Assembly (NCBI RefSeq): GCF_002243345.2 | Contig: NZ_CP022655.2 | Coordinates: forward strand, 4,156,501 to 4,220,500 | Source of the DNA: Paenibacillus sp. RUD330 | GTDB lineage: Bacteria > Bacillota > Bacilli > Paenibacillales > Paenibacillaceae | Direction of reading: 5' to 3' | Length of the DNA: 64,000 nucleotides | Part shown: one piece after another, positions 1-64,000 of the stretch | Layout: each line of letters begins with the position of its first letter | Position numbering within the stretch: position 1 is the first letter of the stretch | Position numbers and translations under genes: made by a program | The notes under the pieces: model-generated | What the model saw: only the letters and a program-made list of their open reading frames with translations | What the model was told of the DNA's origin: nothing | Database searches by the model: none

Positions 1-74
1 TCAAGAAGCATTCGGGATGCTCTCCAGGTCAATACCGCAAAGAGGATTGACACAGGTTGTTCACAAATAGAACC

Positions 75-104
75 GTTTTCTTTTTCCAGCAGGTTGGGTA
101 TAAT
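75..104 (+). promoter_or_regulatory. Promoter of the 32-residue membrane peptide
   Basis: TATAAT lies at 99-104, 28 bases before the start codon. A weak TTTTCT sits 17 bases upstream. The sequence also reads GTTTTC-N15-GGGTAT, which resembles a SigB-type promoter. The 13 bases CAGGTTGGGTATA (90-102) recur exactly at 58782-58794 before another membrane micro-protein. Which sigma factor is used cannot be decided from sequence alone. Confidence 0.55.
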
Positions 105-132
105 GAAATCAATTCGTTCGGAGGTGCTACAT

Positions 133-231
133 ATGTCCGTTCCATTCATCGTGGTTCTTGTCGTGTCCCTGCTGTTCCTGACGGCCATGTTCACGGCGGC
201 CTACAACGACGACAAGACCAAGGGACTATAA
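133..231 (+). CDS. Single-pass membrane micro-protein, 32 aa
   Basis: This is a short ORF starting with ATG six bases after a strong GGAGGTG ribosome site (120-126). The product has one hydrophobic segment from about residue 4 to 22 (VPFIVVLVVSLLFLTAMF) followed by a short polar, charged tail ending DDKTKGL. That suggests a single membrane helix with a hydrophilic C-terminus. A TATAAT box lies just upstream and a strong hairpin terminator just downstream, so it appears to be an independent monocistronic unit. I do not recognise a family and assign no function. Its promoter shares 13 identical bases with that of the 50-residue membrane protein at 58891, which suggests common control. Confidence 0.7.
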   Translation: MSVPFIVVLVVSLLFLTAMFTAAYNDDKTKGL

Positions 232-259
232 TCCCATCCGATGACGCTGATCGTCAGAC

Positions 260-289
260 AAGCCCCGGCATGTTATCATGCCGGGGCTT
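260..289. terminator. Bidirectional hairpin terminator
   Basis: A perfect 13-bp stem (AAGCCCCGGCATG, 260-272, pairing with 277-289) encloses a 4-base loop. It lies between the micro-protein gene and the convergent aldo/keto reductase gene, so it can end both transcripts. The T-tract on either side is short. Confidence 0.75.
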
Positions 290-304
290 ATTCGTCGTTC
301 CCGT

Positions 305-1282
305 TCAGTGGCCGAGTACGGGATGGGGAATATACGGCTCCTCGAGCAGCGCCGTCTCCTCCGGAGTCAGCTCAAGCGACAGAGCCGCGACGGCGTCCTC
401 GAGATGCCGAGGCTTGGTCGCTCCGACGATCGGCGCCGTCACGGCGGATTTGCCGAGCACCCACGCTAGCGCAGCCTGCGCCCGCGGCACGCCGCGCGAC
501 GCCGCGACCTGCCCGACCCTCTCGACGATGACCCGGTCCGAATTTTCCGAGTAGGCGTACAGCCGCGGAATGAGCAGATCGCTCTCGAAGCGGCCGCTGC
601 TCTGGTCCCAGTCGCGGGCGAGGCGTCCCCGGGCGAGCGGGCTCCAGGGGATGACGCCGACGCCAAGCTCCTCGCATAGAGGCAGCATCTCCCGCTCTTC
701 TTCCCGGTAGAGCAGATTCAGGTGGTTCTGCATGCTCACGAACTTCGTCCAGCCTCCCCGCTCCGCCGCATGCTGGGCTTGCAGGAACTGCCAGGCATAC
801 ATGGATGAAGCGCCGATGTACCGCGCCTTCCCGGCTTTTACGACATCATGGAGAGCTTCCATCGTTTCTTCGATCGGAGTTCCCGGATCCCAGCGGTGAA
901 TCTGGTACAGGTCGACATAGTCGGTGCCAAGCCTTCGCAGGCTGTTGTCGATTTCCGCCATGATCGCCTTGCGGGACAAGCCGCCGCCATTCGGACCGGG
1001 GCGCGTGGGGAAATACACTTTGGTCGCGATCACGACATCGTCGCGGCGCGCAAGATCCTTGAGCGCCCTGCCTACGATCTCCTCGCTCGTGCCGTCGGAA
1101 TAGCTGTTGGCGGTATCGAAGAAATTGATGCCAAGCTCAAGCGCTCTGCGGATGAACGGCCGGCTCGCCTGCTCGTCCAGCGTCCATGGGTGGGAGCCTC
1201 TATCCGGAATTCCGTAACTCATGCATCCCAGACATAACCGGGATACCTCCAGTCCGGTCTTGCCCAGCCTCGTATATTCCAT
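305..1282 (-). CDS. Aldo/keto reductase
   Basis: The 325-residue protein is a single-domain NADPH-dependent aldo/keto reductase with a TIM-barrel fold. The start LGKTGLEVSRLCLGCMSYG is typical of the family. The catalytic tetrad is visible as D56 (FFDTANSY), Y61, K88 (ATKVY) and H129 (QIHRWD). The ending, with an ALAWVLGK stretch and an APIVGATKPRHLEDA cofactor-binding stretch, is also characteristic. The substrate is unknown; relatives act on aldehydes and ketones. The ATG is preceded by AGGAGGAAGG. The gene converges on the micro-protein gene and is separated from the upstream abrB-like gene by a probable terminator, so it is probably transcribed alone. Confidence 0.9.
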   Translation of the reverse strand: MEYTRLGKTGLEVSRLCLGCMSYGIPDRGSHPWTLDEQASRPFIRRALELGINFFDTANSYSDGTSEEIVGRALKDLARRDDVVIATKVYFPTRPGPNGGGLSRKAIMAEIDNSLRRLGTDYVDLYQIHRWDPGTPIEETMEALHDVVKAGKARYIGASSMYAWQFLQAQHAAERGGWTKFVSMQNHLNLLYREEEREMLPLCEELGVGVIPWSPLARGRLARDWDQSSGRFESDLLIPRLYAYSENSDRVIVERVGQVAASRGVPRAQAALAWVLGKSAVTAPIVGATKPRHLEDAVAALSLELTPEETALLEEPYIPHPVLGH

Positions 1283-1402
1283 ATGGACCTTCCTCCTGTC
1301 GCTCCGGCCTGTCAGCAGGCTGTCGGAATGTCCCTATCATACTGAATATTCAGGAAATTTCAACCATTTCCTCCCGGACGTGATGGACGGCTGAACCGGA
1401 AC

Positions 1403-1455
1403 AAAAAAACAGCCCCGGAGCCCGGCCTCACGGCCTTGCTTCCGAAGCTGCCTGC
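1403..1455 (-). terminator. Probable terminator of the abrB-like gene
   Basis: Read on the minus strand, a GC-rich imperfect hairpin (AGCTTCGGAAGC... pairing with ...GCTCCGGGGCT, with G-U pairs) ends in seven T residues (1409 to 1403). It follows the abrB-like stop codon by about 45 bases. Confidence 0.5.
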
Positions 1456-1499
1456 ACAGATCGGCCCGCATATCGGGCTTCCCTGCCATCATTCCACGA

Positions 1500-1748
1500 T
1501 CAGCGGCGCAGATGCTGCATCTGGCCCATGCATTCCGAGCACAAATAACGTTCCTTGAAATCAGCCACTTGCTCCATCGATCCGCAGAAGACGCAGCGCG
1601 GACGATATCGCTCCAAAATGATGTGATCTCCTTGAACGAGGATTTCCACAGGATCCCCTTCGTTCATCTGGTAACGCTTGCGCAGGGATTTGGGCAGCAC
1701 TATGCGGCCCAATTGGTCGACCTTTCGTACGACTCCAGCCGGTTTCAT
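1500..1748 (-). CDS. AbrB-family regulator with C-terminal zinc-ribbon-like cysteines
   Basis: The 82-residue protein begins MKPAGVVRKVDQLGRIVLPK, the classic SpoVT/AbrB swapped-hairpin DNA-binding domain (about residues 1-48) of transition-state regulators. The C-terminus differs from classical AbrB: it carries CVFC (C52, C55) and CSEC (C70, C73), a spacing suited to binding one zinc ion. AAGGAG lies at a good distance before the ATG. The likely role is DNA binding in growth-phase or sporulation control. The DNA-binding fold is clear; the zinc site and regulon are inference. A long upstream spacer (1749-1928) separates it from trmL and probably holds its own promoter. Confidence 0.88.
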   Translation of the reverse strand: MKPAGVVRKVDQLGRIVLPKSLRKRYQMNEGDPVEILVQGDHIILERYRPRCVFCGSMEQVADFKERYLCSECMGQMQHLRR

Positions 1749-1928
1749 CGGTTGTATCCGCTCCTTATGTCTGAATTATCTAGTCACAACCAACCCTTCG
1801 GCTTGCAAATCATGCAACAGGGCGTATGGATGTCCTTTTCTCCTACCATTCTCCATGGGAGGAAGCAAATCCTTCCTCTGTTCATAGTTGCTTAATATTC
1901 TCCAACTTTTGGACAGAACGCCAAATAT

Positions 1929-2393
1929 TCAAGCCAAGCCGGGAAAGTCCGATTGCCTGAGCGCCTCGAACAGGACGATCGCCGCCGAATTGGACAGATT
2001 GAGCGAACGGACGCTGCCTGTCATCGGCATGCGGATCGCCGTATCCGGATTGGCCGCGACAAGCTCGGGAGGCAGCCCTTTGGTTTCCTTTCCAAATACG
2101 AACAGGTCTCCGTCCCGATAATCCATCTGGTCGTAGCGTTTGGATGCCTTGGTGCTGGCGTAGAAAAACCTGCCTTCCGGAAAAGCATCCTTCACTTCCT
2201 GAAAGGAATCGTAATAATGGACCTGGACGGCATGCCAATAGTCCAGGCCGGCTCTCTTGAGCGTCCGGTCGTCGGTATTGAAGCCGAGCGGGCGGACAAG
2301 ATGCAGATGCGCTCCGGTGGCCGCGCAGGTTCTGGCGATATTGCCGGTGTTGGCCGGGATCTCCGGCTCCACCAGAACGATATGATAAGACAT
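1929..2393 (-). CDS. trmL: tRNA (cytidine(34)-2'-O)-methyltransferase TrmL
   Basis: The 154-residue protein is a minimal SPOUT-class methyltransferase using S-adenosylmethionine to methylate the wobble ribose of certain leucine tRNAs. Diagnostic motifs are the N-terminal HIVLVEPEIPANTGNIART, the knot region FVFGKETKGLP and the C-terminal IRMPMTGSVRSLNLSNSAAIVLFE. The start chosen is the internal ATG that begins MSYHIVLVEPE, because AAGGAAG is correctly placed before it and homologues start there; an ATG-less extension of eight codons upstream is unlikely. The gene is divergent from the PhoP-like regulator; the 125-base spacer carries signals for both. Confidence 0.93.
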   Translation of the reverse strand: MSYHIVLVEPEIPANTGNIARTCAATGAHLHLVRPLGFNTDDRTLKRAGLDYWHAVQVHYYDSFQEVKDAFPEGRFFYASTKASKRYDQMDYRDGDLFVFGKETKGLPPELVAANPDTAIRMPMTGSVRSLNLSNSAAIVLFEALRQSDFPGLA

Positions 2394-2431
2394 GGTTTGC
2401 GACTTCCTTTCGGTCAAACTTCTGGGTGGAC

Positions 2432-2485
2432 TTTACATTCCTTTTACGCAGCCTTAATTCCTATCTGAAGCTCGGGCTGTATACT
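2432..2485 (+). promoter_or_regulatory. PhoP-box-like tandem repeats and -10 box
   Basis: Three hexamers follow one another with exactly 11-bp periodicity: TTTACA (2432-2437), TTTACG (2443-2448) and TTAATT (2454-2459). This is the arrangement of Bacillus PhoP boxes (TTAACA-like, N5 spacing). A TATACT -10 box follows at 2480-2485, about 34 bases before the GTG start of the response regulator gene. Binding by the encoded regulator itself is inference. Confidence 0.5.
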
Positions 2486-2518
2486 GGGGTCAAGATCTGG
2501 TAAAAGGAGCCGAACAAG

Positions 2519-3244
2519 GTGACGAAGAAAAAAGTGCTGGTCGTTGACGATGAACCATCCATCTCGATGCTGCTAGAATTCAATCTCAACCTTGCAGGTT
2601 ATGAAGTGCGGTCCGTCCACGACGGAATGGCTGTATTCGACATGCTCAAGCCTTTCCGCCCGGACCTCATCGTGCTCGACCTGATGCTTCCCAAGATGGA
2701 CGGCATCGAGGTATGCCGGGAATTGCGCCGGCGCGGCAACGCCGTTCCGATCGTCATGCTCACCGCCATGCAGGATGTGTCCGACCGCATCGCGGGACTG
2801 GACAATGGCGCGGACGATTATATGACCAAACCGTTCAGCCCCCAGGAGCTCGTCTCCCGGATCGGCGCGATATTCAGGAGAATGCAAGGTTATCCCGGCA
2901 TCCATGCCGAAGTCAGCTATGAAGTCGGACCGCTGCAGGTCGATCTGGCCAAGCGCGAGGTCCATCTGAACGGGGAGCAGGTCGAGCTAACGCCCAAGGA
3001 ATTCGAGCTTCTCGTCTTCCTCTGCCGCCATCGCGGCAAGGTGCTGAGCCGGCAGCAGCTCCTGCAGGGCGTATGGGATTACCACTTCCTCGGCGATACT
3101 CGGATCGTCGACGTCCATATCAGCCATCTCCGGGACAAGATCGAACAGAGCGCCCGGTCTCCCGAGTATATTATGACGGTCCGCAATGTTGGATACAAGC
3201 TTACAGGCCCATCCCCCAAGGACCAGACAGCGGCAATGGCCTGA
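2519..3244 (+). CDS. PhoP-like OmpR/PhoB-family response regulator (no adjacent kinase)
   Basis: The 241-residue protein has an N-terminal receiver domain with the acidic pocket (VVDDEPS), phospho-acceptor D54 (LIVLDLMLPKMDG) and conserved K in DDYMTKPFSP. The C-terminal winged helix ends GDTRIVDVHISHLRDKIE...VRNVGYKL. The wing and switch sequences are very close to Bacillus PhoP, the phosphate-starvation regulator. It starts with GTG after AAAGGAG. No histidine kinase gene follows: the next gene, serC, is convergent and a strong terminator separates them. It is therefore an orphan regulator, probably phosphorylated by a kinase encoded elsewhere. PhoP-box-like repeats lie directly upstream, compatible with autoregulation or membership of the Pho regulon. 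Confidence 0.9.
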   Translation: MTKKKVLVVDDEPSISMLLEFNLNLAGYEVRSVHDGMAVFDMLKPFRPDLIVLDLMLPKMDGIEVCRELRRRGNAVPIVMLTAMQDVSDRIAGLDNGADDYMTKPFSPQELVSRIGAIFRRMQGYPGIHAEVSYEVGPLQVDLAKREVHLNGEQVELTPKEFELLVFLCRHRGKVLSRQQLLQGVWDYHFLGDTRIVDVHISHLRDKIEQSARSPEYIMTVRNVGYKLTGPSPKDQTAAMA

Positions 3245-3290
3245 ATCCTCCCTTCATGCATCCGTTTCCTTCACCGCCTGCCGTTAACGC

Positions 3291-3322
3291 AAGAGCCCTT
3301 GCCTCAAGAGGCAAGGGCTCTT
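3291..3322. terminator. Bidirectional terminator
   Basis: A perfect 15-bp stem (AAGAGCCCTTGCCTC, 3291-3305, with 3308-3322) has a 2-base loop. It lies between convergent genes (phoP-like and serC) and serves both. Confidence 0.85.
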
Positions 3323-3338
3323 CCTATGTTCCGCTTGC

Positions 3339-4427
3339 TCAGCCGTTCTTCCTCTGGAACTCCGTCATGAAGTCGGCAAGCGCCTTGCAGCTTGCGAGCG
3401 GAACCGCGTTGTAAGCGGAAGCGCGCAGGCCGCCGACATCTCTGTGGCCCTTCAGCCCGACAAATCCTTCCGCCTCCGATTGGCGGACGAATTCCTTGTC
3501 CAGCTCATCGGACTGCAGGCGGAACGTGATGTTCATCAGCGAGCGGCTGCCGGTGTCGGCCACCCCGCTGTAGAAGCCGCCGCTCCCGTCGATGGCGTCG
3601 TAGATGAGAGCCGCCTTGTCCCTGTTCGTCTGCTCGACGGCGGCCAGGCCGCCCTTGCCCTTGAGCCATTTGAGCACAAGCCCGATCATGTAGACCGCAA
3701 AGGAAGGCGGCGTGTTGTAGAGGGATTTGGACTTCGCATGCGTGTCGTAACGGAACATCGTCGGAAGTCCCGCAGGACTGCTGGCGATCAGATCGTTGCG
3801 AGCGATGACGATCGTCGCGCCGGATGGCCCCAGATTTTTCTGGGCGCCGGCATAGATCATGCCGAACCGGCTCATGTCGAGCGGCCTCGACATGATGTCG
3901 CTGGACATGTCGGCGATAAGCGGAACCTCTCCCGTATCCGGGAACAACGGGAGCTGGGTCCCCTCGATCGTCTCATTGGAAGTCAGATGCAGATAAGCTG
4001 CGTTGTCAGGCAGCACGATCTCTTCGAGACTCGGCATGCGGGTGAACTTGGAGCCCTCCGAGGTGGCGGCGATCGCTGTCTCGCCGATCAGCTTCGCTTC
4101 CTTGATCGCTTTTTTGGCCCAGCTGCCGCTGTTCACGTACGCTCCGATCAATCCCTGATGAAGGAAGTTGAGCGGCACCATCGCGAATTGCGTGCTTGCG
4201 CCGCCTTGCAGCAGCATGACGCTGTAGGAATCCGGAATTTGGAGAAGCTCCCTCAGCAGCTGCTCCGCCTCGTCGTTGACGCCCTCGAACAGCTTGCTTC
4301 GATGCGACATTTCCATCAAGGACATGCCGGCACCCTTGTAATCGACAAATTCCTCCTGCGCCTGCTGAAGCACTTCAAGCGGCAATGCCGCAGGTCCTGC
4401 GTTGAAATTGTAAGCCCTCTTCGTCAT
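3339..4427 (-). CDS. serC: Phosphoserine aminotransferase SerC
   Basis: This 362-residue PLP-dependent class-V aminotransferase converts 3-phosphohydroxypyruvate and glutamate to phosphoserine in serine synthesis, and often also acts in pyridoxal phosphate synthesis. It starts MTKRAYNFNAGPAALP, as SerC proteins do. Other family marks are EMSHRSK, LLQGGAST, the lysine region YAGAQKNLGPSG and the C-terminal GHRDVGGLRASAYNA. The start at 4427 is chosen because AGGGGTG lies eight bases upstream; a longer reading frame exists but lacks homology. It is probably monocistronic: glnA upstream is closed by its own terminator, and the bidirectional terminator at 3291-3322 ends serC. Confidence 0.95.
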   Translation of the reverse strand: MTKRAYNFNAGPAALPLEVLQQAQEEFVDYKGAGMSLMEMSHRSKLFEGVNDEAEQLLRELLQIPDSYSVMLLQGGASTQFAMVPLNFLHQGLIGAYVNSGSWAKKAIKEAKLIGETAIAATSEGSKFTRMPSLEEIVLPDNAAYLHLTSNETIEGTQLPLFPDTGEVPLIADMSSDIMSRPLDMSRFGMIYAGAQKNLGPSGATIVIARNDLIASSPAGLPTMFRYDTHAKSKSLYNTPPSFAVYMIGLVLKWLKGKGGLAAVEQTNRDKAALIYDAIDGSGGFYSGVADTGSRSLMNITFRLQSDELDKEFVRQSEAEGFVGLKGHRDVGGLRASAYNAVPLASCKALADFMTEFQRKNG

Positions 4428-4570
4428 GTTCCTTGCACCCCTGTCTCTGTCGCTGGAAAGATACACTCCAATAAAGTTATGGCTATCTTAACAAGATTAC
4501 CTCTCTCGTTCAAGTGATAATTTCACGAACGCTGCATGAGGAAAAATCAATTATCATTCGTCTTTGAGCA

Positions 4571-4600
4571 AAAAAAGAAGCTCCCGATAAGGGAGCTTCT
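4571..4600 (-). terminator. glnA terminator
   Basis: On the minus strand, AGAAGCTCCC and GGGAGCTTCT form a perfect 10-bp stem with a 5-base loop followed by a run of T residues, 25 bases after the glnA stop. Confidence 0.9.
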
Positions 4601-4624
4601 GATCTTGAATGGGATAAGTCCGGA

Positions 4625-6049
4625 TTAGCAGTCGAAATAGAGGCCGTACTCATGCGGATGGACGCGGATAGCGACGGCTTTTGCTTCCTGACGCTTGAAG
4701 GCGACATAGTTGTCGATGAAGTCCTGGCTGAAGACGCCGTTTTCGGTAAGGAACCCGGAATCGGCTTCCAGCGCATCCAGAGCTTCTTCCAGGGATCCTG
4801 GGACGCTGCGGATTTCTTTTTTGTCTTCGTCGGACAGCTCGTAGATGTTCTTGTCGTAAGGACCGAATCCGAGCGCGGTCGGATCGATTTTGCGCTTCAC
4901 GCCGTCCAGCCCTGCAAGCAGCATCGCCGCGAAGCTAAGGTACGGGTTCGCCGTGGAGTCCGGCGTACGGAACTCGATACGGCAGCCCTTAGGCGTAACA
5001 GCTGCGACCGGAATACGAACGGCAGCGGAACGGTTGCCCTTGGAGAACACGAGGTTGACCGGTGCTTCGTAGCCTGGAACAAGGCGTTTGAAGGAGTTCG
5101 TGCTCGGGTTGGTCAGCGCGATCAGCGCCGGAGCGTGATGCAGAATGCCGCCGATGTAATGAAGCGCCATTTCGCTCAGGTTGCCGTAGCCGCCTTTTTC
5201 GTAGAACAGCGGCGAATCGCCGTTGAAGATCGATTGGTGGACGTGCATGCCGCTGCCGTTGTCTCCGAAGAGAGGTTTCGGCATGAACGTAGCCACTTTG
5301 CCGTACTGGCGGGCCGTGTTGTGCACGATGTATTTGTAGAGCAGGAGATTGTCGGCCGTCTTGGTCAGCGTATCGAAGCGGAAGTTGATCTCCGCTTGGC
5401 CGGCCGTAGCCACCTCATGGTGATGGCGCTCGACGCGGAGTCCCGCTTCCTGCATCAGGCGGACCATCTCGCTGCGAAGGTCTTGCTGGGAATCGACTGG
5501 GGCAACCGGCACGTAGCCGCCTTTGACGCCTACTTTGAACGCCAGGTTGCCGCCCTCTTCCTTGCGGTTCGTGTTCCAGGCCGCTTCTTCGGAATCGACG
5601 AAGTAGGAGGAAGAGTTCATCGAGCTTTCGTAACGCACGTCGTCAAAGACGAAGAACTCGGACTCAGGGGCAAAAAATGCTGTCGTGCCTACGCCGGAGG
5701 ATTGGAGGAATTCCTCTGCCTTCTGGGCGATGCTCCGCGGGTCGCGGTCGTAGCGTTCGCCATCCGGTGTGAAGATATTGCACATAACGTTCAAAGTCGG
5801 GTGATCCGTGAATGGATCCAGGAACACCGAACCGGTATCCGGCATCATGACCATGTCAGATTCTTCGATGCCGCGGAAGCCAGGGATCGAGGAACCGTCA
5901 AATGCGACGCCGTTCACGAACGTGTCACCGTCAACTTCCGTCGCAGGAAGAGTGATGTGGTGAGCACGGCCGGAAAGATCCACGAACCGGAAATCGACAA
6001 ACTGGATGTTATTTTCTTTGATTTTGTCCAATACGCTTTGAACTGACAT
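4625..6049 (-). CDS. glnA: Glutamine synthetase type I, GSI-beta-like
   Basis: The 474-residue enzyme makes glutamine from glutamate, ammonia and ATP. Seen motifs: FDGSSIPGF (beta-grasp domain), the metal-site stretch APESEFFVFDD, HHHEVATAGQAE, the KPLFGDNGSGMHVH nucleotide loop and RLVPGYEAPVNL. The protein resembles enterobacterial GSI-beta rather than the shorter (about 444 aa) Bacillus GSI-alpha: it carries YDRDPRSIAQKAEEFL, VDSQQDLRSEM and the C-terminal region DKNIYELS...SVPGSLEEALDAL. Y403 occupies the position of the E. coli adenylylated tyrosine. No glnR precedes it, unlike the usual Bacillus glnRA operon, but a perfect GlnR/TnrA site lies about 140 bases upstream. Whether Y403 is ever modified is unknown. 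Confidence 0.96.
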   Translation of the reverse strand: MSVQSVLDKIKENNIQFVDFRFVDLSGRAHHITLPATEVDGDTFVNGVAFDGSSIPGFRGIEESDMVMMPDTGSVFLDPFTDHPTLNVMCNIFTPDGERYDRDPRSIAQKAEEFLQSSGVGTTAFFAPESEFFVFDDVRYESSMNSSSYFVDSEEAAWNTNRKEEGGNLAFKVGVKGGYVPVAPVDSQQDLRSEMVRLMQEAGLRVERHHHEVATAGQAEINFRFDTLTKTADNLLLYKYIVHNTARQYGKVATFMPKPLFGDNGSGMHVHQSIFNGDSPLFYEKGGYGNLSEMALHYIGGILHHAPALIALTNPSTNSFKRLVPGYEAPVNLVFSKGNRSAAVRIPVAAVTPKGCRIEFRTPDSTANPYLSFAAMLLAGLDGVKRKIDPTALGFGPYDKNIYELSDEDKKEIRSVPGSLEEALDALEADSGFLTENGVFSQDFIDNYVAFKRQEAKAVAIRVHPHEYGLYFDC

Positions 6050-6184
6050 GTAAAATTTCCTCCATTTCCGAACGTTAGCATTAGTTAAGACCGAGATTGT
6101 TCAACTTTGGCTCTAAACCTTGAAGTAATTATAAAACCGTTGCTTTAAAGCGTCAATAGGTATGTCAGGTATTTTTGGAACAAG

Positions 6185-6201
6185 TGTAAGCAATACTCAC
6201 A
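6185..6201 (-). promoter_or_regulatory. GlnR/TnrA operator upstream of glnA
   Basis: TGTAAGCAATACTCACA matches the GlnR/TnrA consensus TGTNA-N7-TNACA at every fixed position. It lies 136 bases upstream of the glnA start in an AT-rich stretch suited to a promoter. The remaining 6050-6382 region holds the glnA leader, an inverted repeat at 6245-6283, a 14-bp palindrome CAATATCGATATTG (6292-6305) and the aroF 3' flank, but no gene. Confidence 0.75.
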
Positions 6202-6244
6202 ACATTTATACAATATTCACATTCTGCGGACGCTCTCAACGCAA

Positions 6245-6283
6245 ACATCCGTAATCCCTTGACGTAAAAGGGTTTACGGATGT
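6245..6283. repeat. Inverted repeat between aroF and glnA
   Basis: Arms ACATCCGTAATCCCTT (6245-6260) and its complement (6268-6283) pair with one mismatch around a 7-base loop. Neither strand has a T-tract after it, so it is not an ordinary intrinsic terminator. Its role, such as a protein-binding dyad or RNA structure, is unknown. Confidence 0.6.
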
Positions 6284-6382
6284 ATTACGAACAATATCGA
6301 TATTGGCGGCAACTGTCGAAATTCAGCGCTTTGCATATTTATGCGGAAGCGCTTTCTTTATCTCTCCTGCAGGAAGCCGATT

Positions 6383-7444
6383 CTACTTCTGCCAGACTGC
6401 GAATTGATCCGCTTCCGCCTTGCTCGTGTCAAACTTCTTGCCGACGATCGGCGCGAGCTTCTCCAGATCCTTGAGCAGGCGGGCGAACTGATCGGGGAAC
6501 AGCGACTGGACGCCGTCTCCGGTCATGGAGTTGTCGGGATCCGTATGCATTTCAATGATGAGCCCGTTGGCGCCTGCAGCCACGGAAGCTTTGGCCATCG
6601 GCTCCACCAGCTCGCGGCGTCCCGTTCCGTGGCTCGGGTCCGAGATGACCGGCAGATGGCTGAGCCCCTGCAGCACCGGTATCGCCGCCAGATCGAGCGT
6701 ATTGCGGGTGTATGTCTCGAAGGTGCGGATTCCCCGCTCGCAAAGCATCACATTGGGATTGCCGCCCGCCAGGATGTATTCCGCCGCATTGAGGAATTCA
6801 TCATATGTGGAGCTGAATCCGCGCTTGAGCAGGACCGGCGTCTGGATCGTGCCGAGCTTGCGCAAGAGATCGAAGTTCTGCATGTTGCGGGTGCCCACTT
6901 GCAGAATATCGGCATGCTCCGCGCAGATATCGACGTATTCGGGAGTCATCACTTCCGTTATCGTGAGCAAGCCGTGGCGCCGTCCCGCTTCCGCCATCAT
7001 CTCGAGCCCTTCCACGCCGACGCCCTGGAAGCTGTACGGACCCGTGCGCGGCTTGAAGGCGCCGCCGCGCAGCACCTGGCCGCCGGCTGCCTTGACGAGG
7101 CGGGCGATCTCGTCGATCTGCTCCGGAGTCTCCACGGCGCATGGACCGCCCATGATGACAAGATTGCTGCCGCCGATCCTGACTCCCTTGATCTCGATGA
7201 TCGTATCGTCGGGGTGGAAGTCGCGGCTCGCCAGCTTGTAGGACTTGGAGATCTTGATGACATTCTCGACGCCCTTCATCTGGCGCAGATGCTCCGCCAG
7301 GGCCGGCTCCGCCTTGCCGATGATGCCGATGACGGTCCGGTCGGTGCCGCGGGAGACATGCGCCTGCACGCCCGCACGCTCGATGTGGGCTACGATTTCC
7401 TGTATGCGCTCTTCGCTAATGGATGATTGGGTAATGACGATCAT
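6383..7444 (-). CDS. aroF: 3-deoxy-7-phosphoheptulonate synthase (DAHP synthase, type I-beta)
   Basis: The 353-residue enzyme condenses phosphoenolpyruvate and erythrose 4-phosphate, the first step of the shikimate pathway. Residues 1-70 form the ferredoxin-like regulatory domain seen in Thermotoga-type DAHP synthases (MIVITQSSISEERIQEIVAHI), which confers feedback inhibition by aromatic amino acids. The catalytic barrel shows IMGGPCAVE, GGAFKPRTGPYSFQG, EVMTPEYVD, QVGTRNMQNFDLL, LLKRG, ISDPSHGTGRR and EMHTDPD. It is not fused to chorismate mutase. The gene stands alone on the minus strand and is followed by a 300-base spacer before glnA. Confidence 0.96.
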   Translation of the reverse strand: MIVITQSSISEERIQEIVAHIERAGVQAHVSRGTDRTVIGIIGKAEPALAEHLRQMKGVENVIKISKSYKLASRDFHPDDTIIEIKGVRIGGSNLVIMGGPCAVETPEQIDEIARLVKAAGGQVLRGGAFKPRTGPYSFQGVGVEGLEMMAEAGRRHGLLTITEVMTPEYVDICAEHADILQVGTRNMQNFDLLRKLGTIQTPVLLKRGFSSTYDEFLNAAEYILAGGNPNVMLCERGIRTFETYTRNTLDLAAIPVLQGLSHLPVISDPSHGTGRRELVEPMAKASVAAGANGLIIEMHTDPDNSMTGDGVQSLFPDQFARLLKDLEKLAPIVGKKFDTSKAEADQFAVWQK

Positions 7445-7587
7445 TTCTAAACACGCTCCGTTCCGCTTTCGCGCTTGTTCGCTTTTAAGCTTTTATGCTT
7501 TTATTTGATAAAGTAACTATACAAGGTTGCTCCGCTTGCGTCAAGATCTGTTTCCACAAGATATGCTCCCCGAGACGCATGGATGCC

Positions 7588-7617
7588 AAAAAGGCCGGCC
7601 GGAAGGGTCCGGCCAGC
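7588..7617 (-). terminator. Terminator downstream of the glycosyltransferase pair
   Basis: On the minus strand GGCTGGCCGG pairs with CCGGCCGGCC around a 6-base loop and is followed by TTTTT. It lies about 105 bases after the ykcC-like stop codon. Confidence 0.8.
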
Positions 7618-7721
7618 CTGTTCCGCTATTCATGCCGAGGAATCGAATTCAAGACATGGTGCTGGTTGTTGCAGCTTCGGCCACGCCGATACAAAGCGGA
7701 CCTCTGCTCCGGGAGCAGCCG

Positions 7722-8765
7722 TCAGCGGCCCGTGGAGCTTCTCCGGCTCATTCCGACAGCCGGCGCGCCGGGATAGGAGAAGGGTTCGGGCCTTCTCGGT
7801 CCGGATGCTCCGCCGCCGCCTTCGCCGGACGCCGGACGAGCTCTCGCTTCGCGCAGGATATAGAGCGGCCGTCCTTTGGCCTCCTCATAGATCCGCCCCA
7901 CATATTCGCCGAGAACGCCAAGCATGGCGAGCACGAAGCCGTTGAACAGGAGCATGACCGCCATCATCGACGCCCATCCCTTCATCGTGCCGGAGGTGAA
8001 CAAGGCCTGGCACAGGACGACGACCAGATAGACGAATCCCGTCGCCGACAGCAGCGCTCCCGCGTAACCCGCAACCTTGAGCGGCTTGGTCGAGAAGGAA
8101 GTAATCCCGTCCAGGCACAGCTTCACCATCCGCTTCAGCGGGTATTTCGTCTCTCCGGCAAATCTCTCGTCGCGCTCGTACTCCAGCGCAGTCTGGCGGA
8201 AGCCGACCCAGCTGACAAGCCCGCGGACGAAGCGGCTGCTCTCGTGCAGCCGCTTCATCTGCTCCAGCACCTGGCGGTCCATCAGGCGGAAATCTCCAGT
8301 GTCGACCGGAATGGATATATCCGTCGATGCCCGCAGAACGCGGTAGAACAGACTGGCGGACCATTTCTTGAACGCGGTCTCTCCGCTTCTGCTGACGCGC
8401 TTGGCATACACGACGTCGTAGCCCTCCCGCCACTTCTCCAGCATCGGGACGATCAGCTCGGGAGGATCCTGCAGATCGGCATCGATGATGACGACGGCAT
8501 CCCCGCCGGCATGGTCCATGCCGGCCGTGATCGCGATCTGATGGCCGAAGTTGCGCGAGAACTCAAGCAGCCGCACCGTAGGATCCTTGCGGGACCAATC
8601 CTCGAGCATCGCCCCGGAAAGATCGCGGCTGCCGTCGTTGACGAAGATCAGCTCGTAGCGGCAGCCGATGCCCTCCATCACGCCTTTCAGACGAAGATAC
8701 GTTTCCGGCAGCACCTCTTCTTCGTTGTACACGGGGATGACCACCGATACTTGAACCTGGCTCAT
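7722..8765 (-). CDS. YkcC-like family 2 glycosyltransferase (polyprenyl-phosphate sugar transferase)
   Basis: The 347-residue membrane protein has an N-terminal GT2 catalytic domain: VSVVIPVYNEEEVLPETY, FVNDGSRDLS, IIDADLQDPPE (metal-binding acidic motif) and a YAKRVSRSGET stretch. Two transmembrane helices follow at about residues 233-300, then a basic, Gly/Ser/Pro-rich tail. This is the architecture of DPM1/GtrB-like enzymes that load a sugar onto undecaprenyl phosphate on the cytoplasmic side. The next gene upstream in the same operon, 13 bases away, encodes a PMT-type transferase. The arrangement matches Bacillus ykcC-ykcB. Together they probably glycosylate an envelope component; the acceptor is unknown. 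Confidence 0.88.
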   Translation of the reverse strand: MSQVQVSVVIPVYNEEEVLPETYLRLKGVMEGIGCRYELIFVNDGSRDLSGAMLEDWSRKDPTVRLLEFSRNFGHQIAITAGMDHAGGDAVVIIDADLQDPPELIVPMLEKWREGYDVVYAKRVSRSGETAFKKWSASLFYRVLRASTDISIPVDTGDFRLMDRQVLEQMKRLHESSRFVRGLVSWVGFRQTALEYERDERFAGETKYPLKRMVKLCLDGITSFSTKPLKVAGYAGALLSATGFVYLVVVLCQALFTSGTMKGWASMMAVMLLFNGFVLAMLGVLGEYVGRIYEEAKGRPLYILREARARPASGEGGGGASGPRRPEPFSYPGAPAVGMSRRSSTGR

Positions 8766-8778
8766 GCTCCATGCCTCC

Positions 8779-11196
8779 CTAATCCAGAGTTACTTCGTAT
8801 AGAACGGCGCCGCTGCGTCCGAGCAGGGCGCTGCCGGATTCAGCGCTCTCCGGGCTCGCCGCCTGGGAACCGCCGTACTCGCTCGCGTCTATGGCTTTGC
8901 CATGCTCTTCGATCCAGGCGTTGAGGTCGCTGCCGCCATCGCGGCCGCCTGCTCCGCCCGATCCTCCGACGAGGAAATATTTCACCTTGCCCGACTTCAC
9001 CAGCTGCTCCAGCTTGGCAGAGTCATAGACCGGATCCGAGCTCTGGAAGCCGTGCAGGATGACGACCTTCTGCTTGGCCTCCACGATATAAGGAGCGGCT
9101 GTCCCGTAATCGGACACGGCGAGCAAATAGTCGGTCGTTTGGTTTTGCTTCAAATAGGCGAGCAGCCCTTCGTTCAAGCTCTCGCTTCCTTCCCTGCCTC
9201 CGGCTCCTCCCGGCACGCCCGGGAAGCCCCCGGCTTGGCCCGGGAATCCTCCCCCGGCCTCTTGGGTCCCGGAGAAGCCCTCGCTTCCGCCGCCTCCCGC
9301 CGAACCGGGCTGGCCTTGCAGGCCTCCTTGCATTCCCGGCTGCCCGGAGGAATTCGGCCATCCGCCCTGTTCCGATGCATTCGGCCATCCGCCCTGTCCT
9401 CCGTTCATCGCTTCCCATTGCCCGCCGTTCCTGGAGCCGGAGGCGGCAAAGCCGCCCCTTGCGCCTCCCATGCTGTTCTGGCCGTCGGGACCGGCTGCGG
9501 GGATCATCGAGTTCTGGCCGTACACGATCGGAGTCGCCGACCAGTAGGCGGGGCCGATCAGCAGCACCGCGGCAGCCGCGACGGCGGTCCACCGGACCGC
9601 AGCGCTGTTGTCGCGCGAATTCAGGACGGCGAGGATGAGCGCGGCGAGCAGTCCAAGCCCCGCGACCGCGAGCGACCAGCCTACGCCGATCGTGCTCTCG
9701 TAAGGACGCAGGATGTACCATTGGAACATCGAGGTCGCCGCGACGGCAGCCGGCAGCAGATAGGCCTGCCAGCCTCTTCCTTGGCGGTATTTCGCCCACA
9801 TCTCGCTCCAGCCTGCCCCGAACAAGGCCGCTGCCGGAGGAGCGAGCATGATGAGGTAATATTGGTGGAAAAAGCCGGCGATGCTGAAAAATCCGCCGAC
9901 GGGAATAAGCCAGGCCAGCCAGAACAGCGTTTCCTTATGCTTGTCCGTCATGGATTTCCGTCTCCATGTGGAGAGCAGTGCGACTGCCGCGATCAGGGCA
10001 AAAGGCAGCAGCCAGCTCGCTTGGCCGGAGAGAGCCTGCTGGAACAAGCGGAGCGGCCCCTTCTCCCCGGTGCCGAACATGCCGCCGGCTCCGCCTCCAT
10101 TGCCTCCGAAGCCTCCGGGAACGCCGGCCGCTCCTCCCGCCCGCTCGAAGCGGCCGGCTCGGTCGGAGCCGTTCCACTGGCTTTGGCCGTCCGCGCCCGC
10201 GCTGTTGCGGCTGTTTTGAGGCTGGCCGTCCTGTCCCGTGCCGCCGGTTCCGTTTTGCGCTTGTCCGTCCTGCCCCGCGCCGCCTTCATTTCCCGGCTGC
10301 ATTCCGCCCTGGCCTTGGCCGCCTTCAGGCAAGACGCCGCCCGGAGCCATCGTTCCGGGGAAGCCGCCGGCGCCGCCTTGGGCACCGGGGCTGCGGTCTC
10401 CCGTCAGCCGGGAAACGCCGTTGTAGCCGAAAGCGAGCTGCAGCACCGAATTTCCCGTGCTGCTGCCGATATAGGGCCGCTTGTCGGCCGGAACGGAGTC
10501 TACGATTGCCGCCCAGGATACGGATACGGCCAGCATGAGGACCGTTGCTCCGGCCAGCACAGCCAGCTTCTTTTTCCAAGGGAAGCGTACCGCCAGCAGA
10601 TAGAGCAGATAAAAGGCCGGAAGGACCATATACGCCTGGAGCATCTTCATGTTGAATGCCGCTCCGATCAGGGCGAAGGATGCCAGCAGGCTGCCCGTCC
10701 GCTGCCCTCGTACGCCTCGCAGCAGAAACCACGCCGCGAGCAAGAGCGTGAAGACGAGCATCGCGTCGATATTGTTCGTTCTCGCCACCGCGACTCCGAC
10801 CGGAGCCAGCGCCATCCCGAAAGCTGCGATGCGCGCGGCCGCGAGCCCGAAGGCAGGCTTCACGAGCAGGTAGATGAGCAGCACCGAGCCGATTCCAGCC
10901 AGCGCTTGCGGCAGGATGACGCTCCAGCCATGCAAGCCGAATACGTAGGCGAACGCCGTCTGGATCCAGAAGGCAAGCGGGGGTTTGTCCACCGTCACCG
11001 AGCCGGCGGAGTCCAGCGAGCCGTAGAAGAAATTATGCCAGCTCTGCAGCATGCTGCCTACCGCAGTCGTGTAATACGTATTGGCGTAGGTTTCCTTCCC
11101 TATTCCGTACAGGTTCAAAAAAGCGGACGCCAGCATGGCGGCGGCCAGCACCAGATCCAGCCGCCTGCCGGATCTTGCCCTCTCCCTGATCTCCAT
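8779..11196 (-). CDS. YkcB-like PMT-family glycosyltransferase with glycine-rich insertions
   Basis: This 805-residue protein has many transmembrane helices. The N-terminal half carries GT39/PMT features: a first-loop acidic region, SVTVDKPPLAFW, a RTNNIDAMLVF stretch, and about ten helices. Two long, low-complexity Gly/Gln/Asn/Ser-rich segments occur, at roughly genome positions 10050-10405 and 9180-9525, probably in extracytoplasmic loops. A C-terminal soluble domain (LLAYLKQNQTTDYLLAVSDYGTAAPYIV...VILHGFQSSDPVY) matches the C-terminal domain of YkcB. It would transfer a lipid-linked sugar on the outer face, using the product of the neighbouring GT2 enzyme. I chose the ATG at 11196 because GGAG is well placed before it; an in-frame GTG lies four codons upstream. 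Confidence 0.87.
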   Translation of the reverse strand: MEIRERARSGRRLDLVLAAAMLASAFLNLYGIGKETYANTYYTTAVGSMLQSWHNFFYGSLDSAGSVTVDKPPLAFWIQTAFAYVFGLHGWSVILPQALAGIGSVLLIYLLVKPAFGLAAARIAAFGMALAPVGVAVARTNNIDAMLVFTLLLAAWFLLRGVRGQRTGSLLASFALIGAAFNMKMLQAYMVLPAFYLLYLLAVRFPWKKKLAVLAGATVLMLAVSVSWAAIVDSVPADKRPYIGSSTGNSVLQLAFGYNGVSRLTGDRSPGAQGGAGGFPGTMAPGGVLPEGGQGQGGMQPGNEGGAGQDGQAQNGTGGTGQDGQPQNSRNSAGADGQSQWNGSDRAGRFERAGGAAGVPGGFGGNGGGAGGMFGTGEKGPLRLFQQALSGQASWLLPFALIAAVALLSTWRRKSMTDKHKETLFWLAWLIPVGGFFSIAGFFHQYYLIMLAPPAAALFGAGWSEMWAKYRQGRGWQAYLLPAAVAATSMFQWYILRPYESTIGVGWSLAVAGLGLLAALILAVLNSRDNSAAVRWTAVAAAAVLLIGPAYWSATPIVYGQNSMIPAAGPDGQNSMGGARGGFAASGSRNGGQWEAMNGGQGGWPNASEQGGWPNSSGQPGMQGGLQGQPGSAGGGGSEGFSGTQEAGGGFPGQAGGFPGVPGGAGGREGSESLNEGLLAYLKQNQTTDYLLAVSDYGTAAPYIVEAKQKVVILHGFQSSDPVYDSAKLEQLVKSGKVKYFLVGGSGGAGGRDGGSDLNAWIEEHGKAIDASEYGGSQAASPESAESGSALLGRSGAVLYEVTLD

Positions 11197-11293
11197 CTCT
11201 ATCTCCACTCCTCTATCGGGTCATGGGCTCATTGTAAGCGGCCAAAATGAACCTTAAATGAACGACCTTCCCAATCGCAGAAATAGAACGGAT

Positions 11294-11331
11294 AGAAAAA
11301 AGCGCTTCTTCTATTAATAGAAGAAACGCTT
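11294..11331 (-). terminator. Terminator of the ispH-DUF2062 unit
   Basis: On the minus strand AAGCGTTTCTTCTAT pairs with its near-perfect complement around TA and is followed by TTTTTT. Confidence 0.85.
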
Positions 11332-11356
11332 AGGAACGACCGTACGGGGTAATGAA

Positions 11357-11887
11357 TCATTCCGATACCGTACGGGTCGGCGGGAGCACCCGGCGCTGCT
11401 TGCGCTTCTCCTTGCGCCGCGCGGCATAATACCGCAGCAGGGCACGGACGGGGAAGAACAGCAGAGCGCCCAGCCATATGCCGTCGATGACGCCGCCGAC
11501 AATCAGCTTGAAGTTGAGAAGCAGGAACCGGTTGACCTCCGCCCCGACAAACGGAATGTCGAACACGAGATGGGTAGGGAGCACCCATCCGCCGACCTTG
11601 TTGTGAAGATAAGCGAACGGCAGATAGATGACCTTCCCGATGACGAAGCCGATCAGAGCCCCTGCGAGGCTGCCTCGCAGCATATAGATCAGAGGGAAGA
11701 TCAGGAAAAATGCCAGCCCGTACGTAGGCAGCGTGAACATTTCACAGAACAATCCGATCGAGAAGCCCATCGCCACGAAGGACGGACCGCCAGGAGCTCT
11801 CAGCAGCTGTATGAATTTGTACCGGATCCAGCGTCCGATCCGGGCAGACATCGGCCTCGGTCTGGATTTTGCTATATTGCCAGCCAT
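11357..11887 (-). CDS. DUF2062 membrane protein
   Basis: The 176-residue protein fits the DUF2062 family: a basic N-terminus (RIGRWIRYKFIQLLRAPGGPSFVAMGFSIGLFCEM), then about four hydrophobic segments and a highly basic C-terminal tail (RRKEKRKQRR). The function of the family is not established. It lies 13 bases downstream of ispH on the same strand with a GAGGGTAGGAAG ribosome site, so the two are probably co-transcribed. A strong terminator follows. The near-palindromic CCGTACGG repeats around its stop codon (11339-11379) may form an additional hairpin. Confidence 0.82.
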   Translation of the reverse strand: MAGNIAKSRPRPMSARIGRWIRYKFIQLLRAPGGPSFVAMGFSIGLFCEMFTLPTYGLAFFLIFPLIYMLRGSLAGALIGFVIGKVIYLPFAYLHNKVGGWVLPTHLVFDIPFVGAEVNRFLLLNFKLIVGGVIDGIWLGALLFFPVRALLRYYAARRKEKRKQRRVLPPTRTVSE

Positions 11888-11900
11888 CTTCCTACCCTCT

Positions 11901-12851
11901 TTATGCGCCCGACTTGGTCTTGATCTTGGGAAGCAGCTTCTTCATGTCGACCGTACGCTTCAATTCCCAGGTGGAAGCATCCTTCTCGTCGTAACGTTCC
12001 AGAAAATCGACGACCTCGCGCGTAAGCGGCGTCGGCGTGGAGGCGCCGGATGTCACCGATACGCGCTGCTTGCCTTGCAGCCATTCCAGCTTGAGCTCCG
12101 ACAAGTCGGCGATCCGATAAGCCGGCACCCCGGATATCTCCTCCGATACCTGGGCAAGACGGTTGGAGTTGTTGCTCCGCGGATCCCCGACGACGATCGT
12201 CAGCTCGGCCTGACCGGCCTGATCGGCGACCGCCTCCTGGCGAACCTGCGTAGCCAGGCAAATCTCGTTGTGAATCTCAGCCGCGGGGTACTTCTGCAGC
12301 AGCTTCGCGATCAGATGGCGGATATCCCACTGGGACATCGTCGTCTGATTCGTGATGAGAATCCGGTCTCCGGGCACATCCAGCACCTCGATGTCCGCTT
12401 CTCTCTCGATGAGATGCACGAGGTCGGGAGCGACTCCGACCGCGCCTTCCGGCTCCGGATGGCCTTTTTTGCCGATATAGATGATATGGTAGCCCTCCGC
12501 GGTCTTCTCGGAGATGAGATCATGCGTCTTCGTCACGTCCGGGCAGGTCGCATCGACGACCGTCAGCCCCTTCTCCTTGGCGCGGCGCCGCACCTCCGGC
12601 GACACTCCGTGCGCGGTGAAGATGACCGTCCCCTTCTCCACCTGCTCGAGAATCTCCAAGCGGTTCTCTCCGTCGAGCGTAATGATGCCTTCTTCCTTGA
12701 ATGCCTCCGTCACATGGCCGTTGTGCACAATCATGCCCAGAATGTATATGGGACGCGGCAGATCCAGGTTGCGAGCCGTCTGAAGAGCCAGCACCATGGC
12801 ATCCACGACGCCGTAGCAATAGCCGCGCGGCGAAATCTTGACCACTTCCAT
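11901..12851 (-). CDS. ispH: 4-hydroxy-3-methylbut-2-enyl diphosphate reductase IspH
   Basis: This 316-residue [4Fe-4S] enzyme catalyses the last step of the MEP pathway, giving isopentenyl and dimethylallyl diphosphate. The three cluster cysteines are visible at C12 (RGYCYGV), C103 (VDATCPDV) and C198 (NEICLAT). Substrate-binding histidines are present at H43 (VHNGHV) and H81 (TAHGVS), and the SNNSNRL and SGASTP motifs are intact. TATAAT (complement of 12908-12913) immediately upstream suggests its own promoter, although the sensor kinase gene ends only 64 bases away. DUF2062 follows in the same unit. Confidence 0.96.
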
Positions 12852-12915
12852 CGAAATACCTGCTTTCCCGGCCGGCTTGAACTATCCGGTACGGCCGCAC
12901 TGTATTCATTATACT

Positions 12916-14391
12916 CTATTCGACATGCACAGAAAAGGCGATGGGCAGCCAAACCGTAAACGTCGTTCCCGCTCCCGGAATCGTCCGCACCTCGACGGAG
13001 CCTTCATGCTCGTCGATGATCCACTTCGCGATGGACAGTCCGAGCCCGGTGCCGCTCGTGATTCCGCGCGATTCGTCCGCACGGTAGAACCGCTCGAAGA
13101 TATGGGGAACCTGCTCGGGCTCCATGCCCAGGCCGGTATCCTGGATAATGATGCCTGCCTGGGCGCCGCTGACGACGGCACGCAGCATGACGCTGCCCTC
13201 CGGCGTGTACTTGAACGCGTTCTCGATGAAGATGAAGAGCAGCTGGCGCAAATAATCGGCATTGCCGAGGACGCCGACTCCCTCCAAGGAAGAAAGATCC
13301 CCTGGCTTCCAGCTTGCCGTGCGCGGCAGCATGGAAGCGCGCCGCACGACATCCTCGACGACCGCAGTCAGCTCCACCGGCTTCTTCTCCATGACGAAGC
13401 CCGCGTCGGCCCGCGCCAGGGCGAGCAGATCGTTGACGAGCCGGCTCATCCGCCGCGCCTCGTCCCCGATATCCCTCATCGCCTCGCGGGACATTTCCTG
13501 ACGCATCGCTTCATGCTCGGAAACCTCGGGGATTCGGTTCGTGCCGTCCTCGAGAGCCGGCTTCCAGATCTTCTCGAGCAGATCGATATTGCCGCGGATC
13601 GTCGTCAGCGGCGTACGCAGCTCATGCGAGGCGTCGGAGACGAATCGGCGCTGCGCGTCGTAAGCTTCGTCCAGCTCGTTGTAGGCCAGCTCCATGCGCC
13701 CTAACATCCCGTTGAGCGTATCGGTGAGCTTGCCCAGCTCGTCGTTCGGACCCGACCAGGCGATGCGCATGCTGAGGTCGGAGCCCTTCTCGATCTGCTC
13801 CGCGGCCTGAATGACGATCTCGATCGGGCGCAGCGACTGGCGGGCCATCAGCATCCCGACGGTGAAAGCGACGACGAGGCCGATCAGCGAGGTGAAGACG
13901 AGAATCGTGCGGAGCTGCTGCAGCGAATTATCCTGGACATTAATAAGATACCCCACTTGCAGCAGTCCCACGACCTTGGAGCTCATGTCCACAATCGGCC
14001 ACTGGTAGACGTAAAAGGGATAGCCATTGACATTGGTTTTGGCGAACCGGGCCTTTTCGGCAACAAGCGCAGCATCCTTCTCGAAGGGAAAAAGAAGATT
14101 GTACTGTTCCATTTCCGCCGAAAGCCTATAGGTTCCAGCACGGTAATCAACAATCTGGATATAGGATTTTTCCTGCTGCAGAGAGGAGGGCTTCACCCGC
14201 AACTGCCCAGGATCCAAAATGCTGTATTGCTGAATCTGGTTGCTCAAATCCTTCCCTTGGGCTTCCAGCTTGTTCTTCACATCGGAATAGGCCTTATAGC
14301 TCTGAAAAGCATAAACCGTCCCCCCCATGACGATGAGGATGACGGCAAGAATCGCGCTGTAGGTAAGCGTAAGCTTGAATCGGATGGACAC
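12916..14391 (-). CDS. Sensor histidine kinase of the htrA-linked two-component system
   Basis: The 491-residue membrane kinase has two transmembrane helices (about residues 8-28 and 162-183) flanking an extracytoplasmic domain of about 130 residues. A HAMP linker follows (ARQSLRPIEIVIQAAEQIEKGSD...DELGKL), then the dimerisation domain with phospho-acceptor H256 (VSDASHELRTPLTTI), N box FIENAFKYTPEG, and G boxes QDTGLGM and GTGLGLSIAKWI. It starts with GTG two bases after the regulator's stop codon, behind GGAGTGAG, so the two are translationally coupled. The nearby htrA gene suggests that it senses envelope protein stress, as CssS or MprB does. That is inference from position. Confidence 0.92.
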   Translation of the reverse strand: MSIRFKLTLTYSAILAVILIVMGGTVYAFQSYKAYSDVKNKLEAQGKDLSNQIQQYSILDPGQLRVKPSSLQQEKSYIQIVDYRAGTYRLSAEMEQYNLLFPFEKDAALVAEKARFAKTNVNGYPFYVYQWPIVDMSSKVVGLLQVGYLINVQDNSLQQLRTILVFTSLIGLVVAFTVGMLMARQSLRPIEIVIQAAEQIEKGSDLSMRIAWSGPNDELGKLTDTLNGMLGRMELAYNELDEAYDAQRRFVSDASHELRTPLTTIRGNIDLLEKIWKPALEDGTNRIPEVSEHEAMRQEMSREAMRDIGDEARRMSRLVNDLLALARADAGFVMEKKPVELTAVVEDVVRRASMLPRTASWKPGDLSSLEGVGVLGNADYLRQLLFIFIENAFKYTPEGSVMLRAVVSGAQAGIIIQDTGLGMEPEQVPHIFERFYRADESRGITSGTGLGLSIAKWIIDEHEGSVEVRTIPGAGTTFTVWLPIAFSVHVE

Positions 14392-14393
14392 TT

Positions 14394-15089
14394 CTAGCTC
14401 ACTCCTCCGCGGAGGACGTAACCGGTGCCACGGACCGTCTGGATCAGGCGGCTGTCCGTACCGGCATCCTCGGTTTTCTGCCGCAGCATGGCGATATAGA
14501 CTTCAAGCACGTTCGACTCCCCGCTGTAATCGTAGCCCCAGATCTTGTCCATGATGGAGTCTCGGGTAAGGACGCGCTTCGGATTCTGCATGAACAGATG
14601 GAGCAGGTCGAATTCCTTGGCGGTCAGCTCGATGCGGCGTCCGCCGCGCATCGCCTCGCGGGAATCCAGGTCGAGAATGAGATTCTCGAAGGACAGCCGG
14701 TTGCCCGGCTCCTCCAGCTTGTCCGGCTTGCGGCGCAGCAGCGCGCGCACCCGCGCCAGCAGCTCCTCGAGCGCGAACGGCTTCACCAGATAATCGTCCG
14801 CGCCGAGATCGAGCCCCTTCACGCGGTCATGGATATCGTCCTTGGCGGTCAGCATCAGGATCGGCACGGCGCTGCCGCCTTCCCTGACGCGCCTGCATAC
14901 TTCCCAGCCGTCCACCTGCGGCATCATGACGTCCAGGATCAGCAGCTGCGGATCGGCTCCGAGCAGAGCCTTGAGTCCTTCCAGCCCGTTGCCGGCCGTC
15001 GTGACCTCGTATCCCTCGAACGCCAGGCTGCGGCGCAGCATGGATGTAATCTTCTCATCATCGTCTACCACCACGATATGCGGTCTCAT
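14394..15089 (-). CDS. OmpR-family response regulator, partner of the adjacent kinase
   Basis: The 231-residue protein has a receiver domain (VVVDDDEK, phospho-acceptor D53 in LILDVMMPQVDG, K in DDYLVKPFALEEL) and a winged-helix output domain ending VYIAMLRQKTEDAG...VRGTGYVLRGG. An AGGGGAG ribosome site precedes the ATG. Transcription order is htrA, this gene, then the kinase. A strong hairpin lies between htrA and this gene, so read-through may be partial. By analogy with CssR and MprA, it probably controls htrA and other envelope quality-control genes. Confidence 0.93.
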   Translation of the reverse strand: MRPHIVVVDDDEKITSMLRRSLAFEGYEVTTAGNGLEGLKALLGADPQLLILDVMMPQVDGWEVCRRVREGGSAVPILMLTAKDDIHDRVKGLDLGADDYLVKPFALEELLARVRALLRRKPDKLEEPGNRLSFENLILDLDSREAMRGGRRIELTAKEFDLLHLFMQNPKRVLTRDSIMDKIWGYDYSGESNVLEVYIAMLRQKTEDAGTDSRLIQTVRGTGYVLRGGVS

Positions 15090-15195
15090 GGCCCAGCTCC
15101 CCTCGCTTGCTCGTTGATTCTATCCTACCTCAGCCGGCGGCGAATTGAAAACCGCAGCCGGTCCGTCCCGCTTCCCCGGCGGGGCGGACACAAGA

Positions 15196-15225
15196 GGAGC
15201 GCAGGCGTAACTACGCCTGCGCTCC
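15196..15225 (-). terminator. Hairpin between htrA and the two-component genes
   Basis: A perfect 14-bp stem (GGAGCGCAGGCGTA, 15196-15209, with 15212-15225) has a 2-base loop. The following minus-strand sequence, TCTTGTGT, is only moderately T-rich, so it may act as a partial terminator or mRNA-stabilising element rather than a full stop. Confidence 0.6.
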
Positions 15226-15251
15226 GGAACAACCGGACATTCGTCGTACGG

Positions 15252-16847
15252 TCATTCGACGTTGTACTTGCTCTTGTCCCCGATTTCGATCGTGATGTCC
15301 ATCGTCTTGCCGTTGCGGATGACGTTCATCGTCACCTTGTCGCCGACTTTTTTCTTCTGGATGACCGCGATCAGGTCTTCCTTCGTTTTGTATTTCGTTC
15401 CGTCCATGCCGGTGATGACGTCATATTGCTGCAGGCCCGCCTTGTAGGCCGGAGCATTGAACGTCGTTTCCCGGACGATGGAGCCTTCCGTGCTGCTGAG
15501 GCCGAGCTCCTGCTTCATCTGGTCCGTGATGTCAGCCAGCGTCGCGCCGATGAACGGACTTGGAGCCGAGCTTTGGCCGGCCTTCAGCTGATCCACGACT
15601 TCCTTGATCGTGCTCGTCGGAATCGCGAAGCCGATGCCCTGCGAGTCCGCGCTGATGGCGGTATTGATGCCGATGACTTCGCCGTTCATATTGATCAGCG
15701 GACCGCCGGAGTTGCCGGGGTTGATGGAGGCGTCCGTCTGCAGCAGATGCTGGTAGTTGCGTGCGGTGCCGCCGGATTCCGAAGCGACCTGGATCGTACG
15801 CTCGCGGGCGCTCAGCACGCCGACCGTTACGGAATGGTCGAAGCCGTTCGGGTTGCCGATGGCGACGAGCCAGTCGCCGATGCTGCTGGCTTCGGAGTCG
15901 CCGAGCGGCAGCGTCGGGAAGTCCTTGCCGTCCTGCGGCTCTACCTTGAGCACGGCGAGGTCGAGATCCTTGCGCGCTCCGAGCAGCTTCGCTTCCAGCT
16001 CCTTGGTCGTGCCCTGAACCTTCACCTTGATCTGCTGCGCGCCGTCGATGACGTGCTGGTTCGTCAGGATATAGCCGTCTTTCTCAAAGAAGAATCCGGA
16101 GCCGAGCCCCGTTTCCTGCAGCTCGCCGCCCTGCTGGCCGCGGCTGCTGCCGCCGCCTCCGAACTGGTCGCCGAAGAACTGGCGGAAGAACGGATCGCTG
16201 TCGAGGCCGCCGCCATAAGAGCTGCTGGCGCTGCTGTAGGTCGTGATCAGCACGACCGCAGGCGAAGCCTTCTCCGATATCTGCGAGATGTTCATCGGAC
16301 GGGTCGTGTCGGCCGCCGTAGAAACCTTGCTGGCGGTCGCGGTGTTGTCGCCCTGGCCCGATACGACGCCGGAAGAGCTCAGCGCCTGTCCCTTCGTGAA
16401 CCAATCGTTCTCATCCGACGCCCACATCAGGCCGCCGACCGCGATCACGCCCGCGAGGAAGGATACGGCCGCGGTGCGGAAGCCTCCTCCGCGCCGCTTG
16501 CCGCCGCTTCCGCCGCCGGTCTGCCACTCGCCCTTGCCTGCATTCGAAGCCGGCACGAACGGACGGAGCTGGCGTGGAGGCGTCACGACGACCTCGCGCG
16601 ATTGGCCCTCCTGCGGGCGCTCCTCGGAAGCGCCGTAGCTTCCGGAAGGCTGCCCTTCCCGGCGCGGCTCCTGCCGATCGGGCTGTCCTTGGCGGAAGGG
16701 GCCGTAGGAATAGTAATAAGAGGAGCCTTCCTGGCGCTCGCCGCCGGAGCTGTCCGGCGAATCCTGTTTGGCGCGTTCCTCGTTCTTCTTGCTCTCTTCG
16801 TCCCAGAATCCGTCGAAGCGGCCGTTGCCATTGCGATTGTCTTCCAT
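15252..16847 (-). CDS. htrA: HtrA/DegP-like membrane-anchored serine protease
   Basis: The 531-residue protein has a long hydrophilic cytoplasmic N-terminus (residues 1-120, rich in Gln, Arg, Glu and Gly), one transmembrane helix (about 124-143), a trypsin-like protease domain and one C-terminal PDZ domain (about 430-525). The catalytic triad is H265 (LTNQHVID), D296 (DLDLAVLK) and S380 (INPGNSGGP). Such proteases degrade or refold misfolded secreted proteins outside the membrane. A Gly/Ser-rich loop (about 205-245) lies before the catalytic histidine. The gene precedes a two-component pair on the same strand, suggesting stress-induced control. The 16848-17021 region upstream contains no gene. 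Confidence 0.95.
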   Translation of the reverse strand: MEDNRNGNGRFDGFWDEESKKNEERAKQDSPDSSGGERQEGSSYYYSYGPFRQGQPDRQEPRREGQPSGSYGASEERPQEGQSREVVVTPPRQLRPFVPASNAGKGEWQTGGGSGGKRRGGGFRTAAVSFLAGVIAVGGLMWASDENDWFTKGQALSSSGVVSGQGDNTATASKVSTAADTTRPMNISQISEKASPAVVLITTYSSASSSYGGGLDSDPFFRQFFGDQFGGGGSSRGQQGGELQETGLGSGFFFEKDGYILTNQHVIDGAQQIKVKVQGTTKELEAKLLGARKDLDLAVLKVEPQDGKDFPTLPLGDSEASSIGDWLVAIGNPNGFDHSVTVGVLSARERTIQVASESGGTARNYQHLLQTDASINPGNSGGPLINMNGEVIGINTAISADSQGIGFAIPTSTIKEVVDQLKAGQSSAPSPFIGATLADITDQMKQELGLSSTEGSIVRETTFNAPAYKAGLQQYDVITGMDGTKYKTKEDLIAVIQKKKVGDKVTMNVIRNGKTMDITIEIGDKSKYNVE

Positions 16848-17021
16848 CGAAAATTCCTCCTCGATTCTATGAAATGAGCTCCCTCATCCTCCCCGCGGGA
16901 GGCGCCGGACTGCCTGCGGAATGGCTTGCCCGCGGCCTTGCCGTCCGTGGAACCAGCGTGGAATGGTTATGTGTCTATCTTGCACAATCTACCTTAAAAG
17001 AAACTGAAAAAGGGCATAAGA

Positions 17022-17062
17022 CAAAATAAAAAACCTTTGATTCCGCCTGGACGGGTCAAAGG
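17022..17062 (-). terminator. yugN-like gene terminator
   Basis: On the minus strand CCTTTGA and TCAAAGG form the outer stem of a hairpin, with inner pairing, followed by TTTTTTATTTT. Confidence 0.85.
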
Positions 17063-17081
17063 CCTTGCCCAAAAGATAGAT

Positions 17082-17501
17082 TCAGCGGGGAACGTTGAGC
17101 TGCGCCTCGGCGTCGTCAAGCACCTGCTTGGCTTTCTCCACCCATTCCGGAGCGACGTCGGCATCGGGGTCGACGGGCGCCTGGAACTGGTCGAACAGCG
17201 CGCCTACCGTGCGCATCTTCGCTTCCGGATCGTTGCCTTCCCGGTACAGATGGCGAAGCACGTACGGAGTCGTCAGCTTGATGGAGGCGTCGTTGTCCTC
17301 CGTCTGGTCGTCCACGTTGCCGCGCAGCACGTCGAACGGCAAGCGCAGCCATACCTTGTTCTTTTCGTCCAGATTCAAGTCGAAGGACCCGTTGCCGTAA
17401 TCCCAGTTGCCTCCCAGCACGAAGCCCTGCTTATCCAGCACGCGCTTGATCTGTACGAAGTCATGCTCGGTCGATTCCAATGGGGATGCAATCTCAATCA
17501 T
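17082..17501 (-). CDS. YugN-like family protein
   Basis: The 139-residue soluble acidic protein matches the YugN-like family of Bacillales (start MIEIASPLESTEHDF, then GGNWDYGNGSFDLNLD and VWLRLPFDV). The biochemical role of the family is unknown. No signal peptide or membrane segment is present. The gene stands alone, with a terminator behind it and a 144-base spacer before liaR, the preceding gene on the same strand. Confidence 0.85.
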   Translation of the reverse strand: MIEIASPLESTEHDFVQIKRVLDKQGFVLGGNWDYGNGSFDLNLDEKNKVWLRLPFDVLRGNVDDQTEDNDASIKLTTPYVLRHLYREGNDPEAKMRTVGALFDQFQAPVDPDADVAPEWVEKAKQVLDDAEAQLNVPR

Positions 17502-17645
17502 GGATATCTCTCCTTGTCAGCTTCGATATGGTCAGCATTCCCTGCCGGATCGGGCGTTATGTGCCGGAGAGCTGACGGACGGCCATGTCTTCGTCCCCAA
17601 CCCTTCCGCATGCCAGGCTTCCGTTCGAATCCGGCCGCCGGCCGA

Positions 17646-18302
17646 TCAGGATTTGACCCATCCTTTGCGATGCGCATAGACCGCCAGCTGCGTCCGGTCA
17701 TCGACCTCGCATTTCATCAGCAGGTTGCTTACATGTGTCTTAACCGTTTTGATGCTGATATGAAGCTCTTCGGCGATTTCCTTGTTGGCCTGGCCTTCCG
17801 CGACCAGAAGCAGCACTTCCTTCTCCCGCTCCGTCAAGCCCTCGTCGACGATCTGCGCGGAGCGCTGGCGAAGCCCGCGGGTGAGCGCCTGCGAGACATC
17901 CGCCGTCATGACGGGCATGCCCCGCAGCGCGCCGCTGAGCGCGTAGATCAGCTCCTCGGAGCTGACCGTCTTGAGCACGTAGCTGACTGCTCCGGCCTCG
18001 ACGGCCGCGACGACCTTCTCATCCTCCAGGAAGCTGGTCAGGAGCACGACTTTTACGGACGGAAAATTCTCCGTGATGCGGCGCGTCGCCTCTACGCCGT
18101 CTATGCCCGGCATCATCAGGTCCATCAGGACGAGATGGGGAAGCTCCTCCATGCCGTCAAGCAGGCGCAGCGCTTCCTCGCCGCTGCCCGCTTCCGAGAC
18201 CACCTCGAATTTGGGCTCCAGCATCAAATAAGTCCTCAGTCCGGTACGGACCATGTCATGGTCGTCCACGATCATGATCCGGCAGCATTCGGTTCCCGTC
18301 AT
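17646..18302 (-). CDS. liaR: LiaR-like NarL/LuxR-family response regulator
   Basis: The 218-residue protein has a receiver domain (MIVDDHDMVRTGL, phospho-acceptor D61 in VLMDLMMPGIDG, lysine in YVLKTVSSEEL) and a C-terminal LuxR helix-turn-helix (LTEREKEVLLLVAEGQANKEIAEELHISIKTVKTH, described in part). It is the third gene of a liaF-liaS-liaR operon and overlaps the liaS stop by four bases (ATGA). LiaR/VraR-type regulators respond to lipid II-cycle antibiotics and membrane damage. The target genes are not in the window, apart from possible autoregulation. Confidence 0.93.
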   Translation of the reverse strand: MTGTECCRIMIVDDHDMVRTGLRTYLMLEPKFEVVSEAGSGEEALRLLDGMEELPHLVLMDLMMPGIDGVEATRRITENFPSVKVVLLTSFLEDEKVVAAVEAGAVSYVLKTVSSEELIYALSGALRGMPVMTADVSQALTRGLRQRSAQIVDEGLTEREKEVLLLVAEGQANKEIAEELHISIKTVKTHVSNLLMKCEVDDRTQLAVYAHRKGWVKS

Positions 18303-19336
18303 TGTTCTCCTCGCTCCTCTGTTCCGTATTTCGGCAGGGACACGCGGATCCGCGTGCCTCCTCCCGGCTTGCTGATGATGGCCGCATCTCCGCCCAGCTG
18401 CATCGCCCGCTCCTGCATCGTCGAGAGGCCGTAGGAGCCCGGACGGACCTGATCCGCCCGGAAGCCCTGGCCGTCGTCCTGCAGCACCAAGGTCAGGCTG
18501 CTCGGCGTATCCGACAACGAGAGCGTGACGCTGCCGGCCCCCGCATGCTTCACGACGTTGGCCATCGCTTCCTGCACGATCAGGAAGAGCTGATGCTCCT
18601 TGGCCTCGGAAACCTCTTCCTCGACCCTCCAGTCAAGGAAGCCCTGCAGGCCGTTCTGCCTGCAGTAATCCGGGAACCAGCGCGCCAGAGCATCCTCGAG
18701 CGAGCGGCCCTCCAGCTCCAGCGGCCGCAGCTGCGCGATAAAACCTCTCATCTGCTTCTGAGCATGAGAGGACATCGTGATGAGCTGTTTCATGACGTCG
18801 CCGGCCCGCTCGGGACTGATCTCGAGCAGCTTGGGCAGGGAAGAGGCCGACATATGAATGGCGAACAGCTGCTGGCTGACGGTATCATGCAGGTCCCGGG
18901 CCAGCCGCTTGCGCTCCTCCAGTACGGCTTCCTCATTGGATGCCGCCTGCTGCAGCACGCGGATCTCGTTCTGCCGCTGCATGACCTGGAGCTTCCTCTC
19001 CAGCGTTTCGGCCATCAGGTTGAACTCGCGGTAAGCTCCCGCCAGCGAGTACCCTTCCCCCTCCGGCAGACGAGCCGCCAGATTGCCGCTCGCAGCCTGC
19101 TTGAGCGCCAGATGCACGGCGTCGATGCGGTTCTGCTGTCGCTTGCCGATCCAATATCCGAGGCCGACGCTGACAATCAGGCACAGAAGCGTGCCCGTCA
19201 GCCACAGCTGGCCGGAAGACGCTTCGTGCATCCATCCTTGCTTGATCCAGTACATGACACACCATGGCACGACCGTGCTGAGCACGAAGAACGATATCAG
19301 CTCCAGCCTGCCGCTTCTAAGCAGCTTTACGACCAC
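18299..19336 (-). CDS. liaS: LiaS-like sensor histidine kinase
   Basis: The 345-residue kinase has two transmembrane helices (about residues 11-30 and 45-64) separated by a very short outer loop, so it is an intramembrane-sensing kinase. A HAMP-like linker leads to a HisKA_3 domain with H150 (RLARDLHDTVSQQLFAIHM) and a HATPase domain (EAMANVVKHA, LQDDGQGF, GSYGLSTMQERA). It starts with GTG nine bases after liaF. LiaS kinases are held inactive by LiaF until envelope stress occurs. Confidence 0.93.
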   Translation of the reverse strand: MVVKLLRSGRLELISFFVLSTVVPWCVMYWIKQGWMHEASSGQLWLTGTLLCLIVSVGLGYWIGKRQQNRIDAVHLALKQAASGNLAARLPEGEGYSLAGAYREFNLMAETLERKLQVMQRQNEIRVLQQAASNEEAVLEERKRLARDLHDTVSQQLFAIHMSASSLPKLLEISPERAGDVMKQLITMSSHAQKQMRGFIAQLRPLELEGRSLEDALARWFPDYCRQNGLQGFLDWRVEEEVSEAKEHQLFLIVQEAMANVVKHAGAGSVTLSLSDTPSSLTLVLQDDGQGFRADQVRPGSYGLSTMQERAMQLGGDAAIISKPGGGTRIRVSLPKYGTEERGEQ

Positions 19337-19345
19337 GTCCCGACC

Positions 19346-20458
19346 TCACCCTACCTTCGTCACCCGGACATCTCCGATAAATGTGCTGCACACCAGCTTG
19401 ATCTTTCGTTCCGATTCGCGGAAGCTCGGACTCTGCGTATCCGAATGCTGGAACATCCCGCCTTCCTTGCGTCCAAGCACCTTGGAATCGCCGATGAAGG
19501 CGCTGGATACGACCTGGATGCCGACATCCGAGTCGGCGGGAAGGAATACTTTCACATCTCCGATAAAAGAGCTGATCGTAATTTTCGTCTCTCCCGCCGG
19601 AATGTTCGCGCGGGTCAGATCCAGCACGGTATCTCCGATGAAATGGGAGATGTTGAGCGGAACGAGATCCCAGTAATCATGGCCGAGATGGATATCCCCG
19701 ATGAAGTTGGAGCGGGTCTGAGCGTTCGGATCCGTGTTCCACCATTCCGTGCGGCCATGATGATGGCTGCCGCGGCCATGGCCGTGATGGCGGTGGCGGC
19801 GATGCGCATCCCGGTATTCGCGCCTGGCTTGCTTGAATTCATGCTTGGCCCGCTTCCAGTCCATCGGCCGGTCCGGCTCCGGAGACCAGCCGGCCCCCCG
19901 CTCCTCGTATCCGCCTGCGGCATTGCCGGCCGGACCCTGGCCGCCATATGGCGGCTGTCCGTCCTTCCCGGGCCTTCCGCCCTCTCCCGGCCGTCCGGGT
20001 CCCGCATCCGGATGCAGCGGGTCGGGATGCAGCGGAGGAGCCGGGGGAACGGGACCTTGATAGGAAGTGTACGAGGTCCATTCGCCGTCGTCTTCCGGTT
20101 CTTCATGACGCTGCCGGCGGCCGCCGCGCGAGAACACCATCCGCAGTCCGAACACAATGGCGACTACAGGGAGCAGGAACTGCGCCGCGTCGCCGAACGA
20201 CCAGTACGAAAATCCCATGTTGCGCCCCAGCATCACGAGTCCGAACAGCACCATCGCCGCGCCGGCCCAGAGCGATCCTCCCGAGAACAGCGTGGACAAC
20301 CCCATCAAGAGCGGAACAAGCGGCCAATACCGGCTGATGAACCCTCCGATGTCAAGATGCTGGAAGCCGAGCATCCCCATCTGGTGGAGGATGAACAGGC
20401 CGCCGACTGCCGCTATGGCCAGTCCTCCGAGGACCCGGCATATATGGGTTTGTTTCAT
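19346..20458 (-). CDS. liaF: LiaF-like envelope-stress sensor inhibitor with a His-rich linker
   Basis: The 370-residue protein has an N-terminal four-helix membrane region (about residues 8-115), a long Pro/Gly-rich and charged linker, and a C-terminal LiaF-like beta-repeat domain in which SNFIGDIHLG, SHFIGDTVLD, SSFIGDVKVF, SAFIGDSKVL and STFIGDVRVT repeat. LiaF inhibits LiaS. The linker contains a strongly basic, histidine-rich stretch (HRRHRHHGHGRGSHHHG) not typical of Bacillus LiaF. The start at 20458 (MKQTHICRVLGG) is preceded by AAGGAGATG; a longer reading frame upstream lacks homology. It is the first gene of the operon. Confidence 0.92.
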   Translation of the reverse strand: MKQTHICRVLGGLAIAAVGGLFILHQMGMLGFQHLDIGGFISRYWPLVPLLMGLSTLFSGGSLWAGAAMVLFGLVMLGRNMGFSYWSFGDAAQFLLPVVAIVFGLRMVFSRGGRRQRHEEPEDDGEWTSYTSYQGPVPPAPPLHPDPLHPDAGPGRPGEGGRPGKDGQPPYGGQGPAGNAAGGYEERGAGWSPEPDRPMDWKRAKHEFKQARREYRDAHRRHRHHGHGRGSHHHGRTEWWNTDPNAQTRSNFIGDIHLGHDYWDLVPLNISHFIGDTVLDLTRANIPAGETKITISSFIGDVKVFLPADSDVGIQVVSSAFIGDSKVLGRKEGGMFQHSDTQSPSFRESERKIKLVCSTFIGDVRVTKVG

Positions 20459-20593
20459 GCTATCGACATCTCCTTGCCGTTTGTCATCTGCTTTCGTGTC
20501 CTCATTATACCGTGCCGCCCGACATGCAGGTAGAGTCTGCCGGTTGATTCCCTTCTCCGTCTGCAGGCGGAGGCAAGCACTAAATATAGGAAA

Positions 20594-20624
20594 CAAAAAA
20601 AAGCCTCTGCCGCGAGTGGCAGAG
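20594..20624 (-). terminator. Minus-strand terminator upstream of liaF without an assigned gene
   Basis: On the minus strand CTCTGCC pairs with GGCAGAG around a 6-base loop, followed by CTTTTTTTTG. No gene on that strand precedes it, because the Lrp gene is divergent. It may be a leader attenuator of the liaFSR operon or the end of a short RNA. Confidence 0.65.
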
Positions 20625-20885
20625 ACAGGAAGGCGCAAGCGGGAAACAATGCGGCCTTCTTAATGCTCCAAATCTAACATATAGATAACATTACATTCAT
20701 TCCTGCATGGCTACAATGTGGCTCCTTCGCTTTCACATCCGCGGAATGGCAGCGATTTAATTACGTAAAGCGTCAAATCGGTGGGGCAAGCTTGCTGTTC
20801 GAAATCAAAAAATGACTATTCAATGCCGAATGATTATGTTATGTTTATTAACACGAGATCAAGGTTGCGAAAGGAGTCCGCTTCA
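20625..20885. other. Intergenic region between liaF and the Lrp-type gene
   Basis: This region must hold the divergent promoters of liaFSR and the Lrp/AsnC-type gene. It is AT-rich around 20670-20700 and 20800-20865. A seven-codon ORF (MLDLEH then stop, minus strand from 20680) exists but has no ribosome site. I see no convincing LiaR box or gene. Confidence 0.5.
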
Positions 20886-21344
20886 ATGAAACTCCCCCAT
20901 TTGGACGATATCGATCAACAGATTGTGCAGCTGCTCCTAGAGAACGGAAGGATGCCTTACGCCAAGATCGGGGAAACGCTGAGCCTCTCGCGCGTCGCCA
21001 TCCAGAAGCGGGTCGAATCCCTGCTGGAGAGCGGCGTGCTTGAGCATTTCACGGTCCGGGTCAACGTGGCCAAGCTCGGCCGTACGGTATCCGCCTTCTT
21101 CGAGGTCCAGGTCGAGCCGCGCTGCGTCGACACCGTCGGGCAGCAGCTGTCGGAGGAGATGCAGGTCGTCAACATCTATCAGATGACCGGCTCCAGCACG
21201 CTGCATGTCCACGCCCTGCTGCGGGACGAGAACGAGCTCGAGAAGTTTTTGTACGACAAGCTTTACGTGCTGGAAGGGGTCGTCAATGTGCAGACCCAGC
21301 TTATGATCCGCAAATTCAAATCCGCCAGCGGCCTTGACGTTTAA
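20886..21344 (+). CDS. Lrp/AsnC-family transcriptional regulator
   Basis: The 152-residue protein has an N-terminal helix-turn-helix (LDDIDQQIVQLLLENGRMPYA then IGETLSLSRVAIQKRVESLLESGV) and a C-terminal RAM/ACT-like domain (EVQVEPRCVDTVGQQLSEE...YQMTGSSTLHVHALLRDENELEKFL). Such proteins form octamers and usually sense amino acids. ATG follows AAAGGAG at a normal distance. The gene is monocistronic and convergent with the 3D-domain gene only 17 bases away. Neither its ligand nor its targets can be deduced from the window. Confidence 0.92.
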   Translation: MKLPHLDDIDQQIVQLLLENGRMPYAKIGETLSLSRVAIQKRVESLLESGVLEHFTVRVNVAKLGRTVSAFFEVQVEPRCVDTVGQQLSEEMQVVNIYQMTGSSTLHVHALLRDENELEKFLYDKLYVLEGVVNVQTQLMIRKFKSASGLDV

Positions 21345-21361
21345 GGCCGGCCGGCGTTTTT

Positions 21362-22084
21362 TTATAGCTTGATTTTCTTCGGCTCCTGCACGCCGCCGGC
21401 TTTCACCGTTTCGTTCAGCCGGTTCAGCATGCGCTGGTCCAGCTTGCCGGAGCCGTATCGGATCACCTGCACCGTAACCTGTTTCTTTCCCCACTCCTTG
21501 TAGACCTGGCGGGTCGTGTCGAAGTAAAGGTCGATCCGCTTCCCCTTGATCTTGGAGCCCGTGTCCGCCACGACACCATACCCGTATCCGGGTATGAAGA
21601 GCAGCGTCCCTATCGGAAGCACCTTCGTATCCGCGGCGATCGTCGACACCTGCCCCCGCATGACCTTGACGCCTGAACGGGTAATGCCGTACAGCGGATG
21701 TCCGGGCCTCTTGCCGGTCGATTCGATTCCGGCCGTATACCCTGTCGCCAGCACCGAGATGCTCTTCACCGGCGCCAGCCCGTCCTGCTGCGGCTGCTCC
21801 GGCGCGGACGAGGCCGCATCCGTAATTCCAGGCGGCGCCGACCGTTGTGCGACAGCGGGCTGCGGCGGCGCCGGCTTGTCCGCCGCTTTCGGATCGGAAC
21901 GACGCACGCCGGTACGCTTTGGAACGGTTTCAGCATTTTTTTTCTGCTCCAGCTTGCGAGGCGCGGCCTCGGACTCCGAATCGGCTATGACCGTCACGCG
22001 GCCCGAGTCGAGGACGAGGGCGACGATCGCGGCGGCAACGAGAAGATGGATGGATTTTCGGTACAACAAAAAGCCTGTGGGCAT
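21362..22084 (-). CDS. Secreted or membrane-anchored 3D-domain protein (YuiC-like)
   Basis: The 240-residue protein has an N-terminal hydrophobic segment (about residues 5-25), a Pro/Ala/Lys-rich linker (about 40-100) and a C-terminal 3D domain (double-psi beta-barrel). Conserved aspartates are seen in [23 protein letters not shown] and RIDLYFDT. Relatives such as YuiC and the C-termini of Rpf-like proteins are lytic transglycosylases acting on peptidoglycan. The start codon lies inside the 3' arm of a predicted hairpin whose loop holds the AAAGGGGAG ribosome site. The gene follows thrS by 77 bases on the same strand. Confidence 0.87.
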
Positions 22085-22130
22085 GTCAGTAATCTCCCCT
22101 TTAAACGGAGGTTACCCACTGCCCGCAGGC
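22073..22130 (-). promoter_or_regulatory. Hairpin covering the start codon of the 3D-domain gene
   Basis: On the minus strand GCCTGCGGGCA (22130-22120) pairs with TGCCCACAGGC (22083-22073) except for one C-A mismatch, and CTTTTTG follows. The ATG and second to fourth codons are in the 3' arm. It may serve as the thrS terminator, a translation switch, or both. Confidence 0.5.
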
Positions 22131-22161
22131 CTTATTCAGTTTTTGTCGAAAATCGCTTCAA

Positions 22162-24105
22162 TTAAACGGTTTTTTGGGCGATTTCCTCTGCAAGCTCCGC
22201 TGCAAGCTCGGTTACCGGCTTCGCCCCGATGTCCCCTTCTCCGCGCTTGCGCACCGAGACCGTGCCGGCTCCGGCTTCGTTCTCGCCGACGATCAGCATG
22301 TAAGGAATCTTCTCCAGCTGGGCTTCGCGGATCTTGTAGCCGAGCTTCTCGTTGCGCAGGTCGCTCTCGGCGCGGATGCCTGCCGCAAGCAGCTGCTCCT
22401 CGACTTGGCGGGCGTAACCTTCGTACACCTGGGATACCGGAATGACGCGCGCTTGCTGTGGGCTCAGCCAGAGCGGCAGGGCGCCGGCGAAGTTCTCCAG
22501 CAGGAATGCGGTCATGCGCTCCATCGTGCTGATGATGCCGCGGTGGATGACGACCGGACGATGCTTCTTGCCGTCCTCGCCGACATACTCGAGCTCAAAG
22601 CGTTCCGGAAGCAGGAAGTCCAGCTGAGCGGTAGAGAGCGTCTCTTCCTTGCCGAGAGCCGTCTTGATCTGCACGTCGAGCTTGGGACCGTAGAAGGCCG
22701 CCTCTCCCTCCGCCTCGAAGAACGGCAGGCCGAGCTCCTCGACGACTTCGCGCAGCATGCGCTGCGACATTTCCCACATCTCGTCGTTCTGGAAGTACTT
22801 CTCCGTATCCTGCGGATCCCGGTAGCTGAGACGGAACCGGTATTCCTTGATGCCGAAGTCCTCGTAAACCTTGCGGATCAGGTTGACGACACGCGCGAAT
22901 TCTTCCTTGATCTGATCGGGACGGCAGAAGATATGCGCGTCGTTCAGAGTCATGGCCCGGACGCGATGCAATCCGGTCAAGGCGCCGGACATTTCGTAGC
23001 GGTGCATCGTGCCGAGCTCCGCCACGCGGATCGGCAGGTCGCGGTAGCTGCGCATGTCGCTCTTGAACACCATCATGTGGTGGGGACAGTTCATCGGACG
23101 CAGCACGAGCTCCTCGTTGTCCATGACCATCTTGGGGAACATGTCCTCGCTGTAGTGCTCCCAGTGCCCGCTCGTCTTGTACAGCTCGACATTGGCCAAC
23201 ACCGGCGTGTAGACATGCTGGTAGCCGAGCTTCTCTTCCAGGTCGACGATATAGCGCTCCAGCGTGCGGCGGACGCGTGCGCCGTTGGGCAGCCAGATCG
23301 GCAAGCCTTGTCCCACTTCCTTGGAGAACGTGAACATCTTCAGCTCGCGGCCGAGCTTGCGGTGGTCGCGCTTCTTGGCTTCTTCGAGCAGATGGAGATG
23401 CTCGTCCAGCTGCGCCTTCTTCGGAAATGCGGTACCGTAGATCCGCTGCAGCATCTTGTTCTTGGAATCGCCGCGCCAGTAGGCTCCGGCAACGCTCAGC
23501 AGCTTGAACGCCTTGATCTTGCCCGTGGACGGCAGATGCGGCCCCCGGCACAGATCGAAAAACTCGCCCTGGTCGTAGATGGTGATGACCGAGCCCTCCG
23601 GAAGGTCGCGGATCAGCTCCAGCTTGAGCGGGTCTTCCATCTTCTCGAATGTCGCCAGAGCCTCTTCGCGGCTGACCTCGCGGCGGCGGATCGGAATATC
23701 TTCCTTGATGATCCGCTCCATCTCCTTCTCGATCTTTTCCAGATCCTCAGGGGTGATGGACTGCTCCAGATCGATATCGTAATAGAAGCCGTCCTCAATG
23801 ACCGGACCGATGCCCAGCTTGACCGTCTTCTCTCCATAGATGCGCTTGATCGCTTGAGCCATCAGATGGGCCGTGCTGTGACGGTATACCTCCAGTCCGT
23901 CCGCCGAGTCGAGCGTGACGATTTCGACCAGCGATCCGTCCTTGATCTCCGTGTTCAAATCCACGACTTTTCCGTCCAGCTTGCCCGCCACCGCGTTTTT
24001 CCGCAGTCCGGAGCTGATGGATCCCGCTACGTCCTCGATCGTCGCTCCCGGCTCGTAAGCACGGACCGCGCCGTCGGGAAGCTTGATTTCGATTGCCATT
24101 GTCAT
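22162..24105 (-). CDS. thrS: Threonyl-tRNA synthetase
   Basis: The 647-residue class II synthetase charges tRNA-Thr. Domains in order: TGS (residues 1-65), the editing/SAD domain ([16 protein letters not shown]... with the downstream [12 protein letters not shown]), the catalytic core with zinc ligand C in [13 protein letters not shown], motif 2 around [20 protein letters not shown], the zinc histidine in [14 protein letters not shown], and the C-terminal anticodon-binding domain. AGGAGG precedes the first ATG by four bases; an ATG two codons later has a more usual spacing and may be the true start. Transcription is governed by a T-box leader upstream. Confidence 0.97.
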
Positions 24106-24141
24106 GACGCCTCCTGATTTATAAATAGGATCCTAAGGACG

Positions 24142-24398
24142 CAAAAAAGCACTGCGTCCCGCAAAGGGACGAGTGCTGTACGTTCAGACCCGTGGTTCCA
24201 CCCTAATTCAACGCCGAGGCGTTCTCTGGGATCCGGTAACGGGGATTAGGCCGGCATCATTTACTTACCGGACAGGTCCGGGTTCCATCATGCAGCTTCG
24301 AAGGGGTACGGCCGCTTGCGCCTGCGTTAGGAATTTTCAGCCGGGATTCCTATCTCTGGGACGCGCGTCAAACGCCGCATGTCTTCATCAATGCTTTG
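24142..24398 (-). ncRNA. T-box leader of thrS
   Basis: On the minus strand the leader contains the near-invariant T-box sequence AGGGTGGAACCACG (complement of 24191-24204), an AGAGA motif in the early stem I region and a strong terminator (AGCACT...AGTGCT then TTTTTT, 24142-24178). Uncharged tRNA-Thr should pair with the T-box and favour the antiterminator, switching thrS on. The exact threonine specifier codon was not assigned with confidence; ACC triplets occur near 24280. Confidence 0.93.
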
Positions 24399-24403
24399 AC
24401 CAC

Positions 24404-24433
24404 ATTATATAGAAGCGGAACGTTTCCCGTCAA
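24404..24433 (-). promoter_or_regulatory. thrS promoter
   Basis: TTGACG (complement of 24428-24433) and TATAAT (complement of 24404-24409) are separated by 18 bases, just before the T-box leader. The -35 box overlaps the stop codon of the ytxC-like gene. Confidence 0.8.
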
Positions 24434-25371
24434 GGCTCTCCGGCGCCCGAAGCCTGGGAGGCACCCCCGATTCCGCATTCGCGGCAGCCTGGACATACTT
24501 CGGCGCGCTGCTCGAAAATAGCCTGGATCGTACGGATGACCTGGTGGTCCGGAGTCGGGGTATGGATCCGGATCGAGGCCGGCGCCGCCGTAATCAGGCT
24601 GCTCAGGACCATATCCTCCACATTGAGCTCGGCATCCACCAGCTCGGCGATGGCGCGGTCCTCGGAGCGGGTGTCCAGCGGAAGGAAATCCGCGTCCAGA
24701 AGCTGGATCTCCTGGCCGTCGTCCTGGACGACATGGACCAGCCTGCGGCGGCTCGGCTGCACCGCCACGAAATATTTGAGCAGGGAAATGAATTCCTGGT
24801 ACTGCTTATCCATGACGTATTCCTCGACCGCATACTCCGCCGCTTCGCGCAGCTCCTGCCAATAGCCCTGCAGCCTGAACGTCACGAATCCCTGGAGGTT
24901 GAGGCGCGTATTCTCCGCGAGGAAGCTTTCCAGCTCGGCGGCCACTCTGGCCTCCCGCTGCCCACGGCTGCTCGCCTCTCCTCCCGCGAGCGGATGCGGC
25001 TCCTCGATCTGCCACTGCTCGCCGGACAGGACCAGCCTGCAGCACTGCTCTATCGTAGCGATCTCTTCGTCGCCGGTATAATGAAATTGCTTGCGGATGA
25101 TCGTGCGGATGAGCACAGGCTCGCAACGCTCGACGATGTAGCCCGACAGCCTGGCTGCAGCCTGCGCATAGACAAGCCCTCCGTGCTCGGAGAGAGAGAA
25201 TCCGGGAAGCCGGGCCGTGCAGATCAGGCTGCGGCCGGACGCTCCCGGCGACCAGTCCCATAATCGCTCCGCACCTTCCGCCAAGCCGGAGCCTGCCCCG
25301 TTCAGCTCGCGGCACAAGGCCTCGCCGCGGTCTTCTTCCTCCGCGATGAGATCCACAACAAGCAGCTCCAT
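24430..25371 (-). CDS. ytxC: YtxC-like sporulation protein
   Basis: The 313-residue soluble protein matches the YtxC-like family: LQGFVTFRLQGYWQELREA and EEYVMDKQYQEFISLLKYFV are the conserved central stretch, followed by VHVV and a C-terminal QVIRTIQAIFEQRAEVCPGC. In Bacillus ytxC is also next to thrS. The gene is conserved in spore formers, but its biochemical role is unknown. The C-terminal CPGCREC cysteines could bind metal. It is divergent from the diguanylate cyclase gene. Confidence 0.85.
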   Translation of the reverse strand: MELLVVDLIAEEEDRGEALCRELNGAGSGLAEGAERLWDWSPGASGRSLICTARLPGFSLSEHGGLVYAQAAARLSGYIVERCEPVLIRTIIRKQFHYTGDEEIATIEQCCRLVLSGEQWQIEEPHPLAGGEASSRGQREARVAAELESFLAENTRLNLQGFVTFRLQGYWQELREAAEYAVEEYVMDKQYQEFISLLKYFVAVQPSRRRLVHVVQDDGQEIQLLDADFLPLDTRSEDRAIAELVDAELNVEDMVLSSLITAAPASIRIHTPTPDHQVIRTIQAIFEQRAEVCPGCRECGIGGASQASGAGEP

Positions 25372-25585
25372 GCGCGCTCAACTCCTTTCCTTCCCTTTAG
25401 TATATGCCCGGCATGGTCGGATATTCGGCGGGGAGGAGCGCATGAGCCCTGGAATAAGCATTTTCCGGAGGAGGAAAAAGGTGGTTCTGCGGACATTTTC
25501 TATTCATAATGAGGATTGGATTGGCGATCTTTTCATGGTATATTGATTAACGTGTAACCAAGCTTGCATGCTGGAGTGACTCTAT

Positions 25586-26695
25586 TTGGACGATCAATTG
25601 CTGGACTTCACCCGAGCGCGCTGGAACCGGATGCTGATGAACGGATTCTGGTGCCTGCTCGGTTTAATGATCTTATTCGAATTCTTGTATCTGGCCTTCA
25701 TCACTCCGCTTGCTTCGGGAATCTTCTTCAAGAAATACATTCTGCTCCCAACCTTGCTTCATCTTTCCGTGTTGGTCGGGGCGGAATTTGCTATCCGCTA
25801 TTTGTCCGAGAGACTGCGCGATTATTCGCTTCTGGTCGCTTCCGCTCTCATGACCTTCATCATTGTTGAAATCAATATCGAAGTGAACTATATCGTCATT
25901 GCGCTGTTTCTGCCCGTGCTGGTTTCCATTTTTTATTTCTCCTCCAAAAAGCTCGTCTTTGCCGACGTCCTTTGCCTGCTTTCCCTGTTCTGCCTCTACT
26001 TCTTCAACGACAACCTCGATATCTCCCTGGTCGGCATGCTTTCCATTACGGCCATGATGGGGGCATTCAGCCTTGTGGCTTGGGGAGTCATTACGAGAGG
26101 CAAGGAAATGCGCCAGTATTACATCCATACATCGCGCTTCAATCAGGAGCTGATGGTCAAGAACACGATCATGGACAAGCTGGCCAAGACGGACGCGCTT
26201 ACGGAACTGTACAACCATATCACGTTCCATGAATACCTCGACAAGCTGATCGACCACCATGATGCCAGCGGAATGCCGCTGCAGCTTGCCTTGATCGACA
26301 TCGACAACTTCAAGAGCGTCAACGATCAGTTCGGCCATCGGGCCGGCGATCTCGTCCTGAAGAAAGTGTCGGAGATCGTCCGCGCCCAGGCCGGCATGAA
26401 CGATTTCGTCGCCCGCTACGGCGGCGAGGAGCTTGCCGTCATCTTCACGGACCGAGCGGCGGAGAAGTCCCTTCATATTTTGGAGGCGATGCAGACCAAG
26501 ATTTCTTCAGCCGTATACGACAAGCTGGGAACCCGCCGCATAACGGTGAGCATCGGTTTCTCCGCTTATGCCGACGAAGGCAAGGAGAATTTCTTTGCCC
26601 GAACCGACAAAGCCCTCTATGCCGCCAAGTCCTCCGGCAAAAACCGCATCATCATCGCGGAAGAAGCGGATGTGGCCCAGGCAAGCTTCTCCTGA
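25586..26695 (+). CDS. Membrane diguanylate cyclase (GGDEF domain)
   Basis: The 369-residue protein has five or six transmembrane helices (about residues 18-180) and a C-terminal GGDEF domain that makes cyclic di-GMP. The signature is GGEEL at 279-283 (VARYGGEELAVIF), with DALTELYNH, LIDIDNFKSVND and VSIGFSAY also present, so the enzyme should be active. The inhibitory-site motif RxxD usually found five residues before GGEEL is replaced by GMND, so product inhibition is probably weak or absent. It starts with TTG behind GGAGTGA. A strong terminator follows. Confidence 0.92.
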   Translation: MDDQLLDFTRARWNRMLMNGFWCLLGLMILFEFLYLAFITPLASGIFFKKYILLPTLLHLSVLVGAEFAIRYLSERLRDYSLLVASALMTFIIVEINIEVNYIVIALFLPVLVSIFYFSSKKLVFADVLCLLSLFCLYFFNDNLDISLVGMLSITAMMGAFSLVAWGVITRGKEMRQYYIHTSRFNQELMVKNTIMDKLAKTDALTELYNHITFHEYLDKLIDHHDASGMPLQLALIDIDNFKSVNDQFGHRAGDLVLKKVSEIVRAQAGMNDFVARYGGEELAVIFTDRAAEKSLHILEAMQTKISSAVYDKLGTRRITVSIGFSAYADEGKENFFARTDKALYAAKSSGKNRIIIAEEADVAQASFS

Positions 26696-26703
26696 ACGCC
26701 ATA

Positions 26704-26746
26704 CAGCCCCATTGCCTCCTTCCAGGTGGCAATGGGGCTGTTTTTT
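26704..26746 (+). terminator. Diguanylate cyclase terminator
   Basis: A perfect 13-bp stem (CAGCCCCATTGCC with its complement) is followed by TTTTTT. Confidence 0.93.
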
Positions 26747-26837
26747 CAGCAGCAGAGGATGCCTTGCGGCACCCGAGGTCCTTTCGTGCATCCGTGCCCC
26801 GAGCCGCTTCTCGGCAGCTCCGAATCCACGGCGCATG

Positions 26838-26895
26838 CAAAAAAAGACGCGGGTCCGCCGGGAATCGCTGGGAGCGATCCGCCGGGACCCGCGTC
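26838..26895 (-). terminator. mqnC terminator
   Basis: On the minus strand GACGCGGGTCC and its complement form an 11-bp stem around further pairing, followed by seven T residues. Confidence 0.9.
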
Positions 26896-26907
26896 GAGGC
26901 CAACCGT

Positions 26908-28041
26908 CTAGTTCTGCATCACGAAGTCGCGTTCGGCATGCTCTCCGTCATGGAAGACACGAAGAATGTCGTAGCGCGTGTTGCGCTGTGCGGGAATCTT
27001 GCCCGCCTCCCGGATATACTGGAGAATCAGCTCAATGTTGACCTTGTGGGTCGTGCCCGCCGCGGACACGACGTTCTCCTCCAGCATCGTGCTGCCGAAG
27101 TCGTTGACTCCGTACGAGAGCGACTGCTTGCCGATCTCCGGACCCATCGTCACCCAGCTCGCTTGCATGTTCGGAATATTGTCCAGCATGATGCGGTTGA
27201 TGGCCACCATCTTGAGGTATTCCTCCGGCTTGGATTTCTCCCGCTTGAGGTTCGTGTTGTCCGGCTGGAAAGGCCAGGTGATGAAGGCCAGGAAGCCGGG
27301 AGAAGGATACCCGAGCGCCTTGCATTCATCCTGCGCTTCGCGGACGCGCAGCATATGCAGGGCGCGCTCCTCCATCGATTCCCCGAATCCGTACACCATC
27401 GTCGCCGTCGTGTTCATGCCGTTGCGCCAAGCCGCCTTCATCGTGTCCATCCAGTCGGTCCAGGAGCCCTTCAGCCGGCTGATCTTGCGGCGGGTGCGGT
27501 CGTCCAGAATCTCGCCGCCGCCTCCAGGCAAGGAATCGAGTCCCGCCTCGTGCAGCTCGCGAAGCGTCTCGTCCAGCGACAAGCCGGAGAGCACCTTCAT
27601 CTTCTGGATTTCCGCCGGCGAGAAGCTGTGCATGGTCACTTCAGGGAAGCGGTCCTTGATCTTGCGCAGAATATCGAGATAGTACTGGAAAGGCAAATCG
27701 GGATTGACCCCTCCCTGCATCAGGATCTCGTCGCCGCCGACATCGACCGTCTCCTGGATTTTCTGCAGGATCGTCTCGTCCGGCAGCACATAGCCTTCCT
27801 TCGAGCCCGGAGGGCGGTAGAAGGCGCAGAAGCGGCAGTATACGTCGCAAATATTGGTGTAGTTGATGTTGCGTCCGATGTTGAACGTCACGATCGGCTC
27901 GGGATGCCTGCGCACCATGAGCTCATTTGCGACTCGTCCCATTTTCTCGATCTCGTCCGATTCCAGAAGCACGATGCAGTCCTCGAGACTGATCCTCTCA
28001 CCCTGCAGCGCCTTATCCAGCACGCGGTCCACTTGTTGCAT
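26908..28041 (-). CDS. mqnC: Cyclic dehypoxanthinyl futalosine synthase MqnC
   Basis: The 377-residue radical-SAM enzyme cyclises dehypoxanthinylfutalosine in the alternative (futalosine) menaquinone pathway. The [4Fe-4S] cysteines are C65, C69 and C72 in NICDVYCRFCAF. Family marks include ILMQGGVNPDLPF, HSFSPAEI, GLDSLPGGGGEIL and ATMVYGFGES. The start at 28041 (MQQVDRVLDK) is supported by GAGGAGG; the longer frame upstream has no homology. The other mqn genes are not in the window, so the gene is detached from its pathway. Its menaquinone would serve the succinate dehydrogenase encoded at 47-50 kb. Confidence 0.92.
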   Translation of the reverse strand: MQQVDRVLDKALQGERISLEDCIVLLESDEIEKMGRVANELMVRRHPEPIVTFNIGRNINYTNICDVYCRFCAFYRPPGSKEGYVLPDETILQKIQETVDVGGDEILMQGGVNPDLPFQYYLDILRKIKDRFPEVTMHSFSPAEIQKMKVLSGLSLDETLRELHEAGLDSLPGGGGEILDDRTRRKISRLKGSWTDWMDTMKAAWRNGMNTTATMVYGFGESMEERALHMLRVREAQDECKALGYPSPGFLAFITWPFQPDNTNLKREKSKPEEYLKMVAINRIMLDNIPNMQASWVTMGPEIGKQSLSYGVNDFGSTMLEENVVSAAGTTHKVNIELILQYIREAGKIPAQRNTRYDILRVFHDGEHAERDFVMQN

Positions 28042-28345
28042 CCGGCAGCCTCCTCTATGCGAGCCGGGTCGTTCCCGGCCGTAATTGTTCCCGATTTCAC
28101 AAAGTACGTTCCTATTTTCACAACCTAATCCTAACATGAACAAGGCCCCATCGTCACTCTCCAAAAAGACGACGAATCTCCAGCTACGGTGAGAAGGAGA
28201 AGCTAAAATCCGGCTTGCCGCCTCAAGAACGCTCCATATCGCCTCTCAAGGGCGTTTTGGCCCGTTCCCAAATCGGCCGGGCTGTGCCAATGAAGCCCGA
28301 AATCCGCTCCCTATCCGCATATCGGTCACCAGCTATTGGGACGCC
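28042..28345. other. Intergenic region upstream of mqnC
   Basis: No gene is supported here. The stretch is unremarkable in composition and must contain the mqnC promoter, but I see no convincing -35/-10 pair. Confidence 0.5.
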
Positions 28346-28377
28346 GCAAAAAAGAGCACCGCCGAATGCGGCGGTGC
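28346..28377 (-). terminator. metA-metI-metC operon terminator
   Basis: On the minus strand GCACCGCCG and CGGCGGTGC form a perfect 9-bp stem with a 4-base loop, followed by CTCTTTTTT. Confidence 0.92.
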
Positions 28378-28389
28378 CGAATGCTCCGG

Positions 28390-29577
28390 TCAGGATTCCC
28401 GCAGCGCTTCCTCGAGATCCTCGATCAAGTCGTCGATATGCTCCAGCCCGACCGAATAGCGCAGCAGGCCGTCGCCGATGCCCCGCTGCGCCCGCACCTC
28501 GGGAGGCATGGCCGCATGCGACATCATCGCCGGATAGGATAGAATGCTCTCGACTCCGCCTAGGCTGACGGCGACGATCGGCAGACGCACCTTGCTGAGC
28601 ACTTCCTTGGCCCTCGCCGCGCTGCCGGTGTCGAAGGACACGACGGCGCCGTAGCCGAGCGACTGGCGCTCGTGGACTTCGCGGCCCGGATGGTCCGGCA
28701 GCCCCGGATAATACACGCGGCCGACGCCGTGATGCCGGGACAGCCAGTCCGCCAGTCTCCGCGCGCTGCTCTCGCTCTGGTCCATGCGCGCCTGCAGCGT
28801 CTTCATGCCGCGCATGAGCAGCCAGGCCTCTTGCGGAGCCAGAACCGCTCCAAGGCCGTTCTGCAGGGCGTAGAGGCGCTTGCCGAGCTCTTCGTCCGCC
28901 GTAACCGCGAGGCCCGCAAGCACGTCGCTGTGGCCGCCCAGGAACTTCGTCGCGCTGTGCAGCACGATGTCGACGCCGAGCTCCAGCGGACGCTGGTGGT
29001 ACGGACTCATGAAGGTGTTGTCCACCATCGTCAGCAGGCCGTGCTCCCTGGCCCATGACGCCACGGCGGCGATATCCGTAATCTTGAGCGTCGGGTTGGA
29101 CGGCGTCTCCATGAAGACGACGCGGGTATTCGGCTTCAGCGCCGCCTTCACCGCATCCAGATCCGTCATGTCCACGAACGTCGTCTCGATGTTCATCCGG
29201 CTCAGGACCGTCGTCAGGAAGCGGTAGGTGCCTCCATAGACGTCTTCCGTCACGATCGCATGATCCCCCGCCGACAACAGCAGGAAGGAGGTCGAGATGG
29301 CCGCCATGCCGGAGGCGAAGGCGAACCCGCGGTTCCCTCCCTCCAGCAGGGCGATCGCTTCCTCGACGGCCGCGCGGGTCGGATTGCCCGAGCGGCTGTA
29401 GTCATGCTTCGGCGGGCTGTAGATATCGTGGTGATGGAACGTCGACGCCTGCACGATCGGCGTGCTGGAGGCGCCCGTGAACTCGTCCACCTCGGAGCCG
29501 AAGTGGATCAGCTTCGTGGCGAAGCGCCGCTTGTCCGCGGCGCGCCCGTTTTCCGGCTGGCTGCCCTGTCCGCTCAT
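28390..29577 (-). CDS. metC: Cystathionine beta-lyase MetC
   Basis: This 395-residue Cys/Met-metabolism PLP enzyme probably cleaves cystathionine to homocysteine. Motifs: YSRSGNPTRAAVEEAIALLEG, FASGMAAIS, METPSNPTLKITD, VDNTFMSPY and the PLP lysine in HSATKFLGGHSDV. Its start overlaps the end of metI by four bases (ATGA), so it is translated in step with it. Assignment to lyase rather than synthase follows the Bacillus metI-metC order and the aromatic FHHHDIYSP region; close paralogues make this moderately certain. Confidence 0.9.
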   Translation of the reverse strand: MSGQGSQPENGRAADKRRFATKLIHFGSEVDEFTGASSTPIVQASTFHHHDIYSPPKHDYSRSGNPTRAAVEEAIALLEGGNRGFAFASGMAAISTSFLLLSAGDHAIVTEDVYGGTYRFLTTVLSRMNIETTFVDMTDLDAVKAALKPNTRVVFMETPSNPTLKITDIAAVASWAREHGLLTMVDNTFMSPYHQRPLELGVDIVLHSATKFLGGHSDVLAGLAVTADEELGKRLYALQNGLGAVLAPQEAWLLMRGMKTLQARMDQSESSARRLADWLSRHHGVGRVYYPGLPDHPGREVHERQSLGYGAVVSFDTGSAARAKEVLSKVRLPIVAVSLGGVESILSYPAMMSHAAMPPEVRAQRGIGDGLLRYSVGLEHIDDLIEDLEEALRES

Positions 29578-30743
29578 GCCTGCACACCGCCTTCAATCTC
29601 GGTCCGCGCGGCTTCCAGAGCCTGCCCGAGATCATCGATGAGATCGTCAGCATGCTCGATGCCGACGGAGAAGCGCAGCAGCCGGTCGTCCACGCCCACG
29701 GCGCGGCGGATCTCCTCCGGAATGTCCGCATGCGTCTGGACGGCCGGGTACGTCATCAGCGACTCCACGCCGCCGAGGCTTTCGGCGAAAGCGATGAGCT
29801 TGATATGGCGCAGAATCGGCTCGACGCAGCGGGCATCCTTGACCTTGAAGGAGAATATGCCGGTGTTGCCGGAGGACTGTCGGTTCTGGATCTCATGTCC
29901 GGGATGGTCCTTGAGACCGGGATAGAACACTTCGGAGACGGCGGGATGTCCTTGGAGATATTCAGCCAGCCGCGTGGCGTTGTATTGATGGCGCTCCATG
30001 CGCAGGGCGAGCGTTTTCATGCCTCTCATCAGCAGCCAGGAATCCTGGGGCCCGAGCACCGCTCCGATGGAATTGTGCAGAATGCCCATTTCCTTCGACA
30101 GCTCCTCGCCCTTGGTGACGATGAGTCCGGCGAGGACGTCGTTATGTCCGCCCAGATATTTGGTCGCGCTATGGATGACGATGTCCGCGCCGAGCTCCAG
30201 CGGACGCTGGAAGAACGGGGTCAGAAGCGTATTGTCCACGATCGTCAGCAGGCCCTTGTCCTTGGCCCAATCGCATGCCGCCTTGATATCCGTCACCATC
30301 ATGAGCGGATTGGTGGGCGTCTCGATCAGCACCGCCTTCGTCTCCGGACGGCGCAGCTTCTCCATCCCCTCGATATCGTTCGTGTCGATGTAGGAGGTCG
30401 TGACGCCGAAGCGCGACATGATCCGCTCCAGCAGCCGGTAGGTGCCTCCATACAGGTCGAGGGAGACGATGAGATGATCGCCCTGGCTGAACATGGCGAA
30501 GATCGTCTGCAGGGCGGCCATGCCGGAGCTGCAGGCGAATGCGGCGTCGCCGGATTCGAGCTCTGCGGCCGCTTCCTCCAGGACGCTGCGGGTCGGGCTC
30601 TTGGTGCGGGCGTAATCGAACCCGGTGCTCTGGCCGAGGCGAGGATGCCGGTAGGCGGTCGCCTGGTAGATGGGATAGCTGATCGATCCGGTGACGGGCT
30701 CTTCGATGGATCCGATTTGGGCAAGGCGGCTTTCGATCTTCAT
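29574..30743 (-). CDS. metI: Cystathionine gamma-synthase / O-acylhomoserine thiolyase MetI
   Basis: The 389-residue PLP enzyme joins O-acylhomoserine with cysteine (or sulfide). Motifs: the start KIESRLAQIGSIEEPVTGSISYPIYQATAYRHP, TGFDYARTKSPTRSVLEEA, CSSGMAALQTIF, IETPTNPLMMVTDI and the PLP lysine in HSATKYLGGHNDVLAG. The ATG at 30743 is preceded by GAAGGAG; a TTG eight codons upstream is less likely. It is the second gene of a SAM-riboswitch operon, after metA (63-base gap) and overlapping metC. Confidence 0.93.
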   Translation of the reverse strand: MKIESRLAQIGSIEEPVTGSISYPIYQATAYRHPRLGQSTGFDYARTKSPTRSVLEEAAAELESGDAAFACSSGMAALQTIFAMFSQGDHLIVSLDLYGGTYRLLERIMSRFGVTTSYIDTNDIEGMEKLRRPETKAVLIETPTNPLMMVTDIKAACDWAKDKGLLTIVDNTLLTPFFQRPLELGADIVIHSATKYLGGHNDVLAGLIVTKGEELSKEMGILHNSIGAVLGPQDSWLLMRGMKTLALRMERHQYNATRLAEYLQGHPAVSEVFYPGLKDHPGHEIQNRQSSGNTGIFSFKVKDARCVEPILRHIKLIAFAESLGGVESLMTYPAVQTHADIPEEIRRAVGVDDRLLRFSVGIEHADDLIDDLGQALEAARTEIEGGVQA

Positions 30744-30806
30744 GGGCTGCTGGCTCCTTCGCTTCAATAAAGTGGGATGAATGGGTTCAAACGGCCGGAT
30801 TCCGGA

Positions 30807-31724
30807 CTATATATGGGCTCCGAGATCAAATGGCGTCTGCTGGTAGACGTAATAGTTCAGCCAGTTGGAGTACAGCAGGTTGGCATGCGCCCTCCAGGTG
30901 GACAGAGGCTTGCGGGACGGATCGTTGCCGGGATAATAGTTGATCGGCAGGGCGATATCCATGCCTTTGGCGATGTCGCGGTCGTATTCGTACTTGAGCG
31001 TCTCCGGATCGTATTCGGAATGGCCGGTGACGAAGATCTGGCGCCCATCCTTGGAGGCGACGAGGTATACGCCGGCATCCGGCGATTCCGAGAGGATGTC
31101 GAGATCGGCGATGCCCTCGATATCCTCTCGGCGGACCTCCGTGTGGCGCGACTGCGGCACGAAGAACATCTCGTCGAAGCCGCGCAGCAGGTTGACCCCG
31201 CGCTTCTCCACCGTGTGCGGATACACGCCGAAGATCTTCTGGTCGAGATCGTACTTGGGCACGCCGTAGTGATGGTACAGGCCGGCCTGTGAGGCCCAAC
31301 AGATGTGGAAGGTCGAAGTCACGTGGCTGCGGCTCCAGTCCATGATGTCCTTCAGCTCTTCCCAGTAGTTCACTTCCTCGAAAGCCAGCTGCTCCACCGG
31401 GGCGCCGGTGATGACCATGCCGTCGAAATACAGATGGGCGATCTCGTCGAACGTCTTGTAGAACGATTGCAGATGATCCGACGACGTATTTTTCGACGTG
31501 TGCGTGCGCGGATGCAGCAGGACAGCCTCCACCTGCAGCGGCGTATTGCCGATGAGGCGGAGCAGCTGCGTCTCCGTCGTCTCCTTGTTCGGCATCAGGT
31601 TGAGGATTGCGATCCGCAGCGGGCGGATATCCTGATGGTAGGCGACGCTTTCGTCCATGACGAATATATTCTCTTCCGCCAGAACCTCCTTGGCGGGCAA
31701 ATGGTCGGGTACTTTGATCGGCAT
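30807..31724 (-). CDS. metAA: Homoserine O-acetyltransferase MetA
   Basis: The 305-residue enzyme activates homoserine, the first committed step of methionine synthesis. It has the MetA fold of class I glutamine-amidotransferase type: catalytic C142 ([11 protein letters not shown]), H in VTGHSEYD and E in the same region. Position 111 is glutamate (TGAPVEQ). In this family Glu111 goes with acetyl-CoA specificity, as in Bacillus cereus MetA, and Gly111 with succinyl-CoA, as in E. coli, so the acetyl form is predicted. The ATG at 31724 follows AAGGAG; a GTG three codons upstream overlaps that site and is rejected. It is the first gene behind the SAM riboswitch. Confidence 0.94.
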
Positions 31725-31791
31725 GCCTGTCACTCCTTTTTCATGTATTGGATCATATCCCAGGGGGAGGGGCTACAGGCGCTGATGCATG

Positions 31792-31976
31792 CAAAAAGAC
31801 CCCTTCTCGCGCTTGAGAAAGGGTCGCAGGGTTCTATGGACGGAAACGCATGCGCCTCTCTCATCTCCCAGACACGCCGCTGCCGCACGCGCATCCGCAA
31901 GAATTAGCACCGTGCGTTCGCACGCCGGTTGCCGGGCTTCATCGGGCTGGTCCCTCCGCCTACTCTTGATAAGAAA
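31792..31976 (-). ncRNA. SAM-I (S-box) riboswitch with terminator
   Basis: On the minus strand the conserved S-box order is visible: CTTATCAAGAG, GGCGGAGGGA, GATGAAGCCCGGCAACC, CGGTGCTAATTC and GATGAGAG. The expression platform follows: GACCCTTTCTC pairing with GAGAAGGGGTC (31798-31825), then TTTTT. S-adenosylmethionine binding should cause premature termination and shut off metA-metI-metC. Confidence 0.96.
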
Positions 31977-32013
31977 GTATCGATATTCAATTGGCCGTTC
32001 GGCTTCTGTACCT

Positions 32014-32043
32014 ACAATACTGGATACCTAGGCGGGCCGTCAA
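32014..32043 (-). promoter_or_regulatory. met operon promoter
   Basis: TTGACG (complement of 32038-32043) and TATTGT (complement of 32014-32019) are 18 bases apart, about 35 bases before the riboswitch. The stretch 32044-32249 holds no gene; I see no PyrR-type attenuator before the permease. Confidence 0.7.
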
Positions 32044-32249
32044 GAAGCGAATTGCATCCAGCCGCGCCGCCCCAAAATATTTCCCATTGCTAAAACCGGC
32101 AGAAACGGATAAAATCAACGAAGTTTTGTCCGCTTGCAGCGGTACGGCTTCTACATCAGCCATGCAGGCGACGCGATTGCGGAGAGAGGGAAGAATGGAC
32201 CGCATCTGCCGTTGTTCCCTCATTAAAAAAATCGAGAAAAAGGGGCGTC

Positions 32250-33563
32250 ATGAATTTGAAGCGTGAAATCGGAGTATTGGAGAGGCCGCCACTCGGTCCG
32301 GGCCTTCTCCTCAGCCTGCAGCATCTGTTCGCCATGTTCGGCTCCACCGTGCTCGTGCCCAACATCCTGGGCGTGGATCCAGCCATCTGCCTTCTTATGA
32401 ACGGCATCGGCACCCTGTTCTACATCCTCCTCACCAAAGGCCGCATCCCGGCCTACCTCGGCTCCAGCTTCGCCTTCATCGGACCGGCGTCCGGGGTCAT
32501 CGCGGCCCACGCTTCCGGCGGAGGCTACGCGGCGGCGCTCGGCGGCTTCATCGCGGCGGGCATCGTCTTCACCATCGTCGCCCTCATCGTGCAGGCGGCG
32601 GGCACGGGATGGATCCATATCGTCTTTCCGCCGGCGGCTATGGGCGCCATCGTCGCCGTCATCGGGCTCGAGCTTGTGCCGGTAGCCGCGCGCATGGCCG
32701 GCTGGATCGCCCCGGATGCGGCGAAGGCGGCTTCATGGACGCCCGATTCGAAAGTCATCGCCCTTTCCATCATCACGCTGCTCGTCACCGTCTTCGGCTC
32801 CGTGCTCTTCCGCGGCTTCCTGAAGATCATTCCGATTCTGATCGGCATCGTCACCGGTTATGCCGTCGCCTATTTCATGGGAATGACGCATGAAGCGGGC
32901 GATGCGATCGCCGCGGCCGGATGGCTGCAGGCGCCTCAAGCGACCATGCCGGTGCTGGACTGGAACGCGGTCGCCATCATCCTGCCGGCCGCCTTCGTCG
33001 TCATCGCCGAGCATGTCGGCCATCTCGTCGTCACCGGCAACATCGTGAACAAGGACCTGTCCAAGGATCCCGGCCTGCACCGCTCGCTGCTCGGCAACGG
33101 CCTCAGCACGATCGTATCGGGCTTCGTCGGAGCAACTCCGAATACGACCTACGGCGAGAACATCGGCGTGCTCGCCATCACCCGCGTCTACAGCACCTTC
33201 GTCATCGGCGGCGCGGCACTCATCGCCATCCTGCTCTCTTTCTTCGGCAAGTTCTCCGCGCTCGTGGCCAACATTCCGCCGGCGGTCATGGGCGGCGTCT
33301 CCCTGCTGCTGTTCGGAGTCATCGCGGCGTCCGGGTTGCGCATCCTGATCGAGGAGAAGGTCGACTACGGCCGGCCGTCGAACCTGTTCCTGACGACAGT
33401 CGTGCTTGTGACCGGCCTCAGCGGCGTGAAGCTGACATTCGGCGACTTCTCCATCTCCGGCATGGCGCTTGCCACCGTGGTCGCCGTCGTGTTCAGCCTG
33501 CTGTTCAAGCTGTTCGAAGTGACCGGCCTCTCCAACGAAAAGGATGGAACGGAAGGGCACTGA
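32250..33563 (+). CDS. NCS2 nucleobase permease, uracil type
   Basis: The 437-residue membrane protein has about 14 helices and belongs to the nucleobase/cation symporter-2 family. Uracil-permease features are LQHLFAMFGSTVLVPNILGVDPA, LGSSFAFIGP, the EHVGHLVVTGNIV motif with its key glutamate, and the signature TPNTTYGENIGVLAITRVYS. Uracil is therefore the most likely substrate (UraA/PyrP subgroup), although related members take xanthine. It lies outside any pyr operon. AAAAAGGGG precedes the ATG. It is transcribed alone and followed by a hairpin. Confidence 0.93.
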   Translation: MNLKREIGVLERPPLGPGLLLSLQHLFAMFGSTVLVPNILGVDPAICLLMNGIGTLFYILLTKGRIPAYLGSSFAFIGPASGVIAAHASGGGYAAALGGFIAAGIVFTIVALIVQAAGTGWIHIVFPPAAMGAIVAVIGLELVPVAARMAGWIAPDAAKAASWTPDSKVIALSIITLLVTVFGSVLFRGFLKIIPILIGIVTGYAVAYFMGMTHEAGDAIAAAGWLQAPQATMPVLDWNAVAIILPAAFVVIAEHVGHLVVTGNIVNKDLSKDPGLHRSLLGNGLSTIVSGFVGATPNTTYGENIGVLAITRVYSTFVIGGAALIAILLSFFGKFSALVANIPPAVMGGVSLLLFGVIAASGLRILIEEKVDYGRPSNLFLTTVVLVTGLSGVKLTFGDFSISGMALATVVAVVFSLLFKLFEVTGLSNEKDGTEGH

Positions 33564-33576
33564 TATCATCTTCAGG

Positions 33577-33616
33577 AAGAGTTTCCTCGGCTGTTAATAG
33601 CCTTGGGAACTCTTTT
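33577..33616 (+). terminator. Permease terminator
   Basis: GAGTTTCC (33579-33586) pairs with GGGAACTC (33605-33612), with one G-U pair, and TTTT follows. Confidence 0.7.
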
Positions 33617-33714
33617 CCGCTTTCCGGCCGAGGCAGCAGCTTTCCGCCGCCATCTCCGATTTCCATCTGATTAATCGACCGATTTAGCCGGTATCCGGCC
33701 TCTTGCGGCGCGCC

Positions 33715-33740
33715 TTAAAATGTAAGTGCTTACATTTTAA
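33715..33740. promoter_or_regulatory. Perfect 26-bp palindromic operator before the GH74 gene
   Basis: The arms TTAAAATGTAAG and CTTACATTTTAA flank TG, giving a perfect dyad 21 bases before the start codon. The core TGTAAGTGCTTACA differs from the cre/LacI-family consensus TGWNANCGNTNWCA at one position (TG instead of CG in the centre). A LacI-type or CcpA repressor is the likely ligand; the position next to the ribosome site suggests a roadblock. Confidence 0.7.
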
Positions 33741-33761
33741 ATCGGACAAGGGAGGTCTATC

Positions 33762-36700
33762 GTGTTCAAATCCATCTGCATCACCCTGCTCGCAGCCGCT
33801 CTGTCGCTGCCTGCCCAATTGCCGGCCGCCGCCGCGGCCGCGGATGAAGCTCCCCAAGCCTCGAGCGAAGCCTACAGCTGGGGTCGGGCCGCCGTCGTCG
33901 GCGGAGGGTTCATTCCCGGCATCGTCTACAGCAAGGCCGAACAGGGACTTGCCTACGTCCGGACGGACATGGGCGGCGCCTATCGCCGTGACGCCTCCAC
34001 GGGCGGCGTCTGGAAGCAGCTGCTGGAGGGAATCGGCATGGAGGAATGGAATCTGCTCGGCGTGGAGAGCATCGCTCCCGATCCGTCCGATCCGAACCGG
34101 GTCTATGCCGCGCTAGGCACCTATACCAATGACTGGACCGACATGAACGGCTACATCTACCGCTCCTCCGACCGGGGGGACAGCTGGCAGCGGACGGAGC
34201 TTCCCTTCAAGCTCGGAGGCAATATGCCCGGACGCTCCATGGGCGAGCGGCTGGCCGTCGATCCCAACGACGGAGACATCCTCTATCTCGGCGCGCGCAG
34301 CGGCAACGGCCTCTGGAGAAGCGCCGATGCCGGGGCCACCTGGAGCCGGGTCGCTGCCTTCCCCGCCGTCGGCTCGGCTGCAGACGACTATATGAAGGAT
34401 CCCATCGGAGTCGTCTGGGTCGCCTTCGACCCTTCATCCGGAACGAAGGGAAGCCCGACGCCGGTCATCTATGCGGGAACGGCGGACCGGGATGCCTCCA
34501 TCTACCGCAGCCGGGATTCCGGCGCGACATGGGAAGCCGTGCCGGGCCAGCCCGGCCAGGGCTTCCTGCCGCATCACGGCGTCCTCTCGTCCGACGGCCG
34601 GCTCTACGTGACCTACGCCAAGGATATCGGACCTTATAACGGCGGCGAAGGCTCGGTCTGGGTTCTCGATACGGCTTCCGGACAATGGAGCGACATCAGT
34701 CCGGAAGGCGCAGGCAGCACCTCCAGCCCGTACGGCGGCCTCGCCGTCGACGCCCGCCATCCCGGCACCGTCATGGTCGCAACGATGAACAAATGGTGGC
34801 CGGACGAGCAGATCTACCGCAGCCTAGACGGAGGCCGGACATGGAAGCCGTTCTGGACGTTCGGCAATTACCCGGAGCGGAACAACGGCTACGAGCTGGA
34901 CGCCTCCCTTTCCCCTTGGCTGGACTGGGGGGTGAAGGACAAGCCCCTGCCCGAAACTTCGCCCAAGCTGGGCTGGATGATCGGCAGCCTGGAGATCGAT
35001 CCGTTCGACTCCGGCTCGATTCTGTACGGAACGGGAGCGACGCTGTACGGCGCTTCCGACGTGACCGCGCTCGACCAGCCGCTCACAGCGGGAGGCAGCG
35101 TCTACGGACCTGTGCATCTGTCCGTCCAGGCGGGGGGCATCGAGGAGACCTCCGTGCTCGGGCTCATCAGCCCGCCGGCAGGAGCTCCTCTGCTCAGCGC
35201 GATGGGCGATATCGGAGGCTTCCGCCACGCCGATCTGTCCAGAGCTCCTGAGATGATCACGAATCCTTATATCGGAACAAGCACGGATCTGGACTATGCC
35301 GAGCTTGACCCCGACTTCATCGTGCGGGTCGGCAATGTCTCCGGCAGTGATGCCGGCATCGGGGTGTCCCGGGACAACGGCATCACCTGGAAACCCGGCA
35401 CGAATCCATGGGGAAGCGGCTCGTCCGTCGGCGGCGGTTATGTGGCGGCTTCCGCCGACGGCCGCTCCATCCTCTGGAGTCCGGAAGGCCAGCCCGCAAG
35501 CCGGTCCGCGGACGACGGACAGACATGGCAGCCGTCCGCAGGCATTCCAGCCGGCGCTGCCGTCAGCTCCGACCGCGTCAATCCGGACAAATTCTACGGC
35601 TTCAGCGACGGCATCTTCTACACGAGCGCCGATGGCGGAGCGACCTTCCATCAAGAGGCGGCGACGGGGCTTCCGAAGCGGATCACCAGCAAATTCAAAG
35701 CCGTTCCGGGTGTCGAAGGCGACATCTGGCTTGCCGCGGCATCGGACAATAAAAATCCCGAGGATGCGTTCGGCCTGTACCGCTCCACGGATTCCGGAGC
35801 CAGCTTCCGGCAGGTTCAAGGCGTCGAGGAGTCGGCTTCGGTCGGCTTCGGCAAAGCCGCTGCCGGACAGCCATACATGGCTGTGTACAGTTATGCGAAG
35901 GTCGATGGGAAGTGGGGCATCTACCGCTCCGACGACGCAGGCGGCCGCTGGACGCGCATCAATGACGACGCCCATCAGTTCGGCGCCGCCAACCGGACGA
36001 TAACGGGAGATCCACGTGTATACGGCCGCGTTTACGTCGGAACCAACGGCCTCGGCGTCGTGGTCGGGGAACGGCAGGCCCAGGAGCCGAATCCGGGCTC
36101 GGAGCCTTCGCCGAGCTCCGGGCCGACTCCGAGCGCAGCCCCTTCCCCGAGCTCCGGGCCGACTCCGAGCACGGCCCCTTCCCCGAGCTCCGGGCCGACT
36201 CCGAGCGCGGAGACGAATCCGGGCACGGAGCCCTCTGCGACGCCGGCTCCAGGACCGGCTTGGACACCAACGCCGACGCCGAGCGCTTCGCCTGCCCCAT
36301 CGGCGGCTCCAACGCCGGCAGCGTCTCCCGCGCCATCCGCATCTCCGCCGGACGGATCGGCCGGCAGCGCCCGCCCGTTCACCGATCTTGCGGATGCGCC
36401 TTGGGCCGCCGCCGACATCGGCAGGCTCGCCGCGCTGGATATCGTCCGCGGCTCCCTCGCCGGCGCCTTCGAGCCGAACCGCGCCGTCACCCGCGCGGAA
36501 TTCACCGTCCTTCTGCAGCGGGCGCTGAAGCTTCCCGAAGCAGCCGCGGCGGGTCCGGGCCCGTTCAAGGACGTCCCTCCGGGCGCCTGGTACAGCCAAG
36601 CCGTTGCGGCCGCGGCGGAAGCAGGCCTGATCTCGGGCACAGGCAGCGGAGCCTTCGAGCCGTCCAGGCCGCTGACGCGCCAGGAGCTCGCCGTCATGGC

Positions 36701-36935
36701 GATGCGGGCTCTGCAGCTGCTCGGCAAGCTCCAGCCGCCCGACGCTGCGGATATCCCTTCGCTTCTTGGCGCCTACAAGGACGGCGGCAGGACGGCCCCG
36801 TATGCCCAGGCCTCCCTCGCAGGCCTCCTTCAGGCCGGCATGCTGTCCGGGATGCCGGATGGCAGCCTCGCCCCGGCGCAGCCTGCCACTCGCGCCCAAG
36901 CGGCCGTTCTGCTGCTGCGGCTTCTCGGCCGCTGA
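33762..36935 (+). CDS. Secreted GH74 xyloglucanase with SLH cell-surface anchor
   Basis: The 1057-residue protein has a signal peptide (residues 1-27, cleavage near AAAAA-DEA), a GH74 domain of two seven-bladed propellers with many sialidase-like Asp-box repeats (SSDRGDSWQ, SADAGATWS, SLDGGRTWK, STDSGASF), a Pro/Ser/Thr linker (about 770-868) and three S-layer homology domains (about 869-925, 935-987, 1000-1056). The two catalytic aspartates of GH74 are D69 (YVRTDMGGAYR) and D483 (SAMGDIGGFRH). It should cut xyloglucan or related beta-1,4-glucans outside the cell while attached to cell-wall polymer through the SLH domains. It starts with GTG after GGAGG. No sugar transporter is adjacent. Confidence 0.94.
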   Translation: MFKSICITLLAAALSLPAQLPAAAAAADEAPQASSEAYSWGRAAVVGGGFIPGIVYSKAEQGLAYVRTDMGGAYRRDASTGGVWKQLLEGIGMEEWNLLGVESIAPDPSDPNRVYAALGTYTNDWTDMNGYIYRSSDRGDSWQRTELPFKLGGNMPGRSMGERLAVDPNDGDILYLGARSGNGLWRSADAGATWSRVAAFPAVGSAADDYMKDPIGVVWVAFDPSSGTKGSPTPVIYAGTADRDASIYRSRDSGATWEAVPGQPGQGFLPHHGVLSSDGRLYVTYAKDIGPYNGGEGSVWVLDTASGQWSDISPEGAGSTSSPYGGLAVDARHPGTVMVATMNKWWPDEQIYRSLDGGRTWKPFWTFGNYPERNNGYELDASLSPWLDWGVKDKPLPETSPKLGWMIGSLEIDPFDSGSILYGTGATLYGASDVTALDQPLTAGGSVYGPVHLSVQAGGIEETSVLGLISPPAGAPLLSAMGDIGGFRHADLSRAPEMITNPYIGTSTDLDYAELDPDFIVRVGNVSGSDAGIGVSRDNGITWKPGTNPWGSGSSVGGGYVAASADGRSILWSPEGQPASRSADDGQTWQPSAGIPAGAAVSSDRVNPDKFYGFSDGIFYTSADGGATFHQEAATGLPKRITSKFKAVPGVEGDIWLAAASDNKNPEDAFGLYRSTDSGASFRQVQGVEESASVGFGKAAAGQPYMAVYSYAKVDGKWGIYRSDDAGGRWTRINDDAHQFGAANRTITGDPRVYGRVYVGTNGLGVVVGERQAQEPNPGSEPSPSSGPTPSAAPSPSSGPTPSTAPSPSSGPTPSAETNPGTEPSATPAPGPAWTPTPTPSASPAPSAAPTPAASPAPSASPPDGSAGSARPFTDLADAPWAAADIGRLAALDIVRGSLAGAFEPNRAVTRAEFTVLLQRALKLPEAAAAGPGPFKDVPPGAWYSQAVAAAAEAGLISGTGSGAFEPSRPLTRQELAVMAMRALQLLGKLQPPDAADIPSLLGAYKDGGRTAPYAQASLAGLLQAGMLSGMPDGSLAPAQPATRAQAAVLLLRLLGR
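36111..36218 (+). repeat. 36-bp tandem repeat in the GH74 linker
   Basis: Three copies of a 36-bp unit beginning CCGAGCTCCGGGCCGACTCC encode the linker repeat SPSSGPTPS-x-AP. Copy number may vary between strains. Confidence 0.85.
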
Positions 36936-36969
36936 ACCGGCTTTCGCCGGCGCGACAGCGTCCACACAC

Positions 36970-37007
36970 AACCGGAATTCCGCATCTTTGCGGGTTCCGG
37001 TTTTTTT
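36970..37007 (+). terminator. GH74 gene terminator
   Basis: AACCGGAA and TTCCGGTT, with inner CCGCA/TGCGG pairing, form a strong hairpin followed by TTTTTTT. Confidence 0.92.
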
Positions 37008-37224
37008 CCGCTGCTCGGATCCACATGTTCCGCTCGCTCCCGTTCTCGGACGGCCTTGGATATCGGCTTCCCGCGACTGCCCAAAAGGCGGCGGCCGCTT
37101 TATTTTCCGGTATTCCTGCGTATCGGCGCGCCCCCGGTAACCCCCTTCCCGCCTTCCGCATACACTGCACGAACTATCCGGCGGAGAGGGCGGCGGCAGG
37201 CGATATTTCCCCGTCTGAATTTCC

Positions 37225-37254
37225 TTGAGTCCATCCTGTCCTAAAGAGTATACT
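37225..37254 (+). promoter_or_regulatory. corA promoter
   Basis: TTGAGT (37225-37230) and TATACT (37249-37254) are 18 bases apart. Transcription from about 37261 would give a leader of about 225 bases before corA. The stretch 37008-37224 holds nothing recognisable. Confidence 0.75.
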
Positions 37255-37301
37255 AGACAAGACTTTCATACTGCCCCGAGGGGAACAAGGAGTGAAACGC
37301 C

Positions 37302-37397
37302 ATGGAAGGCGAAGGGCCTAAGCCAGCCTCTAGCAACGATCAGCAAACCCAACACCAAGAAGACGACAAGTCGGACCCCGCCTTGCGTGGACGTTGA
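37302..37397 (+). CDS. Candidate corA leader peptide, 31 aa
   Basis: A 31-codon ORF lies within the corA transcript leader. Its ATG is seven bases after an excellent AAGGAGTG site. The product begins MEGEGPKP and is hydrophilic and acidic, with many E, D, Q and P residues; no membrane segment or known domain is present. The acidic/proline start recalls the enterobacterial MgtL leader (MEPDPTP...), whose translation is unstable at low magnesium and so controls mgtA. A stretch CTCTTCTCC (37415-37423) just after the stop can pair through TTCTCC with GGAGAA of the corA ribosome site (37475-37480). The ORF and its ribosome site are seen; the magnesium-sensing role is inference. Confidence 0.55.
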   Translation: MEGEGPKPASSNDQQTQHQEDDKSDPALRGR

Positions 37398-37486
37398 TCT
37401 CCCTGCCCTGCAGGCTCTTCTCCGCCCGCCGCCAACGGCCGCGGCATCCGGCTCCTGCTCGTTCTTCCGCGAGAGGAGAATAAACC

Positions 37487-38422
37487 ATGAAAATCCGCAT
37501 GGTCAACAACGGGGTGTTCGCCCCCGTCGAAGATTTGCAAGCAACGCTTGTCCCGCCCCTCGAGGGCTTCTACTGGATCGATGCGGACGTCGAGGACCTT
37601 GCCGTCCTCCAGCCGCTGTTCGGCCTTCACGACCTGGCCGTCGAGGACTGTCTGAGCGAGGAGGAGCAGCGCCCGAAGATCGAGCTGTACGAAGGCCATT
37701 ATTTTATCGTCATCAACAGCATCAGGTTCGATGACGAGGAGATCTTCCTCCGGGCGCTCAACATGTTTCTCGGCCGGCATTACATCATCACCGTCACGAA
37801 GCAGAAGATCAACGAGCTGCGTGCCCTGAAGCCGATTCTCTGGGAGCAGGACGTCAACCGACCGGACCGCTTCCTGTACCATCTCGTCGACCTTGTCGTG
37901 GACAATTACTTCCTCGTCGGCGACCGGATCGAGGCGCGCATCGAGAGCCTTGAGGAAGACATCCTCATGCATACGAAAAAATCGCATCTCGGCGAGATCA
38001 TCGGCCTGCGCAGCGAGATTCTCTGGCTCAAGAAGGTGCTCGGCCCTCAGCGCGACGTCATCGCCACGCTGAACAAAAAGGATCTTCGCCTCATCGACGA
38101 CCAGCTGCAGAAGTACTTCAGCGACATCTACGAGAATGCGGTCAAGATCACCGAGACGTTCGACACGTACCGCGACCTCATGGCGAACTTGCGCGAGGCT
38201 TACCAGTCCAGCCTGTCCAGCCGCGCCAACGAGATCATGCGCGTGTTCACGGCGCTGACGACGATTTTCATGCCTCTGACGTTCATCACCGGCATCTACG
38301 GCATGAACTTCTCCCATCTGCCGGGAGAGCATTTCTATTACGGCTTCTACCTCATCATGGGCTTCATGCTCATGCTGGGCGGCGGCATGCTGTTCCTGTT
38401 CCGCAAGAAAGAGTGGCTGTAA
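37487..38422 (+). CDS. corA: CorA-family magnesium/cobalt transporter
   Basis: The 311-residue protein has the CorA build: an N-terminal cytoplasmic alpha/beta domain, a long helical stalk (about residues 130-245), and two C-terminal transmembrane helices linked by the selectivity motif GMN at 272-274 (GIYGMNFSHLPGEH), with the basic tail FRKKEWL. It forms pentameric Mg2+ channels gated by cytoplasmic Mg2+. GAGAGGAGAA precedes the ATG. A promoter, a 31-codon ORF and about 90 further leader bases lie upstream, so expression may be controlled after initiation. Confidence 0.95.
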   Translation: MKIRMVNNGVFAPVEDLQATLVPPLEGFYWIDADVEDLAVLQPLFGLHDLAVEDCLSEEEQRPKIELYEGHYFIVINSIRFDDEEIFLRALNMFLGRHYIITVTKQKINELRALKPILWEQDVNRPDRFLYHLVDLVVDNYFLVGDRIEARIESLEEDILMHTKKSHLGEIIGLRSEILWLKKVLGPQRDVIATLNKKDLRLIDDQLQKYFSDIYENAVKITETFDTYRDLMANLREAYQSSLSSRANEIMRVFTALTTIFMPLTFITGIYGMNFSHLPGEHFYYGFYLIMGFMLMLGGGMLFLFRKKEWL

Positions 38423-38449
38423 TGAGAGCGGCCGGTCCCCGAAGACGAA

Positions 38450-38505
38450 GCAAACCCCTTGCATGAGCGGCTGCGAAGCGCGGCCGGTGCAAGGGGTTTG
38501 CTGTT
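38450..38505. terminator. Bidirectional terminator after corA
   Basis: A perfect 14-bp stem (GCAAACCCCTTGCA, 38450-38463, with 38488-38501) is followed by TGTTTT on the plus strand. It separates corA from the convergent MFS gene. Confidence 0.88.
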
Positions 38506-38545
38506 TTCGGGAATGATGAGGGAGGACGGCCGCTGCCCCGCAGAA

Positions 38546-39865
38546 CTAGGCTCCGAAGCCGCTGCCGCCTGCCGCGGCGCCCGGAAGCTCCGCCTGCTCC
38601 GCTTGCAGCGCTCCCTTGACGAAGTCGACCAGCGACAGCAGGACCATTCCGATCAGGAAGAAAGCGGCCACCGACAGGATCGCCGTCCGGGTCGAGCCTG
38701 TCAGCGTGCCGACAATGGAGAAGACGAGCGGGCCGAGCATGGAGGTGAACTTGCTGGAAAGGGCGAGGAATCCGAACCATTCGCCGGATCTGCCTGCCGG
38801 AAGAAGTCCCGCGTACAGCGAGCGCGCGGCCGACTGGCTGCCGCCCTGGACAAGGCCGACCATGAACGCCAGGATGTAGAAATGCAGCTGGTTCGTCATG
38901 AAGTAGCCGAGCACGACGATGACCAGATACACAGCCAGCGAGTACATCAGCATCCGCTTGGCGCCGAATCGGGATACCAGCCGCCCGAACAGCAGCGTCG
39001 CCGGCAAGCCTGTGAACTGGGTAATCAGCAGAGCCAGGATGAGGTCGCTCGATTCGATGCCGATGCTGGAGCCGTAGATCGTCGCCATGACGATGACCGT
39101 GCTGATGCCGTCGTTGAAAAACCAGAAGGCGATCATGTATTTGAGAAGCTCGGGATACCTCTTCAGCGAGCGCAGCGTTCCGCCGAGGCGCCGCATGGAT
39201 TGCCAGGCCGTCCGGCCTACCCTCCTCAGCGCCGGACCGGACGCCCGATCCGGGCGCGGCTCCTTCCAGTTCAGGAAGAGCGGCAGCGAGAACAGCAGCC
39301 ACCAGATGCCGACCGTCACGAACGAGGCTTTGGTGGCGGCCGTCGAATCCGCGAATCCGAACCACTCCGGCTTCTGGATCATGAGGATATTGGCGGCGAG
39401 CAGCAGCCCTCCGCCCGCGTAACCCATCGCATAGCCTTGAGCGCTTACCTTGTGGCGGTCATTTTCCGGTATGCCGTCGCGCAGAAGAGCGTCATAGAAG
39501 GTGCCGCCGGTCGTGAAGCCGATGATGCCGAGAATGAGCAGGCAGGAAGCGAGGAACCAGTCTCCTTCCCCGGCAAAAGCCATCAGCGAGCTCGGAACGG
39601 CGCCGAGCAGGGTGAAGGCGATAAGGAACCGCAGCTTGGAGCCGAGCAGGTCGGCCGCAGCCCCAGCGAGCGGCGACAGCAGGGCGACGAACAGCATGGC
39701 GATGCTCTGGGTGTTGGCCCAGTAGACGGAGGCCAGCGAGCCTTCAAGGCCTTTTCCCGCGACCTGGTCGTAGTATACCGGCATGACTGCCGCAATCATC
39801 GTCGTAGCGAACGCGGAGTTGGCCCAATCGTACAAGATCCAGCCCCTGACAGCCTTTTTGTCCAT
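38546..39865 (-). CDS. Atg22/UMF1-type MFS transporter
   Basis: The 439-residue membrane protein has about 12 helices. The start MDKKAVRGWILYDWANSAFATT and the sequence TTGGTFYDALLRDGIPENDRHKVSAQGYAMGYAGGG place it in the Atg22-like (vacuole effluxer, UMF1) branch of the MFS found in many bacteria. Fungal Atg22 exports amino acids from the vacuole; the bacterial substrate is unknown. The ATG chosen lies 12 bases after AGAGGAGG, a rather long distance; a start 17 codons upstream is possible but has no ribosome site. It is divergent from the LysR-type gene and could be its target. Confidence 0.88.
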   Translation of the reverse strand: MDKKAVRGWILYDWANSAFATTMIAAVMPVYYDQVAGKGLEGSLASVYWANTQSIAMLFVALLSPLAGAAADLLGSKLRFLIAFTLLGAVPSSLMAFAGEGDWFLASCLLILGIIGFTTGGTFYDALLRDGIPENDRHKVSAQGYAMGYAGGGLLLAANILMIQKPEWFGFADSTAATKASFVTVGIWWLLFSLPLFLNWKEPRPDRASGPALRRVGRTAWQSMRRLGGTLRSLKRYPELLKYMIAFWFFNDGISTVIVMATIYGSSIGIESSDLILALLITQFTGLPATLLFGRLVSRFGAKRMLMYSLAVYLVIVVLGYFMTNQLHFYILAFMVGLVQGGSQSAARSLYAGLLPAGRSGEWFGFLALSSKFTSMLGPLVFSIVGTLTGSTRTAILSVAAFFLIGMVLLSLVDFVKGALQAEQAELPGAAAGGSGFGA

Positions 39866-40031
39866 AAGGAATGCAATCCTCCTCTGATTCGGCTCCGGGC
39901 GGGCGGCCGTATGCAACAGCTTCGCCGTCCGGATACCTTTTCCTGCTGGAGGAGCGAGGGCTGTTTTTCTACTTATTGTAAATTTCCGGAAGCTTTACCC
40001 GCCCTGCTCTCTTCTATATACTAAGAAGAAA

Positions 40032-40050
40032 TGATAAAAAACTCTTATCA
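40032..40050. promoter_or_regulatory. Dyad just upstream of the first LysR gene
   Basis: TGATAA and TTATCA are perfect inverted arms with a 7-base centre, immediately before the ribosome site. It may be an autoregulatory site or a small leader hairpin. Confidence 0.4.
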
Positions 40051-40065
40051 AAAGGAGGGAAACCT

Positions 40066-40968
40066 CTGAATATCAGCCAGCTCGAAACGCTGCTCACCAT
40101 CTCTAAGACGATGAGCTTCCGCAAAGCAGGGGAGCAGCTCAACTTGACTCAGCCGGCCGTATCGGCCCAGATCAAGAGCCTGGAGGAGGAATTCAAGACG
40201 GTGCTGGTAGACCGCAACCAGCCTGTGACGCTGACGGACCGGGGACAGGTGTTCCTCGACCATGCCGTGCGCATCCTGTCCATCGTCGAAGAGCTGAAGC
40301 AGAAGCTGTCCGACCTGAACCATATTCCGCAGGGCCATATCGTGCTCGGGACGACGAGCTCCATCGCCATCCAGATTCTGCCCCGGGTGCTGTCCTACTT
40401 CCAGAACCAGTTCCCGCTGATCAAGACGACGATCCATTCGATGCCGTCCTCGCAGGTCATGGCCAGCGTCGAGAAGGGCAGCGTCGATCTCGGGATCACC
40501 TATCTGTCCGAGAAGAATCCGAATCTGCAGACATCGGCTCTGTACTATGATACTTTCGAGCTCGTCGTATCCCCTGCGCATCCGTTGGCCGAGTTCAAGC
40601 ATGCCTCCATCGACAAGTTGAAGGATATCCCGCTGATCATGCTGTCTCCCGATACGCTCGGCAGGCGCTTCGTCGACCGCATCTTCTCCAAGAACGGCAT
40701 CAACCCCAACATCGTGATGGAGCTGTCCAGCAGCGAGGAGGTCAAGCGGATGGTCGAAATCAACCTCGGAGCCGCTATCGTCTCCAACCTGTCCATCGCC
40801 AACGAGCTCCGGGCAGGCACGCTGCGGATGATCCGGGTGACGGAGCTGGAGGTCACCCATCCGATCGGCGTCGTCTACAAGTCCGGAAGATATTTGAACT
40901 CCGCCATGCAGCAGTTCCTGAGCGATCTCAAGGGCATGCCCGAAGCGCAGTTCATCAGCAGCGAGTAG
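40066..40968 (+). CDS. LysR-family regulator with an apparent CTG start
   Basis: The 300-residue protein has an N-terminal winged helix-turn-helix (NISQLETLLTISKTMSFRKA then LNLTQPAVSAQIKSLEEEF) and a C-terminal substrate-binding domain (GHIVLGTTSSIAIQILPRV...VDLGITYLSE...ELVVSPAHPLAEF). The first in-frame ATG (40111) would remove the first helix of the DNA-binding domain. Upstream, AAAGGAGGG (40050s) is followed at the right distance by CTG at 40066, which restores the expected start NISQLETLL. The effector is unknown; the divergent Atg22-like gene is the obvious candidate target. Confidence 0.88.
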   Translation: MNISQLETLLTISKTMSFRKAGEQLNLTQPAVSAQIKSLEEEFKTVLVDRNQPVTLTDRGQVFLDHAVRILSIVEELKQKLSDLNHIPQGHIVLGTTSSIAIQILPRVLSYFQNQFPLIKTTIHSMPSSQVMASVEKGSVDLGITYLSEKNPNLQTSALYYDTFELVVSPAHPLAEFKHASIDKLKDIPLIMLSPDTLGRRFVDRIFSKNGINPNIVMELSSSEEVKRMVEINLGAAIVSNLSIANELRAGTLRMIRVTELEVTHPIGVVYKSGRYLNSAMQQFLSDLKGMPEAQFISSE

Positions 40969-41031
40969 CCGGCCTTCCGTACAAAAGGATTTGCCTAGAA
41001 CCATAAATGAGCCTGAGGAGGAACCGATCCG

Positions 41032-41841
41032 ATGAAATTCGACCTGCACACCCACCACAGCCGCTGCGGCCATGCCGAAGGAAGCATCGAGGACTATATC
41101 CGCGCCGCGATCGACGCCGGAATCGGCGCGATCGGCATCTCCGACCATTCCCCCTACTTCGGCAGCGAAGAAGACCATCCGCAGCCGGGCATTGCGATGG
41201 CCCGCAGCTCTCTGGCGGGCTACGTCGAGGAGGTGCTGGCCCTGAAGGCCAAATACGAAGGCAGGATCGAAGTGCTGCTGGGCATGGAGTCGGATTTCTT
41301 TCCGGAGCATGCCGATACATACCGCAAGGCTTACGAGACCTATCCGTTCGACTATATCATCGGCTCGGTCCATTTCACGTCAGGCAAAAGCATCTTCAAC
41401 AAAACCCGCTGGAAGGGACTGTCGCAATCGGCGCAGGCCGAGCAGAAGCGCGAGTATTATGAGCTGATCAGGCAATCGGCCGTCAGCGGCATGTTCCAGG
41501 TGCTCGGCCATATCGACGCGATGAAGGGATATTATCCCGCGTTCTCCGACATCCCGGCTTCCGAGAGCATCGACTTGGCTCTGCAGGCCATCGCCGGAAG
41601 CGGGGCGTCGATCGAGATCAACACCTCCGGCAAAACGAAAACGGTCGGCGGCTGGTACCCGTCCAACGAAATCCTGGAAAGAGCCCGTTACTTCGGGGTC
41701 ACATGCAGCTTCGGCTCGGATTCCCATGTGCCCGCGCGGGTCGGGGACGACTTCGAGGAAGTCCGCGCCCTGCTGAGATCGATCGGGTTCCGGGAATGGT
41801 TCTTCTATCGGCAGAAGCAGCCGGTGGCGGTGCCTCTTTGA
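41032..41841 (+). CDS. hisJ: PHP-family histidinol-phosphatase
   Basis: The 269-residue PHP-domain metalloenzyme fits histidinol-phosphate phosphatase of the HisJ/HisK type, the penultimate step of histidine synthesis. Metal ligands are visible in the N-terminal FDLHTHHSRCGHAEG, ISDHSPYF, GMESDFF, GSVHF, LGHIDAMKGY and the C-terminal FGSDSHVPARVGDDF. TGAGGAGG precedes the ATG. It is not in a his operon here. A 63-base gap after the LysR gene allows read-through, but no functional link is evident. Confidence 0.9.
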   Translation: MKFDLHTHHSRCGHAEGSIEDYIRAAIDAGIGAIGISDHSPYFGSEEDHPQPGIAMARSSLAGYVEEVLALKAKYEGRIEVLLGMESDFFPEHADTYRKAYETYPFDYIIGSVHFTSGKSIFNKTRWKGLSQSAQAEQKREYYELIRQSAVSGMFQVLGHIDAMKGYYPAFSDIPASESIDLALQAIAGSGASIEINTSGKTKTVGGWYPSNEILERARYFGVTCSFGSDSHVPARVGDDFEEVRALLRSIGFREWFFYRQKQPVAVPL

Positions 41842-41967
41842 GAAGACGGGGATGAGCGCCAGCCGTTCCGTTCAGCCGTGCAGCCGTTCGAAGAGCCTTC
41901 AACGGAACCGCATCCAAGCGCCTTCTGAGCAGGGGTCAAGCTTCATTGATGTTCCCCTCTCGATCCG

Positions 41968-41990
41968 AGAGCCCTCTGGGCTCTTTTTTT
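41968..41990 (+). terminator. hisJ terminator
   Basis: AGAGCCC and GGGCTCT form a perfect 7-bp stem with a 3-base loop followed by seven T residues. Confidence 0.88.
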
Positions 41991-42082
41991 GGAGCGGCAA
42001 GGAGGAGTCCGGCGATGAGGCTCCGCATGGCGGATTGCAGTTGTTTTTCCATGCCATTTCACCCCATCATTCTATATATGGG

Positions 42083-42114
42083 CAAAAAAAGTGGACCCTC
42101 CGTAAGGAAGGTCC
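42083..42114 (-). terminator. Minus-strand terminator-like hairpin with no assigned gene
   Basis: On the minus strand GGACCTTCC pairs with GGAGGGTCC (one bulged mismatch) around TTAC and is followed by ACTTTTTTT. No minus-strand gene lies immediately upstream. Confidence 0.6.
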
Positions 42115-42250
42115 CAAGTATATTTATTAAAAGGGGGTCATGTCACTATCTTAACCCCTGATTGTAATAAAGGCGTGACAGGAATATTTCATTTGTGTAA
42201 CAGATTGCCCATCCCCCTCCAATCCAGGCCGCAAAGGAGCGCCGACCCTA

Positions 42251-43147
42251 ATGACAGACCCTGCTGTATGGCTTCTGATCTCGATCGGCAGCGCCGCCGT
42301 GTTCGGCTTCGCCGGCTGGTGGATGAAAGTGTCCCAAATGCGCGGCGGGAGCAATACCTCCCTCCTATTGGGATTGTACGCGACAGGAACGGCCGGCTTT
42401 CTCTTCCAATGTCTGGCGGACGGAAGCTGGACGGCCGTGCTCGGCTGGAAGGCCTGGCTCGCAGGAGCGGTTGTCGGAGCCGGCTCCGCCTGGGGCAACG
42501 TCGTGTTCATGCAGGCGCTGCGCTACGGACCGGCCAGTCTCACCTCGCCGATTACGAACCTCAACATCGTCCTTGTCGTGGCGATGTCGGTATGGATATA
42601 CGGCGAGCCGCTTGGTGGATGGGAAGCGGCCGGAATCGTCCTGCTGCTGGCAGCCGCTGTCCTGATCGCCCTGCGCCGCGCGGAGCCGCTCTCGATCGGG
42701 GACCGGCGCTGGTTCCTGTATACGGGAGCGGCCGTCGTCCTGTTCACCTTCCGCAACGGAGGCTTGAAGGCGACGAGCGAGCTCGGCTTGCCCTCCTCCT
42801 CCGTTCTCTTGACCGGCTACTTCCTATCGCTGCTCTGGTTTGCGGCAGCCGCCCTCAAGGAGCGCTCCGGCCAGAAGATCGGCGGCGCAGTCCCGCAATC
42901 CTCCGCCGATGGCTGGAGCGTCGGCCTCCGTCTCGGCCTGCTCGCGGGATTGTTCTCCTATGGCGGACTCCAGCTCTATGCCTGGGCGATCGAAACGGGC
43001 AAAGCCGGCATAGCCGCTCCCATCTTCGCGACAAACAGCCTTGTCGTGGCGGCCGGCTCGATCCTGCTGTACCGGGAACGCCTGACAAGGCTGCAATGGC
43101 TCGCTTTTGCCTGCCTTCTGGCAGGCCACGTCGTGATCAAGCTGTAG
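42251..43147 (+). CDS. EamA/DMT-family transporter
   Basis: The 298-residue protein has ten predicted transmembrane helices in two homologous halves, as in the drug/metabolite transporter superfamily. Typical elements are AWGNVVFMQALRYGPASLTSPITNLNIVLVV in the first half (quoted across its length) and APIFATNSLVVAAGSILLYRERLT in the second, each the conserved end of an EamA repeat. The substrate is unknown. It is monocistronic, preceded by an unusual 400-base spacer and followed at once by a 40-bp tandem repeat. Confidence 0.88.
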   Translation: MTDPAVWLLISIGSAAVFGFAGWWMKVSQMRGGSNTSLLLGLYATGTAGFLFQCLADGSWTAVLGWKAWLAGAVVGAGSAWGNVVFMQALRYGPASLTSPITNLNIVLVVAMSVWIYGEPLGGWEAAGIVLLLAAAVLIALRRAEPLSIGDRRWFLYTGAAVVLFTFRNGGLKATSELGLPSSSVLLTGYFLSLLWFAAAALKERSGQKIGGAVPQSSADGWSVGLRLGLLAGLFSYGGLQLYAWAIETGKAGIAAPIFATNSLVVAAGSILLYRERLTRLQWLAFACLLAGHVVIKL

Positions 43148-43151
43148 GCCA

Positions 43152-43239
43152 GACGGCAACTGACGCCGCCTTCCGCATCTTCAGCTTTTGGGACGGCAAC
43201 TGACGCCGCCTTCCGCATCTTCAGCTTTTGGGACGGCAA
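43152..43239. repeat. 40-bp tandem repeat, 2.2 copies
   Basis: A 40-base unit starting GACGGCAACTGACGCCGCC occupies 43152-43191 and 43192-43231 exactly, and the first eight bases recur at 43232-43239. The second copy contains the last codons and stop of the neighbouring minus-strand gene, so the repeat looks like a recent duplication of that gene's 3' end. Confidence 0.95.
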
Positions 43240-44045
43240 GCGGCCGAGAACGAGCCGAGCCACTTTTTCCACCAAGCCTTGATCCGGTAGGACGCGGTAA
43301 GCTTCATGACCGATCCCCAGCCGTCGTATTTGCCGCCGCCCGCCCCGATCATTCGGTACAGCTCGTCGACCCGTCCGTTGACGGTCTCCAGCCTGACGTC
43401 CTCGAAGCGGCTGATGACGAGAGGATACGGATATTCGGGCTCCGGCTCCCCGCTCTTGCCTTCTTCGATCCGGTACCCCATCGTCTCCAGCTTCATGCGC
43501 ATCAGCTTGCGTCCGTCATGATCGCGGAAGAGCAGCCAATGATACACATTGCGCGGCCTCCGGATATCATCCCCCCGGTTCAGCAGCGCGTACACCATTT
43601 GAGCATTGTGGATGAACAGCTCCTCGAGCGTGTCCGGCAGCAAATACCGGTAAAACTCCCAGTCGGAATCCGGCTTGACGTAATGCATCAGCCTGCTGCC
43701 GCTTCTGGACGACAATATCTTCTGCAGCGGCTCCAGCGAGGCTCCGCTCTCCATGTAATAATAATATTCAAGCCTTCTCGGCGTATTGATGCGTCCGATA
43801 TAGACGGAATTCCCTCCCGCTTGCACGGCCTCTTCCAGCTCATGCTCCATCCTCTCCAGCTCGGATATCATGCTTTCCTTGTTCTTGTGCCGGCTGCGGA
43901 TGGAGTAGAGGTTGATTGTAATCGACAACAGCTGGTTCAAGCCCGGCGGGTGCGCATCCTGTTTCCAGGCGCAATTGACAAGGATCCTCATCAATTCCTT
44001 GTCCTCGGATTGGCGTTCGAAGAAGCCCCAGTCGTCTGCCATCAC
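43221..44045 (-). CDS. DUF695/RraB-like domain protein
   Basis: The 274-residue soluble protein begins MMADDWGFFERQ. Its first half has ELERMEHELEEAVQAGG...YIGRINTPRRLEYYYYMES, resembling DUF695. A later stretch, VYHWLLFRDHDGRKLMRMKLETMGYRIEEGKSGEPE (in part), resembles the RraB regulator-of-ribonuclease domain. I assign this architecture with moderate confidence; its function is unknown. Its stop codon lies in the tandem repeat at 43152-43239. It is convergent with the EamA gene. Confidence 0.75.
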   Translation of the reverse strand: MMADDWGFFERQSEDKELMRILVNCAWKQDAHPPGLNQLLSITINLYSIRSRHKNKESMISELERMEHELEEAVQAGGNSVYIGRINTPRRLEYYYYMESGASLEPLQKILSSRSGSRLMHYVKPDSDWEFYRYLLPDTLEELFIHNAQMVYALLNRGDDIRRPRNVYHWLLFRDHDGRKLMRMKLETMGYRIEEGKSGEPEPEYPYPLVISRFEDVRLETVNGRVDELYRMIGAGGGKYDGWGSVMKLTASYRIKAWWKKWLGSFSAACRPKS

Positions 44046-44193
44046 CGCACCTCGCTTTCTGACGGGGCACCCCCGTCAAATGTCTGTCTATTATACAGGA
44101 CCGCTTCGGTCCGGCAAATCGTTTTTTTGTCCGTTCTAGTCCAAAGACGCAGCAGGGCTGGAAAAGTTGCGGATGCGTTCCGGCATTTCAGGA

Positions 44194-44249
44194 CAAAAAA
44201 GCCTCTTCCTGCCAGCGCCAGCCGAAGCGGCTGCCGGGCGAGAAGAGGC
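44194..44249 (-). terminator. doxX terminator
   Basis: On the minus strand GCCTCTT and AAGAGGC enclose further GC-rich pairing and are followed by TTTTTT. Confidence 0.85.
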
Positions 44250-44263
44250 CATGCGGATGATGA

Positions 44264-44662
44264 TCAGCTCAAGACAGCGTCGATGGAATAGGCTCCTGCG
44301 CCGGTGAACGCGACAGCAAGCGCGATCGCGATGAGAATCAGATTGTACTCGTAGCCGTTGGACGTCGCCCAGATGCCGTTCGCCCCATGGACTTTCGCGA
44401 TCGCGACAAGCATCGGGATGATGATCAGCGCCGCGGCGATCCACACCCACAGTCCAAGCGCCAGCAGCAGTCCTCCCAGCAGCTCCGAGAGTCCCGCCAG
44501 CACCGCCATCAGCACGCCGGGCTTGGCGCCGAGCGACTCCAGCCAGCCTGCCGTTCCCTTGATCCCGTAGCCTCCGAACCAGCCGAACAGCTTCTGCGTG
44601 CCATGCGCCGCGAACAGCAGCCCCGCTACAACCCTCAAGATAAGAATGCCTGTATCGAACAT
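44264..44662 (-). CDS. DoxX-family membrane protein (CatD-like)
   Basis: The 132-residue protein has four transmembrane helices and the DoxX pattern LRVVAGLLFAAHGTQKLFGWFGGYG, then a LSELLGGLLLALGL stretch. Bacterial members such as Bacillus CatD, and mycobacterial DoxX, are linked to thiol and quinone stress. The ATG at 44662 follows GGCGGGA. It is divergent from an HxlR-type regulator carrying the redox cysteine C7, and an inverted repeat lies between them. Control by that regulator is therefore likely, as with YodB/CatR and catDE in Bacillus. Confidence 0.88.
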   Translation of the reverse strand: MFDTGILILRVVAGLLFAAHGTQKLFGWFGGYGIKGTAGWLESLGAKPGVLMAVLAGLSELLGGLLLALGLWVWIAAALIIIPMLVAIAKVHGANGIWATSNGYEYNLILIAIALAVAFTGAGAYSIDAVLS

Positions 44663-44724
44663 AATGAATCCCGCCTTTTCATAGAATGTATTCGTCCGTT
44701 GCTTTACTGGACTTATCATAAATC

Positions 44725-44749
44725 ATTAACTAACTTTAGTCAAGTTAAT
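44725..44749. promoter_or_regulatory. Probable HxlR operator between doxX and hxlR
   Basis: TAACTT-TAGTC-AAGTTA (44731-44747) is a perfect inverted repeat, nested in wider arms ATTAACT and AGTTAAT (44725-44749). It lies in the AT-rich doxX promoter region. Confidence 0.55.
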
Positions 44750-44780
44750 ATATTTAATTAATTTAATTTGGGACAGTCGC

Positions 44781-44809
44781 TTACATTTCCTTAGTTTATA
44801 TGGTACAAT
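44781..44809 (+). promoter_or_regulatory. Promoter of the HxlR-type gene
   Basis: TTACAT (44781-44786) and TACAAT (44804-44809) are separated by 17 bases, 25 bases before the start codon. Confidence 0.7.
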
Positions 44810-44834
44810 GGGAGCACAAGAAGGAGTGATAAGA

Positions 44835-45143
44835 ATGGACTACTCCACCATGTGTCCCAAGTACGAAGCCGCCATCGAGCTGCTTGGGAAAAAGTGGACG
44901 GGCCTTATCATCCGGGTGCTGCTCGGCGGGCCCAAGCGGTTTAAGGAAATCAAGGAACAGATTCCGGAGATGAGCGACAAGATGCTGACCGATCGGATGA
45001 AGGAACTCGAACAGGCTCAAATCGTGAACCGCAAGGTTTACCCGGAGATGCCTGTACGGATTGAATATGAGCTGACCGACAAAGGACATCATCTGCAGCC
45101 TGTCATCGAGTCCATTCAGGACTGGGGAGAGCATTGGATGTAG
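44835..45143 (+). CDS. HxlR-family (DUF24) regulator with redox-type Cys7
   Basis: The 102-residue winged-helix protein begins MDYSTMCPKYEAAIELLGKKW. The cysteine at position 7 is the conserved thiol of YodB/CatR-type sensors that respond to quinones, diamide or aldehydes. The body shows RVLLGGPKRFKEIKEQIPEMSDKMLT, DRMKELEQAQIVNRKVYPEMPVRIEYELT and GHHLQPVIESIQDWG, all typical of HxlR. AAGGAG lies nine bases before the chosen ATG; an ATG nine codons upstream is less well placed. The divergent doxX gene is its likely target. Confidence 0.92.
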   Translation: MDYSTMCPKYEAAIELLGKKWTGLIIRVLLGGPKRFKEIKEQIPEMSDKMLTDRMKELEQAQIVNRKVYPEMPVRIEYELTDKGHHLQPVIESIQDWGEHWM

Positions 45144-45159
45144 CGTTCCGTGCCATCCG

Positions 45160-45182
45160 GCCGCCCGACGGGCGGCTTTTTT
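45160..45182 (+). terminator. Terminator of the HxlR-type gene
   Basis: GCCGCCC and GGGCGGC form a perfect 7-bp stem with a 3-base loop, then TTTTTT. Confidence 0.93.
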
Positions 45183-45293
45183 GCCGTTTCCGGCTCCATG
45201 ACGATCTCCTCCAGTTCCGCTCGATGGTGGAAATCCGTACCTGCAGGGGCTTATACTAGTAGGGACATCAATAGCGGACAGTGAGGGTGAGGC

Positions 45294-46205
45294 ATGGATA
45301 CGATCAAGCAGGCATACCGGGACTTGGGGCTGCCCGACAACGCTTCCAAGGAAGAAGTCGAGAAGAAGTACTCCTTGCTGCTGCGCAGGGCGCGCAGCCA
45401 GCAAGGCCGCGCCGGGGACGGCGAAGCGGCCGGATCTCCGAGCCTCGAGACGATCAATGCGGCGTACCGGGCGATTCTGGAGCACGAGGAAGCGACGGCG
45501 CGGGAGGAGTACAACAAGAAGGCGTACGGGAAATACAAGGGAATGGCTGGATCCGCCCAGAAGGTGGACCACTTCTTCAGCTATTATAAGTTTCACTTGC
45601 TTGGCGCGATCGTGCTGATCGCCGCCGTCGTGTACGGCATCAATGCTTACCTGAACCATAAGGAGGAGCAGGCCGAGCTGGCCAAGCTTCCTCCCGCCGC
45701 CCTGGCTCTCTCCTATTTCGGCGAATTCGGCTCGCCTGCCGGAAGCGACGTGAAGACGGCTGAGCAGCAGCTCGTGAGCCGGTTCCCGGATTGGAAGCGA
45801 GTGATCGTCCATCTCACCTACGTACCGGCCGAACCCATGTCCGGGCAGGACATGGCCATGGTCCAGAAGAGCGTTCTCGACCTCATCACGAACAAGGACG
45901 ACGTTTACTTGATGGATCGCGCAAGCTTCGACAAGCTGGCTTCCCAGAACGCCCTTCTCCCTCTGGAGACCCATAAGGACGAGCTTGGCTCCGAATACAA
46001 CGACAGCCGCGCTTTGAGCGCGGCCGCGCAGGATACTCCGAACGAAAAGCATGTGTACGGCGTCGATGTCACGGACAGCCCTCTCGTCAAAAGCATGGGC
46101 CTGGAGGGCGGCCGCTTCATTGCCGGCATCCGCAGCGACACGGCCAGGCTGGACAATTCCTTGCAATTCATCCGGGCGGCCTTGTCGGATACCTCCGCTC
46201 CGTAG
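45294..46205 (+). CDS. Degenerate J-domain membrane protein
   Basis: The 303-residue protein starts with a J-domain-like helical region (DTIKQAYRDLGLPDNASKEEVEKKYSLLLRRAR, partial quote; then INAAYRAILEHEEATAREEYNKK). The HPD tripeptide that activates DnaK is missing: the loop after helix II reads RRARSQQG. A transmembrane helix (about residues 101-118) separates it from an outer domain of about 180 residues with no recognised family. It could be a membrane-bound co-chaperone relic or a scaffold. The gene is monocistronic with its own terminator. Confidence 0.8.
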   Translation: MDTIKQAYRDLGLPDNASKEEVEKKYSLLLRRARSQQGRAGDGEAAGSPSLETINAAYRAILEHEEATAREEYNKKAYGKYKGMAGSAQKVDHFFSYYKFHLLGAIVLIAAVVYGINAYLNHKEEQAELAKLPPAALALSYFGEFGSPAGSDVKTAEQQLVSRFPDWKRVIVHLTYVPAEPMSGQDMAMVQKSVLDLITNKDDVYLMDRASFDKLASQNALLPLETHKDELGSEYNDSRALSAAAQDTPNEKHVYGVDVTDSPLVKSMGLEGGRFIAGIRSDTARLDNSLQFIRAALSDTSAP

Positions 46206-46246
46206 CCATTTCTCCAACGCCTGCACATCCGATCGCGGGCTCGGCC

Positions 46247-46283
46247 AAGCGGCCCTTCCTCTTCAGGAAAGGGCCGCTTGTTT
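46247..46283 (+). terminator. Terminator after the J-domain-like gene
   Basis: AAGCGGCCCTTCCT pairs with AGGAAAGGGCCGCTT (one bulge) and is followed by GTTT. Confidence 0.8.
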
Positions 46284-46312
46284 CATCCTTGGAGCGATTG
46301 GGGAAAGCGATG

Positions 46313-46341
46313 TTGACAACAGAATTTAAATTGCATACAAT
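46313..46341 (+). promoter_or_regulatory. Glutathione peroxidase promoter with MarR/OhrR-like dyad
   Basis: TTGACA (46313-46318) and TACAAT (46336-46341) are separated by 17 bases, a near-consensus promoter. The -10 box is part of the dyad ATTG-CATA-CAAT in an AT-rich stretch (46324-46350), resembling OhrR-type operators. Confidence 0.7.
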
Positions 46342-46374
46342 CTAATTAAAGCGATGAAGATGGAGGCGAAACCG

Positions 46375-46869
46375 ATGTCTATTTATGATATTGAAGTCGA
46401 GACGGCGCGCGGCGCCAAAGAAACCTTGGAGCGGTACCGGGGCCAGGTGCTGCTGATCGTCAATACCGCGACCAAGTGCGGCCTGGCGCCTCAGTTCGAC
46501 GGACTGGAGAAGCTTCATCAGACATACGGGGACAAGGGGCTTGCCGTTCTCGGCTTTCCATGCGGGCAGTTCGCCAACCAGGAGCCCGGCGACAACGACC
46601 AGATCCAGGAAGCATGCAAGATCAACTTCGGCGTGACGTTTCCGCTGTTCGCCAAAGTCGACGTCAACGGCAGCGGCGCCCATCCTCTCTTCCGTTATCT
46701 GACCGACAACGCCAGAGGTTTCCTCGGGTCCAAGGCGATCAAGTGGAATTTCACCAAGTTCCTGGTCGACCAGGAAGGCCGCATCGTGAAGCGCTTCGCG
46801 CCGACCGACAAGCCGGAGAAGATCGAGAGCCATGTCGCCAAGCTTCTCGGAGCGCCGGCTCCCGTATAA
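46375..46869 (+). CDS. Glutathione peroxidase-family thiol peroxidase
   Basis: The 164-residue enzyme reduces hydroperoxides with a cysteine instead of selenocysteine. The catalytic elements are C35 (VNTATKCGLAPQF), Q and the second motif GFPCGQFANQEPG, and W/N in IKWNFTKFLVD. In organisms like this, thioredoxin or bacillithiol rather than glutathione is the probable reductant. The ATG at 46375 follows GGAGG; seven codons upstream another ATG lies in frame but has no site. A near-consensus promoter with a MarR/OhrR-like dyad precedes it. Confidence 0.93.
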   Translation: MSIYDIEVETARGAKETLERYRGQVLLIVNTATKCGLAPQFDGLEKLHQTYGDKGLAVLGFPCGQFANQEPGDNDQIQEACKINFGVTFPLFAKVDVNGSGAHPLFRYLTDNARGFLGSKAIKWNFTKFLVDQEGRIVKRFAPTDKPEKIESHVAKLLGAPAPV

Positions 46870-46953
46870 GCGCCTCTGACGGGAATGTTGCATCGGCCGG
46901 AACGAAATGAGCGGTTCTAGCCAGACCAGAAGCTCCAACCAGACTGAAAGGAA

Positions 46954-46987
46954 CAAAAAAGACCCCGTACCGAGCCGGTACGGGGTC
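46954..46987 (-). terminator. sdhCAB operon terminator
   Basis: On the minus strand GACCCCGTACC and GGTACGGGGTC form a perfect 11-bp stem, followed by TTTTTT. Confidence 0.95.
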
Positions 46988-47004
46988 TTCGTAATGCGGG
47001 GCGA

Positions 47005-47775
47005 TTACACGCCCAGGAAGTTTTTGAACAGCTGCACCGTCGTGTCGCGGTTGATCGCGGCGATCGACGTCGTGAGCGGAATGCCCTTCGGACAGGAGCG
47101 CGCGCAGTTCTGCGAGTTGCCGCAGCCTTCGATGCCGCCGTCGTCCATCAGCGTCTCCAGGCGCTCGGCCTTGTTCATCTCGCCCGTAGGATGGGCGTTG
47201 AACAGGCGAACCTGGGAAATCGCCGCCGGTCCGATGAAGCTGGAGCGGTCGTTGACGTTCGGGCAAGCCTCAAGGCAGACGCCGCAAGTCATGCACTTGG
47301 ACAGCTCGTAAGCCCATTGGCGCTTCGTCTCCGCCATCCGTGGTCCCGGGCCGAGATCGTAGGTTCCGTCGATCGGAATCCATGCCTTGACGCGCTTGAG
47401 GGCGTTGAACATGCGCTCGCGGTTGATGACGAGGTCGCGTACGACCGGGAACGTGCTCATCGGAGCGACGCGCACCGGCTGCTCCAGCTTGTCGACCAGG
47501 GAGCTGCACGCCTGGCGCGGCTTGCCGTTGATGACCATGGAGCAGGCTCCGCATACTTCCTCGAGGCAGTTCGACTCCCAGCATACCGGAGTCGTGGACG
47601 CGCCGTCGGCTTTCACCGGATTGCGCTGAATTTCCATCAGGGCGCTGATGACGTTCATGTTCGGGCGGTACGGAACCTCAAACTCTTCGGTATAAGGAGC
47701 CGCATCCGGCGAATCCTGACGGGTAATAATGAACTTGACCATTTTACCGGTCTTGGTAGCTGTTTCGGTTGCCAT
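47005..47775 (-). CDS. sdhB: Succinate dehydrogenase iron-sulfur subunit SdhB
   Basis: The 256-residue subunit carries electrons from SdhA to menaquinone. The [2Fe-2S] ligands are in WESNCLEEVCGACSMVINGK and the later CSSL. The C-terminal ferredoxin-like part has CMTCGVCLEACPN and the further cysteines CGNSQNCARSCPKGIP for the [4Fe-4S] and [3Fe-4S] clusters. It is the last gene of sdhC-sdhA-sdhB, 18 bases after sdhA, and is followed by a strong terminator. Confidence 0.97.
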   Translation of the reverse strand: MATETATKTGKMVKFIITRQDSPDAAPYTEEFEVPYRPNMNVISALMEIQRNPVKADGASTTPVCWESNCLEEVCGACSMVINGKPRQACSSLVDKLEQPVRVAPMSTFPVVRDLVINRERMFNALKRVKAWIPIDGTYDLGPGPRMAETKRQWAYELSKCMTCGVCLEACPNVNDRSSFIGPAAISQVRLFNAHPTGEMNKAERLETLMDDGGIEGCGNSQNCARSCPKGIPLTTSIAAINRDTTVQLFKNFLGV

Positions 47776-47793
47776 TGTCGTTCTCCCTCCTCC

Positions 47794-49542
47794 TTAGTGC
47801 TTGTTGCTCGAGTAGTCGCGCTTACGCGGCGTAATGAGCGAAGTGTCGACTTCCTCGTACGAAATTTCCGGGCCTTCCGGCGTGAATTTCGCGATGGTCG
47901 TCTTCAGGAACTTCTCGTCGTCCCGTTCCGGGAACTCCGGCTTGTAGTGCGCGCCGCGGCTCTCGTCGCGGAGCAGCGCGCCCTTGGTCATCGCCTCGGA
48001 CAGCTCCAGCATGTTCCACAGCTGGCGGGTGAAGGCGACGCCGGCGTTGTTCCAGCGGGCCGTATCGTTGATGTTGATGTTGGTGTAGCGCTGCTTGAGC
48101 TCCTTGATCTTCTGGATCGTCTGCTCCAGACGGTCGTTGTAGCGGACGACGGTCATGTTGTTCGTCATCCACTCGCCGAGCTCCTTGGCCAGCACGTAGG
48201 CGTTCTCCGTGCCGTCCATCTTGAGGATGGACTCGTACTTGTCCGTGCGCAGCTTCACTTCGCGGTCGAAGATGCTGGAAGACACGTCTTCCGCGGACTT
48301 CTTAAGTCCTTTGATATATTCCACAGCCTTAGGTCCCGTCACCATGCCGCCGAAAATGGCGGACAGCAGGGAGTTCGCGCCGAGACGGTTCGCTCCATGG
48401 TACTGGTACTCGCATTCGCCGCAGGCGAACAGGCCGGGGATGTTGGTCATCTGGTTGTAGTCGACCCACATGCCGCCCATCGAATAGTGGACCGCCGGGA
48501 AGATCTTCATCGGCAGCTTGCGCGGATCGTCGCCGACGAACTTCTCGTAGATCTCGATGATGCCGCCGAGCTTGACGTCAAGCTCCTTCGGATCCTTATG
48601 GGAGAGATCGAGGTAGACCATGTTCTCGCCATTGATGCCGAGCTTCTGGTCGACGCATACGGAGAAGATCTCGCGGGTCGCGATGTCGCGCGGCACGAGG
48701 TTGCCGTAAGCCGGGTATTTCTCCTCGAGGAAGTACCAAGGCTTGCCGTCCTTGTACGTCCAGATGCGGCCGCCTTCGCCGCGCGCCGATTCGGACATGA
48801 GGCGGTTTTTGTCGTCGCCCGGAATGGCCGTCGGGTGGATCTGGATCATCTCGCCGTTGGCGTAGTGGACGCCTTGCTGGTACACCGCGCTGGCTGCCGT
48901 GCCCGTATTGATGACCGAGTTGGTCGTCTTGCCGAAAATGATGCCGGGGCCGCCTGTCGCCAGGATGACCGCGTCGGCGCGGAAGGAATGGACCTCCATC
49001 GTGCGCAGGTCCTGGCCGGTGATGCCGCGGCAGACGCCGTCCTCGTCCACGACCGCTCCCATGAACTCGAAATGCTCATGCTTGCTGACGAGGCCGGCGG
49101 CCTCCCAGCGGCGCACTTGCTCGTCCAGCGCGTACAGCAGCTGCTGGCCTGTCGTCGCGCCGGCGAACGCCGTGCGGTGGTACTGCGTGCCGCCGAAGCG
49201 GCGGAAGTCCAGCAGGCCTTCCGGCGTGCGGCTGAACATGACGCCCATCCGGTCCATCAGGTGGATGATGCCGGGCGCCGCTTCGCACATCGCCTTGACA
49301 GGCGGCTGGTTGGCGAGGAAGTCGCCTCCGTAGACGGTGTCGTCGAAGTGCTCCCAAGGGGAGTCCCCTTCGCCCTTTGTATTGACGGCCCCGTTGATGC
49401 CGCCTTGCGCGCACACGGAGTGGGAGCGCTTGACCGGCACGAGCGAGAACAGGTTGACGTGCACGCCCGCCTCGGCCGCCTTGATTGTAGCCATCAGGCC
49501 GGCGAGTCCGCCGCCGACGACGATAATGTTGTTTTTAGCCAT
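47794..49542 (-). CDS. sdhA: Succinate dehydrogenase flavoprotein subunit SdhA
   Basis: The 582-residue flavoprotein oxidises succinate to fumarate. It shows the FAD-binding NIIVVGGGLAGLMATIKAAEAG, H41 in RSHSVCAQGGINGA for covalent FAD attachment, the substrate loop QIHPTAIPG, and the ESRGAHYKPEFPERDD C-terminal motif. Length and sequence fit the Bacillus/epsilonproteobacterial type B enzyme used with menaquinone. It is the middle gene of the operon. Confidence 0.97.
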   Translation of the reverse strand: MAKNNIIVVGGGLAGLMATIKAAEAGVHVNLFSLVPVKRSHSVCAQGGINGAVNTKGEGDSPWEHFDDTVYGGDFLANQPPVKAMCEAAPGIIHLMDRMGVMFSRTPEGLLDFRRFGGTQYHRTAFAGATTGQQLLYALDEQVRRWEAAGLVSKHEHFEFMGAVVDEDGVCRGITGQDLRTMEVHSFRADAVILATGGPGIIFGKTTNSVINTGTAASAVYQQGVHYANGEMIQIHPTAIPGDDKNRLMSESARGEGGRIWTYKDGKPWYFLEEKYPAYGNLVPRDIATREIFSVCVDQKLGINGENMVYLDLSHKDPKELDVKLGGIIEIYEKFVGDDPRKLPMKIFPAVHYSMGGMWVDYNQMTNIPGLFACGECEYQYHGANRLGANSLLSAIFGGMVTGPKAVEYIKGLKKSAEDVSSSIFDREVKLRTDKYESILKMDGTENAYVLAKELGEWMTNNMTVVRYNDRLEQTIQKIKELKQRYTNININDTARWNNAGVAFTRQLWNMLELSEAMTKGALLRDESRGAHYKPEFPERDDEKFLKTTIAKFTPEGPEISYEEVDTSLITPRKRDYSSNKH

Positions 49543-49570
49543 GACTATGAGGTCCTCCTTGTCTGTCGTA

Positions 49571-50236
49571 TTAACCGATCCAGGTACGTACGGCGGATGC
49601 CGATTCGGCGAAGTCGCTGCCCGTGAAGGCCACGATGGAAAGCAGGAACAGAGCCGATACGATCACGAACACGCCCATCCAGATATAGGCCGAGACGCGT
49701 TGCGCGCGCGGGCCGACCGTGATGCCCCAGCTGACGAGGAACGACCACATGCCGTTCGCGAAGTGGAAGACAGCGGAGAGGACACCGATGGCATAGAGCA
49801 CGATGTAGACCGGATTCGTGAAGATCTCGTGCATCCGTGCGCCGAGCTCCTCATGCGTCAGGTTGCCGAGGGCGACCTGGAATCGGGTCTCGAAGACATG
49901 CCAGATGACGAAGATGAACGTGATCACGCCAGTGACGCGCTGCGCCGTGAACGCCCAGTTGCGCCCGTACTTGAAGCGGGAGTTGTTCCAGTTCGATTGG
50001 TAGGCGACATACAAGCCGTATACTCCATGGAAGAGGAGCGGCAGGAATATGCCGAAGATCTCCAGGAAGAGAACAAGGGGCAGTCCGTTCAGGAAGCCGA
50101 CGCTGTCGTTAAAGCCCTCAGGTCCGTCTTCGAACGCCGAGTAGTTGGTGATGGCATGCTCAACGAGGAACAGGCCGAGCGGAATCACCCCGAGCAGCGA
50201 GTGAATCTTGCGCGTTAAGTACGAGTTACCATTCAT
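49571..50236 (-). CDS. sdhC: Succinate dehydrogenase cytochrome b558 subunit SdhC
   Basis: The 221-residue membrane anchor has five transmembrane helices and di-heme ligands expected among its histidines (KIHSLLGVIPLGLFLVEH, LLFHGVYGLY, VIWHVFETRF, VFHFANG). It passes electrons from SdhB to menaquinone. The start MNGNSYLTRKIHSLLGV aligns with the Bacillus SdhC start, and AAAGGAG precedes it, so the longer frame starting at 50299 is rejected. It is the first gene of the operon. Confidence 0.95.
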   Translation of the reverse strand: MNGNSYLTRKIHSLLGVIPLGLFLVEHAITNYSAFEDGPEGFNDSVGFLNGLPLVLFLEIFGIFLPLLFHGVYGLYVAYQSNWNNSRFKYGRNWAFTAQRVTGVITFIFVIWHVFETRFQVALGNLTHEELGARMHEIFTNPVYIVLYAIGVLSAVFHFANGMWSFLVSWGITVGPRAQRVSAYIWMGVFVIVSALFLLSIVAFTGSDFAESASAVRTWIG

Positions 50237-50308
50237 AAATAAAGCGTTCTCCTTTCCAGCCGTTTGATTTCCAGTCATCATCGGTCGAATTTTGTGCAAA
50301 CCTTATCC

Positions 50309-50337
50309 ATTTTACAGCCCGTGCATGGGAGCGTCAA
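50309..50337 (-). promoter_or_regulatory. sdhCAB promoter
   Basis: TTGACG (complement of 50332-50337) and TAAAAT (complement of 50309-50314) are separated by 17 bases, about 70 bases before sdhC. Confidence 0.75.
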
Positions 50338-50420
50338 CAAATCCCGACAGCTTTCCCCTGCTTTTTCCGGTCACAGTTTAGCCACAGTTTCCATCGTACT
50401 CTTTTTTTCCTTATAAAGAT

Positions 50421-50441
50421 ATTGTTTATTCCTTATACAAT
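50421..50441. promoter_or_regulatory. LysR-type box between sdhC and the second LysR gene
   Basis: ATTGT-N11-ACAAT is a perfect interrupted dyad of the T-N11-A class recognised by LysR-type regulators. It lies 132 bases before the LysR start and about 85 bases upstream of the sdh promoter. The rest of 50237-50572 holds the two leaders and no gene. Confidence 0.6.
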
Positions 50442-50572
50442 GTTATAACCTATTTGCATAAGAGCTGAAGCCATGAGGCGGCAGCTCCCCTTGGGGAAGC
50501 TGCCGGCATCCGGAAGATCCCGGTTGCTGTCTGCTCGACCATTCTCTTCGGAAGGAACGGAGGCTGCCGGAA

Positions 50573-51547
50573 ATGCTCAACGAAGATCTCAACGTATTCG
50601 CCGCCGTAGTCGAGCAGTCCAGCATGAACAAAGCCTCGGCGCTGCTCAACCTGTCCCAGCCGGCGCTGTCGCGGAAGATCGCCAAGCTCGAGCAGGAGCT
50701 CGGCGCGCAGCTGTTCCGCCGCGTCGGACGGAGGCTGGAGCTGACGCGCATCGGCGAGCTGACCTACGACTACGCGCTCCAGGCCCGCCAGCTGCACCGC
50801 AAATATATGAGCACCTTGGGCGAGTTCAAGCAGACTCATCGCTCCAGCCTGACGATCGGGGCCAGCCTGACGACACTGCAGACGACGCTGCCGGATCTCA
50901 TCCAGGCGCTGACCGCCAGCCATCCCGAGATCGACATCAAGGCCGTCACGGGCAAGACCCATGAGATCGTATCGTTCGTCCGGGACAAAAAAATCGATCT
51001 CGGCCTGGTGGCATCCGTCATCGACGACCCGCAGCTGCACTGCGTCCCTCTGTTCGACGACCATCTGGAGCTGGTGCTTCCCCGCTGCCATCTGCTCACC
51101 GAGAACGGCAAGCTGGCGATCCGGACGCTCAGCGGGCTGCCGATGATCCTCTTCTCCAAAGGAACCTGGTACCGGAACCTGACCGACGAGCTGTTTGACA
51201 CCCACAGGCTGCATCCCGACGTCAAAATGGAAATCGATTCGTTCGAAGCTATCCTGAGGCTGCTCCACACATGCGGAGCCGCGACGCTGCTGCCGCATTC
51301 CTATATCCGGCAGCAGATGCTGGCGGACAACGACCTCATGGTCGTCCCTGTGCTGGAGCTGGAGCAGACCAAGCGGACCACCTCGCTCATCCACGGCGAT
51401 CCGGCCCGGCTCGAGCCTGCGGTCAGAGACTGGATCCGCGAGGCGGCCGCGAACTACTTCCGCCGCTCGGCTTCGCCGGTGGCAAGCTTGAAGGCCATGC
51501 AGCAGAGGGCCGCTGAAACCAAACAGGCAGGAGTCCGCGTCGACTGA
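50573..51547 (+). CDS. LysR-family regulator divergent from sdhCAB
   Basis: The 324-residue protein has an N-terminal helix-turn-helix (MLNEDLNVFAAVVEQSSMNKA then LLNLSQPALSRKIAKLEQEL) and a C-terminal effector domain (SSLTIGASLTTLQTTLPDLIQAL...KKIDLGLVASVIDDPQL...LELVLPRCHLL). Such regulators usually autoregulate and act on the divergent unit. Here that unit is sdhCAB, and a T-N11-A dyad lies between them. Related Bacillus regulators (CcpC, CitR) control citrate-cycle genes, but I cannot name an orthologue. Its 3' end overlaps a terminator. Confidence 0.9.
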   Translation: MLNEDLNVFAAVVEQSSMNKASALLNLSQPALSRKIAKLEQELGAQLFRRVGRRLELTRIGELTYDYALQARQLHRKYMSTLGEFKQTHRSSLTIGASLTTLQTTLPDLIQALTASHPEIDIKAVTGKTHEIVSFVRDKKIDLGLVASVIDDPQLHCVPLFDDHLELVLPRCHLLTENGKLAIRTLSGLPMILFSKGTWYRNLTDELFDTHRLHPDVKMEIDSFEAILRLLHTCGAATLLPHSYIRQQMLADNDLMVVPVLELEQTKRTTSLIHGDPARLEPAVRDWIREAAANYFRRSASPVASLKAMQQRAAETKQAGVRVD

Positions 51548-51568
51548 CGCGCCTCCTGCCTTTCTTTC
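51525..51568 (+). terminator. Terminator overlapping the LysR 3' end
   Basis: AGGCAGGAG (51525-51533) pairs with CTCCTGCCT (51553-51561), with CGCGTC/GACGCG inside, then TTCTTTCT. The 5' arm is coding. Confidence 0.85.
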
Positions 51569-51634
51569 TATGCGTATGCCTGGAGCGGGCCGCCCCAACG
51601 CCGGCCGGCCCGCCCATCGCCTCCACGGCTGTTG

Positions 51635-52312
51635 TCAGCCGCGGCTCACCGCGTTTTCAAACTGCTCGATGCCCTCGTTCGTTCCGATGACGACCATGAC
51701 ATCCTTCTCTTCCAGGACGGAATCCGCCTGGGGAGCGATGATGATGCCCTTGGGCTTGTTGATGGCAACGATGCTGCAGCCGTAGCGCTGGCGGGTGTCG
51801 ATCTCGGACAGCGCCTTGCCGTTGAGGCAGCCCGGAACAGCCAGCTCCGCGACGGCGTATTCGGACGACAGCTCAATATAGTCGAGCAGATTGGGCGATA
51901 CGAGCTGATGGGCGACCCTGATGCCCATATCCCGCTCCGGATAGATGACCCTGTCGACGCCAAGCTTGTCCAGCACCCGGCCGTGCAGCTCCGACACCGC
52001 CTTCACGACGACCTTGCCGACTCCGGAATCCTTGACCAGAATCGCCGCCATGATGCTCGACTGGATGTCTCCCCCGATGGCCACGATGCAGCAGTCGAAG
52101 TTGCGGATCCCGATCGCTCGCAGCGCATCCTCGTCCGTCGCGTCGGCGCACAGCGTATGGGTGAGCACGGCGCTCATATCGTCCACCAGCTCCTCGCTGC
52201 GATCGATGCCGAGCACCTCGTAGCCGAGCTGCATGAGCTCCTTGGCCAGGCTGGAGCCGAATCGCCCCAGTCCGATGACGCAGTATTGCTCTCCTTTTGA
52301 ACCCTTTCCCAT
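51635..52312 (-). CDS. ktrA: KtrA-type regulatory subunit of a potassium transporter
   Basis: The 225-residue cytoplasmic protein has an RCK_N/TrkA_N Rossmann domain (YCVIGLGRFGSSLAKELMQLG, VLGIDRSEE for nucleotide) and an RCK_C domain (about residues 140-222). KtrA rings bind ATP/ADP through RCK_N and c-di-AMP through RCK_C, gating the KtrB channel. It follows ktrB by 21 bases on the same strand. In Bacillus, two such pairs exist (KtrAB, KtrCD); this one carries a c-di-AMP riboswitch like ktrAB. Confidence 0.93.
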   Translation of the reverse strand: MGKGSKGEQYCVIGLGRFGSSLAKELMQLGYEVLGIDRSEELVDDMSAVLTHTLCADATDEDALRAIGIRNFDCCIVAIGGDIQSSIMAAILVKDSGVGKVVVKAVSELHGRVLDKLGVDRVIYPERDMGIRVAHQLVSPNLLDYIELSSEYAVAELAVPGCLNGKALSEIDTRQRYGCSIVAINKPKGIIIAPQADSVLEEKDVMVVIGTNEGIEQFENAVSRG

Positions 52313-52333
52313 TGTGTCTCTTTATTTCCTTTC

Positions 52334-53686
52334 CTATCCGATGATAATCTTGCCTTCTGGATTTTTATATAATTCCTTGCCTTGCTTCGGTCTCAGCGCG
52401 TAGGCCATCGTCAGCGGCCCGAGCCTGCCGGCGAACATCGTCAGGCTGAGCAGCAGCTTGCTGACATCCTTGAGGCTGGTCGTGATGCCCGTGCTGAGCC
52501 CGACGGTGCCGAATGCCGATACCGTCTCGAACAGGATCCGCAGGAAATCGCGGTCCTCGACAGTGCAGAGCACCATCGTCACGACGAGCACGAGCGCAAG
52601 CGACAGCATCGTGATCGTCAGAGCCTTCATGATGCGCTCCTTGGCCAGCCGGTAGCGGAAGAGGACGATGTCCTCCCTGCCGCGGATCATCGCGCCCATC
52701 GCGGCGACGAGCGTCATGAACGTCGTCGTCTTGATGCCGCCGCCCGTCGAGCCCGGCGAGGCCCCGATGAACATGAGGATGATCATGAAGAACAGGCTCG
52801 CCTGGCGCATGGCCCCGATATCGAGCGTGTTGGCCCCCGCCGTGCGCGTCGTGACGGATTGGAAGAAGGCCGAGAGCACCTTGCCTCCGAAGCCGAGCGG
52901 CTCCATAGTCTTGGCGTTGGAATATTCGAAGATGAAGATGACGACCGCTCCGATGACGATCAGGCTGCCCGTGGCCAGCAGGACCACTTTGGAATGGAGG
53001 GAGAACCTGCGGTTTGTCCTCCATTCCATCAGATCGGACAGCACGATGAATCCTAGGCCGCCGGTAACGATAAGCACCATCGTCACGATATTGACGAGCG
53101 GATCCGACACATAGCCGGTAAGGCTCCGATAGTCGCCGAAGATGTCGAAGCCGGCGTTGTTGAACATGGATATGCCGTGGAAGATGCCGAAGTACACGGC
53201 GCGGCCGAGCGGCATGTCCGCCGCGAAGCGGATCGCGTACAGCAGCGCTCCCGCCGCCTCGACGACGAGGGAATACAGCAGCACCTTGCGGATCAGCCGG
53301 ACGATTCCCTCCATGGAGCTCTGGTTCATCGCTTCCTGCAGCAGCAGCCGGTCCTTGAGCGAGATGCGCTTGCGCAGCACGAGGGCGAACAGCGTCGCCA
53401 TCGTCATGAAGCCGAGGCCGCCGACCTGAATCAGCATCAGAATGATGATCTGGCCTGCCACCGAATAATGGGTGCCGGTATCCACGACGACGAGGCCTGT
53501 GACGCAGGCCGCCGAAGTAGCGGTGAACAGGGCGTCGATCCACCTCGTGCCCTCTCCGCCGGCTGTCGCGAACGGCTGCATCAGCAGCAGCGAGCCGATG
53601 GCGATCATGACGGCGAAACCGGCGACGAGAATGCGCGGCGGCGACAATTTGAAAGCTTGCTTGAATACTGAAGACCATGATTGCAT
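52334..53686 (-). CDS. ktrB: KtrB-type potassium channel subunit
   Basis: The 450-residue membrane protein is built from four M1-P-M2 repeats. Selectivity-filter-like loops with a key glycine are visible: ATSAACVTGLVVVDTG, SMFNNAGFDIFGDY, IGASPGSTGGGIKTTTF and ETVSAFGTVGLSTGIT. It forms the membrane pore of a Na+-dependent K+ uptake system with KtrA. The ATG at 53686 (MQSWSSVFKQAFKLSPPR) is preceded by AAAGGAGAG; a longer frame upstream lies in the riboswitch and is rejected. Confidence 0.95.
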   Translation of the reverse strand: MQSWSSVFKQAFKLSPPRILVAGFAVMIAIGSLLLMQPFATAGGEGTRWIDALFTATSAACVTGLVVVDTGTHYSVAGQIIILMLIQVGGLGFMTMATLFALVLRKRISLKDRLLLQEAMNQSSMEGIVRLIRKVLLYSLVVEAAGALLYAIRFAADMPLGRAVYFGIFHGISMFNNAGFDIFGDYRSLTGYVSDPLVNIVTMVLIVTGGLGFIVLSDLMEWRTNRRFSLHSKVVLLATGSLIVIGAVVIFIFEYSNAKTMEPLGFGGKVLSAFFQSVTTRTAGANTLDIGAMRQASLFFMIILMFIGASPGSTGGGIKTTTFMTLVAAMGAMIRGREDIVLFRYRLAKERIMKALTITMLSLALVLVVTMVLCTVEDRDFLRILFETVSAFGTVGLSTGITTSLKDVSKLLLSLTMFAGRLGPLTMAYALRPKQGKELYKNPEGKIIIG

Positions 53687-53763
53687 GCCCGCGACTCTCC
53701 TTTTGCCTCCATATCCCTGCCGTTCGCGAAGTCCTGGCATCATTCCCCGTCGCTTCAAAAAGC

Positions 53764-53970
53764 ACAAAAAAAGCACTGGAAACCCAAGTGCCTGTGCGCC
53801 CTGCGAGTCCGGTCAAGCAGCCTCCGAGGTTAGCTGTCGGATTCGGGCATGACGGCTGCCCTATCCGCTCCCGGCAGGCTGCCGCCTGCGCCGGAACGGA
53901 ATTCACCCCAAGCTGCGCCAGGCAGCTATATGGTTCCCCCGTATTCTTTTGGAAATTCGGCTGTTCTATA
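53764..53970 (-). ncRNA. ydaO-type c-di-AMP riboswitch with terminator, before ktrB
   Basis: On the minus strand conserved ydaO elements appear in order: GGGGGAACC, GGGGTGAATTC, GGATAGGGCAGCC, GACAGCTAACCTCGGAGGC. A terminator follows (GCACTTGG...CCAGTGC then TTTTTTT, 53764-53793). High c-di-AMP should terminate transcription and lower potassium uptake, as in Bacillus ktrAB. Confidence 0.93.
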
Positions 53971-53982
53971 TGGTCGGATTTG

Positions 53983-54011
53983 ATTATATAGGATAGAGGA
54001 CGGGTTACCAA
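53983..54011 (-). promoter_or_regulatory. ktrB-ktrA promoter
   Basis: TTGGTA (complement of 54006-54011) and TATAAT (complement of 53983-53988) are 17 bases apart, directly before the riboswitch. Confidence 0.8.
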
Positions 54012-54143
54012 TGTCCCAATCCAAGCTTGCTGGGCGATATGGGACGGAAAAGAGTGCTGGGACAAGCGCAGCAAGGCGCAATCCTGCCCTTGCTCTTTCT
54101 TTTGCGCGAAATCTCGATCTCTCCCTGCCGCGGCATGGATAAT

Positions 54144-54171
54144 TTGAAAGCCGCTGTGGTAAGGTTATAAA
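54144..54171 (+). promoter_or_regulatory. Promoter of the CPBP protease gene
   Basis: TTGAAA (54144-54149) and TATAAA (54166-54171) are separated by 16 bases, about 40 bases before the ATG. Confidence 0.6.
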
Positions 54172-54209
54172 AGCTTGCCCTGCAGTCAGGCATCGTCAGG
54201 AGGACAATC

Positions 54210-55847
54210 ATGAACAGCTCCGAGTTGGAGAAAAGCTATCGAAAGTATTTCTGGACGGGAATCATTGGAGCCGCCATCTTCCTGATTTTGCAGATTGTCC
54301 CATCCTTCGCGGGAGGGCTGTCGGGAGAGGAAGCCTCCGCAAAGCCTGTTCCCAAGGACGAGGCTCAGCAGGCAGCGATGGCTTTCGCCCGGCAGCTGAC
54401 CGGCTCCGAGCCTCTCGCCGCTCATACGGTCCACCAATCCGACCGGGACATCACCGGTTACCTCAGCAAGGAAAAGCTGGCCAAAAAATTCGATGAAGGT
54501 CCCGGCAAGATCGTCCCGACCGATACGTGGCAGGTGTCTCTCTCCTTGCCCGAAGGGCAGATGTTCGTCGAGGTCGGCATGGCCAGCGGCCGGGTGATCG
54601 GCTGGAAGCAGGTGTTCAAGCCCTCTGCCGGAAAATCCTCGGACGTCCTTGCCCCCAGCGCCGAAGAGCTGGACCGTCTCGCCGTCAAGCAAGCCGCCGA
54701 GCTTGGCTACGGCAAGCTGGAGCGGATCGGAGAATCGGCGGGCTACAAGACGGTATATGCCGTGCAGGGAGGAGAGATCGGCCGAGCCCGCCTCACCATC
54801 GAGGCCGCTCCGCCATCCGCCGCCGCAGCGGAGCCTGGCGGCAAGACCGTCCTGGCGGAGTTCACGCCGCGATATGAAGTGCCCAAGGATTACCTCGCCT
54901 ACACGGCGGATCAGGACCGGATCGCCTCCAGCCTGTCGCTGCTGGGCAATCTGCTGCCGAGCGGCATCCTGTTCATTCTCGCCGTCATCTATTCCATCGT
55001 CATGAGGAAGTACAGCTCCTTCCGACGCGGATGGGCGATCAGCCTCGTGTTCCTCGGCTTTTATGCCATCAACAACCTGAACATGCTCGACGGCCTCCGG
55101 GCCATGTATGGAGCGCGGCCCAACGCCGAGACCGTCGTCCAGGTCCAGCTCGTCATCACGATGGGCCTCACCTTCCTGCTCGCTTTATCCGCCTACTTCT
55201 CCCTCGTCGCGGGAGATGGACTATGGCGCGCGCAGGGCAGGCGGCTGTGGCTGACCTCCCGCGAGTCCCGCTTCGGAGAGACCGCTTGGAGCAGCATGAA
55301 GCTTGCCTATGTGCTCGGCTTCATCCTTCTCGGCCTGCAGACCGTTATCCTGATCGGCCTGTCGGCATTCACCGGAGCCTGGTCGACCAGCGACGTGACC
55401 CAGTCGCCTTACAACCTGGCCGCTCCGCTGCTGATGCCGCTGCTGGCGTGGTGCGCGGCCATCCAGGAGGAAGCCGTATACCGGCTGTTCGGCATCGGCC
55501 TGCTGATGAAGTGGCTGAAAAACCCGTTTGTCGCCTGTCTCATCCCTACGGTCATCTGGGCGCTCGGACATGTGACCTATCCGATCTACCCGTCTACGAC
55601 GAGGCTGATCGAACTGACGATTCTCGGCCTTCTGTTCGGATACATCTTCCTTCGGTTCGGATTTTTCACGGCGGTATTCGCCCATGCCATCATGGACTCC
55701 GTGCTGATGTCGGTCTCGCTCTTCCTGATCGGAGGAGGCGCCAATATCCTTGCGGGCGTCGTCTATATCGTCGCTCCTGCCGGCGTCGCCTGGGCGATGA
55801 AAGGGTACGGCTCGCGGCGGAGCGCCGTCCCGATAGCGCCCGGTTAG
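54210..55847 (+). CDS. CPBP-family intramembrane metalloprotease
   Basis: The 545-residue protein has one N-terminal helix (about residues 13-34), an extracytoplasmic domain of about 200 residues, and eight or so C-terminal helices with the CPBP (Abi) protease motifs: EExxxR at E420-E421-R425 (IQEEAVYRLFGIG), the histidine in WALGHVTYP and FAHAIMDS. Bacterial members process or protect against small peptides or act in envelope quality control. The large outer domain is unusual compared with minimal CPBP proteins; its family is not recognised. Monocistronic, with a bidirectional terminator behind. Confidence 0.88.
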   Translation: MNSSELEKSYRKYFWTGIIGAAIFLILQIVPSFAGGLSGEEASAKPVPKDEAQQAAMAFARQLTGSEPLAAHTVHQSDRDITGYLSKEKLAKKFDEGPGKIVPTDTWQVSLSLPEGQMFVEVGMASGRVIGWKQVFKPSAGKSSDVLAPSAEELDRLAVKQAAELGYGKLERIGESAGYKTVYAVQGGEIGRARLTIEAAPPSAAAAEPGGKTVLAEFTPRYEVPKDYLAYTADQDRIASSLSLLGNLLPSGILFILAVIYSIVMRKYSSFRRGWAISLVFLGFYAINNLNMLDGLRAMYGARPNAETVVQVQLVITMGLTFLLALSAYFSLVAGDGLWRAQGRRLWLTSRESRFGETAWSSMKLAYVLGFILLGLQTVILIGLSAFTGAWSTSDVTQSPYNLAAPLLMPLLAWCAAIQEEAVYRLFGIGLLMKWLKNPFVACLIPTVIWALGHVTYPIYPSTTRLIELTILGLLFGYIFLRFGFFTAVFAHAIMDSVLMSVSLFLIGGGANILAGVVYIVAPAGVAWAMKGYGSRRSAVPIAPG

Positions 55848-55872
55848 GCTCCTGTTGTCGACGCTGCAGAAC

Positions 55873-55906
55873 AAAAAGCAGGGAATCTACGGATTCTCTG
55901 CTTTTT
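55873..55906. terminator. Bidirectional terminator
   Basis: AAAAAGCAG-GAATC and GATTC-CTGCTTTTTT pair closely and give T-tracts on both strands, between two convergent genes. Confidence 0.92.
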
Positions 55907-55915
55907 TCTTTGGGC

Positions 55916-56434
55916 TCACACCCGGTTGACGGCGTACAGGATGAGGGACAGGATCAGCACCGGCACGCCGACTCCGGCCGACAAAAGGGACAGAAAGAGC
56001 TTGACCCGCTCCTGCTTCCTCAATCCCAGCTTCAGGACGGAATAGATCGTGATCCCGATCAAGCCGCCTGTCGCGTTGAGGATCACATCGTCGATATCGG
56101 CCGCCCCTGCGGCCAGAACATACTGACCGGCCTCCACGGCTGCGCTGAGCAGCGCGACCGCCGCGAGCCTGGGCCATAACGATTCCGACTTGCCGATCAG
56201 CATGGCATAGATCCCAGCGGGAACAAAGATCAGGATGTTGCCCCATATGTTGACGTCCACCGCATTCCTGCGCATGCCGCCGTCGACGTTGATGTATTCC
56301 TGGATCGTATGGAATGGAATCAGATTGAAGCTTCTCAGGCTGCCCCCCTCCCTCAGGAAGAGCAGCTCCGCCATCAGCAGCACATACACCGCCGCCATGC
56401 TCCATAACAGGATCGGAACGAATTTTTTGTTCAT
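55916..56434 (-). CDS. VanZ-like membrane protein
   Basis: The 172-residue protein has about five transmembrane helices. The family marks are FNLIPFHTIQEY, VNIWGNILIFVPAGIYAMLI and ADIDDVILNATGGLIGITIY, all typical of VanZ-like proteins. VanZ itself gives low-level teicoplanin resistance; most chromosomal relatives are uncharacterised. The ATG is preceded by GGAGGGAAATC. Monocistronic. Confidence 0.9.
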   Translation of the reverse strand: MNKKFVPILLWSMAAVYVLLMAELLFLREGGSLRSFNLIPFHTIQEYINVDGGMRRNAVDVNIWGNILIFVPAGIYAMLIGKSESLWPRLAAVALLSAAVEAGQYVLAAGAADIDDVILNATGGLIGITIYSVLKLGLRKQERVKLFLSLLSAGVGVPVLILSLILYAVNRV

Positions 56435-56587
56435 GATTTCCCTCCATGCTTGCCGAAGCCTATTGCCGCTTCACCATGATAGCATGACGTCATTCGGCGG
56501 ATGAACTGGACCTTCGTCCGGCCTTTTCCGGGACCTGCGCTCGGGAACCTGCCGGCAGGCCAGGCGAGGCAATCAAGGAAAAGCCAT

Positions 56588-56648
56588 CAAAAAAAGCCTG
56601 CTCGGCCAGCCTCCGCCGATAGCGGCGCCGCTGCCAAGCAGGCTTTTT
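56588..56648. terminator. Bidirectional terminator after uvrC
   Basis: AAAAAAAGCCTGCT and AGCAGGCTTTTT frame a GC-rich hairpin between uvrC and the upstream VanZ-like gene, with T-tracts both ways. Confidence 0.9.
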
Positions 56649-56681
56649 GCTGCGTCCTGCCCGTCTCGAGGCAGGCGTATG

Positions 56682-58634
56682 CTATTCTTCCTTGAGCGCC
56701 GCCACGATCCGCTCCGCCAGGGCAGAGCCGATGCCGAGCGGCTTGAATTCCTCGGGAGATGCTTCGCGGATCTTCTTGAGGGAGCCGAAATGCTTCAGCA
56801 GCTGCTTGCGGCGCTTCTCCCCGATGCCGGGAATGGAGTCCAGCGTCGATTGGACCATGGACTTGCCCCGCTGCTCGCGGTGGAACGTGATCGCGAAGCG
56901 ATGGACCTCGTCCTGGATGCGCTGCAGCAGATAGAATTCCTGGCTGTCGCGCGGCAGCATGACCGGCTCCGGCGGATCGCCGACCATAAGCTGCGCCGTC
57001 TTGTGCTTGGCATCCTTCACGAGTCCGCATACCGGAACCTGCAGGCCGAGCTCGTTCTCGAGAATGTCGATCGCCGCGCTGATCTGCCCTTTGCCGCCGT
57101 CCACCACGATGAGATCGGGAAGCTCCAGCCCTTCCTTGAGAACCCTCTCGTACCGCCGGCGGATGACCTCCCGCATCGTCTCGTAATCATCCGGCCCTTG
57201 GACGGTCCTGACCTTGTACTTGCGATACTCCTTCTTGTCGGGCTTGCCGTCGATGAAAACGACCATGGCCGATACCGGGTTGGTTCCCTGGATGTTGGAG
57301 TTGTCGAACGCCTCGATGCGCCGGATCGTCGTCAAGCCGATGGATGCGGCCAAGCCCGAAGCGGCTTTGACGCTGCGCTCCTCATCGCGCTCGATCAGCT
57401 TGAATTTCTCGTCGAGCGTCACCTTGGCGTTGCCTTCCGCCATGCCGACGACCTCGCGCTTGCGCCCGCGCTGCGGGATATGGACCTTGACCTTGAGCCA
57501 GCTCTGGAGCGAGGAGCGGATCTCCTCCGCATGGGATCCGGCCGCAGGCTCGCCGCCGTCGTCCGCTGCCGGCACCGATGCCTCCACGCTTCCTGCGACT
57601 TCCGGCACCGATGTCTCCGCTTCTCCTGCGCCGCTCTGCCGCCCGCGGCCAGCCGCTTCCCCGGCGGCACCTTCTTCCGCAGCCGCTCCGGCATGGAGCT
57701 CGCCCGGCGGCACCGGCAAGAGGATTTCCTTCGGCAGAGCCGGATTGTCGCTGTAGTATTGGGTGACGAACGTCATGAAGTCGTCATAAGCCTCGCCGTA
57801 ATAAGGGAAGGACGTCGTATGGCGCTCGATCAGCTTGCCGCTGCGCATATACAGGATCTGCACGCACATCCACCCCTTGTCGGTGGCATAACCGAACACG
57901 TCGCGGTCGAGCGCGTCGGCGAGCGTGATCTTCTGCTTCTCCATGACGGCATCGATCGCCGTGATCTGATCGCGGTATTCCTTGGCGCGCTCGAACTCCA
58001 TCGACTCCGCGGCCTCCAGCATTTTGCGCTGCAGCTCCGCCTTGACCTCGTCCTGGCCGCCATTCAGGAAGCGGGCGATCTCCTGCACCATGGAATCGTA
58101 CGTCTCCTGCTCGACCGTGAATTCGCAGGGCGCGAGGCACTGGCCGAGATGATAGTACAAGCACACTTTGTCGGGCAGCGTGTTGCATTTGCGAAGCGGA
58201 TACAAGCGGTCCAGCAGCTTCTTGGTCTGCTGCGCCGCGTAGGCGTTCGGATACGGGCCGAAATATTTGCCCTTGTCCTTCACGATCCGCCGGGTAACCT
58301 CCAGCTTCGGATGCTTCTCATTCGTAATCTTGATATAAGGAAAGGATTTGTCATCCTTCAGAAGCACGTTGTAGCGGGGATGATACTGCTTGATCAGGTT
58401 GCACTCCAGAATGAGCGCTTCCATGTTGCTTGCCGTCACGATATATTCGAAGTCCCGGATTTCCGAGACGAGACGCTGCGTCTTGCCGTTATGGGTTCCG
58501 TTGAAATAGGAACGGACACGATTTTTCAGCACTTTGGCCTTGCCGACATAGATGATGGTGCCTTCGCCGTTCTTCATCAGATAACAGCCCGGCTGGTCGG
58601 GAAGGAGCGCTAGCTTCCCCTTGATGGGATCCAT
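56682..58634 (-). CDS. uvrC: Excinuclease ABC subunit C
   Basis: The 650-residue nuclease makes the two incisions of nucleotide excision repair. Domains in order: GIY-YIG (residues 9-90: [26 protein letters not shown]), a cysteine cluster region ([21 protein letters not shown]), UVR/UvrB-binding motif (about 205-240), the RNase H-like C-terminal nuclease ([11 protein letters not shown] with aspartate) and tandem HhH ([18 protein letters not shown]). An Ala/Gly/Glu-rich stretch of roughly 60 residues (genome 57520-57710) is inserted before the nuclease domain. The start at 58634 ([12 protein letters not shown]) is supported by AAAGGTGG; the longer upstream frame lacks homology. Confidence 0.96.
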
Positions 58635-58766
58635 GGACAATCCACCTTTCGCGGCTCGGCCCCGCTGGCCTTTTGCCGTATTCTCTATTGTAGCACAGGG
58701 AGCCGGCGCCCGTAAGCCGCTGCCGGACACCGCTTTCGGCAGCGGTTCCAAAAGCCAAATTTCACC

Positions 58767-58796
58767 TTTACATAACTCCGCCAGGTTGGGTATACT
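58767..58796 (+). promoter_or_regulatory. Promoter of the 50-residue membrane protein
   Basis: TATACT (58791-58796) with TTACAT 17 bases upstream (58768-58773) is a plausible promoter. The 13-base CAGGTTGGGTATA (58782-58794) is identical to that at 90-102. Confidence 0.6.
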
Positions 58797-58890
58797 ATTA
58801 CAAGCTGATGCGATAACGTCTTGTCCGGATACATAACGGCCTCCGGGCCGGGACGGCGGTACCTGAGTCTTGAAGCGAGGAGGGCGAACA

Positions 58891-59043
58891 ATGGAGAGCG
58901 TCAATGTAAGAGATCCGCGCGAGCATCTGAACGAGGAACCGCGTGACGACCTGATGGATCTTATGGTCGGATTCGGCGGCATGCTTGGCTTTATGACCGT
59001 TGCCTATATTATCATGGTGGTTGTCAAATACATCATTTCCTAG
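58891..59043 (+). CDS. Single-pass membrane micro-protein, 50 aa
   Basis: This short ORF starts with ATG after GCGAGGAGGG. The N-terminal half is hydrophilic and acidic ([20 protein letters not shown]); the C-terminal half, from about residue 22 to 48 ([20 protein letters not shown] then MVVVKYIIS), is one hydrophobic helix. It has a promoter with the motif shared with the 32-residue peptide and its own hairpin downstream. I do not recognise a family. Divergent from uvrC. Confidence 0.75.
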
Positions 59044-59072
59044 GCATCCGTTCCACCCCCACATCCAATCCA

Positions 59073-59110
59073 ACCCTCCGGCCCCGGCTAGGAGGGTATT
59101 CATTTTTATC
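59073..59110 (+). terminator. Terminator of the 50-residue protein
   Basis: ACCCTCC and GGAGGGT form a 7-bp stem with inner GGCC pairing, then ATTCATTTTTATC. Confidence 0.65.
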
Positions 59111-59145
59111 GGCCTATTTACACTTTGCAGCAGAATATGGTACTT

Positions 59146-59167
59146 TATTTCTATCTTTTTAGAATTA
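59146..59167. promoter_or_regulatory. ArsR operator A
   Basis: TATTTC-N10-GAATTA, one mismatch from the TATTTC-N10-GAAATA consensus of the three copies downstream, 21 bases before the arsR start. Confidence 0.6.
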
Positions 59168-59188
59168 TCGAAGAAAGGCGGGGATGAC

Positions 59189-59470
59189 ATGGTCGAGGAC
59201 AACGAGGGAGTCAAGCAAGCGGTCAAAGTCTACAAGGCGCTCGGAGAACCGACCCGCATAAAAATCGCCATGCTGCTTATGGAGGAAAGGACGCTCTGCT
59301 GCTCCGACATCAGCGCCAAGCTCGAATCCGTCGCCGGCTCCACTCTCTCGCATCATCTCAAGCAGCTCACGGAAAGCGGCCTGCTGCAGCTGCGGAAGGA
59401 CGGAACCTACATCTATTACAGCGTCAACAAGGAAGTCGCCCGCAAGTATGCTCCTTATTTGCTGGAGTAG
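59189..59470 (+). CDS. ArsR/SmtB-family regulator
   Basis: The 93-residue winged-helix repressor begins MVEDNEGVKQAVKVYKALGEPTRIKIAMLL and has the recognition helix in VAGSTLSHHLKQLTESGLLQLRKDGTYIYYSVN. The usual metal motif ELCVCDL on helix alpha3 is replaced by TLCCSDI (C37, C38), so a thiol or metal ligand remains possible. AAGGCGGGG lies before the ATG. It precedes an MFS transporter gene, and four matching inverted repeats lie in and upstream of the unit, so it most likely represses itself and the transporter. The inducer is unknown. Confidence 0.92.
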   Translation: MVEDNEGVKQAVKVYKALGEPTRIKIAMLLMEERTLCCSDISAKLESVAGSTLSHHLKQLTESGLLQLRKDGTYIYYSVNKEVARKYAPYLLE

Positions 59471-59484
59471 TTTTTCGCGGCTAT

Positions 59485-59506
59485 TATTTCGATATTTATA
59501 GAAATA
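59485..59506. promoter_or_regulatory. ArsR operator B
   Basis: TATTTC-GATATTTATA-GAAATA, a full match to the repeated pattern, 14 bases after the arsR stop. Confidence 0.7.
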
Positions 59507-59598
59507 ATTCGGTTCAGCTTCTATTTCGGCTGGTCCGGCAAGCCATTTGTCCGATCGCATAGACCGCTCGCATCGTATTCATCGTTTTTTTCGGCTTA

Positions 59599-59620
59599 TA
59601 TTTCGATAATTATAGAAATA
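59599..59620. promoter_or_regulatory. ArsR operator C
   Basis: TATTTC-GATAATTATA-GAAATA, a full match, in the middle of the arsR-MFS spacer. Confidence 0.7.
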
Positions 59621-59797
59621 ATAAGCTCTATTCTTTTAGGCCCGGGAAAAACAGCTTCATTATTGCGGCTGCCTACCCTGCCGAGATGGCTTTCCGTTCC
59701 GGCTAACCTCTTGCCGGGCCACTTTCAGCCCAGCTTTCGTTCTTCAGAGCGGAAGTGCTCTTCGGTTCAACTCGTTTAGCAGAGCTTTTGCGTTTAT

Positions 59798-59819
59798 TAT
59801 TTCGATATATTTAGAAATA
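59798..59819. promoter_or_regulatory. ArsR operator D
   Basis: TATTTC-GATATATTTA-GAAATA, a full match, directly before the ribosome site of the MFS gene. The rest of 59471-59846 holds no gene and no obvious terminator. Confidence 0.7.
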
Positions 59820-59846
59820 TAAAAGAAAATCAAGGAGCTGGAGAGA

Positions 59847-61079
59847 ATGTCAACGAGTTGGAAGTGGAAAATATACATGCTTGCCGTCGTAAGCTTCCTG
59901 GTCGGCACTTCGGAATACATCATCGCCGGGATTCTGGATCAAGTGGCGGACGACATCGGTGTGTCGCTTGCCGCAGCCGGCCAGCTGATCACGGTCTACT
60001 CCCTGGCTTATGCATTCGGCACCCCGTTCCTGCTCGCCGCGGCGGCCAAGGCGGACCGCAAAAAGCTCATGATTTATTCCCTCGCCATATTCGCCGCCGG
60101 CAACTTCGCCGCGCTTGCCTTCACCGGATACGGAGCGCTGATCGGCTCCCGCATCATTCTGGCGCTGAGCAGCGGCGTCTTCATCGTCACCGCTCTGACC
60201 GTCGCCTCCAAGCTCGCTCCGTCCGACAAGCAGGGCAGCGCCATCGCGACGCTCGTCATGGGCTTCAGCACCGCGCTGATCATCGGGGTGCCCTTGGGCA
60301 GGCTTGCCGCTTCCGCGTATGACTGGCATCTGGTGTTCGGCGCGATCGGCCTGCTTGGCCTGCTCGCCATCCTCCTCATCCTCTACGCGATTCCCCGGAC
60401 GGAGGGGGAGCGCCCCATTCCGCTGCGGGATCAGGCCAGACTGCTCGCCGACCCGAAAATCGCCGTCGGCCTGCTCATTACGTTTTTCTGGATCGGCGGT
60501 TATTCCATCACCTATACCTACATCTCCCCCTTCCTCCTCGATATAACGGGACTGAACGAAAGATGGGTGAGCATCGGGTTGTTCGCGCTCGGCATCGCCA
60601 GCTTGATCGGCTCCAAGCTCGGAGGCTTCGGCACGGACCGATGGGGCTTCTCCCGCACGCTGGTCGGAGGCATGATCCTCCACTCGATCTTCCTCCTGCT
60701 CATCTCCCTGTTCGCCCATTCGGCGGCTCTCATCTTGCCCCTCCTCATGCTGTGGTCGTTGTCCGCCTGGTCGTCGGGACCGACCCAGCAGTACCACCTC
60801 ATCACGCTCGCACCCGGAGCCACGAGCATGATGCTGAGCCTCAACAGCTCTGTGCTCCAGCTCGCCATGGCTGCAGGAGCGGGCATCGGCGGCTTGATCG
60901 TCGAGCGTTCCTCTCTGGCCGCCACCAGCTGGATCGGCGCCGGAGCCGTCGCGGTTGCGGCGCTGATCGCGGCCGCATCGTTCGGCTTCCTCAGCCCGGC
61001 GGCCTCTAGGCGCAAGAAGGCAGCCATGCTGGCTGCAGGCGCCGGCATGAAGGATCTCGGATGGGATGACGCCGACTGA
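59847..61079 (+). CDS. MFS efflux transporter (DHA1 type)
   Basis: The 410-residue protein has 12 predicted helices and DHA1/AraJ-like features: MLAVVSFLVGTSEYIIAGILDQVADDIGVS, AGQLITVYSLAYAFGTP, ADRKKLMI (loop 2-3) and the helix-5 motif MGFSTALIIGVPLGRLA. It probably exports drugs, sugars or amino acid derivatives by proton antiport. AAGGAGCTGGAGAG precedes the ATG. The arsR gene upstream and the four operators indicate derepression by a ligand of that regulator. Confidence 0.9.
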   Translation: MSTSWKWKIYMLAVVSFLVGTSEYIIAGILDQVADDIGVSLAAAGQLITVYSLAYAFGTPFLLAAAAKADRKKLMIYSLAIFAAGNFAALAFTGYGALIGSRIILALSSGVFIVTALTVASKLAPSDKQGSAIATLVMGFSTALIIGVPLGRLAASAYDWHLVFGAIGLLGLLAILLILYAIPRTEGERPIPLRDQARLLADPKIAVGLLITFFWIGGYSITYTYISPFLLDITGLNERWVSIGLFALGIASLIGSKLGGFGTDRWGFSRTLVGGMILHSIFLLLISLFAHSAALILPLLMLWSLSAWSSGPTQQYHLITLAPGATSMMLSLNSSVLQLAMAAGAGIGGLIVERSSLAATSWIGAGAVAVAALIAAASFGFLSPAASRRKKAAMLAAGAGMKDLGWDDAD

Positions 61080-61140
61080 TCCGCATCGATCGCCTGGCTT
61101 GCCGCGCAAGACTCCGAGCGCAAAGCCGGCCGGTGAACCA

Positions 61141-61180
61141 AAAAGGACGGGATAGGGGCAGCCCCTATCCCGTCCTTTTC
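61141..61180. terminator. Bidirectional terminator
   Basis: A perfect 14-bp stem (GGACGGGATAGGGG with its complement) has a 3-base loop and A/T tracts on both sides. It ends the MFS gene and the sulfate operon. Confidence 0.95.
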
Positions 61181-61209
61181 ACAGGTTCCCTATTGGTCTT
61201 GCCTCGGAT

Positions 61210-61398
61210 TCACCCCTGAGCCGCGGCGGCACCCTGCTGCCGAAGGGCGGCGGCATCGAACCGCTTGCGCTCCGTACGGTCGATCTGCACGATGCGGCCG
61301 TCATGCACCGTAATGACCACCGCTCCGTACTCCAGCCCGTTGACCTGGTCGGCGATGCGCTCCAGCCAGGCTTCATCCAATTCCACAGGTTTCGCCAT
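61210..61398 (-). CDS. yezD: YezD-family small protein of sulfur assimilation
   Basis: The 62-residue protein matches the YezD/DUF2292 family: LDEAWLERIADQVNGLEYGAVVITVHDGRIVQIDRTER with a short Gln/Ala-rich tail (quoted in part). Such genes regularly lie in sulfate or sulfonate assimilation operons, and here it directly follows cysW with a 3-base gap. Its biochemical role is unknown. A strong bidirectional terminator follows, so it is the last gene. Confidence 0.88.
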   Translation of the reverse strand: MAKPVELDEAWLERIADQVNGLEYGAVVITVHDGRIVQIDRTERKRFDAAALRQQGAAAAQG

Positions 61399-61401
61399 CC
61401 G

Positions 61402-62286
61402 TTATCCCTCCACGGTTTCTTTATTCCGCTGCGCGGTTTTCCATTCCACGAGACTTTTCGCGCCAAGCGTCACCAGCGCCAGCATCATCAGCAGCGAAGC
61501 CACGGCAAAGGATGCCGAGAACTGATACTCGTTGTATAGTATTTCCACATGCAGAGGCAGGGTGTTCGTTTCCCCGCGGATATGTCCGGATACGACCGAT
61601 ACGGCGCCGAACTCTCCCATGGCCCTCGCGTTGCAGAGCACGATGCCGTACAGAAGGCCCCATTTGATGTTGGGAAGCGTAACGTTCCAGAAGATGCGGA
61701 ATCCCTTCGCCCCAAGCGTGGCGGCCGCTTCCTCCTCCTGCGTGCCCTGGGCCTGCATGAGGGGGATCAGCTCTCTGGCCACAAAAGGAAAGGTCACGAA
61801 CATCGTCGCGAGCACGATGCCTGGAGTCGCAAATACGATTTGCAGATTATGCTCATCCAGCCATGGGCCGAGATAACCTTGGGCGCCGAAGAGCAGCAGG
61901 AAGATGAAGCCCGCGATGACGGGCGACACCGAGAACGGCAGGTCGATCAGCGTCACGAGCAGGTTTTTGCCGCGGAAGCTGAACTTGGTTACGAGCCAGG
62001 CGGCCGCAACGCCGAAGACCGCGTTCAAGGGCACCGCGATGACGGCTACGAGCAGCGTCAGCTTGAGGGCAGCCACGGCGTCGGGATCAGTCAGGGCGCT
62101 GATATACACATCCCAGCCCCGCTTCATGCCTTCGATGAAGACGGTGAGAAGCGGCAGCAGGACGATCAGCGCGAGGAAGACGAAGGCGATGCCGATGAGC
62201 AGCCATTTGACGGCTCTCGGCTCGCTTACGGGCTTCGCCCGGACAACGGCCTTGGCGGACGATCGGGAAGTTACGGTACCGGCCAC
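61402..62286 (-). CDS. cysW: Sulfate ABC transporter permease CysW
   Basis: The 294-residue permease has six helices and the EAA loop [46 protein letters not shown] (quoted in parts), by which it contacts the ATPase. The sulfate-specific ending [29 protein letters not shown] is conserved. It starts with GTG after GGAGG. It pairs with CysT to form the membrane channel. A basic N-terminal extension of about 25 residues precedes the first helix. Confidence 0.95.
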
Positions 62287-62298
62287 AGGGCATTCCTC

Positions 62299-63132
62299 CT
62301 ATCGCGACAGCGCGCGCCTGCCGGCCCGCCACTGGATGTAATTGATGACGAGCAGCATGGCGAACGAGATGACGAGCAGCACGAGCGCGATCGCCGTTGC
62401 CTGCTCCAGCTCGAACGACTCCAGCTTCGTCATGATCAGCAGCGGAGTGATCTCCGTGCGCATCGGCATGTTGCCGGAGATGAAGACGACGGAGCCGTAT
62501 TCGCCGATGCCCCGGGCGAACGCAAGCGCGAAGCCGGTCAGGAGCGCCGGCGTCAGCTCCGGCAGCACGATGCGCAGGATCGTGCGCCATCTTCCGGCTC
62601 CCAGCATGACGGCGGCCTCTTCGACCTCGGCGTCGAGATCCTCCAGTACGGGCTGGACGGTGCGGACGATGAACGGCAAGCCGATGAAGATCAAGGCGAT
62701 CGTGATGCCCAGAGGCGTGAAGGCCACCTTGATTCCAAGCGGCTCCAGCCATTTGCCGACCCAGCCGTTAGGCGCGTAGATGGCCGTCAGGGCGATGCCG
62801 GCGACTGCGGTCGGAAGCGCGAACGGCAGGTCGACGAGGCTGTCCAGGAACTTCCGGCCCGGAAACGAGTAGCGTACCAGCACCCATGCGACGATGAAGC
62901 CGAACACGACGTTGATGACCGCCGCCGCCAGCGAAGTCAGCAGGCTGATGCGGTAGGAAGCCATGACGCGGGGAGCGGTCACCGTCGACCAGAATTCCCC
63001 CCAGCTGAGCTCCGCCGTCTTGAGCAGGACGCAAGACAGCGGAATCAGCACGATGATGCACAGGTAAAAGACGGTGATGCCCATCGACAATCCGAATCCG
63101 GGTAAAATGCTCCGAGTGCGGGAACCTTTCAT
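62299..63132 (-). CDS. cysT: Sulfate ABC transporter permease CysT
   Basis: The 277-residue permease has six helices, the [35 protein letters not shown] coupling loop (quoted in part) and the sulfate-type [24 protein letters not shown] ending. It partners CysW, 12 bases downstream. The gene follows the sulfate-binding protein gene by 32 bases in the same operon. Confidence 0.95.
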
Positions 63133-63164
63133 GTGAAGTCAGCTCCTGTATCGTCCAGAACCTT

Positions 63165-64000
63165 TTACTTGGATCCCGGCGTGTAGATTTCGTCAAACGT
63201 TCCGCCGTCGGCGAAATGCTTCTTCTGCGCTTCGGCCCAGCCGCCGAAGTCCTTGTCGATCTGGAGCAGGTCAAGCTCCTTGAATTTGTCCTTGTACTGC
63301 TCCGCGATCGTCTTGTTGATCGGACGGTAGAAATTGTCGGCGGCGATCTTCTGGCCTTCGTCGCTGTACAGATACTTCAGATATTCCTCGGCGACCTCGC
63401 GGGTGCCCTTCTGGTCCACGACCTTGTCGACGACGGCTACCGGAGGCTCCGCAAGCACGCTGAGCGAAGGATAGACGATTTCGAACTTGTCCCCCAGCTC
63501 CTTCTGGGACAGGAAGGCCTCGTTCTCCCATGCGAGCAGGACGTCGCCGATGCCGCGCTCCGTGAACGTCGTCGTCGCGCCGCGCGCGCCGGAGTCGAGC
63601 ACCGGAACGTTCTTGAACAGCTGCTTCATGAAATCCTTCGTCTTGGCTTCGTCGCCGCCGTCCTGCTTGGAGGCGTAGCCCCATGCCGCCAAATAGTTCC
63701 AGCGCGCGCCGCCGGATGTTTTCGGATTCGGCGTAATGACCTCCACGCCCGGCTTCACGAGATCGTTCCAGTCCTTGATGCCCTTCGGATTGCCCTTGCG
63801 GACGAGGAAGACGATCGTGGACGTGTATGGAGCGCTGTTGTCCTCGTACTTCGAGCTCCAATCCTTGTTGATCAGCCCTTTGTCGGCAATGGCGTCGATA
63901 TCGTAGCCGAGAGCCAAGGTGACGACGTCGGCCTTGAGGCCGCCGATGACGGAGAGCGACTGCTTGCCGGAGCCGCCATGCGACTGCTTCACCGTGACTT
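63165..64000 (-). CDS. sbp: Sulfate/thiosulfate-binding protein, 5' end outside the window
   Basis: The partial gene runs off the right edge; the start lies beyond 64000. The 278 visible codons give the C-terminal part of a periplasmic-type sulfate-binding lipoprotein: [35 protein letters not shown], then [50 protein letters not shown] and [17 protein letters not shown] (quoted in separate parts). Sulfate is the expected ligand, delivered to CysT-CysW. No ATPase gene (cysA) follows cysW in this operon, so the energising subunit must be encoded elsewhere. Confidence 0.95.

Follow-up and report, generated by a model that had tools for sequence, protein, structure and literature searches.

A short open reading frame conserved upstream of corA across Paenibacillales as a probable Mg2+-sensing leader peptide

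Is the short open reading frame in front of corA in Paenibacillus sp. RUD330 a leader peptide through which Mg2+ could set the synthesis of the CorA channel? The question arises from the window, the whole 64,000-nucleotide stretch of DNA analyzed here, where an initial annotation had described a promoter, a leader of about 225 nt, and a 31-codon upstream open reading frame (uORF) with its own ribosome site ahead of a gene called corA. Direct reading bore out every coordinate of this description, including the leader length. The leader contains the following features, together with the strands discussed below.

37225 to 37254, + strand: sigma-70-type promoter TTGAGT-N18-TATACT (TATACTAGACAAG block), with TTGAGT at 37225-37230, an 18-nt spacer, and TATACT at 37249-37254; direct reading
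37287 to 37294, + strand: uORF ribosome-binding site AAGGAGTG; direct reading
37302 to 37397, + strand: leader ORF MEGEGPKPASSNDQQTQHQEDDKSDPALRGR, 31 codons plus stop, start ATG at 37302; direct reading
37305 to 37325, + strand: acidic/proline start, residues 2 to 8, EGEGPKP in the window, consensus [E/D]GD[P/R]...P; codon-periodic conservation on the CorA tree
37359 to 37376, + strand: region 2, uORF-tail strand GAAGACGACAAGTCGGAC, which can pair with region 3; duplex energy and order-wide statistics
37415 to 37423, + strand: anti-ribosome-site strand CTCTTCTCC proposed by the initial annotation; predicted pairing with GAGAGGAG
37446 to 37468, + strand: region 3, ATCCGGCTCCTGCTCGTTCTTCC, partner of region 2 (open state) or of region 4 (locked state); predicted pairing
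37470 to 37480, + strand: region 4, corA ribosome site CGAGAGGAGAA; direct reading and predicted pairing
37487 to 38422, + strand: corA, 311-amino-acid CorA Mg2+ channel, ATG at 37487; Pfam and solved structures

The identity of the downstream gene was confirmed: its product matches Pfam PF01544 (E 1.3e-68) and solved CorA structures (E about 5e-50), and the GMN motif can be read in the sequence. By comparison of CorA loci, the closest relatives of the window are Paenibacillus. Upstream of corA lies a large protein ORF (33762-36935), whose C terminus is SLH-like and which contains repeated Pro/Ser linkers, and between the two is an inverted repeat and T-run resembling a terminator (36970-37010). 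Because this repeat follows the large ORF, corA appears to be a single-gene transcript. The leader peptide has no match in Pfam, the corA leader matches no Rfam family, and the covariance model of the M-box (ykoK, RF00380) found no match in the window, in its own genome, or in the genus. Elsewhere in the window, a c-di-AMP (ydaO/yuaA) riboswitch (53805-53972, − strand) and a SAM (S box) riboswitch (31858-31975, − strand) score well above the Rfam gathering scores.

CorA orthologues were collected by protein similarity alone, blind to what their leaders contain. The sample consisted of 8 genomes of the window's genus, 80 loci of named Paenibacillus and Cohnella, a further 45 genomes of Paenibacillales, and 15 genomes of the nearest family outside the order; a uORF was counted when a ribosome site preceded a start of the form M[E/D]x[D/E/N]. 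The initial annotation had named absence of the ORF or its ribosome site from close relatives as evidence against the idea. None of the 8 genomes of the genus lacks either, and across Paenibacillales both occur in 132 of the 133 corA leaders sampled, with a purine-rich site ahead of the uORF in 132/133 leaders, while none of the 15 outgroup corA leaders carries the uORF. Most uORFs in the order are preceded by a TTGA.../TATACTAGACAAG promoter block. The sole exception, Paenibacillus alkaliterrae (L036), has kept the promoter and the uORF ribosome site but neither the uORF nor the 5′ pairing strand (region 2); the gap, ~60 nt upstream of corA, looks like a deletion and a natural loss of the switch. 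Among 124 distinct leaders the uORF ranges from 27 to 57 codons, and three leaders start with TTG, the peptide being kept nonetheless. CorA paralogues in the genus (15 loci of about 3.5 to 3.9 kb) have no uORF upstream. In genomes of the order without this CorA, matches to the pattern at other sites appeared to be chance and were discarded. In the family outside the order, three leaders without the MEGD uORF (L124, L125, and L128) contain another short ORF, MHDDSQ..., ~143 nt upstream of corA and preceded by AAGGAGGC or GAGGAGGC.

The start of the uORF is conserved as amino acids, as the distribution of changes in its codons indicates. Residue 2 is acidic in 124/124 distinct leaders (E in 72, D in 52), residue 3 is Gly in 120, residue 4 is D or E in 122 and N in the other 2, and a Pro occurs within residues 2 to 8 in 120. 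The initial annotation had suggested examining synonymous sites in the leaders of relatives. Counted by parsimony per codon position on the CorA protein tree (124 tips), codons 2 to 4 underwent 7 changes at positions 1 and 2 versus 43 at position 3 (positions 1/2/3: codon 2, 0/0/12; codon 3, 2/4/16; codon 4, 1/0/15), and since changes concentrate at third positions, it is the amino acids that are held. Acidity at residue 2 is lost nowhere on the tree. Variation climbs past the start and is saturated from codon 9 or 10 on, near 35 to 40 changes per site; in the region 5′ of the ORF, the uORF ribosome site shows the fewest changes. Together with this codon-periodic conservation, the recurrence of promoter, ribosome site, and ORF in essentially all relatives argues that the uORF is real and not a chance ORF. 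The peptide had also been described as rich in E, D, and P. As a conserved property this applies to the first ~8 residues and not to the tail: the window's EDDKSDP is rich in these residues but shows no conservation as peptide across the order, and its codons lie within the stretch able to pair downstream. A uniformly acidic peptide was accordingly rejected, conservation ending near codon 8. A point against the leader-peptide reading is that the start has only two acidic residues and no run of them. The acidic/proline start is nevertheless a sequence feature of the kind that destabilizes ribosomes, and by analogy it may do so here.

We consider it likely that this leader peptide acts in cis, ribosome behavior on the uORF setting corA translation so that corA would be on when low Mg2+ aborts the uORF and locked when Mg2+ is sufficient. 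One promoter would drive the leader, and ribosomes would initiate on the uORF, whose M-[E/D]-G-[D/E]-[P/R]...P start would favor early ribosome breakup at low Mg2+ (intrinsic ribosome destabilization [IRD]). With sufficient Mg2+ the uORF would be completed and region 2 covered by ribosomes, leaving region 3 to pair with region 4, the corA ribosome site and start, and corA would be off. At low Mg2+, abortion in the first codons would leave region 2 free to capture region 3, exposing the corA ribosome site and turning corA on. We infer the abortion at the start, the ON/OFF direction in cells, and Mg2+ as the signal, the last from the identity of the downstream gene and from analogy with MgtL and MgtQ.

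The decisive point is the prediction that the uORF tail and the corA start compete for one RNA strand in alternative structures. Tail:downstream duplexes are stronger than in dinucleotide shuffles (mean z, −2.25; p<=0.05 in 66/127 leaders). For 74 leaders mutually <75% alike, we computed the accessibility of the corA start in state A, with a ribosome that goes no further than codon nine (aborted), and in state C, with the uORF covered until just beyond its stop (translated). State A accessibility was 0.380 with the real tail versus 0.311 with shuffled tails (p 1.5e-8), and state C accessibility was 0.346 with the real downstream sequence versus 0.418 with shuffled downstream sequence (p 1.2e-7). 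The difference A minus C exceeded 0.05 in 32/74 leaders and ran in the opposite direction in 12/74, including part of one clade (L034 and L046). In the predicted structures, the tail pairs downstream in 61/74 leaders in state A, the downstream strand is paired with the corA start region in 69/74 in state C, and the same nucleotides are shared by helices 2:3 and 3:4 in 43 of 73 diverged leaders, versus 7 to 17 with shuffled tails and 6 to 14 with tails swapped between leaders. By these comparisons, the uORF tail is selected as RNA and not as peptide.

The pairing sequences vary by clade: Cohnella, for example, has GCAGGAC:GUCCUGC, two Paenibacillus clades have AUCAGCUUGCCGG:CCGGCCAAGCUGAU and CUGCCGGAU:AUCCGGCAG, and the window's genus, where helices differ only modestly between leaders, has AAGCCGGAU:AUCCGGCUU. 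Several tails, such as those of L151 and L148, are similar in sequence to the corA start region, which is what competition of two strands for one partner would predict. RNAalifold, run per clade, gave structures that are usable but dependent on the alignment, so the order-wide case rests on the shuffle and swap controls. In four Cohnella leaders (L099, L100, L107, and L109), GGGGGAAGCCGGAC-ATGG, the uORF ribosome site and start, can pair in a long helix with the last codons of the same uORF, GTCCGGCTTCC, which suggests that uORF initiation may itself be controlled there.

In the window's own leader, the region 2:3 duplex has a computed energy of −18.7 kcal/mol and the local hairpin of region 3 with the corA ribosome site −13.9 kcal/mol. 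The same helices can be drawn in L003 to L007, and for L003 and L005 the two modeled helices share nucleotides. The window leader is GC-rich; although both helices can be drawn, its free folding does not separate the two states (corA-start accessibility, 0.32 versus 0.32), and the case for a switch in this exact species thus rests on its relatives. The initial annotation had pointed to TTCTCC (37418-37423), which can indeed pair with GGAGAA (37475-37480); the best drawing joins CTCTTCTC (37415-37422) to GAGAGGAG (37471-37478) with a duplex energy of −14.3 kcal/mol. This pairing is kept in only part of the genus, TTCTCCGCC being retained in five of the eight leaders (L001, L002, L005, L006, and L007, not L003, L004, or L008), and the more general anti-ribosome-site strand lies nearer to corA, at 37446-37468. 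The TTCTCC:GGAGAA pair may serve as a second lock.

Other readings of the same architecture can be weighed against these results. A pure RNA element or a chance ORF with an irrelevant peptide might draw on the tail, which is constrained at the RNA level, and on the high nucleotide conservation among close relatives around ATGGAAGGCGA, but the codon-periodic pattern of change, the interchange of Glu and Asp, the TTG starts, and the ribosome site at nearly every start leave it hardly any credibility. Transcription attenuation, in which uORF translation sets read-through of an intrinsic terminator formed by the tail:downstream helix or of a Rho site in the leader, would recall the enterobacterial mgtA and corA leaders, which act via Rho (PMC11552253), and in one Paenibacillus clade (L064 and L066) the 3′ arm is followed by 5 to 7 T. 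Terminator-like sites, however, occur in just 9 of the 74 diverged leaders versus predicted pairing of the corA start in 69; intrinsic-terminator attenuation was rejected as a general mechanism on this count, and attenuation in either form seems unlikely to us. Because intrinsic terminators are so rare, the output step is probably translational.

A translational output could also run with the opposite sign, uORF translation opening the corA ribosome site by coupling and early abortion lowering corA. A few leaders have 13 to 22 nt between the uORF stop and corA, and in L043, L048, L052, and L152, which are of this kind, a covered uORF raises the predicted accessibility; there, coupling could act instead. 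Over the order, however, the uORF-to-corA gap has a median of 86 nt, and a free tail increases accessibility across the diverged leaders (32 up versus 12 down), so we regard coupling as very unlikely. It is also conceivable, if improbable, that the same leader-peptide switch answers to another signal, such as translation stress (shortage of EF-P or ABC-F factors, ribosome heterogeneity, or antibiotics) or another CorA ion (Co2+ or Ni2+). Co2+ is also carried by CorA proteins, and the architecture shows only that ribosome progress is sensed. In E. coli, nascent chains with an acidic start are sensitive to the ABC-F factor EttA as well (PMC11282234). Against such a signal, every sampled case has a CorA Mg2+ channel downstream, CorA having been the basis of sampling; Mg2+ is what the nearest known systems sense (PMC8092293, PMC11552253); and no M-box was detected in the genus. 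We return to the putative Mg2+-responsive leader peptide. The likeness to MgtL put forward by the initial annotation holds for the acidic start, conserved as peptide, and for strand competition far above controls, Mg2+ itself entering by the analogy given above. On the whole, that interpretation was largely right and is supported.

Leaders built on this logic are known from Enterobacteria. In Salmonella and E. coli, inefficient elongation of MgtL at low Mg2+ switches mgtA on, and for both MgtL and CorL the Mg2+ gene is repressed when ribosomes translate the uORF efficiently (PMC11552253). Like MgtL, the Paenibacillales uORF is a short acidic and proline-containing ORF in the leader of an Mg2+ uptake gene (PMC11552253); it differs in the gene, the phylum, and its [E/D]GD start, and the output of MgtL is Rho termination, whereas here the predicted output looks like locking of the ribosome site. 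With CorL it shares a position in a corA leader and, by prediction, alternative structures and uORF translation inverse to corA; CorL is reported to have fewer acidic and Pro residues and to act via Rho (PMC11552253). We see no evidence of common descent with CorL and claim none. Closest in mechanism is MgtQ of the Salmonella mgtC-mgtB operon, an acidic small ORF that aborts translation, with stems 1:2, 2:3, and 3:4, where 3:4 hides the downstream ribosome site and stem 2:3 releases it (PMC8092293). MgtQ, however, has 8 codons and is intergenic within an operon and enterobacterial, while the Paenibacillales uORFs of 27 to 57 codons occupy a 5′ leader order-wide in Firmicutes. The M-box (RF00380) likewise provides Mg2+-linked leader control of Firmicute transporters but is an RNA that binds the metal directly. 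It was detected in 14/119 genomes of the order versus 41/121 in a broader sampling of the class, some genomes of this family among them. G151 and G169, two Paenibacillales genomes that gave no strong match to this CorA, each carry an M-box, a hint of other ways of sensing Mg2+. This distribution fits, and does not prove, a division of labor.

In keeping with the initial annotation, which knew of no such description for corA in this group, a literature search (mostly open-access and without preprints) returned enterobacterial and mycobacterial cases and none in Paenibacillus. Mg2+-linked, translation-aborting leader ORFs are known as a kind; what is new is the lineage, the peptide motif, and probably the output step. 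From the sequence comparisons, it seems probable that Paenibacillales possess an order-wide Mg2+-sensing leader peptide that arose independently outside Enterobacteria, in which ribosome destabilization by M[E/D]GD-P would control CorA translation in an order where M-boxes are scarce, the tail evolving as RNA in competition with the corA start. In the literature searched, ribosome destabilization as an Mg2+ sensor is confined to enterobacterial leaders. If our reading is true, the principle arose again in Firmicutes, where it guards the CorA channel across an order, and more than 100 natural variants are at hand to dissect which residues sense Mg2+. It would also explain how M-box-poor bacteria could control Mg2+ uptake, and the uORF would be a clear example of two selective pressures on a single small reading frame, one on the peptide at the start and one on the RNA in the tail.

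Follow-up and report, generated by a model that had tools for sequence, protein, structure and literature searches.

The genome of Paenibacillus sp. RUD330 carries what is probably an ArsR-type autorepressor/exporter pair, in which the palindrome TATTTC-N10-GAAATA stands before the regulator gene and three times between it and the downstream MFS gene. The pair itself is of a known kind, an ordinary control circuit common to many related soil bacteria; what is unusual is a lineage-specific gain of two operators, since, judged by comparison with its relatives, this genome has acquired two spare sites together with about 300 bases of DNA. The features discussed below lie in a stretch of 64,000 nucleotides (the window):

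59117..59122, plus strand: TTTACA, candidate -35 element for arsR, from the sequence and a family word before the arsR-proximal site
59138..59146, plus strand: TGGTACTTT, candidate extended -10 element for arsR, with TACTTT at 59141-59146, from the sequence and the family T/G
59146..59167, plus strand: S0, arsR-proximal palindrome, one mismatch, with family conservation before arsR
59189..59470, plus strand: arsR-type regulator gene, 93 aa, by HTH_5, HTH_metalloreg and fold, with Cys37-Cys38 as its only cysteines
59485..59506, plus strand: S1, first spacer palindrome, 14 bases past the arsR stop and preceded by a T tract
59507..59797, no strand assigned: DNA from S1 to S3 with S2 inside it, without counterparts elsewhere except for the T-tract/operator module
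59599..59620, plus strand: S2, second spacer palindrome, exact, with a T tract included in the module shared with S1
59798..59819, plus strand: S3, MFS-proximal palindrome, 49 bases upstream of the MFS start
59818..59823, plus strand: TATAAA, candidate -10 element for the MFS gene, starting on the last two bases of S3
59847..61079, plus strand: MFS transporter gene, 410 aa, DHA1/SotB-like (MFS_1, 146.1 bits)

The first-pass annotation had reported three exact sites and a fourth at 59146 with one mismatch, and motif searches of both the window and the genome bear this out. S1, S2 and S3 are the only exact copies of the palindrome in the 5,572,653-base genome, and S0 is one of 15 more places that match with a single mismatch; the 14 elsewhere compare with nine for the backwards control and are thus near chance. 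Within the window, matches at up to two mismatches number five, against a shuffle mean of 0.73, and five were reached in none of 100 shuffles; the fifth, at 8143 with two mismatches, is unrelated. The window repeat search also returned a 12-base repeat (D2), which we took as chance. The description of the four sites as equal operators does not hold, because S1, S2 and S3 agree pairwise at 19-21 of 22 bases, whereas S0 agrees with them at 17-18 and is the least symmetric, with 14 of 22 self-complementary positions compared with 18-20 in the others. The S1 and S2 modules, T tract included, are 87% identical over 39 bases.

When named genomes were scanned with the regulator, 221 relatives emerged; the best 80, nearly all from Cohnella or Paenibacillus, were kept. 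In all of these best 80 of 221 the palindrome (up to two mismatches) stands both ahead of arsR and in the spacer that separates arsR from the MFS gene. Each gene thus normally has one site, corresponding to S0 at the arsR promoter and S3 at the MFS gene; because these 80 are the closest relatives, the agreement is partly shared ancestry. Fourteen more loci came from further relatives (59 genomes searched, 14 matching at E 1e-20, the window's own included), giving a set of 95 loci, the window and 94 others, in which L090 repeats L041. A site upstream of arsR (up to two mismatches, within 150 bases) is present in 92 of the 94 other loci, missing in L095 and L097, and a downstream site (up to one mismatch) in 91, missing in L014, L095 and L096; L014 has its downstream site at two mismatches. 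L095 has no site at all and L096 weak sites only, and in both the MFS gene is more than 1.1 kb away. An MFS relative lies downstream on the same strand in 95/95 loci, more than 600 bases off in L027, L095 and L096. As controls, reversed 400-base regions contained a site in 0 of 95 cases, and shuffling the 100 bases after arsR produced one in 0.16% of trials. Conserved as they are at both genes, the operators are very probably functional, and the palindrome is probably the docking site of the neighbouring ArsR-type repressor, a pattern that supports the earlier proposal that these sites are operators for that protein.

The regulator has the winged helix-turn-helix domain of the ArsR/SmtB family by Pfam HTH_5 (39.0 bits, cut-off 22) and NCBIfam HTH_metalloreg (71.1 bits, cut-off 55), and its structure model, a confident one (mean pLDDT 88.4), matches structures of ArsR, CadC, CzrA, HlyU, PagR, SqrR and RexT. 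The best sequence matches among solved structures are the metalloregulators CadC and Lmo1102 (1u2w, 9t6t), which have the same fold; however, where such proteins read ELCVCDI the window's protein reads TLCCSDIS, so that their ELCVCD box is TLCCSD here, and the C-V-C-D box of the alpha3 arsenite/cadmium sensors gives way to C-C-S-D. An alpha5 His/Asp site is also absent from the 93-aa protein. The motif DXHX10HXXE/H on alpha5, by which PMC8960804 describes zinc sensors such as SmtB and CzrA as defined, is not found either, with no His or Asp after residue 71 of the 93. The regulator may bind arsenite or metal. The first-pass reading of CC in place of CVC was correct: Cys37 and Cys38 sit where helix alpha3 begins, modelled as residues 38-44, and are kept in 94/95 and 90/95 loci, respectively, and the pair as such in 89/95, the loci without it being L095-L100. 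An extra cysteine at position 63 occurs in 73/95 relatives, with serine in the window. In three of the loci without the pair, L098, L099 and L100, the regulators have L-C-P in place of C-C and the palindromes are kept at both genes, so the layout does not depend on CC; these three also offer a natural comparison for the role of the cysteines.

RexT of Nostoc (7TXM-7TXO; PMC8960804) likewise combines an ArsR fold with adjacent cysteines in these columns, where alpha3 begins, and its redox pair Cys40-Cys41 aligns with Cys37-Cys38, the RexT numbering being inferred from the two cysteines. The three other catalytic residues of RexT, placed around its reactive cysteine, are absent, as Arg61, Thr68 and Asn77 correspond to Thr61 (90/95), Leu68 (77/95) and Tyr77 (94/95) in the window's protein. 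RexT also controls thioredoxin, whereas the window's regulator adjoins the MFS gene and uvrC, with no thioredoxin gene, and the account in PMC8960804 ties the vicinal disulfide to Nostocales, judging from 105 RexT-cluster sequences beside thioredoxin genes. The sensor may use thiol chemistry, but by the tests of residues and of neighbours it is no RexT.

The transporter is nearest to the SotB/Cmx-type DHA1 exporters, yet it reaches no listed NCBIfam cut-off, its best score being 207.8 bits of the 400 set for Cmx/CmrA (NF033135), and we therefore leave its substrate unnamed; calling it a chloramphenicol exporter was rejected on that score. It matches the sugar efflux transporter 6kkl (E 2.1e-34). 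Upstream of the pair is uvrC (56682-58634, minus strand; TIGR00194, 673 bits, cut-off 285), and 61402-63992 on the minus strand holds the sulfate ABC transporter genes cysW and cysT, then a sulfate-binding-like protein recognised by eye from its translation. In L061 (1-6276, Cohnella cholangitidis) the MFS gene is in two frames, recovered as two tblastn pieces, possibly through a frameshift or sequencing error. By gene order, rather than by operator or sequence, the pair can be likened to PyeR-PyeM-XenB of Pseudomonas aeruginosa, described in PMC7950407 as an ArsR-family autorepressor directly before an MFS gene, in an operon raised by HOCl; unlike the pair in the window, that system is a three-gene operon and is also under MexT (PMC7950407). 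Another ArsR protein, CdsR, likewise has a peptide MFS gene in its vicinity (PMC11009283). We found no description of the present ArsR-MFS pair in the literature searched, which was covered in part by titles and the beginnings of abstracts.

The two conserved sites are accompanied by different predicted promoter elements. Before arsR the window has TTTACA, a gap of 18 bases and TACTTT, and T and G are the commonest bases in the family at 9 and 8 bases before the arsR-proximal site, which begins where this conserved promoter ends; a TTTAC, TTGAC or TTTAT word lies 20-32 bases upstream of the arsR-proximal site in 88/92 loci, compared with 2/91 for the last spacer site. Conversely, TATAAA at the offset seen in S3 accompanies the last spacer site in 74/92 loci, the arsR-proximal site in 2/93 and the extra spacer sites in 0/7. 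A T tract (at least five T within 16 bases) precedes the MFS-proximal site in 79/92 loci, and no recognisable -35 was found for the proposed MFS promoter. A consensus promoter scan of the plus strand of the region returned none; it misses the proposed arsR promoter too, because that promoter scores below the scan threshold.

The spacer between arsR and the MFS gene is 376 bases long (59471-59846) and contains S1, S2 and S3. It had been called empty of genes, as we also find: its longest plus-strand open reading frame is 38 aa, starting at 59663, and the listed minus-strand frames are mechanical. The remark that so long a spacer is more than an ArsR repressor needs is likewise upheld by the family, in which the spacer has a median of 72 bases (quartiles 70 and 84, range 60 to 1344, 95 loci) and, at up to one mismatch, one site in 86 loci, two in five, three in the window and none in three. 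More than one spacer site thus occurs in six loci, namely the window, L087, L088, L035, L054 and L100; their last sites carry TATAAA in five and TATAAT in L100, and the nearest approach among the seven extra sites is TATAAC in L087. The first spacer site of other loci commonly lies 13-15 bases after arsR, the distance of S1, and the last lies mostly 54-67 bases from the MFS start, compared with 49 in the window. Some long spacers hold a single site. In L036, L047, L063, L065 and L080 (one clade) and in L091 this site keeps a distance of 56-59 bases to the MFS start, but in L041 (and its copy) and L027 it lies near arsR, with 214 and 661 bases left before the MFS gene begins; in L027 (3282-3958) the spacer is 676 bases, with its one palindrome beside arsR.

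L087 and L088, the window's nearest relatives in the genus, each hold a pair of sites, 37 bases apart, in a spacer of 98 bases; the window's lineage therefore probably already had a second spacer site when S2 and the DNA in between were added. On a quick tree of the MFS proteins (92 of 95 rows, leaving out L095 and L096, with the MFS gene over 1 kb away, and the duplicate L090, and using the first piece alone of the L061 protein, unmended), the multi-site label needs three changes, as forced by the starred branches, and these could also be one gain and two losses. The DNA beyond the sites has few counterparts. A search of the genome at E 0.001 gave no other copy of the spacer. Among seven other genomes of the genus there is no conserved insert, and four match parts that include the S3 operator; bases 59795-59844 are 88% identical to the MFS-proximal region of one same-genus genome (G004). 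Among 294 other genomes of the family, with two candidates scored per genome, eight match the insert, seven at the S2 module and one over 29 bases. We accordingly rejected a mobile or repeated insert, there being no second copy in the genome and the relatives matching site modules and a single 29-base stretch.

We think it quite likely that the locus is a dedicated, self-repressing ArsR/SmtB-type regulator and exporter pair with lineage-specific extra operators. We infer repressor binding from the conservation of the sites, and the derepression, the two promoters and the role of the extra sites are proposed as follows. Without signal, a dimer of the 93-aa protein would occupy the 22-base palindrome; at S0 it would cover the end of the -10 and the expected arsR start site, and at S3 a stretch that begins shortly before the TATAAA of the MFS gene and runs into it. 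A signal, probably a thiol-reactive compound, an oxidant or a soft metal, would be sensed through Cys37-Cys38 and would release the repressor from DNA, so that both genes are expressed. S1 holds the position of the relatives' first spacer site and S3 that of their MFS-proximal site, with S2 a copy of the S1 module; S1 and S2 are the lineage-specific extra copies. As these two have no conserved promoter element, their likeliest role, if any, would be to strengthen repressor binding locally and to stop arsR transcripts before they reach the MFS gene. Counting against this account are the missing -35 at the MFS gene, the plus-strand scan without a promoter, the exceptions L041, L027, L095 and L096, the near match TATAAC behind an extra site of L087, TATAAT behind the last site of L100, and the layout kept without CC in L098, L099 and L100.

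The first-pass annotation had offered looping, extra promoters or a small RNA as reasons for the layout, and none of these is favoured. If dimers on S0-S3 bridged and held the DNA between them, the long spacer would be functional, and in its favour the window has four sites, with S1-S2, S2-S3 and S1-S3 separated by 114, 199 and 313 bases, near whole turns at 10.5 bases per turn (10.86, 18.95 and 29.81); the spacings of the other multi-site loci (93, 94, 37 and 122 bases; 8.86, 8.95, 3.52 and 11.62 turns), however, show no common phase. A single spacer site suffices for 86 of the 95 loci, repressors of the ArsR/SmtB type generally act as plain dimers, and we regard a loop as very improbable. 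The spacer could instead be its own regulated transcription unit (a small RNA, a leader or a tiny protein) driven from S1 or S2, which also strikes us as improbable. Just one of 100 shuffles folds as well as the spacer (z -2.54), although the palindromes themselves contribute to this, and the 38-aa frame could be such a product; but TATAAA is absent from every extra site, the insert is unconserved in the seven other genomes of the genus and is matched in the 294 of the wider family, with two candidates scored per genome, at the site module and one 29-base stretch only, the scan of the spacer found no terminator, and the sole Rfam match is at chance level (E 0.44).

A more serious competitor, which we nonetheless hold to be somewhat less probable than its opposite, is that S1 and S2 are neutral leftovers of duplication and insertion, with S0 and S3 alone mattering. 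The prevalence of single-site spacers, the loss of the promoter element at S1 and S2 and the lack of relatives of the intervening DNA all agree with it; what speaks against it is that the 12 half-site bases are exact in both S1 and S2 while the surrounding DNA has diverged, and that extra sites recur in separate branches of the quick tree, with its three label changes.

We speculate, with considerable doubt, that a vicinal-cysteine thiol switch, built on the ArsR fold independently of RexT, controls an exporter across the Paenibacillaceae, and that the extra spacer operators of some lineages act as roadblocks against read-through from arsR, so that the exporter is uncoupled from it and a single operon becomes two units, each tuned separately. 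At arsR and the MFS gene, TATTTC-N10-GAAATA provides a clean, predictable regulon motif for a widespread ArsR-MFS pair. Loci with one, two or three spacer operators form a natural series for measuring the effect of operator number, and with the conserved CC pair one can ask whether ArsR proteins outside cyanobacteria sense through adjacent cysteines.
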